From: a virus
IMG/VR virus record: IMGVR_UViG_3300042402_001675
Span: 1-24,576 of that record
Direction: 5' to 3' (one strand)
DNA length: 24,576 bases
The translations under genes and the position numbers were made by a program. Positions 1-24,576 of the stretch are shown here, piece by piece. How positions within the stretch are numbered: position 1 is the first letter of the stretch; each line of letters begins with the position of its first letter. The notes under the pieces were generated by a model, which saw nothing but the letters and a program-made list of their open reading frames with translations, had not been told where the DNA came from and ran no database searches.

Positions 1-1168
1 GGCCGTCCGCTTTGGAAGTGAAGTCAATGAACACTTCCGGCGTGTAAACCTCAACGGGGGGGAGGTGGGCTTCGGGCACCAGCCCGTTCGCGTCCAGCGG
101 CGCGTAGCCGTCAGGAACGCCTTTGTTAGCGACCTTCTCGTACAGCGCATCCGTGGCCGGGTCAACCGGCACCGTGATGTCGGCGGTGCCGTCGAAGGAC
201 ACACCGTTGAGCTTGCGGGCCGTCGTCAGCTTGCTGGCCGACAGCACAGCCTTAGCGGAATCAGCGGTGTTATCCACCTTGTCCAACGCCAGCGCAGTCT
301 TCAGCGGTGCCGCCGCAACATCACCGGACAGACCGGCCACCGACGACACACCCGCCGTGCCCGACGTGGCGGTCTCCCACGTGGTGCCGTTGAACAACGC
401 GAAGTCGCCCGCGACGAACTTCACACCGAACTGGGTGCCCGTGACGGTCACCCGCCACATATCACCTTGGGTGCCCACACCAGCAGCCAGCGGCGGGGTG
501 TTCGTCGCCGCGTTCCAGGTTCCCTTGTACTCCAGCGCCGACAGCGGCAACTGCGAGCTAGGCATCTTCCCGGCGGCGTCGAGGGAGGCGTACCCGTTAT
601 TCACGCCCTTCTCGGACTTCAACTGATAATTCGCCAGGGTGGTGGAATTAACCGTTGCGGTCAGAGTGCCGTCAGCAGCAATGGTGACCCCGGTGCCCTG
701 CTTCACCCCGCCGAGCACCGTGGCGGTAGCAACCGGCAACGTGTAGCTGCCCTCGCCGCCGCTACCGGAGCCGAGCTTGAACCACGCAGACCCGTCGTAA
801 AAAATCACGTCGCCGACAGTGACCGGGAAGCCCAGCGAGTTACCCGCCGTCGTCACCCGGTAGATATCACCCAGATTCCCCGCACCGTTGGACAGCGTCG
901 GAGTGTTGGAGCTGGCGTTCCAGGTGCCCTTGTACTCAATAGCAGCCAGCGGGAGCTGCGCCGCAGGGAGCCTCGCAGTTCCGTCCAAAGCGGCGTACCC
1001 GTTGATCTGACCCTTGTTCTCAAACCGCTCGTAGATGGAGGAGTCGCCACCGCCGCCGCCGCACACATCCTGGGCCGAGATCAAGCAGATCTCGTCCACG
1101 ACCTCCGGTGCCAGCCGGTCGCCCGGTTCACGCTCGCTGTCATAGCTGACGAATAGGTCCACGGCCAT
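1..1168 (-). CDS. Tail fibre protein, N-terminal part (runs off the left edge)
   Basis: An open frame of 389 codons runs from the ATG at 1168 to the window edge without a stop, so the C-terminus is missing. It is probably a host-contact fibre. It has modular fibre-like repeats: a motif KGxxxGYAxLDxxGxxPxxQLP at residues 52-73, again at 187-208, and a third version at 349-370. The first two are each followed by a similar stretch of about 65 residues (EYKGTWNA, then GD[IM][WY]RV, then GD[VF]..[FL][YF][ND]G). Between and after them are phrases common in phage tail fibres (VLGGVKQGTGV near 151-161, LDKVDNTAD near 296-304, ARKLNGVSFDGTADITV near 317-333). It is the last visible gene of the leftward operon but is separated from the preceding minus-strand gene by a plus-strand HNH gene. 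No convincing ribosome-binding site precedes the ATG, so the start is less certain than the frame. Confidence 0.85.
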   Translation of the reverse strand, partial: MAVDLFVSYDSEREPGDRLAPEVVDEICLISAQDVCGGGGGDSSIYERFENKGQINGYAALDGTARLPAAQLPLAAIEYKGTWNASSNTPTLSNGAGNLGDIYRVTTAGNSLGFPVTVGDVIFYDGSAWFKLGSGSGGEGSYTLPVATATVLGGVKQGTGVTIAADGTLTATVNSTTLANYQLKSEKGVNNGYASLDAAGKMPSSQLPLSALEYKGTWNAATNTPPLAAGVGTQGDMWRVTVTGTQFGVKFVAGDFALFNGTTWETATSGTAGVSSVAGLSGDVAAAPLKTALALDKVDNTADSAKAVLSASKLTTARKLNGVSFDGTADITVPVDPATDALYEKVANKGVPDGYAPLDANGLVPEAHLPPVEVYTPEVFIDFTSKADG

Positions 1169-1214
1169 GAATCTAGTAAGGGGCGGTGCACGGGTATTAT
1201 TGGGGATAGAGAGC

Positions 1215-1250
1215 GGCCCAGGCGGTGCGTCAACACCGTGATCCTGGGCC
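1215..1250 (+). other. Imperfect hairpin upstream of the HNH gene
   Basis: GGCCCAGG (1215-1222) plus CGGTG (1223-1227) pair with CACCG (1234-1238) plus CCTGGGCC (1243-1250). The loop is CGTCAA and there is a four-base bulge, TGAT. It lies in the 103-base gap between the fibre start and the HNH start. It has no T-tract on either side, so it is not a clear intrinsic terminator. It could be a leader structure for the HNH mRNA, or a structure before the fibre gene on the minus strand. Confidence 0.55.
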
Positions 1251-1253
1251 TGA

Positions 1254-1269
1254 CCGATTAGGAGATCGG
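1254..1269 (+). promoter_or_regulatory. HNH ribosome-binding site held in a small hairpin loop
   Basis: CCGAT (1254-1258) and ATCGG (1265-1269) are complementary and enclose TAGGAG (1259-1264). AGGAG lies 7 bases before the ATG at 1272, so it is the likely Shine-Dalgarno site. The pairing is read directly from sequence; any effect on translation is inference. Confidence 0.5.
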
Positions 1270-1271
1270 CT

Positions 1272-2042
1272 ATGACGAAGCGTAAACCGCTGCCCTGTAC
1301 TGAGGCCAACTGCGGTGAACTTTTCCCCCGATGCGGGAAGAAACGTACATACGACGCGTACAGGTGCCGGTGTGACTCATGCCGCGCAGCTAAGAGCGAG
1401 GCAGGTCGTAGGCACTACCAAGAAAACCGCGAGCGTATCGACGCGCGCCATAGGGCTTACGCCGCCGAGAATCGTGAAGCGATGCGCCAGTACTCACGGC
1501 AGTGGTTTGCCCGAAACCCTGAATACCGCCGCGCCTACTACGCGGCGAACCCTGAAGCTGGCCGCGAAAGAACAAGGCGGTGGCGCGAGAACAATCCCGA
1601 GGCGTACGACGCGGCATACAAGCGTGCCCGCGAGAGGGCGTCGGCCAGCCCGATACACCGAGAGAATGTGCGCCAGGCGGCGCAACGCCGCCGGGCTAGA
1701 AAGGTTGCCGCCCCGACTGTTCCGTTTACCAGTGAGCAGTGGGCGCAGAAGGTGGCGTACTGGGGTGGCCGCTGTTACCTACGGATACCGGGGATATGCA
1801 CAGGCGGAGCCGACCACGCCGAGCATGTAAAGCCGCTCAGTAAGGGCGGGGCGCATATGCTCGCCAACCTGCGACCAGCCTGTGAGCCATGCAATCGCCG
1901 CAAGTGGAATCAGTGGCCGTTCACGGGTAGTAGATCACCGCGCAGCGGCGATGAAAGCGTCGAATGCCGCCTCGGTGTCGTCGTCCTCAAAGCCGGTCGG
2001 GGCGGGTGCGGCCCCGCCCGGCTTGACGTTGCGCGCCGGTGA
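1272..2042 (+). CDS. HNH endonuclease, possibly altered at its C-terminus
   Basis: Probable free-standing HNH nuclease of the homing type that cuts DNA at the core domain. The core is at residues 165-216: paired cysteines C168 and C176, D181-H182, H185, PLSKGG, N199 in NLRP, then C204-x2-C207-N208, matching ββα-metal HNH enzymes with a structural zinc. The N-terminus has more cysteines (C9, C14, C21, C32, C34, C37). Residues 49-120 carry repeats built on Y-x2-NPE and RxYxxxN, of a kind often seen in phage HNH proteins. The start is supported by AGGAG seven bases upstream. The gene opposes all the structural genes around it. After about residue 217 the frame continues 39 residues through the antisense of the next minus-strand gene, with unconvincing composition, while tandem TAG codons (1928-1933) sit in the neighbouring frame. 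The original protein may have ended there. Confidence 0.82.
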   Translation: MTKRKPLPCTEANCGELFPRCGKKRTYDAYRCRCDSCRAAKSEAGRRHYQENRERIDARHRAYAAENREAMRQYSRQWFARNPEYRRAYYAANPEAGRERTRRWRENNPEAYDAAYKRARERASASPIHRENVRQAAQRRRARKVAAPTVPFTSEQWAQKVAYWGGRCYLRIPGICTGGADHAEHVKPLSKGGAHMLANLRPACEPCNRRKWNQWPFTGSRSPRSGDESVECRLGVVVLKAGRGGCGPARLDVARR

Positions 2043-2582
2043 ATACAGCCGGTCAATGAACTGCGCGCGGGTCAGCCCACCGTTCTCCCCGCCCGCCGCC
2101 AGCGACTCCATGACCAGCGACTCGGTGGCGTCGAGCAGCACATGCATCGACCGCAGCGCCATCGGGTCGGGGACACCGGCCAGCAGCAGCTTGGACCGGA
2201 CGAAGCGCCAGTGATGCGCAGTGGTCGCCACCAGGGTCAGCACGGCACCGTAGGGCCGGGCGGTGCCCCACGTCGCCACCGCGATGGTGATGCGCTCCAG
2301 GGCGTCGGTAGGGGTGTCGCCGGTCATCATGGCGACGTAGACCCGCTCCAGCTCCCCGTCGCCCAGGTGGTCGGTGACGAACCGGATGGCGTATTCGGCG
2401 CGGACCTCGCTGTCCAGTTTCGGGTTGGCGGTCATCGCCAGCGTCGCCGCCGCGTTGGGCATGGGTCGCCGGGCCAGCAGCGACCCGACGCCGGGGACAT
2501 CCAGCGGGTCGAAGCGCGGCGAGAACTCGGCGGTCTCGGCGTCACCCAGCAGGTCGAGGTGTCCCGGCGGCGGGTCAAACAC
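1935..2582 (-). CDS. Conserved actinophage tail-region protein of unknown function
   Basis: A 215-aa protein starting at the GTG at 2582, two bases after the TAG of the upstream minor tail gene, so translation is probably coupled. The open frame extends further upstream, but that part overlaps the upstream gene in another frame and is low-complexity, so it is a shadow. The middle (RRPMPNAAATLAM, then TWGTARPYGAVLTLVATTAHHW, and later the conserved-looking FIDRLYSPA) resembles proteins I recall among minor tail genes of mycobacteriophages. The C-terminus is acidic, then ends AAFDAFIAAAR. No signal peptide, membrane segment or catalytic motif is visible. A role in tail assembly or as a minor virion part is inferred from position only. 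Its last 108 bases overlap the 3' end of the plus-strand HNH frame. Confidence 0.75.
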   Translation of the reverse strand: MFDPPPGHLDLLGDAETAEFSPRFDPLDVPGVGSLLARRPMPNAAATLAMTANPKLDSEVRAEYAIRFVTDHLGDGELERVYVAMMTGDTPTDALERITIAVATWGTARPYGAVLTLVATTAHHWRFVRSKLLLAGVPDPMALRSMHVLLDATESLVMESLAAGGENGGLTRAQFIDRLYSPARNVKPGGAAPAPTGFEDDDTEAAFDAFIAAAR

Positions 2583-2584
2583 GG

Positions 2585-3898
2585 CTAAATCTGCTGAGCA
2601 CCGGGGACCAGGATGGACACCGTCACCGCCACGTTGGAGTAGAACGCCCGTGGGTTGGACGTGAAGGTGCGCGGCCCCGTTGGGTTGGGCGGGTTGGTCA
2701 GGTAGGCGACGTTCATCGACGCCGACAGGCCGTTGCGGTCGACGCTGGTGGTCATGCCCGCCGGGGAGTTCTGGGTGCCCGGCTCCGGCCCGATCAGGTT
2801 GTCGGTCGGGTTGTCGGTGCGCCCGTAGAACGACGCGCAGATCAGCATCTGCCCGCTGATGGCGATGGACGGGGCGACGTGGTTCTGGGTGCCGGTCTGG
2901 GTCCACTTCTTGCGGGTGGACGCCGCCGCCCAGCCCGTGGTGTCGATGTCCCCGCCCGGCGAGGCGGCGTCGCGCAGCACCATCAGGTGCGCGATCTCCT
3001 CGGCCAGGAAGATGTTGCCGAAGGTGTAGCTGGCGGGCTCGGCGGGACCGGCGCGCTTGACGAACACCTTGACGTGGACGGAGAACAGCCCGTCGTCCAC
3101 GACGTGCAGCTCAGTCCACAGCGGGTCGGGCCGGGTGATGTCGGAGGCGCTGCCGAACTGATTGCCCACCACCGCCACCAGGATGTCGCCGTCGCGCGTC
3201 CCGGCGGGCACCGGCACGGTGACGTTGTTGGTGATCTGCAACCCGGTGGCGCTGCCCACCACCGTCGGCACCTTGCGCGGCAGCGCCGGGGCGATCTGCG
3301 GCACCGCGAACAGGTCCAGGCCCAGCTCCCCGGCCAGCACCGCCGACTCGGTGTTCGACTTGCCGCCGGTGATCTGGGTGTCCTCCCAGAACTCGCTGAT
3401 GAACCGCACCTCCACGGTGGCGGTGGCCTTCTCGCCGGGCTGCACGGCCTTCCAGCCGGTGAGCTGTGGCATCAGCGGGACGGTGGTGGAGTGCGCCCGC
3501 ACGGAGTGGATGCCGTAGTCGGTGCCGGTGCCCAGCAGCCCGCCCATGCCCAGGTCGGCACCGCCGCCGAACCTCGACACCTCGGTCAGCGCGGGAGCTT
3601 TGGGCGCGGGGCCGACATCAAACCCGTGGTTGGTCTGGAGGTAGCCCCGGCTGCGGGCCTGGAGCGACACCGCGCTGCCGCCCTGGTGGACCATGCCGTA
3701 CACCCACTGCGGCAGCGGGGTGTTGTTGACCCAGTCCACGGTGACGGTCTGGTAGACCTCGTTCTTGGCCTTGCCGCCGGAGGGGTCGTAGGTCTTGGCG
3801 ACCGATGCGGTGGAGGTGGTCGCCACCCGGCGCAACTGCATCCACGGCTGCGGGGAGATGACACCGTCGACCGTGGCGAAGTGATCGGGGTGCGTCAT
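2585..3898 (-). CDS. Minor tail / fibre protein, two-domain
   Basis: A 437-aa protein with its start at the ATG at 3898, which overlaps the upstream stop as ATGA. In-frame starts at 3922 and 3910 are possible but lie inside the upstream gene. The N-terminal half (to about residue 200) appears related to the two genes encoded just upstream: PWMQLRRV early, a VDWVNNTPLPQWVY strand, LQARSRGYL, then a PGEKATATVEVRFISEFWED stretch and DLFAVP. The C-terminal half (about 210-437) is a different β-rich domain beginning AGTRDGDILVAVVGNQFG and including HLMVLRDA and GQMLICASFYGR, of a kind seen in phage fibre and adhesin-like proteins. It is probably at the tail tip or side fibre. The specific receptor cannot be told. 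Confidence 0.78.
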   Translation of the reverse strand: MTHPDHFATVDGVISPQPWMQLRRVATTSTASVAKTYDPSGGKAKNEVYQTVTVDWVNNTPLPQWVYGMVHQGGSAVSLQARSRGYLQTNHGFDVGPAPKAPALTEVSRFGGGADLGMGGLLGTGTDYGIHSVRAHSTTVPLMPQLTGWKAVQPGEKATATVEVRFISEFWEDTQITGGKSNTESAVLAGELGLDLFAVPQIAPALPRKVPTVVGSATGLQITNNVTVPVPAGTRDGDILVAVVGNQFGSASDITRPDPLWTELHVVDDGLFSVHVKVFVKRAGPAEPASYTFGNIFLAEEIAHLMVLRDAASPGGDIDTTGWAAASTRKKWTQTGTQNHVAPSIAISGQMLICASFYGRTDNPTDNLIGPEPGTQNSPAGMTTSVDRNGLSASMNVAYLTNPPNPTGPRTFTSNPRAFYSNVAVTVSILVPGAQQI

Positions 3899-4086
3899 TC
3901 GGCCCGCCATTCCGTCACCCAACGAGTGCCGATTATCAGCCCCAGCGCATGGTTGGTGGATTGCTCCTGCTTTAACCCGAGTTCCGCGATCACCGCGTCG
4001 GCCATTTCGTCGTAGCCGATAAACCCTGCCACTCTCCTGTCGGCGGTTCTCAGCGCGGCGGCGATGCGGTCACGCAGATCGGTCAC
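3895..4086 (-). CDS. Small tail-region protein (63 aa)
   Basis: Overlaps both neighbours by four bases: its ATG at 4086 overlaps the stop of the upstream paralogue gene, and its TGA overlaps the start of the next gene. It begins MTDLRDRIAAALRTADRR and contains YDEMADAVIAELGLKQ, an amphipathic helical pattern. Similar short proteins are frequent between minor tail genes of actinophages, but I know no defined function. The tight coupling on both sides argues that it is a genuine, co-translated gene. Confidence 0.75.
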   Translation of the reverse strand: MTDLRDRIAAALRTADRRVAGFIGYDEMADAVIAELGLKQEQSTNHALGLIIGTRWVTEWRAE

Positions 4087-4679
4087 AGCGACCCCACCGG
4101 GGTGGCGAAGGCCAGCAGCCGCGCCCAGCGGGCGCTGGCTTCCCAGCGGGGCTCAAACTCCGACGGCGTCGTCCACACGCCCGGCGTCTGAAACGCCGCC
4201 AGGTAGCGGAAGTGCAGCAGTTGCATGGTGGGTACAATACCGACCGGCACCCAGACCTGACAGGAGTCGAAGTCGAAGAAGAACCGGCCGTAGCGGATGT
4301 CCTTGGGCGACACCTCCGGCCGGTCGATCTGGAGCTTGCCGCCCATCGTGTCCTGCATGACCGACGGGTAGTCGGCGGTGGGGTCCTCACCCACCGCCCA
4401 GCTCCAGGCGTCATGGATGACCACCGTGTTCGGGTTCTGGGCGACCACCGTGCGCGGGGCGCGCACCACCTGAACGAACACCTCCTGGTCGTCGGGGCTG
4501 TTGTTGTACCACGTCAGGTCGCCCTCGATGGCGGTCACCGGATCAGGGCAGCGCTTGATCTCCCCGTCGCGGGTGGACACCAGGAACCGCTCGGCCACGA
4601 TGCGCGGGAACCAGTTGCGGCGCATGCCGATAGCGCCGGGCTCGGCCAGCATGTAGGACTCGACGCACGCCTTGATCAT
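4083..4679 (-). CDS. Minor tail protein, paralogue 2 of a tandem set
   Basis: A 198-aa protein with an ATG at 4679 overlapping the stop of the upstream gene. Its sequence aligns by eye along its length with the gene just upstream: LTWYNNSPDDQEVFVQVVRA against PTWTNTSPVDQMVLIRVIRC, then NPNTVVIHDAWSWAVG against NPNAIQFRDRWTWALD, and at the end RWARLLAFATPVGSL against RYTRIQLLAFPTQGSV. A related pattern starts the next gene downstream. This suggests gene duplication of a β-rich fibre or baseplate domain. No enzyme motif is visible. The role as a minor virion protein is inferred from operon position. Confidence 0.78.
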   Translation of the reverse strand: MIKACVESYMLAEPGAIGMRRNWFPRIVAERFLVSTRDGEIKRCPDPVTAIEGDLTWYNNSPDDQEVFVQVVRAPRTVVAQNPNTVVIHDAWSWAVGEDPTADYPSVMQDTMGGKLQIDRPEVSPKDIRYGRFFFDFDSCQVWVPVGIVPTMQLLHFRYLAAFQTPGVWTTPSEFEPRWEASARWARLLAFATPVGSL

Positions 4680-5311
4680 CCTGTGACGACGCTTCCTTGA
4701 GTTGGGAAGGCCAGCAGTTGGATGCGGGTGTAACGCCCCGCCGCCTCGTGCTGTGGGTTAGCCTTGTTGGCGTTGGACGACCACGGCGGCGGCGTCCAGA
4801 CATACGCCCGGTAGTGCAGGTTGATCTGCTGGCCGGGTGTCAGCGGGCCGACCCACTCGTCGCTCATGGTGACCGGGGTCCACACCCACTCCCGGCCTGG
4901 GTTGGGCTCGGCGACGGTGTTGGTGCCCACGTCGATGGCGCTGCCGGTCTGGCTGTTGAACACCCCGGTGGTGACCGGCACGGCCGGGGCGCGGTCCAGC
5001 GCCCAGGTCCATCTGTCCCTGAATTGGATCGCGTTCGGGTTGGACACCAGCCACGACTTCCAGCAGCGAATGACCCGGATCAGCACCATCTGATCTACGG
5101 GGCTGGTGTTGGTCCACGTCGGGGCGTTGGTCTCGATCAGCAGCTTGCCGGGCAACGCGATGGATTGCTTGAGCTGGCCGTCGGCGCGCGAGTCGGTTCT
5201 GGTGTCCCACACCAGACGCGGCACCGACCAGGGCTCCAGCCGCAGCAGGCCCCCGTCGTCAATGTTGATGTGCTCATCGGTGCAGACGGTTGGACCGGCC
5301 CAGTTAGACAC
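4676..5311 (-). CDS. Minor tail protein, paralogue 1 of a tandem set
   Basis: A 211-aa protein. The GTG at 5311, eleven bases after the upstream TAA, is chosen as start. The open frame reaches to 5401, but that part overlaps the end of the upstream gene. The protein begins SNWAGPTVCTDEHINIDDGG, then LRLEPWSVPRLVWDT, a PTWTNTSPVDQ strand, NPNAIQFRDRWTWALD, and a C-terminal PLTPGQQINLHYRAYVW segment. It is a paralogue of the next gene and, more distantly, of the N-terminal half of the gene at 2585. It is probably a tail-tip or fibre protein. No signal peptide or catalytic residues were seen. Confidence 0.76.
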   Translation of the reverse strand: MSNWAGPTVCTDEHINIDDGGLLRLEPWSVPRLVWDTRTDSRADGQLKQSIALPGKLLIETNAPTWTNTSPVDQMVLIRVIRCWKSWLVSNPNAIQFRDRWTWALDRAPAVPVTTGVFNSQTGSAIDVGTNTVAEPNPGREWVWTPVTMSDEWVGPLTPGQQINLHYRAYVWTPPPWSSNANKANPQHEAAGRYTRIQLLAFPTQGSVVTG

Positions 5312-5321
5312 AGCAGTGAGG

Positions 5322-6341
5322 TTACGCAGGCGGCGTGTCGAATACAGCGAAGCTACCCAGAACGCCCGGCCGGGCCGCGCCGTTGGGCGCGTACATGGCA
5401 AAGCCGGTGAAGTCCCCGGTGGGCGCTCCGGCGTCGCTGACGTTCAGCAGCTCGTTGGTGTTCTCCAGCAGCCGCAGCGTCCCGGCGGTGGTGGCGTCCA
5501 GGCTGTAGGTGCTGCCGTTCTTGAACAGCACGTCGCGCGACTTGAGCGTGGTGACCTGCCCGGCCTTGACGTAGCCCAGCCGCACCCGCGTCCAGGTCAT
5601 CGCCGCGAACACATAGTCGGCATCGGTGGTGTAGTTCGCGCGGGCGATCAGGAAGTTCTCGCTCTGCCCGAACACGTCCTGCGGCGTGCTGACCGTGGCG
5701 CTGACCCGGTGCAGCGGGGACCCGGCGGTGGTCTTGTGCAGCGCGACGGCGGTGCGCTTCACGTCATCCAGCGACAGGTTGTAGATGGCGAACTTGTTGG
5801 TCACGCCGATGGTGCCCTGGCCGGTGCCGAAGTTCCACTGGAGCCAGTCATCGCCAAGGTTGGCGGCGTTGGGGTAGGTGGCGAAGTCCTCAAGGATCAG
5901 CGCCCCGCCGTTCTCCAGCTTCTGCAGCCGCAGCCCCAACGTGCCGAGGGTGCCCAGCGCCTGGGCGACCGTGTTGGAGAAGTCCTGCACCTGCTCGGTG
6001 CTATAGCTGCTCTGGCCGGTCCAGGCGGTGAAGCCCTTGACGATGGCGTCGATGAGCGATTGCAGGTCGTTGGCGGTGCGCTGCTCGCCGGTTTCCAGCG
6101 AGGCCACTTTGGCTGTCAGGTTCTCGATCTGGGACACATCGGCGATGCCCGTCAGGATGGCGCTGCGCCCGCTGGGCGCGGTCGCGGTCAGGTGGCCGTC
6201 CTCGGTGCTGTTGAGCACCCAGTTACCAATCCGCACGGTGTTGGACTGCTCCAGCGCGGCCAGGCGCTGCTGGACCTCGCGCGCCCACTCGGGGTCGGTG
6301 CGCGGAGCCCGGCCGTGCCGCCCCGACAATGAGTTCGCCAT
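5322..6341 (-). CDS. Minor tail protein with coiled-coil N-terminus
   Basis: A 339-aa protein taken from the ATG at 6341, which shares one base with the upstream stop (TGATG). A GTG three bases earlier is an alternative. Residues 15-130 are helical (EWAREVQQRLAALEQ, then IENLTAKVASLETGEQ and LQSLIDAIVKG, then a GTLGTLGLRLQKLEN helix), consistent with a trimeric coiled-coil stalk. The remainder looks β-rich, with alternating aromatic and polar residues typical of phage adhesin domains (DDWLQWNFGTGQGTIGV, FLIARANYTTDADYVFAAMT, DFTGFAMYAPNG). Position after the Gp37-like protein fits a minor tail protein at the tip. Function is inferred from context and architecture. Confidence 0.8.
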   Translation of the reverse strand: MANSLSGRHGRAPRTDPEWAREVQQRLAALEQSNTVRIGNWVLNSTEDGHLTATAPSGRSAILTGIADVSQIENLTAKVASLETGEQRTANDLQSLIDAIVKGFTAWTGQSSYSTEQVQDFSNTVAQALGTLGTLGLRLQKLENGGALILEDFATYPNAANLGDDWLQWNFGTGQGTIGVTNKFAIYNLSLDDVKRTAVALHKTTAGSPLHRVSATVSTPQDVFGQSENFLIARANYTTDADYVFAAMTWTRVRLGYVKAGQVTTLKSRDVLFKNGSTYSLDATTAGTLRLLENTNELLNVSDAGAPTGDFTGFAMYAPNGAARPGVLGSFAVFDTPPA

Positions 6342-7360
6342 CACCGCGCCCTGTCGGTGATCTTCACCAGCTCCGGCGGGTCGTCGTCTACCGACTCCAG
6401 CCCCACCGTGACCGCAACGCCGCTGCTGTCCATCGACACCTCCATCGACTGCAATTCCATCAGCGCCAGTGTGCCGTAGGCGGCGACGGTCACCCGCACC
6501 GACGGCACCAGCGACTCGATGTCCAGCGGGGCGTAGGGGCTGAGCAGGGCGCTGCCGTCAAGCACCACCGCCTCCCGCATACGCGAGGTGTAACGCAGGT
6601 ATTGCCGCGCGGCCCGGTCGGCGTTGGACACCCCGTACAGGCTGTCCACGTCCACGATGGTTTGCAGGCTCAGCCCGGCGACGTTGACCCGCGCGCGGGT
6701 GCTTTCGTCGGCGGCGCGCAGCAGCACGTCGGTGAACACCCTGCTGCCGTCGCGCACCAGCGCCAGGTTGCCGTCAAGGAAGTCCTCCTCGCCCAGCGAC
6801 GCCATCGAGGCGCGCGGTGCCGGACCCAGCAGCACCGTCCCGGCCGCGACGCTCCACGTCAGGCCCAGCCCGACGAGGTCGTCCATCAGGGTGTCCAGCA
6901 TCCGCTCGTCGGCGACGGTCTGGAAGTCGAACGGGTCGGCCAGCGGGTCGCGCCGCACCACCAGCGTGGCGCGCAGGCCGTGCAGGTCGATCATGGCCTG
7001 CCACAGCTCACGGGCGATCAGCGCCGGGTCGGTGGCGTCCCACGCCTTGGTGATGGGCACGCGGGTGCGGGCCATCAGACCGGCCACGTCCACCGCCGCC
7101 AGGGCGGTGGAGTCGCGGCGGTAGGTCGCCTTCTGCACCGGGCCGGTCCAGTGCAGCGACTGGCCGTCCTCGCTCCAGACGCTCAGCCAGTGCAGCCACG
7201 GGGTGATGTCCTCGCTCAGCCGGTAGGGCACCTCGACATCGCAGCGCGACACCTGCGACAGCTCCCGGCCCCAGCGCAGGGTCTCCACGTCCGACGGCGG
7301 GAACTGGTAGAGCTGCACACCCGACTGGCTGTGCAGCGACACGATCTGGCGACCGATCAC
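6341..7360 (-). CDS. Minor tail protein, ReqiPepy6 Gp37-like family
   Basis: A 339-aa protein that starts at GTG 7360 directly after the upstream TAG, with GGGAGG five bases before the start inside the upstream gene. It resembles the Siphovirus ReqiPepy6 Gp37-like family found in actinophages and placed near the tail tip hub. Typical features are an early strand SGVQLYQFPPSDVETLRWGR, a CDVEVPY strand, a helical AGLMARTRVPITKAWD segment, LDTLMDDLVGLGLTWSV, and a C-terminal LPSV-like strand with LESVDDDPP. It is probably a structural hub or baseplate component. The family call is from memory of the pattern. Confidence 0.8.
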   Translation of the reverse strand: MIGRQIVSLHSQSGVQLYQFPPSDVETLRWGRELSQVSRCDVEVPYRLSEDITPWLHWLSVWSEDGQSLHWTGPVQKATYRRDSTALAAVDVAGLMARTRVPITKAWDATDPALIARELWQAMIDLHGLRATLVVRRDPLADPFDFQTVADERMLDTLMDDLVGLGLTWSVAAGTVLLGPAPRASMASLGEEDFLDGNLALVRDGSRVFTDVLLRAADESTRARVNVAGLSLQTIVDVDSLYGVSNADRAARQYLRYTSRMREAVVLDGSALLSPYAPLDIESLVPSVRVTVAAYGTLALMELQSMEVSMDSSGVAVTVGLESVDDDPPELVKITDRAR

Positions 7361-8908
7361 CTACGCCTCCCGGTCGTGCAGCGCCAGCTCGACCTCAAAC
7401 ACCGCGCCCGCCTCGGTGTTGGCGACGAAGTCCCACGCCTCGTATCGGTTCAGCACCGCCGGACGCCACGGCGCGCCGGTCGGCGTGCTGACCACGCCGA
7501 CGGGACGCTTGCGGCTGCCCTCGTAGACGGCGTGGAACCGGCCGCTGACCCCGTCCAGGGTGACCGACGCACCCGGCGGCAGGCCGTTGATCTGGATCGG
7601 GAACCAGGTGTCCTCGCACGCCGGGTCGGCGGTGGCCGGGGCGAAGAACGCCTGCAAGCCCAGCGGCTCGGTGCCGGTGTTGGTGATGGTGACGCTGACC
7701 GTGCTGGTGCGACACCGCATCGGCGCGCTGGTCGGCGGGATGTGAAAGACGTGGGACTCGATGCTGCCCACCGGCAGGCACCCGCCGCACACCGGCGGCG
7801 GGGTGGTGACCTCCGGCAGCAGCTCCGGCGTGCAGTCGGTGCTGAACAGCGTCGGCATCTCCGAACATGACTCCGGCCGGGTGCAGCCCGCGCCGTGGAC
7901 CCAGTTGACCGGCTGGCTGGTGATGGAGTCCCACGACACCGGCACCACTACGGCCGGGGAGTACAGGTACGGGCTGCACGCGGTCATGTCCCACGTCACC
8001 CGGTAGATGTTGGCCTGGCGGTTGTTGCCGCCGCCGGTGGCCTCGGTGACGGTGGGCTCCTTGGTCAGCACGACATTGCGCGCCTCCCGCCACAGGCGGT
8101 CGGGGTCGACCACGCTCTCGCCGGGGTGCGCGGCCAGGAACTCCAGGGTGGAGCCGTCGATGTCGGTGGACGCGCGGAGCTGGCACGCCAGCCACGTCAG
8201 CCCGTACTGGAGCCCGGCGCTGGTGCAGGCCACCAGGATCGCCTCAAAAGTGATGGAGCGCGAGGTGTCGCGGTGCAGGCCGGGCACCGCCCCGTGACCG
8301 GCGTTCTCGGTGATCTTGCGGTCCACCGGGATGGTGTCCAGGCCGTCAACGCGGGCCACCCACACCCCGCCGAACTCCATCGACTCGGGGAACTCGGGGC
8401 TGTACCACGGGGCCAGCTCGGGTCGGTAGGGGCCGTGGTTCAGGAAGAACTGCAACCCGACCCAGGAGTCGTCAATCACCACCTCCAGTTCACAGCCGCA
8501 CAGCCGCGACACCGGGGCGCAGCGGGCATCGACGGTGAACAGCCCACGGGTGTAGCGGGCGGTGCCGTAGGGCTCGGTGTAGAGGCCGGGGCGCACCTCG
8601 ACCGACTCCGACGGGATGGCGAACAGGCCACGGCTGACCTCGGTCAGGGAGCAGTCGGCACCGTTGACGACGTTGAGCCCCTGGCTGACTTCCTGCGCCC
8701 CGGTGGGCGGGGTGAACAGGTTGGAGCTGACCTCTTGGCTGTTGGCGGGGATGGCGAACAGGCCACGGCTGACCTCGACCAGCGCGGCGTCGGGCACGCC
8801 GAACACCTCGATGTCGGAGGTCGGCGTGGACTTGCCCAGGTGCGTGCTGACCCGCGACGAGTTGGCGAACTCGACCCCGTCCAGCGCGAAGAACCCTCGA
8901 TAGGTCAC
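7361..8908 (-). CDS. Minor tail protein following the tape measure (515 aa)
   Basis: Starts at GTG 8908, with AGGAG four bases upstream that overlaps the tape measure stop. The position directly after the tape measure is where the distal tail protein or its equivalent normally lies. Residues 40-130 hold short degenerate repeats built on EVSxxL[FN] and RGLFAIP: VEVSRGLFAIP at 44-54 and TEVSRGLFAIP at 89-99, with weaker copies near 59, 73, 104 and 119. The middle is a more regular tail domain (DDSWVGLQFFLNHGPY, FGGVWVARVDGLD). The C-terminal third is cysteine-rich (near CGGCLPVGS) and contains VSVTITNTGTEPLGLQAFF, an Ig-like strand pattern. A role in tail-tip assembly is inferred from position. 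Confidence 0.8.
   Translation of the reverse strand: MTYRGFFALDGVEFANSSRVSTHLGKSTPTSDIEVFGVPDAALVEVSRGLFAIPANSQEVSSNLFTPPTGAQEVSQGLNVVNGADCSLTEVSRGLFAIPSESVEVRPGLYTEPYGTARYTRGLFTVDARCAPVSRLCGCELEVVIDDSWVGLQFFLNHGPYRPELAPWYSPEFPESMEFGGVWVARVDGLDTIPVDRKITENAGHGAVPGLHRDTSRSITFEAILVACTSAGLQYGLTWLACQLRASTDIDGSTLEFLAAHPGESVVDPDRLWREARNVVLTKEPTVTEATGGGNNRQANIYRVTWDMTACSPYLYSPAVVVPVSWDSITSQPVNWVHGAGCTRPESCSEMPTLFSTDCTPELLPEVTTPPPVCGGCLPVGSIESHVFHIPPTSAPMRCRTSTVSVTITNTGTEPLGLQAFFAPATADPACEDTWFPIQINGLPPGASVTLDGVSGRFHAVYEGSRKRPVGVVSTPTGAPWRPAVLNRYEAWDFVANTEAGAVFEVELALHDREA
8613..8777 (-). repeat. Exact 30-bp direct repeat inside the minor tail gene
   Basis: The 30 bases at 8613-8642 recur exactly at 8748-8777, an offset of 135 bases or 45 codons. 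They encode the VSRGLFAIP core of two protein repeats. Weaker copies of the same peptide pattern lie around and between them. The exact DNA identity suggests recent duplication or gene conversion. Confidence 0.85.
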
Positions 8909-8915
8909 GACGCTC

Positions 8916-11900
8916 CTAACTCGTCAGGGACAGCAGCCGGTCATGGATGACCCGCGCGCCCTGCTCGTTGCCCGTCACGCTGATCGGGGCGTGAATGACG
9001 GTAGATGACTTGCCCACCGGCAGGCCGCGCTCCAGCGTGGCGACCAGCCGGTCGAAGCTGGCCGTCTGCGCCGGGGACAGCACCCGCTCTGGGGCGATGG
9101 TCGCCTTGCGCATCAGCCCGACGCCGGAGGCAACGCCGCCGGAGTCGAAGGAACCGTTGCCGCCGAACAGCCCGCCGACCGATCCCAGCACCGTGGTCAG
9201 CCCACCGAAAATGCTGGCGAACAACATGCTGATGGGGTCGGCGATCTGCGCGCCCAGCCCACCACCGAACAGCGCGGTGGTCACACCGGGCGCGTTGGAC
9301 GACAGCGCCTCAAAGATGCCCGACACCGCCGTGGTGATGATGGCCTGGGCCAGCTCGCTGCCAATCTCGGCACCGATGTCGATGCCCGCCGACCCGGCGC
9401 TGCTGATGAGCGTGCCCACGATGCTGCCCGCACCGGGTGCCTGGGTGTTGATGGCCGCGCTGGCAGCCCCGGCCCCGGCCTGCACCAGCGCGTTGCCGAC
9501 GGCCTTGGCAATCGGGACGATGACCTTCTCGATGACGTACTTGACCAGCGCGTCGATGACGATCTTGAGGATGCGGATGCGTTCCTCGGCGGCGGCTTCC
9601 TCGCTGGTGGAGCTGCGGTCGGTCAGACCGGAGGTGTCGTTGCGCAGCCGACCGGCGGCGTCGAACGCCTTGAGCTCGCCCCGGAAGGCCCGTGTCTCCT
9701 CCGACATCTGCACCAGGGTGTCGCGCTGGTCGATCTGCACGCCCAGCACCTTGAGCAGCACCTGCACCAGCAGGTTGACCACGGCACCCAGGATCGGTAT
9801 CTGGGACACGCCCAGCAGGTCAGCGCCGACGGTGGCGTTGGCGTTCTTGTTGCCGACGTTGCCGCCGGTCGCGTAGAACCGCAGCCCGTTGTTCTGCAAG
9901 AGCGCGGAGCGGAACGCCTCCACGCCGGAGAAGCCGCCCATGCGGGACACGTCGGCACTGGTGAGGACGTACTCGCCGGGCATGAGCATGGCCGGAACGG
10001 AGTCTCGGCCCGGCGTGCCGCCGGTGATCCCGCCACCCTCGGCCAGGCCGGGCAGCGGCAGCCCGGCCAGGATGCCACCGCCGCCACCGCCGCCGCCGGT
10101 CGAGTTGATGGCAGCGGCCACCCGGTCGGCGATGATCGGCCCGGCGGCGTTGCCGATCTCGGTGCCAACCGCCGTCCAGTCCCCGCCGGTCAGCCCCTGG
10201 ATGCCGCTGGTGACGCCGTCGCTGAGCACCGGACCCAGGACCTCGCCGCCCAGGCGGGCGTTGACCTCGTTGAGCACGGCCATCGTCTGGTCGTGCCTGG
10301 CCTTGTCGGCGGCGTCGGCGTTGGTGAACGTCCGGTCGATCAGCGCGGCGGTGTCGGAGTAGATGCGCCCTTGGGCATCCGGTGCGAGCTGGCCCTTCTG
10401 GATGTTCTCCGCACCGGCGTCGAAGCCGCCCTCGCGGGTGTAGTCGGGCACGTCGATCCCGGCGGCTTGCGCCAGCGCCAGCGGGTTGCGCTCCTCCACC
10501 AGGGTGCCCAGGTCGGTGGACGGGGCCGTCGGGGTCGAGGCGTAGCCCAGCGGGCCGGGCAGCGGCACCGACGTGGCGGCGGCGACCGCGTCACCGGCCA
10601 CCGCGCCCAGCGGCCCGGCGGCAGCCCCGCCCAGCATGGTGGTGATGTCCATCGGTGTCGCGCCCAGCGACGCCAGCGCGGCGGCGGCAGCCCGGCGCGG
10701 GTCGCCCATCGGCAGCGAGTCGTAGTCAAACGGTTCCTGCTTTTTCTCGCGCGCCTCCTTGGCGGCGTCGTTGGCCTGCCGCCGGTTGGCGATCTGATCG
10801 TTGAGGGTGTCGGTGCGCTGCCCGCTCAGCAGTTCGGTCTGGGCATCCTGGGCCTCGGTCAGCGCCTTGAGCGAGTCCTGATAGTCGGCCTCGGCCTTGG
10901 CCTTCTCAGCGTTGGTGACGGTCGCCGTCTGGTCGTTGATAGCAGCGTTGCGGGCGGCGAGTGCGGCATCCACGTCGGCCTGGGCGTCGGCGATCCTCTG
11001 CGCGGCATCGGTCGCGGCCTTGTTCGCCGCAGCTTGGCGCTCCCGGTTGTTGGCGTCGTCGGCTTGGCGCTGGAGCGCGTTGAGCACCGGGTCGTCAGTC
11101 GGCTCGGTGAACAGCGGGACGATGGGCACCGTGACCGGCTCCACGGTGACGGCGACCGGCGGCGCGGGAGGTGTACCCGGCGCGGGCGGCGCGACGGTGG
11201 GTGTGGTCGGTGACGCGGGCATCCCCGGCGTCTGGACGGGAGTCGGGGCTGGGGTCGGCGCGGGCGTCGGCGTCGGCCGGGCGGCGGCACCGACACCGTC
11301 GCCACCCGCACCAAACAGCGGGGCGTCCAGCGCAGGCGTGGCGGGCACCGGAGCGCCGTTGGCACCGCTGCCTAAGCCGAGGCTTGACGTGGACGACTGC
11401 GGCGTGAGGGCCGCAGCGCCGGGAAGGTTGGGAGTGTTGACCGTGTGGGCATGGACGTGGTCCATGTGGTTGTCGGTCGGGTTGCCTAGGTCGCCCATCG
11501 GTGACGAGCTGCCGTCAGGGTTCCACTGCTTCTGCTGCCAGAGGACGTAGTCCACGCCGAGGGCAGCAGAGTTGTCCAGCAGGTACTTGGCGACGCTGTC
11601 GCCGTATGCCTTCCCGCTGGGGCTTCCCCAGTTGGGGATCATTACGTCGATGGCCTCGCCACGGAAGTGCTCGTTATAACCGTCGGGCTCGCGCCAGCCG
11701 CCGATGGTGGTGATCTCGGGGAACGCCTGCTCCACCGCAGTCTTGGCCTGGACGGTGTTGGGGTTGAGACCGGCGTTGGAGCCGGTGCGCCCGACAGGTC
11801 CTCCGGTGCCCCACGCCGCCGGGTTGGGACCGCCAGCGGCCCCGTTGCCGCCAGGACCAAACAGCGACACGCCCACCGGCAGCTCGCGGTACTTCTTGAA

Positions 11901-13793
11901 GAAGTCGTCCATCGCGGTCTCGGCGGCGGGGATGCCGGTGACCGCAATCGGGACATCGACGCCGTTTTTCGGCAGCGCGCCCAGCTCGGTGTTGAACGCG
12001 GAGGTCTCGCCGGTCGCGGCCTTGGCCTTCTCGGCGGCGTCGTTCAGTGCGTCGTGGAGCTTGGTGGCGTCGAAGTTCGCCATGCTCTCGCCGACGGCGG
12101 TCAGACCCTCGCCGAAACTGAACGCCGCCTCGGACTGCTTGCGCAGCTCGGCGGCGGTCGCGCTGTCGCCCCGCAGGTCGGCCTGCCACGCCTGGAACTT
12201 GAGGACGGCACCCTGGATGTTGCCCAGCCCGCCGCCCAACTGACCGACGGCCTTGATGATCTCGCCGATGCCACGGACGGCGAACGCCCCGGCGTCGATG
12301 GCGACGCGGCCCAGGCTGATGAAGAAGTCGGTGATCTGCTCGCGGTTGTTGATGATCCAGGTGCTGAGCTTCTCCATCGCTGGACCGGCGACCTCGGCCA
12401 GCGACATCTGGACGCTGTTGGCGGCGACCTCGATGCTGCGCTTGGCCTGCTCCCACCGGGCGGCGGCGGTCTGGCTAACCGTGTCCGACGCCTTCTGCGC
12501 CGCCCCGGCGACCTCGCCGAACTCGCTGGCGGCGGTGGACAGGTTCATGCTGTTGAGCGCGTCGCCCAGGTCCTCGGACTGGGTGCCGAACAGGGCCACC
12601 TGGATCGCGGCTTTCTTAACCGGGTCCTGTATCCCGGCGATCTTGTCGATGACCTGCTGGAAGGTGTCGCGGGCGGTCTGCCCGCCTTGGGCGAAGGCGG
12701 CGGCGGTGTCCTTGGCTGACAGGCCCAGGTTCTCGTAGGCGGCGGTGGACAACTTGGAGCCGTCGATCGACCGGATCGAGAACTCCTTGAGCGCGTCGGC
12801 AGCCTTGTCGGTGTCGCGGGCACCGCCGCGCACCGCCTGCTGGATCAGCCCGAAGGCGTCAGCACCGTCGAGGCCGATCTTGCGAAACTGGGTGCCATAT
12901 TCCGTAATCGTGTCGAACAGGTCGCCGCTGGTGTTCAGACCCCGCTGCTGGGCGGCGGTGATGAGGTCGAACGCCTCGGTCACGTCGTCGGCCAGCCCGG
13001 TGCGCACCGCCTGCTGCGCCGCGCGCACCGCCGCCGGTATTTCCTCGCCGGTTACCTGGGCGACGGTGTTGAGCTGACCGACGATCTTCTCGGTGTCGGC
13101 GGCGTTGGCGTTGGGGTCGAGGATGCCGCCCTGGACCGCCGCGCGCACGGCGTCGAGGTTGCCCGCGACCGACTCCCCAAACCCGGCGGCGTATGCCTCT
13201 GAGGCACCCGCGCCCAGCAGGCGCATCTGCTCGGGTTCCAGACCCAGCTTGGCCGCGACGTTGGCCTGCTCCTGAAGCTGGCCCATCCCGGCGATGATGT
13301 TGTCGGCCAGCACCTTGCCCGCCAGCAGTCCGATCCCGGCCGTCGCCGCCAGGGCGATACCGATCGGCCCGGCCTTGCTGCCCAGCGCGGCGATCGGCCC
13401 GCCGAAGCCCTGGACGAACCCGGCCCCGGCGGCAGCACCGGCGGCTGCCGCCCCGGCACCGACCTCGCCGACCCTGGTGGCGAAGCCGCCGACCGCCGCC
13501 GACACGGCGACGCCGATGTTGGACAGCTCCGACTGCATGGATGCGACCGACGCGCTGACAACGTCCTCGGCCTGCTCCAGCTCGGGGCGCAGCTTGGACG
13601 CGACGGCGATACCGCTGACGCCGGAGTCGATCTCCTTGAGCGAGGAGCGCATGTTGGCGACGGAGCGGTCGACCTCGCGCTCGGCCTTAGCCAGCGCAGG
13701 CTTGATGTCACTGGTGACGGTGCGGTTCAGCGTGGACGGTATGTCGCTGGCGTCAAGCTCGACCTTGACCGTTACCTTACCGGCGTCCACCAC
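8916..13793 (-). CDS. Tape measure protein with embedded peptidoglycan hydrolase-like domain
   Basis: The longest gene, 1625 aa. It sets tail length; the usual rule of about 1.5 Å per residue gives about 240 nm. The N-terminus (VTVKVELDASDIPSTLNRTV) and early helices are typical, followed by a Gly/Ala-rich hydrophobic stretch near 120-165. Residues about 690-785 resemble the ARB_07466/M15-like fold: GWREPDGYNEH, then H709-x6-D716 (HFRGEAID), LGVDYVLWQQKQW, and D778-H779-V-H781-A-H783. This could cut cell-wall peptide links during injection. A proline/threonine-rich linker (about 835-890) and a charged coiled coil (about 900-1020) follow. The C-terminal third has several hydrophobic helices. 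The GTG at 13793 is followed by a second GTG; neither has a clear ribosome-binding site. Confidence 0.95.
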   Translation of the reverse strand: MVDAGKVTVKVELDASDIPSTLNRTVTSDIKPALAKAEREVDRSVANMRSSLKEIDSGVSGIAVASKLRPELEQAEDVVSASVASMQSELSNIGVAVSAAVGGFATRVGEVGAGAAAAGAAAGAGFVQGFGGPIAALGSKAGPIGIALAATAGIGLLAGKVLADNIIAGMGQLQEQANVAAKLGLEPEQMRLLGAGASEAYAAGFGESVAGNLDAVRAAVQGGILDPNANAADTEKIVGQLNTVAQVTGEEIPAAVRAAQQAVRTGLADDVTEAFDLITAAQQRGLNTSGDLFDTITEYGTQFRKIGLDGADAFGLIQQAVRGGARDTDKAADALKEFSIRSIDGSKLSTAAYENLGLSAKDTAAAFAQGGQTARDTFQQVIDKIAGIQDPVKKAAIQVALFGTQSEDLGDALNSMNLSTAASEFGEVAGAAQKASDTVSQTAAARWEQAKRSIEVAANSVQMSLAEVAGPAMEKLSTWIINNREQITDFFISLGRVAIDAGAFAVRGIGEIIKAVGQLGGGLGNIQGAVLKFQAWQADLRGDSATAAELRKQSEAAFSFGEGLTAVGESMANFDATKLHDALNDAAEKAKAATGETSAFNTELGALPKNGVDVPIAVTGIPAAETAMDDFFKKYRELPVGVSLFGPGGNGAAGGPNPAAWGTGGPVGRTGSNAGLNPNTVQAKTAVEQAFPEITTIGGWREPDGYNEHFRGEAIDVMIPNWGSPSGKAYGDSVAKYLLDNSAALGVDYVLWQQKQWNPDGSSSPMGDLGNPTDNHMDHVHAHTVNTPNLPGAAALTPQSSTSSLGLGSGANGAPVPATPALDAPLFGAGGDGVGAAARPTPTPAPTPAPTPVQTPGMPASPTTPTVAPPAPGTPPAPPVAVTVEPVTVPIVPLFTEPTDDPVLNALQRQADDANNRERQAAANKAATDAAQRIADAQADVDAALAARNAAINDQTATVTNAEKAKAEADYQDSLKALTEAQDAQTELLSGQRTDTLNDQIANRRQANDAAKEAREKKQEPFDYDSLPMGDPRRAAAAALASLGATPMDITTMLGGAAAGPLGAVAGDAVAAATSVPLPGPLGYASTPTAPSTDLGTLVEERNPLALAQAAGIDVPDYTREGGFDAGAENIQKGQLAPDAQGRIYSDTAALIDRTFTNADAADKARHDQTMAVLNEVNARLGGEVLGPVLSDGVTSGIQGLTGGDWTAVGTEIGNAAGPIIADRVAAAINSTGGGGGGGGILAGLPLPGLAEGGGITGGTPGRDSVPAMLMPGEYVLTSADVSRMGGFSGVEAFRSALLQNNGLRFYATGGNVGNKNANATVGADLLGVSQIPILGAVVNLLVQVLLKVLGVQIDQRDTLVQMSEETRAFRGELKAFDAAGRLRNDTSGLTDRSSTSEEAAAEERIRILKIVIDALVKYVIEKVIVPIAKAVGNALVQAGAGAASAAINTQAPGAGSIVGTLISSAGSAGIDIGAEIGSELAQAIITTAVSGIFEALSSNAPGVTTALFGGGLGAQIADPISMLFASIFGGLTTVLGSVGGLFGGNGSFDSGGVASGVGLMRKATIAPERVLSPAQTASFDRLVATLERGLPVGKSSTVIHAPISVTGNEQGARVIHDRLLSLTS

Positions 13794-13829
13794 CGGCTCA
13801 GATTAGCCCAACGAAGTGCGGGGTCAGGG
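13772..13829 (-). other. Candidate +1 frameshift site at the end of the chaperone gene
   Basis: The chaperone ends CTG CCC TGA (stop at 13826-13824). CCC-TGA is a known type of +1 slip site: the proline tRNA could move from CCC to CCT and continue GAC CCC GCA. The shifted frame reads DPALRWANLSRWWTPVR and ends at TAA 13774-13772, inside the tape measure start. The extension is only about 17 residues, much shorter than a normal GT domain, and the reading rests only on sequence. Confidence 0.3.
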
Positions 13830-14147
13830 CAGGTCGACCACGCCGCGCATCAGTTCCCCGATGGTCTCGATGGTGTAGTCGGGGTCGTCGGGGTCCATCA
13901 GCCGGGAGAACACCTGCTCGTAGGACTCCGGCGACAGGTGGCGACTGATGAACAGGCCGGTCATATCGTTGCGCATCGTCGTGCTGACGTACTTGGACGT
14001 TGCCAGGGTGAACGCCGCCAGCGCCTGCTGGGTCGGCTTGCGGGCGTGCAGGGTGTCGCCCTTGAACTCCAGCTCCTGAAACTTGGTCTCGTCGGTGTCG
14101 GCGTCGATGACCTTGGGAGCTGCCTTGTCGGCCTTGCTGGCTGTCAT
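13824..14147 (-). CDS. Tail assembly chaperone (gpG-like)
   Basis: A 107-aa protein directly before the tape measure, the standard place of the lambda gpG-like chaperone that coats the tape measure during tail assembly. It has a short charged N-terminus (TASKADKAAPKVIDADTD), ELEFKGDTLHARKPTQQALA, then a helical body FTLATSKYVSTTMRND and FISRHLSPESYEQVFSRLMD, and ends TIGELMRGVVDLP. The ATG at 14147 lacks a good ribosome-binding site; an AAAGG lies too far upstream. Most such genes are followed by a long overlapping ORF expressed by frameshift, but here only 30 bases separate the stop from the tape measure start, so the usual GT fusion cannot be encoded. Confidence 0.8.
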   Translation of the reverse strand: MTASKADKAAPKVIDADTDETKFQELEFKGDTLHARKPTQQALAAFTLATSKYVSTTMRNDMTGLFISRHLSPESYEQVFSRLMDPDDPDYTIETIGELMRGVVDLP

Positions 14148-14171
14148 GCCGAGGACAATAACACCTTTGCG

Positions 14172-14576
14172 TCAGTTCAGATCGCGCAGCACGCGCGCGA
14201 CGGCGTTGGTGAGGAACGGCCGGGGCCGGGTGCCGGGGTGGTTGACCGACATGGCGAACACCGTGCGGCTGCCGACGGGGAAGCGCAGCGCGGCGGCGTT
14301 GCGCGGCCGGATGACGTGCGGCCGGGTGCCCTGGTGGACGAACCGGGAGTACGGCGCGTGGGAGGTGACCCCGCCGATGACGCGGAACGGTCCCAGCGCC
14401 AGGATCGGGTCCTCCTTGATGGCCTGGGCCATGCGGCCGGTATCGACCGGGGCGTTGGTGCGGGCGTCGGCGGCGACCAGCCGGATGATCTGGCGCATTC
14501 TGGTCTGGAGGATCGCACCGACCTCGCTGCCCATACCGCTGCCGTTGGGCTCAAAGTCCCCGGTCACTTTCGCCAT
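14172..14576 (-). CDS. HK97 gp10-like tail completion / head-tail connector protein
   Basis: A 134-aa protein resembling the HK97 gp10-like family, which acts in the neck or tail completion. Recognisable parts are RMRQIIRLVAADARTNAPVD followed by TGRMAQAIKED, a HAPYSRFVHQGTRPHVIRP stretch near residues 80-95, LRFPVGSRTVF, NHPGTRPRPFL and a C-terminal helix NAVARVLRDLN. The spacing between TGR and the HQGTxPH motif is normal for the family. The ATG is at 14576 with a weak AGGG about eight bases upstream. It is cut off from the other connector genes by the plus-strand cassette starting at 14648, whose promoter lies in the 71-base gap. Confidence 0.85.
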   Translation of the reverse strand: MAKVTGDFEPNGSGMGSEVGAILQTRMRQIIRLVAADARTNAPVDTGRMAQAIKEDPILALGPFRVIGGVTSHAPYSRFVHQGTRPHVIRPRNAAALRFPVGSRTVFAMSVNHPGTRPRPFLTNAVARVLRDLN

Positions 14577-14613
14577 GTCAGCGACCCTATCAACACGCCG
14601 GACGGGGTGGAGT

Positions 14614-14641
14614 TTGACAATACCTCCGTCTACGGTATTCT
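14614..14641 (+). promoter_or_regulatory. Promoter with operator-like inverted repeat, plus-strand cassette
   Basis: TTGACA (14614-14619) is followed by a 16-base spacer and TATTCT (14636-14641), which fits the mycobacterial TANNNT -10 element. Transcription should start about 7 bases on, at or next to the ATG at 14648. No Shine-Dalgarno precedes that ATG, so the mRNA is probably leaderless. AATACC (14619-14624) and GGTATT (14634-14639) form an inverted repeat across the spacer that would suit a repressor. Confidence 0.7.
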
Positions 14642-14647
14642 AGACGT

Positions 14648-14881
14648 ATGACCAAGACCGAAGCCGCCGAAACCATCGCCCTCCGCGTTGTCGTCAACGC
14701 CCGCAAGACCGGCCAGGTCATCACCAAGACCGCCGTCGAGGAGACCATGAGCGAGCTGGGCGGCGGGCACCACGGCGCGTTCCTCGCCGAAGCCGCTAAG
14801 AACACCAACTGGCGCACCGCGCTCCGCATCGCCACCGCCCTAGCAAAGGGCACCGGCGACTACCACCTCATCGCCCGATGA
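14648..14881 (+). CDS. Small hypothetical protein, first gene of plus-strand cassette
   Basis: A 77-aa mostly helical, basic protein (MTKTEAAETIALRVVVNARK, then KTAVEETMSELGGGHHGAFLAEAAKN and WRTALRIATALAKGTGDYHL). I do not recognise the family. It sits directly behind a strong promoter with no ribosome-binding site, so leaderless translation is expected. Its TGA overlaps an in-frame ATG of the next gene (ATGA at 14878). The opposing orientation and dedicated promoter suggest a moron, a cargo gene expressed apart from virion assembly, perhaps in lysogeny. A DNA- or RNA-binding role is possible from size and charge but unproven. Confidence 0.7.
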   Translation: MTKTEAAETIALRVVVNARKTGQVITKTAVEETMSELGGGHHGAFLAEAAKNTNWRTALRIATALAKGTGDYHLIAR

Positions 14882-14898
14882 CCCAAAAGGAAACGACT

Positions 14899-15153
14899 AT
14901 GACCACCCTCACCGCCGCCGCGTCTCGCATCCTCAACGAGCTGGCTTGCGTTGACGGCAACGCGACCTTCACCCCGCAGAGCAACAACCTTCCACCGCGC
15001 ACCCGTGTCTACGGCTCGCGTCAGGTCAGAACCATCCGTGCCTTGGAGGATGCAGGTCTGGTGACCGTCACCGAGAACCAGTGCTGGGACGGCAGCCGCT
15101 CAGTTCATCGTCGGGGCTTCAAGACCTACACCGTCAGCCTCGTCACCGCGTAA
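14899..15153 (+). CDS. Small protein with winged-helix-like pattern
   Basis: An 84-aa protein from the ATG at 14899, chosen because AAGGA lies seven bases upstream. An in-frame ATG at 14878, overlapping the previous stop, would add seven residues. The sequence AAASRILNELACVDGNATF, then SRQVRTIRALEDAGLVTVTE and a final strand KTYTVSLVTA is reminiscent of a small winged helix: a helix, a recognition-like helix (VRTIRALEDAGLV) and a β-wing. A role as a DNA-binding regulator of the cassette is therefore possible but not shown. Second gene of the cassette, 22 bases before the next ATG. Confidence 0.65.
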   Translation: MTTLTAAASRILNELACVDGNATFTPQSNNLPPRTRVYGSRQVRTIRALEDAGLVTVTENQCWDGSRSVHRRGFKTYTVSLVTA

Positions 15154-15175
15154 CTACAGCCGAAAGGACCACACC

Positions 15176-15352
15176 ATGCGCCGTTTCCGCGCCCCCGGCT
15201 CCCGCATCGAGCACTTCACCGCTGACGACACCGTAACCCTGTGCGGCATCGGTGCCCGCGCCGGTGCCCGCTACGGCGGCCCCGGCGACCCCGCCGGTAT
15301 GGACATCAAGCCCCGCCCGATCTGCGGCAAGTGCCGCGACGCCCGGCCATGA
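15176..15352 (+). CDS. Small putative zinc-binding protein (58 aa)
   Basis: Starts at ATG 15176 with AAAGGA seven bases upstream, and its TGA overlaps the next start (ATGA). Residues H13, C23, C50 and C53 (EHFTADDTVTLCG, then PICGKC) form a plausible four-ligand zinc site. Similar short His-Cys/CxxC proteins are widespread in actinobacteria and their phages without a known function. The good ribosome-binding site and four-base overlap with the next gene support its reality despite its small size. Confidence 0.65.
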   Translation: MRRFRAPGSRIEHFTADDTVTLCGIGARAGARYGGPGDPAGMDIKPRPICGKCRDARP

Positions 15353-15465
15353 CCGCCACCTGCGCCGAGTGCGGGCAGCCCGCCGAACACGTCTACTGGG
15401 GCGGCATCTGCTCCGCGTGCTACGCCGTGTGGGCTACGGAAGAACCTCACGCGCCGTCACAGTGA
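15349..15465 (+). CDS. Mini zinc-ribbon protein (38 aa)
   Basis: A 38-aa protein starting MTATCAECGQPAEHVYWGG and containing C5-x2-C8 and C21-x2-C24, a classic two-knuckle zinc ribbon. It is translationally coupled to the preceding gene through ATGA. The last 32 bases overlap the 3' end of the minus-strand gene at 15434. No terminator was recognised after it. Function is unknown; zinc ribbons of this size usually bind nucleic acid or protein partners. Confidence 0.6.
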   Translation: MTATCAECGQPAEHVYWGGICSACYAVWATEEPHAPSQ

Positions 15466-15598
15466 CGTATCCCCGGTCGATGAGTCGTTGCACCGTCGGC
15501 GTCAGCCTGACCGTGCGCTGCACCCCACGGGCCAGCACCACGCTGGGCGTTGCGCTGCCCTGAATGGTCACCACGACCACCGGATCAGAACTCGACAT
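15434..15598 (-). CDS. Small head-tail region protein (54 aa)
   Basis: Starts at ATG 15598, inside the end of the upstream gene (14-base overlap). The protein reads MSSSDPVVVVTIQGSATPSV, then RGVQRTVRLTPTVQRLIDRG and YVTVTA. Short proteins with the R-T-V-R-x-TPTVxxLIxxGYV pattern are common next to connector genes of actinophages. I know no assigned function. A longer open frame upstream in the same phase (to 15640) is rejected in favour of the overlapping start. Confidence 0.65.
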   Translation of the reverse strand: MSSSDPVVVVTIQGSATPSVVLARGVQRTVRLTPTVQRLIDRGYVTVTAREVLP

Positions 15599-16106
15599 AG
15601 ATGGTCCCCGTCCAGGCCACCACGCCGCCCTCCGGCCCATAGGGCGCGATGGCGTCAGTGGCGCAGTTGTATCCCAGCTTGCGGTTCAGCGCGGCGGCGT
15701 AGCACAGCGCCTGCTCGATGCGCCAGGAGTCGTCCAGGCTGATCTCGGCCTCGGCGGCGTACTCCTGCCACGTTGGGTCGGCCTCCACCGTGGCGCACCG
15801 GCCGACGCCCATCTCCAGGGCGATGGCCCGGCTCAGCCCGCAGGCGGTGGTGTCGATCATCGGCGTGGGCAGAGCGTTGGTCCGGTAGCGGCGCAGCACC
15901 CGCACCCACAGGAACGGTAAGTCGCAGCCCTCGCCGGTGGTGTGGGCGTTCCACGCCGCCATCGGAATGCCGTCGCCGCCGAAGAACCGCACCACCGCGC
16001 TCTTGGTCTCGCCGATGGGCGGGCACGGGCTGGCCGGGTCGAACGCGGCCCGCAGCGCCTCCATGACGGCGCTGACGATCTCGCTTGCCGGGTCGGTGCA
16101 GTCCAT
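15585..16106 (-). CDS. Head-tail connector / tail completion protein
   Basis: A 173-aa protein. Its ATG at 16106 shares one base with the upstream stop (TGATG), and the frame upstream of this start overlaps the connector gene, so it is not used. It begins MDCTDPASEIVSAVMEALRA and includes WNAHTTGEGCDLPFLWVRVL, RTNALPTPMIDTTACGLSRA and AEISLDDSWRIEQALCYAAA. The position after the adaptor-like gene and before the gp10-like gene fits a stopper or tail terminator. The exact slot is not decidable from sequence alone. Confidence 0.7.
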   Translation of the reverse strand: MDCTDPASEIVSAVMEALRAAFDPASPCPPIGETKSAVVRFFGGDGIPMAAWNAHTTGEGCDLPFLWVRVLRRYRTNALPTPMIDTTACGLSRAIALEMGVGRCATVEADPTWQEYAAEAEISLDDSWRIEQALCYAAALNRKLGYNCATDAIAPYGPEGGVVAWTGTIYVEF

Positions 16107-16864
16107 CAGTACACCGACGGCGCTGACATGACGGCGTGCGGGTTGACCGCTGAGAGCCACAGGTCGATTTCGGGGATGCCGGTCTTGCCCGCCGAGTAGA
16201 TGTCGTTGGGGTCATACATACGGTGCGTCACGCCCTGGCGGCTGACCTCGGTGACGGTGCGCGGCAGTCGGCACTTGCCGCCGGTGCAGGCCATGTAGAA
16301 CTCGTTGACCAGAAGGCCGGTCAGCCGGGCCACACCCTTGGGCACCGGGACGCCGCGCATGTAGGTCACCGACCAGGTGCCCTCCTCGTCCAGCGGGCGC
16401 GACAGGTCTTGGTAGGGCCACGGCGCGCCGTTGCGGTAGAGGATGTTGCGCTCCAGCTCGTACTCCGACGGGCTGAGCACGGTCCCGGCGATGTTGACCT
16501 CGATGATGGACTGCACCGGGCCGGGCAGGTGAACCATGCGCGGGCCGGACAGGCGGCAGCGCCCGGCGCAGCCGCAGGACTCATTCGCCCACTCGCCGCC
16601 GTTGCGCACCAGGGACAGCCCGCCGGAGCTGAACGGGGCCGACAACCGGCCACTGTTCAGCGACGGCAGCGGGCACGGCCGGGCCAGCGCCGGGCACACC
16701 CCGTACTGCCGTCCAGACAGCGCCCACAGCACGTCAATCGCCAGCGACGCCGCAGCGTCCAGGGCGTCCTGCTCCTGCGGCGTGGTGGCCGTTGGCAGGC
16801 ATGACGTGTCGATGGGCCACTCGCACAGGGATGCGGGCAGCGGGGTCGCGGGCATGGGCACCAC
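16106..16864 (-). CDS. Head-to-tail connector (gp6-like adaptor)
   Basis: A 252-aa protein from the GTG at 16864, favoured by GGAG seven bases upstream; an ATG at 16855 is an alternative. It resembles actinophage head-tail adaptors: a helical AAASLAIDVLWALSGRQYG near residues 37-55, a cysteine-rich loop CGCAGRCRLSG near 97-107, then LPGPVQSIIEVNIAGTVLSP, YELERNILYRNGAPWPYQDL, WSVTYMRGVPVPKG and LLVNEFYMACTGGKCRLP. These proteins dock under the portal. Its cysteines may form structural bonds or bind metal. The gene lies downstream of the terminator at 16890 and overlaps the next gene by one base. Confidence 0.82.
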   Translation of the reverse strand: MVPMPATPLPASLCEWPIDTSCLPTATTPQEQDALDAAASLAIDVLWALSGRQYGVCPALARPCPLPSLNSGRLSAPFSSGGLSLVRNGGEWANESCGCAGRCRLSGPRMVHLPGPVQSIIEVNIAGTVLSPSEYELERNILYRNGAPWPYQDLSRPLDEEGTWSVTYMRGVPVPKGVARLTGLLVNEFYMACTGGKCRLPRTVTEVSRQGVTHRMYDPNDIYSAGKTGIPEIDLWLSAVNPHAVMSAPSVY

Positions 16865-16889
16865 GGTATCGCTCCAGGGTGCCCGAAAC

Positions 16890-16931
16890 GTAGAACCGCC
16901 CCGCCGTGGGGGGACGGCGGGGCGGTGCTAC
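16890..16931 (-). terminator. Strong hairpin after the major tail gene
   Basis: A perfect 13-bp inverted repeat, ACCGCCCCGCCGT (16895-16907) with ACGGCGGGGCGGT (16914-16926), has a six-base loop and is extended by GTAG/CTAC outside one mismatch. It begins 11 bases past the major tail stop. On the minus strand it is followed by TTCTACGTTTCG, a modest T-rich tail, so it is probably a terminator or attenuator inside the structural operon. Confidence 0.75.
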
Positions 16932-16941
16932 TAGCGGTGGG

Positions 16942-17916
16942 TTAGACGGTGGGGTCCACCGCAGGCTTGGTGGTGCCGGTGGGCGACGCCGTGCCCGGCG
17001 CGGTGACCGCTCCCGAAGGAGCCGTACCCGGAAGGTTCACGGCGGGCTTGGACGGTGACGCCGTGCCCGGCACGGTGACTGCGCCTTCCTCCTTAGGTGC
17101 CGGTGCATCCGGGGTCACGCCGTCGGGCGCGACCTCGGCGGCGGGAGCTCCGCTGGGGCCACCGAAGTAGAAGTCGGGGTCCACGAACACGGTGCTGATT
17201 TCCAGCGCGACCGGCTCGTGGCCCTCGGTGATCTCCGGCGGCTCGACCGACGTGCGGAAGAAGGTGTAGTGGCTGTCGTCGTTGAGCGGAGCCAGCAGGC
17301 GACCGGGCGTGCCCTTGTCGTCAATGGCGGCGACGTTGTACGGGCCACGGCCCCACTGCGGCATCGCCAGGGAGATGCCCGACAGCATCAGGGTGGAGAC
17401 ACCGGAGGTGACGGCGATGTCGCCGACGGTGAACTCGTACACACCGATCAGCAGGTAGCCGTACTTCTTGCCGGTGGACCCGGCGGCGGTGGTGGAGAAG
17501 ATCGCGTCTTCCTCCGGCACTGGGCAGTCATCGTCAGACCGGCCACCCGTCCAGACCTCCAGGGCCACCCCGTACTCGGAAGTTTCGGTCTGGTCGCGGA
17601 AGCCGACCGACTCGCCGTTGTAGTCCAGCACCTGCTCCCACTCGGTGAACAGCGAGATCAAGCCGGTGTTGACGTTGCACAATTCCAAATCGACTTTGTA
17701 ATGCTTGCGCTCCGGCGGGGTGCGGTCCTGCACGCAGACGCGGCCCTCGGCGTTGAGCTGCTCCAGCTCCTTGGCCTCGTTCATCACCGCCGTCATTTTC
17801 ACGCTGACGTAGCCGTCAGTGACGATGCTGTTGGCGGGTCCGGCGATGGGCAAGCCGCAGGAGTTTATGCGAGTTGCTCTCAAACGGACCCCCTTCACGA
17901 TGGGGAAAGTAGCCAC
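16942..17916 (-). CDS. Major tail (tube) protein with low-complexity C-terminal tail
   Basis: A 324-aa protein that forms the tail tube. The GTG at 17916 is chosen because AAGGAGG lies six bases upstream, one of the best ribosome-binding sites in the window, as expected for an abundant virion protein. The tube domain (about 1-255) has strands such as VKGVRLRATRINSCGLPIAG and KHYKVDLELCNVNTGLISLF, then YGYLLIGVYEFTVGDIAV, LMLSGISLAMPQWGRGPYNV and HYTFFRTSVEPPEI. Residues about 263-324 are rich in Pro, Ala, Thr and Gly with repeated PGTASP, PGTAPS and KPAV, probably an exposed appendage. A strong hairpin follows the stop. It lies between the capsid genes and the connector genes, whereas the tube gene usually comes after the connectors. 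Confidence 0.82.
   Translation of the reverse strand: MATFPIVKGVRLRATRINSCGLPIAGPANSIVTDGYVSVKMTAVMNEAKELEQLNAEGRVCVQDRTPPERKHYKVDLELCNVNTGLISLFTEWEQVLDYNGESVGFRDQTETSEYGVALEVWTGGRSDDDCPVPEEDAIFSTTAAGSTGKKYGYLLIGVYEFTVGDIAVTSGVSTLMLSGISLAMPQWGRGPYNVAAIDDKGTPGRLLAPLNDDSHYTFFRTSVEPPEITEGHEPVALEISTVFVDPDFYFGGPSGAPAAEVAPDGVTPDAPAPKEEGAVTVPGTASPSKPAVNLPGTAPSGAVTAPGTASPTGTTKPAVDPTV
16985..17079 (-). repeat. Near-identical 23-bp direct repeat in the major tail C-terminus
   Basis: The 23 bases at 16985-17007 recur with one mismatch at 17057-17079, 72 bases away (24 codons). They encode the VPGTAS / APGTAS phrases of the low-complexity tail, which points to expansion by duplication. Confidence 0.7.
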
Positions 17917-17971
17917 GGTGGTCCTCCTTGTAGGTCCCTGGTAGGTCTGGTTCTAACCGTAGATGGCTCCG

Positions 17972-18002
17972 GTGCAGCGGGGCGGTGCTATCAGCCCTGC
18001 AC
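17972..18002 (-). other. Possible mRNA hairpin upstream of the major tail gene
   Basis: GTGCAG (17972-17977) pairs with CTGCAC (17997-18002), with a GGC/GCC inner stem and a three-base bulge. It lies in the 121-base gap before the major tail start. The gap holds no gene and no promoter that I recognise. No T-tract follows, so termination is not supported. Confidence 0.35.
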
Positions 18003-18037
18003 AGCGCCGGGCGCGGAAGCCGTGATACGCGGAAGTG

Positions 18038-18238
18038 TCACCCGTCGAGCAGACCGGCCTCGCGGGCGTTGCCCTCGGGCACCCGGTAGGTGCGGCGCAG
18101 CCCGCCGGTGCTGATCTCGATGGTCTCCGGCCCGCCGATGTCGAGCAGCACGCCCAGCGCGGTGGCCCGCAGCCGGTTGTCGGTGAACTCCAGCGTGGCG
18201 AAGCCGTCCTCCACGATGGCGTTGACGCCGTAGGGCAT
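18038..18238 (-). CDS. Small conserved structural-region protein (66 aa)
   Basis: The ATG at 18238 shares its first base with the stop of the pentamer-type capsid gene (TGATG), so the two are co-translated. It reads MPYGVNAIVEDGFATLEFTD, then NRLRATALGVLLDIGGP and RRTYRVPEGNAREAGLLDG. I recall this YxVPEGNAREAGL ending from small genes next to capsid genes of actinophages, where they are annotated as unknown or head-tail proteins. It is probably a small β-rich virion or assembly protein. Confidence 0.75.
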   Translation of the reverse strand: MPYGVNAIVEDGFATLEFTDNRLRATALGVLLDIGGPETIEISTGGLRRTYRVPEGNAREAGLLDG

Positions 18239-19146
18239 CAGCAGCAGGGGCCGTAGGACAGGATGCGCGCGGCGGCAACGGCGTGCTCGTAGCCGACCAC
18301 CACTGAGCGCTCCGCGACGGCGATGCGCTTGTTGTGCGCGGTGTCGATGGACTCGCGCACCTGGACGGCGTCGCGCCAGCCGTAGGTCGGGCTAGTGCCG
18401 ACCATGACGTTCTCCAGCCCCTTGACGTAGCCGCCGCCGAACACCCAGGTGTGGCCCAGCGGTGTCTTGAGCGCGGAGCCCGACCGGGTGATGAGGTTGT
18501 TGCGGGCCGCATACGCTGCCCACTGCGCCCCGGCGTGGATGACGCCGACGGTGTTGGTCATGGCGAACTCGGCCTCGATGCGCGAGACCGCCGACACGAT
18601 GTCGGGCACGTCGGTGATCTCGTCGCCGCCGGTGGCGTACAGGTTGGGGTCGACCTCGGTGGAGAAGGGCTCGTACAGCTTGGACCCGTCGCCCGGCTGC
18701 TCCAGCGGCGGGGCGTACAGGCCGCTGGTGCCACCACCGGCGCTCCCGGCGTCGATGAGCAGCCGCTCGGCCAGCTCACGCTCGACCGCCGTCTGCTCCA
18801 GCAGGCGCAGGTTCTGCTGCACCCGCTCAAGGATGTCGGTGCGGGTCTGGGCGGTCAGGTCGCACTCGTCGTATGCCCACACGGTGATGGGCGCGAACGG
18901 GTCGAGGTGGCCCGGCCGCTCGCCGGTCTTGAGTTGGCCGTCGGGGTCGACGCACCACTGCGACTCCCACACGCCGAACGCGCTCTCGCCGCCGTAGTTG
19001 TGGCTGCGGAACCGCACGCCCTGGCCCAGGAACCGGGACGGGCCGGTGACCTCGGTCCACGTCGTGGCGGTGTAGAGCCCCGACGGTGACGGGTTGACCA
19101 GCGGGACATCCCACTCCAGTGCGGGGATGACGGCGGGTGTGGTCAT
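18238..19146 (-). CDS. HK97-fold capsid protein, pentamer (vertex) type
   Basis: A 302-aa protein from the ATG at 19146, preceded by GAGAGGAAG. The open frame begins 12 codons further up, but that start lacks support. It looks like a second HK97-like capsid protein, of the kind annotated as major capsid pentamer protein in some actinophages: a helix region DILERVQQNLRLLEQTAVE followed by LAERLLIDAG, then VSAVSRIEAEFA, GVIHAGAQWAAYAARNNLI, LGHTWVFGGGYVKGLENVMV and a final strand IAVAERSVVVGYEHAVAAAR. It would make the vertices while the gene upstream makes the hexamers. An alternative is another encapsulin-like head protein. A hairpin (19173-19206) lies between the two capsid genes. Confidence 0.68.
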   Translation of the reverse strand: MTTPAVIPALEWDVPLVNPSPSGLYTATTWTEVTGPSRFLGQGVRFRSHNYGGESAFGVWESQWCVDPDGQLKTGERPGHLDPFAPITVWAYDECDLTAQTRTDILERVQQNLRLLEQTAVERELAERLLIDAGSAGGGTSGLYAPPLEQPGDGSKLYEPFSTEVDPNLYATGGDEITDVPDIVSAVSRIEAEFAMTNTVGVIHAGAQWAAYAARNNLITRSGSALKTPLGHTWVFGGGYVKGLENVMVGTSPTYGWRDAVQVRESIDTAHNKRIAVAERSVVVGYEHAVAAARILSYGPCC

Positions 19147-19172
19147 CTGGGCTTCCTCTCGATATGGGAGAA

Positions 19173-19206
19173 GGCGGGCCACCGGGGGATCAACCCGTTG
19201 CCCGCC
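19173..19206 (-). other. Hairpin between the two capsid genes, possible attenuator
   Basis: GGCGGGC (19173-19179) pairs with GCCCGCC (19200-19206), with a partial inner stem (CGGG/CCCG). On the minus strand it starts 24 bases after the hexamer-type capsid stop and is followed by TTCTCCC, a weak T-rich tail. It sits before the pentamer-type start and could reduce its expression. Confidence 0.5.
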
Positions 19207-19230
19207 TCCTTACTGCTAGGTGGAACGCTA

Positions 19231-20997
19231 CTACTTGGCGGTGGGCTTGGCCGGAGCCTCGACCGGGGCCACGATGGGCTCCGGTCCCGCGCCAGCCGGA
19301 CCTGCCGGAACACCCGGTGTCAGGTACGGACCAACCTCGGCAGGCTGGCAGGTGATCTCCTTGCGAGCACCGACGCCGCCGCTGACGCACAACGGGATGC
19401 GGACCACGATGGACTTGTTGCACCTCTTGCCTACGGCAATTGCGTCCTCCGTGAAGAACCTCGTATACCTGTTGACCTGGAGCTGCTCCTTGGGGTACAT
19501 GACGCCCAGCTCGATGACGTTGCTCATCGCGCGGAACCACGTCCCGGCCGGGTAGAGGACGATGTCCACCGCTCCCGGCCAGGCCAAGGTGTTGAGGTTG
19601 CCCGGCTGGTTGGCCCCACGGGTCTGCCAGTCACCGACGAACTGGAGCGCGATGTTGCGCGCCGACAGCCACGAGCCGATCTCGGCGTCGGACACGTTGC
19701 GCCCGCCGTCCCCGCCCATCATGGCGAGGTCGGCGCGGAGCACCTCGTGCAACCACGACGGCGCGATGCCCTCGATGGTCGCGGTGCGGGCCAGACCCTT
19801 GTCCAGGCGCAGGTTGGTCGCCGCCAGCGCAAGGCTGTTGAGGACCGAACTGGTTGCGCCGACCTGGCTGTTGGGGTCGACCACCAGCGGGGTGCCGGAA
19901 CCATTGACAACGTCGAGGATGGTGCGGCGGCTGATGGCCCGCAGGTGCTCTTGGGCGAGCGACTGCATGAACCACTGGATCAGCTCCGGCCAGCCTTGGG
20001 TCATCAAGATACCGGCCTCGACGCAGTAGCCCACGACCTGGAGCCGCAGCTCCTCAAACTCATCGGCGCAGGGAATGTCGACGCACTCCTTGACCGCCGT
20101 CGGCTGACCGTCGGGGCCGACCGCTTCCAGTTCGGTCTCGGTGAAGAAGAACTGGAAGCTGTCGAAGATGCCCGACAGGTCGGGCTCGACCGGCCAGCGC
20201 ACGCCACCCCGGTTGATGGTGATTTCGGGGAGCGAGAGCAGGTCGGTTGCGTTGGGCACGTCGCAGAAGTCGTACAACTGCTCCGACGGGGCGCACCAAC
20301 CACCGGCTGCCGTCAGCGAACCACCGGGGAGCTTGCGCTCGTCGGTGGCGGCTTCAATGGCGGCGACCAGCGCGTGGCTTTCACCGATCAGCGGCACGTC
20401 GCGCTTCAGCCGGGCGAAGCTCTGGGCGAAGTAGCTACCCCGGGCGACAGCGTTGGACGACCGCGCCTTGCGTGAGCCGGTGCCAACGGAGTCGATGGCA
20501 CGGGCCAGCTCAGCGAAGCCGATGCGACCGGCCTGGTAGCCGGGCGCGCCGGGAACCATCTCCCAGCCCGGGCCTTCCGGGGTGGCGGGTGCCTCGACGG
20601 TGCCGACACCGGCGAAGTTCACCGGAGCAACCTCGACAGCGGCGGCGACGGTCTCGGGAGCCTTGACCTCGACCTCGGCGGCGACATCGTCGTCACTGTC
20701 GGCTTCGGTCTCCTCCGGTGCGGTGGCGACCTCGGTGGCGGCGGTGGCCCGCGTCAGCAGGTCGGCCACGTCGGTGCGGTGGGCTTCCTCTTCGGCGGCG
20801 GCAGTCGCGGCGGCGGCGTTGATCTGGTCCACGGAGTCGAGGAGCACCCGCAGGGCTTCCACGTCGTCCTTGGACAGTTCCTCACCGGCTTCCGCACGGG
20901 CCTGGATGACATTGATGGACCGCTGCGCCTGGGTGCGAAGCTCGGCGAGCTCGGCACTGGTGGCGGGCAGTTCCTCTGGCAGAGTGAACACGGGCAC
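19231..20997 (-). CDS. Major capsid protein (hexamer type) with N-terminal scaffold-like region
   Basis: A 588-aa protein. GTG 20997 is the first candidate start, with AAGGAG three bases upstream; a second GTG two codons later is better spaced. Residues 5-90 form a charged coiled coil (LPATSAELAELRTQAQRS, EELSKDDVEALRVLLDSVDQ), followed by an acidic stretch (EETEADSDDD) and an Ala/Val/Pro linker, consistent with a built-in scaffold domain removed by the upstream protease. From about residue 160 the sequence resembles HK97-fold actinophage capsids: GGWCAPSEQLYDFCDVPNAT, GGVRWPVEPDLSG, YCVEAGILMTQGWPELIQWF, LRADLAMMGGDGGRNVSDAE and YPAGTWFRAMSNVIELGVMY. The last 34 residues are Pro/Ala-rich like the tail of the major tail protein. 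Confidence 0.85.
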   Translation of the reverse strand: MPVFTLPEELPATSAELAELRTQAQRSINVIQARAEAGEELSKDDVEALRVLLDSVDQINAAAATAAAEEEAHRTDVADLLTRATAATEVATAPEETEADSDDDVAAEVEVKAPETVAAAVEVAPVNFAGVGTVEAPATPEGPGWEMVPGAPGYQAGRIGFAELARAIDSVGTGSRKARSSNAVARGSYFAQSFARLKRDVPLIGESHALVAAIEAATDERKLPGGSLTAAGGWCAPSEQLYDFCDVPNATDLLSLPEITINRGGVRWPVEPDLSGIFDSFQFFFTETELEAVGPDGQPTAVKECVDIPCADEFEELRLQVVGYCVEAGILMTQGWPELIQWFMQSLAQEHLRAISRRTILDVVNGSGTPLVVDPNSQVGATSSVLNSLALAATNLRLDKGLARTATIEGIAPSWLHEVLRADLAMMGGDGGRNVSDAEIGSWLSARNIALQFVGDWQTRGANQPGNLNTLAWPGAVDIVLYPAGTWFRAMSNVIELGVMYPKEQLQVNRYTRFFTEDAIAVGKRCNKSIVVRIPLCVSGGVGARKEITCQPAEVGPYLTPGVPAGPAGAGPEPIVAPVEAPAKPTAK

Positions 20998-21132
20998 TTA
21001 CTCCTTGTTAGGGGTGACGCTATGACGTTATCGGCGATTGCTCCTCGGCCCGTAGCCAGTACAGGAACGCTCTGCGACGAAACACTAGAACGCCGCCGTG
21101 CAACTACGCCGGACGTGGAGTTATGCGAAGAG

Positions 21133-21162
21133 TTGACAACGCCTACCGAAGTAGGTTAAGCT
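21133..21162 (+). promoter_or_regulatory. Promoter with operator-like inverted repeat before 21205 gene
   Basis: TTGACA (21133-21138) is followed by an 18-base spacer and TAAGCT (21157-21162), matching TANNNT. CCTAC (21142-21146) and GTAGG (21151-21155) form an inverted repeat around CGAA inside the spacer. The layout resembles the promoter at 14614. The predicted transcript has a leader of about 36 bases before the ATG at 21205. Confidence 0.65.
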
Positions 21163-21174
21163 TCACGGTGTGAA

Positions 21175-21191
21175 GGCGGGATACACCCGCC
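21175..21191 (+). other. Leader hairpin next to the ribosome-binding site
   Basis: GGCGGG (21175-21180), loop ATACA and CCCGCC (21186-21191) form a perfect 6-bp stem directly before AAGAAAGGG (21192-21200), the ribosome-binding site of the 21205 gene. It may keep the site open or stabilise the mRNA. No T-tract follows, so it is not a terminator. Confidence 0.55.
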
Positions 21192-21204
21192 AAGAAAGGG
21201 CAAC

Positions 21205-21441
21205 ATGACCGACATCATCATCACCGTCACCCGCAAGGGCGAGGACACCGGCATCTGGCACATCGGTACCGACGCTGACAACCTGATCGCCAAGGCCCAG
21301 CAGTCAGTGTCTGACGCTTTCGGCGACAGCAAGCGCGTCATTCTCATTCGCCTCGACCGCCGTAACCGCGACGACGCCAACGGCACCCTGGTCGTCAACC
21401 ACACCGGCGAGAACTTCCGCTGGGAGATCGCCACCGTCTAG
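21205..21441 (+). CDS. Small hypothetical moron protein (78 aa)
   Basis: A 78-aa protein, MTDIIITVTRKGEDTGIWHI, then TDADNLIAKAQQSVSDAFGD, KRVILIRLDRRNRDD and VVNHTGENFRWEIATV: probably a small α/β fold with a β-strand start, a helix and two strands. I do not recognise a family. It has its own promoter (21133), leader hairpin, AAGAAAGGG ribosome-binding site and terminator (21458), so it is a complete independent unit. It opposes the capsid operon, lying between the DUF732-like gene and the major capsid gene. Expression in lysogeny or early infection is inferred. Confidence 0.8.
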   Translation: MTDIIITVTRKGEDTGIWHIGTDADNLIAKAQQSVSDAFGDSKRVILIRLDRRNRDDANGTLVVNHTGENFRWEIATV

Positions 21442-21457
21442 CCCGCACAACCGCCAG

Positions 21458-21483
21458 CACCCCGGCCCGCAAGGGCCGGGGTG
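21458..21483 (+). terminator. Intrinsic terminator of the 21205 gene
   Basis: CACCCCGGCCC (21458-21468), tetraloop GCAA, GGGCCGGGGTG (21473-21483): a perfect 11-bp stem followed by TTGTGCGTTAT. It begins 17 bases past the stop at 21441 and ends 8 bases before the minus-strand stop at 21491. It may work in both directions, which would affect leftward capsid transcription. Confidence 0.85.
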
Positions 21484-21490
21484 TTGTGCG

Positions 21491-21781
21491 TTATAGGCGC
21501 GGGCACAGATGCGTAGCGGCGGCTTGGGAGAACGGGCTGACGTTGTCGGCGTGCCGGGCGTCGCGCAGCTTCTCCAGCACCCGGCGCAGCACGCGCTCGG
21601 TCAGGCTGGCACCGGCCTGGCCGCGCATGACGCACACCGCGTACCCGGCGCTGAGCGCGTCGGCGGGGACGGTGTAGCCCAGCGGGGCCACCGCGTCCAG
21701 AAAGGCTTGCTCGTTGCTGGCGTGGGCCGGGACGGCAGTCAGCAGCAGCATCACCACCGCCAGGACCACCGCGCGCTTCAT
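21491..21781 (-). CDS. Secreted DUF732-like protein
   Basis: A 96-aa protein with a clear signal peptide: MKR, a hydrophobic core (AVVLAVVMLLLTAV) and cleavage expected after PAHA near residue 21. The mature part resembles the DUF732 family of small secreted mycobacterial proteins: NEQAFLDAVAPLGYTVPADA, then AGYAVCVMRGQAG and near the end FSQAAATHLCPRL, with one cysteine in each of the two conserved places. These could form a disulphide outside the cell. The start ATG overlaps the previous stop (ATGA), so it is translated with the structural operon. It is not an expected virion gene. It could alter the host envelope, exclude other phages or be a lysogenic trait; none of these is shown. Confidence 0.8.
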   Translation of the reverse strand: MKRAVVLAVVMLLLTAVPAHASNEQAFLDAVAPLGYTVPADALSAGYAVCVMRGQAGASLTERVLRRVLEKLRDARHADNVSPFSQAAATHLCPRL

Positions 21782-21975
21782 GGTTGCTTACGCACCAGCT
21801 TGCGGATCGTGCCGCCACCGGCCATACGCACCTCAGCCTTGGCCTCGGCGATGGTCAGGAACGGGGCGCTCTCGGGCGAGCTGGTGCCGTCGGGGTAGGT
21901 GACGCTGTAGCCGATCAGGTCGCCGGGCTTGGCCGCGACACCCGCCGCGCGTCGTTTGGAGCAGTTGCACCCCAT
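21778..21975 (-). CDS. Small CxC protein after the protease gene (65 aa)
   Basis: Starts at ATG 21975, one base after the stop of the MuF-protease gene; the open frame extends upstream but only inside that gene. The protein begins MGCNCSKRRA and then reads GYSVTYPDGTSSP and AEAKAEVRMAGGGTIRKLV. Short proteins with this MGCNC start and a YxVTYPDG strand are frequent directly after portal or protease genes of actinophages. Function unknown; a zinc or scaffold role is possible. The TGA overlaps the ATG of the DUF732-like gene. Confidence 0.78.
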   Translation of the reverse strand: MGCNCSKRRAAGVAAKPGDLIGYSVTYPDGTSSPESAPFLTIAEAKAEVRMAGGGTIRKLVRKQP

Positions 21976-21976
21976 G

Positions 21977-24205
21977 TCAGTACTTGCTCGGGTAGTTGCG
22001 GGCCTCCAGCAGCGCGGCGATCTCTTCGGCTGGTGTCGGCGGGTGCGTGATCTCAGCGGCGCGATCCAGAAGCGCAATCGCTTCGGCGGCGATGATCGCA
22101 CGTTCGTTTTCGACGCGGGCGTCGTCCATAGCCTCGCGCACCGCGACCTTGATCTCGTCCAGGCTGAGCCGGGTAACCGACGCGGTGCGGTCTTCGGTGG
22201 GGCCAAGCGAGGCCACCAGCGCCAGCGGACGACCCTGGTCATCCGACCGGCCGCGTGCTGCAAAGCCCGGCGTATTGACCGACAGCGCGGCCACCAGCTC
22301 CAGGCCGGAGCCGAAGTCGCGCCAGTCGCCGGACAGCGGGGCCGACAGGCCCATCTCGACCTGCTCGGGCGTGGCCCACGGGGCGGCGACGCCGGAGAAC
22401 CAGATGCCGTGCTTGTCCTCGCCGACGCGCACCAGGGCGAAGCAGGTGCCGGTGTTGTCGTAGTGCGCCGCCGCCGGGCGGGCGCTGAGCCGGTCGGAGG
22501 CGTGGCCGGTGCCGACGGTCAACCGGCCGACCGGCAGCCGGGCACCGTTGTCCAGCCGCACCGCCGGGCTGGTGTGGAAGTGGGCGTAGTCGGTGGCGCT
22601 GCGCGGGACCACGACGCACTCGCTCTGGATCGAGCGGTGGCATTGGCCGAAGCACGCCAGGTGGCCGTAGATGCGCCCGTCGTCACCCATCGTGGGCAGC
22701 GTCGGGCCGGTCAGGTTCGGGTTCTCAAACAGGCGGTGATCGTAGACACGGGGCCGGAAGTCTTCAGCGGCCCCGGCCACCAGCGCCACGTCGCGGCTTT
22801 CGCGGTCGGCGTTCAGGCTCAGCGTGGTGTCTCCGAAGGCCGGAGTCGCGACCAGCGTGGTGCCGATCAGCTCGGCCTTGGTGATGGTCTGGTACAGCTC
22901 CAGCATGGCGTCGGGGTCATCCAGGGCGTCGGCGGTGGGCTCCGCGCCGGTGATGTCGGTCAGGACCCACTCGGCGGCGGCGAGGTCGACGCTCGGCCCG
23001 GTGACGCCGTGGGCGATATGGTCGGCGGCTTCATCGGCCTCGGAGCTGTTGAGCAGGTAGCCCGACGCCATCACTCGGCCGTCCTCCACCCGCGCGTCCT
23101 CAAGGACTCCCACCGTGTAGGCGTCCAGGTGGCCCTCGGTGGACTGCCGGGTCCACATCAGCGGCAGCGGGAAGCTACGGAAGCTCAGCTCGATGTCGCT
23201 GCTCAGCATCCGGCCGTCGGAGGTCGGGGTGCCGGTCAGCGCGATCACCGCGTCGGTGAAGGTGCGGAACGTCTGCTCGTCCATCGTGGTCTCCTGTCCA
23301 CTCGCCGCCAGGGCGTTGGTGTTGTTGCTGGTGTAGCCCGGCAACATCTCGTCGTCCATCAGCACCGTGACCCGGCACCGGCAGTTGGCGACCTCCTCCG
23401 GCGAGCCGGACGGGTCGCACGGGTACTCCAGCCGGTCACTGCCCACGGTGAAATTACCGCCCAGCGGTGCGCGCTGATTGTGGGCGCGGCGGTGGGTAGG
23501 CCGAGTGCGCCCGTCGTTGGTAGCGATCCAGACCTTCTCGGCCCGGCTGCTTTCGGGAGCGCGGCGACCGGCCTCCACGATGGCGTCGTTGAGCACCGCA
23601 CCGGAATGCCGCGCCCGCCACTCCTCGATCTCCTCCATCTCCACGCTGCCGGGGCTCAGGATCAGCGAGACCGTGATCCGCATCTGCTCGGTGCTGGCGT
23701 CCGGCTGGGCGCGCATGGCCCGGTCGATGACGGTAAAGACCGCGCCGGGCACCTTGTCGGTGTCGGCGCGCATGGTGTCCAGGTGATCCCGCTGGGACTC
23801 GGCCAGGCCAGCGTCGGCGGCGACGCGGGCGGCGGCGTCGCGCACCTCGGCGGGGTCGAGGCCCATCGAGTCGGCCACGGTCTTGACGGCGAAGTCGTCC
23901 ACCTCTGGCGCGTCAGCCGACGGCTCGGGTACCGGCAGCTTCATCCCCCGCAGCGCGGCGATGGCGGTGACCGACCACAGCAGCCCGGCACCGGCCAGCA
24001 CGATCAGCTCAGCCACCGAACTCCACGCGGAACTTGAACTCTCGGCACCGGAGGGGTCCGGCGGCAGGGCGTCGGCGGTCAGCGAGGGCAGCACCGCGTC
24101 GGTCAGCGCGGGCATCCACACCCGCAGCGCCTCGGCGTACAGCTCCTCCATCGCCTTCTCAGCAGCGAGGGTGGTCTCGTCCAGGCGACTTACCGGGGGC
24201 CACAT
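21977..24205 (-). CDS. MuF-like minor head protein fused to capsid maturation protease
   Basis: A 742-aa protein from the ATG at 24205, sharing one base with the portal stop. Residues about 195-285 form a MuF-like domain (WIATNDGRTRPTHRRAHNQR, then YPCDPSGSPEEVANCRCRV), which helps head morphogenesis. Residues about 310-460 look like a prohead protease (SFPLPLMW, DAYTVGVLEDARVEDGRVMA, HIAHGVTGPSVDL, ITKAELIGTTLVATPAFG), with H396, H399 and S405 as candidate catalytic residues. Residues about 480-650 are an actinophage-specific domain with regular histidines (GHLACFGQCH, AHFHT, GTGHAS, AAAHYDNTG, GEDKHGIWFSG) and SGDWRD, LELVAALSVNTPGF. The C-terminus is helical. A good internal start at 23284 could also yield the protease half alone. 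Confidence 0.88.
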   Translation of the reverse strand: MWPPVSRLDETTLAAEKAMEELYAEALRVWMPALTDAVLPSLTADALPPDPSGAESSSSAWSSVAELIVLAGAGLLWSVTAIAALRGMKLPVPEPSADAPEVDDFAVKTVADSMGLDPAEVRDAAARVAADAGLAESQRDHLDTMRADTDKVPGAVFTVIDRAMRAQPDASTEQMRITVSLILSPGSVEMEEIEEWRARHSGAVLNDAIVEAGRRAPESSRAEKVWIATNDGRTRPTHRRAHNQRAPLGGNFTVGSDRLEYPCDPSGSPEEVANCRCRVTVLMDDEMLPGYTSNNTNALAASGQETTMDEQTFRTFTDAVIALTGTPTSDGRMLSSDIELSFRSFPLPLMWTRQSTEGHLDAYTVGVLEDARVEDGRVMASGYLLNSSEADEAADHIAHGVTGPSVDLAAAEWVLTDITGAEPTADALDDPDAMLELYQTITKAELIGTTLVATPAFGDTTLSLNADRESRDVALVAGAAEDFRPRVYDHRLFENPNLTGPTLPTMGDDGRIYGHLACFGQCHRSIQSECVVVPRSATDYAHFHTSPAVRLDNGARLPVGRLTVGTGHASDRLSARPAAAHYDNTGTCFALVRVGEDKHGIWFSGVAAPWATPEQVEMGLSAPLSGDWRDFGSGLELVAALSVNTPGFAARGRSDDQGRPLALVASLGPTEDRTASVTRLSLDEIKVAVREAMDDARVENERAIIAAEAIALLDRAAEITHPPTPAEEIAALLEARNYPSKY
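23282..23295 (-). promoter_or_regulatory. Internal ribosome-binding site and in-frame ATG
   Basis: On the minus strand AGGAG (23295-23291) lies six bases before an in-frame ATG (23284-23282) at residue 308, exactly at the boundary of MuF and protease domains. Translation here would give a separate 435-aa protease, as encoded by separate genes in other phages. Confidence 0.5.
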
Positions 24206-24576
24206 CAGACGTTCACCACCGGCCGCGTCAGCTCCCGGCGCACCGCTGCCTTGACCGCTGAGCGGATGTAGTCGCTGTCCAGGTTCAGCCGGGCCAGCAC
24301 GTCCTCCTCCAGCGCGGCGTCCCAGCCCCGAATCAGGTCACCGATGGCGTCCTCGGCGACCGGCGACATGAAGCGGTGGGTCTCATGCATGGGCACATCA
24401 CGCAGGCGGTCGTAGTCGGCACGGGTGCGGCGGCGCTTGCCCGCCAGCTCCAGCGCCCGGCTGACCATCACCTCCACCACCGCCATCTCAGCCACCGAGC
24501 GGGCACGAGCGGTCACCTCCTGGTCGGCGGGCTCCTCCGGCGGTCGTTGCGGGTTCTCGGTGACCGCCGGGGCGGG
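24205..24576 (-). CDS. Portal protein, C-terminal fragment (5' end off window)
   Basis: The frame is open to the right edge (24576), so the gene's start lies outside; the GTG at 24516 is not the real start. The visible 123 residues resemble the C-terminus of actinophage portals: a Pro/Glu-rich stretch, then VAEMAVVEVMVSRALELAGK followed by RRRTRADYDRLRDVPMHETH, an acidic AEDAIGDLIRGWDAALEEDV and VKAAVRRELTRPV. The order portal, then MuF/protease, then capsid is normal and supports the call. The TGA overlaps the next ATG by one base. Confidence 0.78.
   Translation of the reverse strand, partial: PAPAVTENPQRPPEEPADQEVTARARSVAEMAVVEVMVSRALELAGKRRRTRADYDRLRDVPMHETHRFMSPVAEDAIGDLIRGWDAALEEDVLARLNLDSDYIRSAVKAAVRRELTRPVVNV

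Follow-up and report, generated by a model that had tools for sequence, protein, structure and literature searches.

A four-gene cassette with its own predicted leaderless promoter at a cargo site between gp21 and gp22 of a soil phage, probably of moron type

We found that a four-gene plus-strand cassette (14648-15465), which lies inside the minus-strand structural operon of a soil phage, is very probably a moron-type accessory cassette, that is, one discrete block of DNA in a permissive slot that would be read by host RNA polymerase from its own leaderless promoter and would encode small regulatory or host-modulating factors. The stretch of DNA analysed, here called the window, is a virus record of 24,576 bp whose structural proteins correspond in both sequence and order to those of phages of mycobacteriophage cluster B (Bclasvirinae) and of Gordonia Sourvirus. 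The head and tail genes of the window are encoded on the minus strand, and the cassette is opposed to them at a site between gp21 and gp22, just past the head-to-tail adaptor and gp20 (Table 1). A preliminary description of this DNA had reported the cassette as splitting the connector genes from a gp10-like gene, and indeed all four ORFs are present between phrog_901/gp21 and the HK97-gp10-like/tail-completion gene. Since a second, longer IMG/VR metagenome contig holds the same cassette with only 3 differences in 11,435 bp (99.97% identity), the arrangement cannot be put down to misassembly of a single contig. A second plus-strand gene of the window, which encodes a 256-aa HNH endonuclease (1272-2042, +; PF01844, 1.3e-7; phrog_1035/8660), lies within the minus-strand tail region and is preceded by a Shine-Dalgarno-like AGGAG, not a leaderless start.

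Table 1. Positions in the window of the cassette genes, their predicted promoter, the exchanged segment and the neighbouring structural genes.
Feature	Position	Strand	Basis
Tail assembly chaperone	13824..14147	-	PF23781 1.9e-36
gp22, HK97-gp10-like / tail completion or Neck1 protein	14172..14576	-	Profile matches
Exchanged segment	14591..15461		Alignment to L013: flanks match, inside unrelated
Sigma-70/SigA-type promoter TTGACA-16-TATTCT, 10/12 matches	14614..14641	+	Predicted from sequence
Gene 1, 77 aa, predicted all-helical, family MTKTEAAE...	14648..14881	+	Relatives, dN/dS 0.27-0.5
Gene 2, 91 aa, possible winged-helix DNA-binding protein	14878..15153	+	Poor model, weak similarity
Gene 3, 58 aa, small His/Cys protein, phrog_5130	15176..15352	+	E=3.7e-11
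Gene 4, 38 aa, CxxC-x12-CxxC zinc-ribbon/treble-clef-like mini protein	15349..15465	+	Sub-threshold zinc-finger matches only
gp21 (phrog_901), 53 aa	15434..15595	-	Profile match
gp20 (phrog_810), anchor of slot survey	15585..16106	-	Profile match

The exchanged segment was delimited by alignment to the closest relative, locus L013, whose gp20 is 97% identical to that of the window. Up to ~14590 and again from ~15462, the two loci mostly share ~90-100% identity in each 60 bases, and between these flanks the 871 bp of the window that carry the cassette and the 395 bp of L013 are unrelated. The L013 segment encodes a 105-aa HNH endonuclease on the plus strand (PF01844 above the curated cut-off), and a -10 element at 8 nt from its ATG gives this gene a leaderless-type promoter. 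In L014, the same slot contains an HNH gene 79% identical to that of L013, and within IMG/VR the slot HNH gene was found at these two loci only. The slot was then surveyed with gp20 relatives from IMG/VR and one Rhodococcus genome, giving 65 usable loci. Large gp21-gp22 gaps (857, 380 and 346 bp) were seen only in this phage, L013 and L014, respectively, whereas almost all of the remaining ~60 loci in which both genes were found have them side by side; gp21 also adjoins gp22 in Mariokart and Serendipitous. Apparent gaps of ~80-140 bp at a few divergent loci probably stem from partial profile matches to gp22. By the insertion test for a moron, the cassette is thus a block of DNA between genes that are contiguous in related phages, and the survey led us to reject a vertical ancestral operon in this clade. 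Since one site can hold the cassette, the HNH gene or nothing, it is best described as a permissive slot with exchanged cargo, and the cassette as moron-type. Judged from the surveyed loci, the slot exists in one small clade, where it has accommodated at least two unrelated cargoes, each predicted to be separately promoted. Parsimony suggests that the HNH gene came first and was displaced in this lineage by the four-gene cassette; the HNH gene would then be the earlier resident and may have driven the exchange. The sole gp20 relative found among genome contigs lies in a 227-kb contig of Rhodococcus sp. SMB37 (NZ_SLVY01000009.1), a location that suggests a related phage in a prophage or plasmid-like state.

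The right edge of the insert touches gp21. The last 32 bp of gene 4 overlap the 3' end of gp21, and gp21 is 53 aa long here and 54 aa long in L013, compared with 62-118 aa in most relatives with an empty slot. These lengths indicate that the cargo clips the variable C-terminal tail of gp21 at the insert edge. An insertion that breaks gp21 was rejected, since the short gp21 is also present in L013 and the loss is limited to the variable tail. The sequence CAGTGACGTAT, common to the L013 promoter and the right edge in the window, was considered as a recombination site and set aside, as it is partly ordinary gp21 coding homology. Strong dyads are present in the HNH promoters of L013 (CAGTGACG-N16-CGTCACTG) and L014 (GTGACGTA-N13-TACGTCAC), with shuffle p values of 0.007 or less, and the L013 promoter also has an 11-bp direct repeat, CCGTTTCGTCA. 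The dyads may represent an operator or, because the empty site of L015 contains TTTCGTCAGATGACG, a trace of the HNH target.

The single strong promoter that had been proposed in front of the cassette was confirmed as a prediction: TTGACA-16-TATTCT is the only plus-strand promoter match in the 24.6 kb. Since its -10 element stops 6 nt short of the gene 1 ATG, transcription is predicted to begin on or beside the start codon and to yield a leaderless mRNA. This geometry, combined with 10/12 promoter matches, occurs at only one of the 1527 ATG/GTG codons on both strands of the window, that of gene 1, and the cassette is predicted from these letters to own a promoter independent of the surrounding operon. 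ATGA overlaps link genes 1 and 2 (at the distal gene 2 start) and genes 3 and 4. A better start for gene 2 is at 14899 (84 aa), behind AAAAGGA, and the ribosome-binding site of gene 3 is GAAAGGA. The earlier picture of genes packed with ATGA overlaps or good ribosome-binding sites is therefore accurate for genes 2-4 and needs amending for gene 1, where the promoter geometry predicts a leaderless start. Morons typically carry their own transcription terminator. No intrinsic terminator was detected after gene 4 in a simple scan, which misses terminators lacking a T run, and the hairpin after gene 4 folds no better than shuffled sequences.

Gene 1 is the sole cassette gene with relatives in named phages, namely Kashi_VT1, Megsy, Kratio (cluster K) and Hawkeye (cluster D), and it also has relatives in three more IMG/VR contigs. 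These proteins are 37-60% identical and share the invariant start MTK[TS]EAA. With dN/dS of about 0.5 in the comparisons with Kashi_VT1 and Megsy and of 0.27 in that with Hawkeye, purifying selection, a point raised for all four genes in the preliminary description, was found for gene 1 only. A leaderless-type promoter precedes gene 1 in the cassette, L009 and L011. The homologues of Kashi_VT1 and Megsy have a perfect and rightly placed TTGACA with a poor -10 element, the Hawkeye promoter is weak, and the homologues of Kratio and L010 resemble internal operon genes. The neighbours of gene 1 also vary, being small winged-helix-turn-helix (wHTH)-like genes in Megsy (gene 79, annotated as HTH), Kratio (gene 65) and L011, and small Cys-rich genes in L009 and Hawkeye (gene 47). 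At the Kashi_VT1 locus (2950-3000), an 8-bp direct repeat, ATGCATAC (p about 0.02), lies over the end of the -35 element and immediately in front of the gene 1 homologue's start codon, and suggests a regulator site. A pattern search of genome contigs gave no match to gene 1 in host genomes, and a profile search of 401 genomes from the family of Rhodococcus sp. SMB37, run with no positive control, gave none to gene 1 or phrog_5130.

The other three genes resemble nucleic-acid-binding types. For gene 2, the single-sequence model was poor and showed a helix-strand-helix-hairpin, the sequence pattern was recognition-helix-and-wing-like, and weak similarity was seen to the wHTH-like neighbours of gene 1 (P=0.014); gene 2 is possibly a winged-helix protein, with no match to Pfam or NCBIfam HTH models. 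The two AlphaFold models of cassette proteins were poor (pLDDT 48.5 and 53.9). Gene 2 also gave weak matches in the 401 genomes of the Rhodococcus SMB37 family, with per-genome E values of 0.0016-0.006 and internal stops in several; these were discarded as chance level. Gene 3 has Cys 23, 50 and 53 together with His13, gene 4 has two CxxC pairs, and zinc binding by both is plausible from these residues. Gene 4 gave no significant family match, the near-identical contig was the only source of relatives of genes 2 and 3, and PDB sequence searches with genes 1, 2 and 4 returned chance matches only. When the four genes were searched against PADLOC, Pfam and NCBIfam, nothing was above curated cut-offs or beyond noise and none of the proteins matched a family of defence proteins, toxins or regulators, the best PADLOC hit (E=0.017) being a stray match; nor did family profile searches identify an HNH or other nuclease among them.

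Since the quartet was seen only in the near-identical contig, a fixed co-operating system, as proposed in the preliminary description, is not borne out by the co-occurrence of its genes elsewhere. The self-contained part of that proposal agrees with a separately promoted insert and a discrete exchange of DNA, whereas co-operation draws no support from the recurrence of gene 1 alone beside changing neighbours. Of the functions suggested, superinfection exclusion and host takeover found no match in PADLOC, Pfam or NCBIfam, and the results agree best with a regulator and its partners. Because the proteins are small and apparently soluble and genes 2-4 resemble nucleic-acid-binding types, we favour as most likely an accessory role in regulation or host modulation, of which counter-defence would be a subtype.

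Counter-defence could take the form of an acr-aca-like operon, in which gene 1 (perhaps with genes 3 and 4) inhibits host defence, the inhibitors being made in a burst from the strong promoter, and the gene 2 product would be an Aca-like repressor acting on the promoter inverted repeat. As in acr-aca operons, a single strong promoter precedes genes for small proteins and a possible HTH partner, here in the structural region; gene 1 repeatedly adjoins wHTH-like genes; and an AATACC-N9-GGTATT inverted repeat spans the core promoter, where Aca operators are usually found (PMC9410906). However, this repeat is not significant (p about 0.21) and was dropped as an operator dyad, gene 2 has no HTH family match, no PADLOC match is above noise, no gene was found beside a known acr, and the cassette has no Aca or Acr homology, so that we consider the acr-aca reading unlikely. 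A broader version is similarly doubtful: the cassette would represent a new type of operon by which actinobacterial phages counter defences or take over the host, with gene 1 as a new effector family accompanied by changing winged-helix repressors in an acr-aca-like manner, and its insertion would remove the target of the HNH endonuclease that sister phages encode. If true, the cassette and the HNH cargo would compete for one site.

An autonomous promoter and a moron position are typical of many exclusion genes, and the cassette has both, as would a superinfection-exclusion or prophage-type defence cassette that guards the infected cell against other phages. Against this, inspection revealed no obvious membrane or secreted protein and no defence family was matched. 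The cluster B relatives are usually considered to be lytic, which makes lysogenic expression of the cassette doubtful, and we regard exclusion as improbable. A toxin-antitoxin or addiction pair of genes 1 and 2, carried as selfish cargo, would agree with two small overlapping genes and a possible DNA-binding partner, but Pfam and NCBIfam gave no toxin or antitoxin family and no relative of gene 2 was detectable in other phages that carry gene 1, leaving this reading very unlikely. Short ORFs are common on both strands of high-GC DNA, yet chance ORFs in non-coding DNA are hardly credible here, given a GC3 of 0.80-0.88 in 4/4 cassette genes with clearly lower GC1 and GC2, as in neighbouring real genes, the conservation of gene 1 under purifying selection, the phrog_5130 match and the promoter; this explanation is already refuted for genes 1 and 3, and the block, being absent from relatives, is not antisense of any structural gene.

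The moron-type cassette was further compared with described phage insertions. Morons, Cluster B1 gene swaps that include regulatory sequence, and HNH-driven mosaicism have been reported (PMC3029335). Like these, the cassette is DNA present in one genome and absent between the same genes in relatives, with its own predicted promoter; it differs in comprising four opposed genes in the head-tail block with no detected terminator, and in that an HNH gene is the alternative occupant. Pumpkin 40 is an example of a free-standing HNH (homing-type) endonuclease insertion in mycobacteriophages (PMC3029335), and the slot of L013 and L014 likewise contains an HNH gene that the other relatives lack, whereas the cassette of the window has no endonuclease. 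Corndog 53 of Cluster O is a reverse-strand DNA-binding gene within a structural operon, with a leaderless SigA promoter, PL2 (PMC4351075). The likeness is that of a reverse-strand gene among structural genes, leaderless in Corndog (PMC4351075) and predicted to be so in the cassette; Corndog belongs to another phage group, no sequence link to the cassette genes was found, and here a slot with alternative cargo is evident from near-identical flanks.

Overall, these results support a scheme in which the cassette was recently acquired as one block between the late structural genes gp21 and gp22. After DNA entry, host RNA polymerase (SigA-type) would read it from its own promoter, and gene 1 would be translated from the leaderless mRNA. 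Since this promoter is opposed to the structural operon, expression would be possible without the phage late program. The four products of the cassette are small and apparently soluble, comprising a helical protein, a probable winged-helix protein and two probable zinc-binding proteins, which would most likely act as nucleic-acid-binding regulatory or host-modulating factors and not as virion parts. This architecture is already known as a type of phage cargo, of which the cassette is a clear example. What appeared to be an isolated oddity becomes a comparative case, in which one conserved head-tail site holds an HNH gene, a four-gene cargo or nothing, and each cargo has its own predicted leaderless promoter. 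Gene 1 represents a recurring mycobacteriophage family that can be tested in M. smegmatis, and slots of this kind would be good places in which to search for accessory phage functions.
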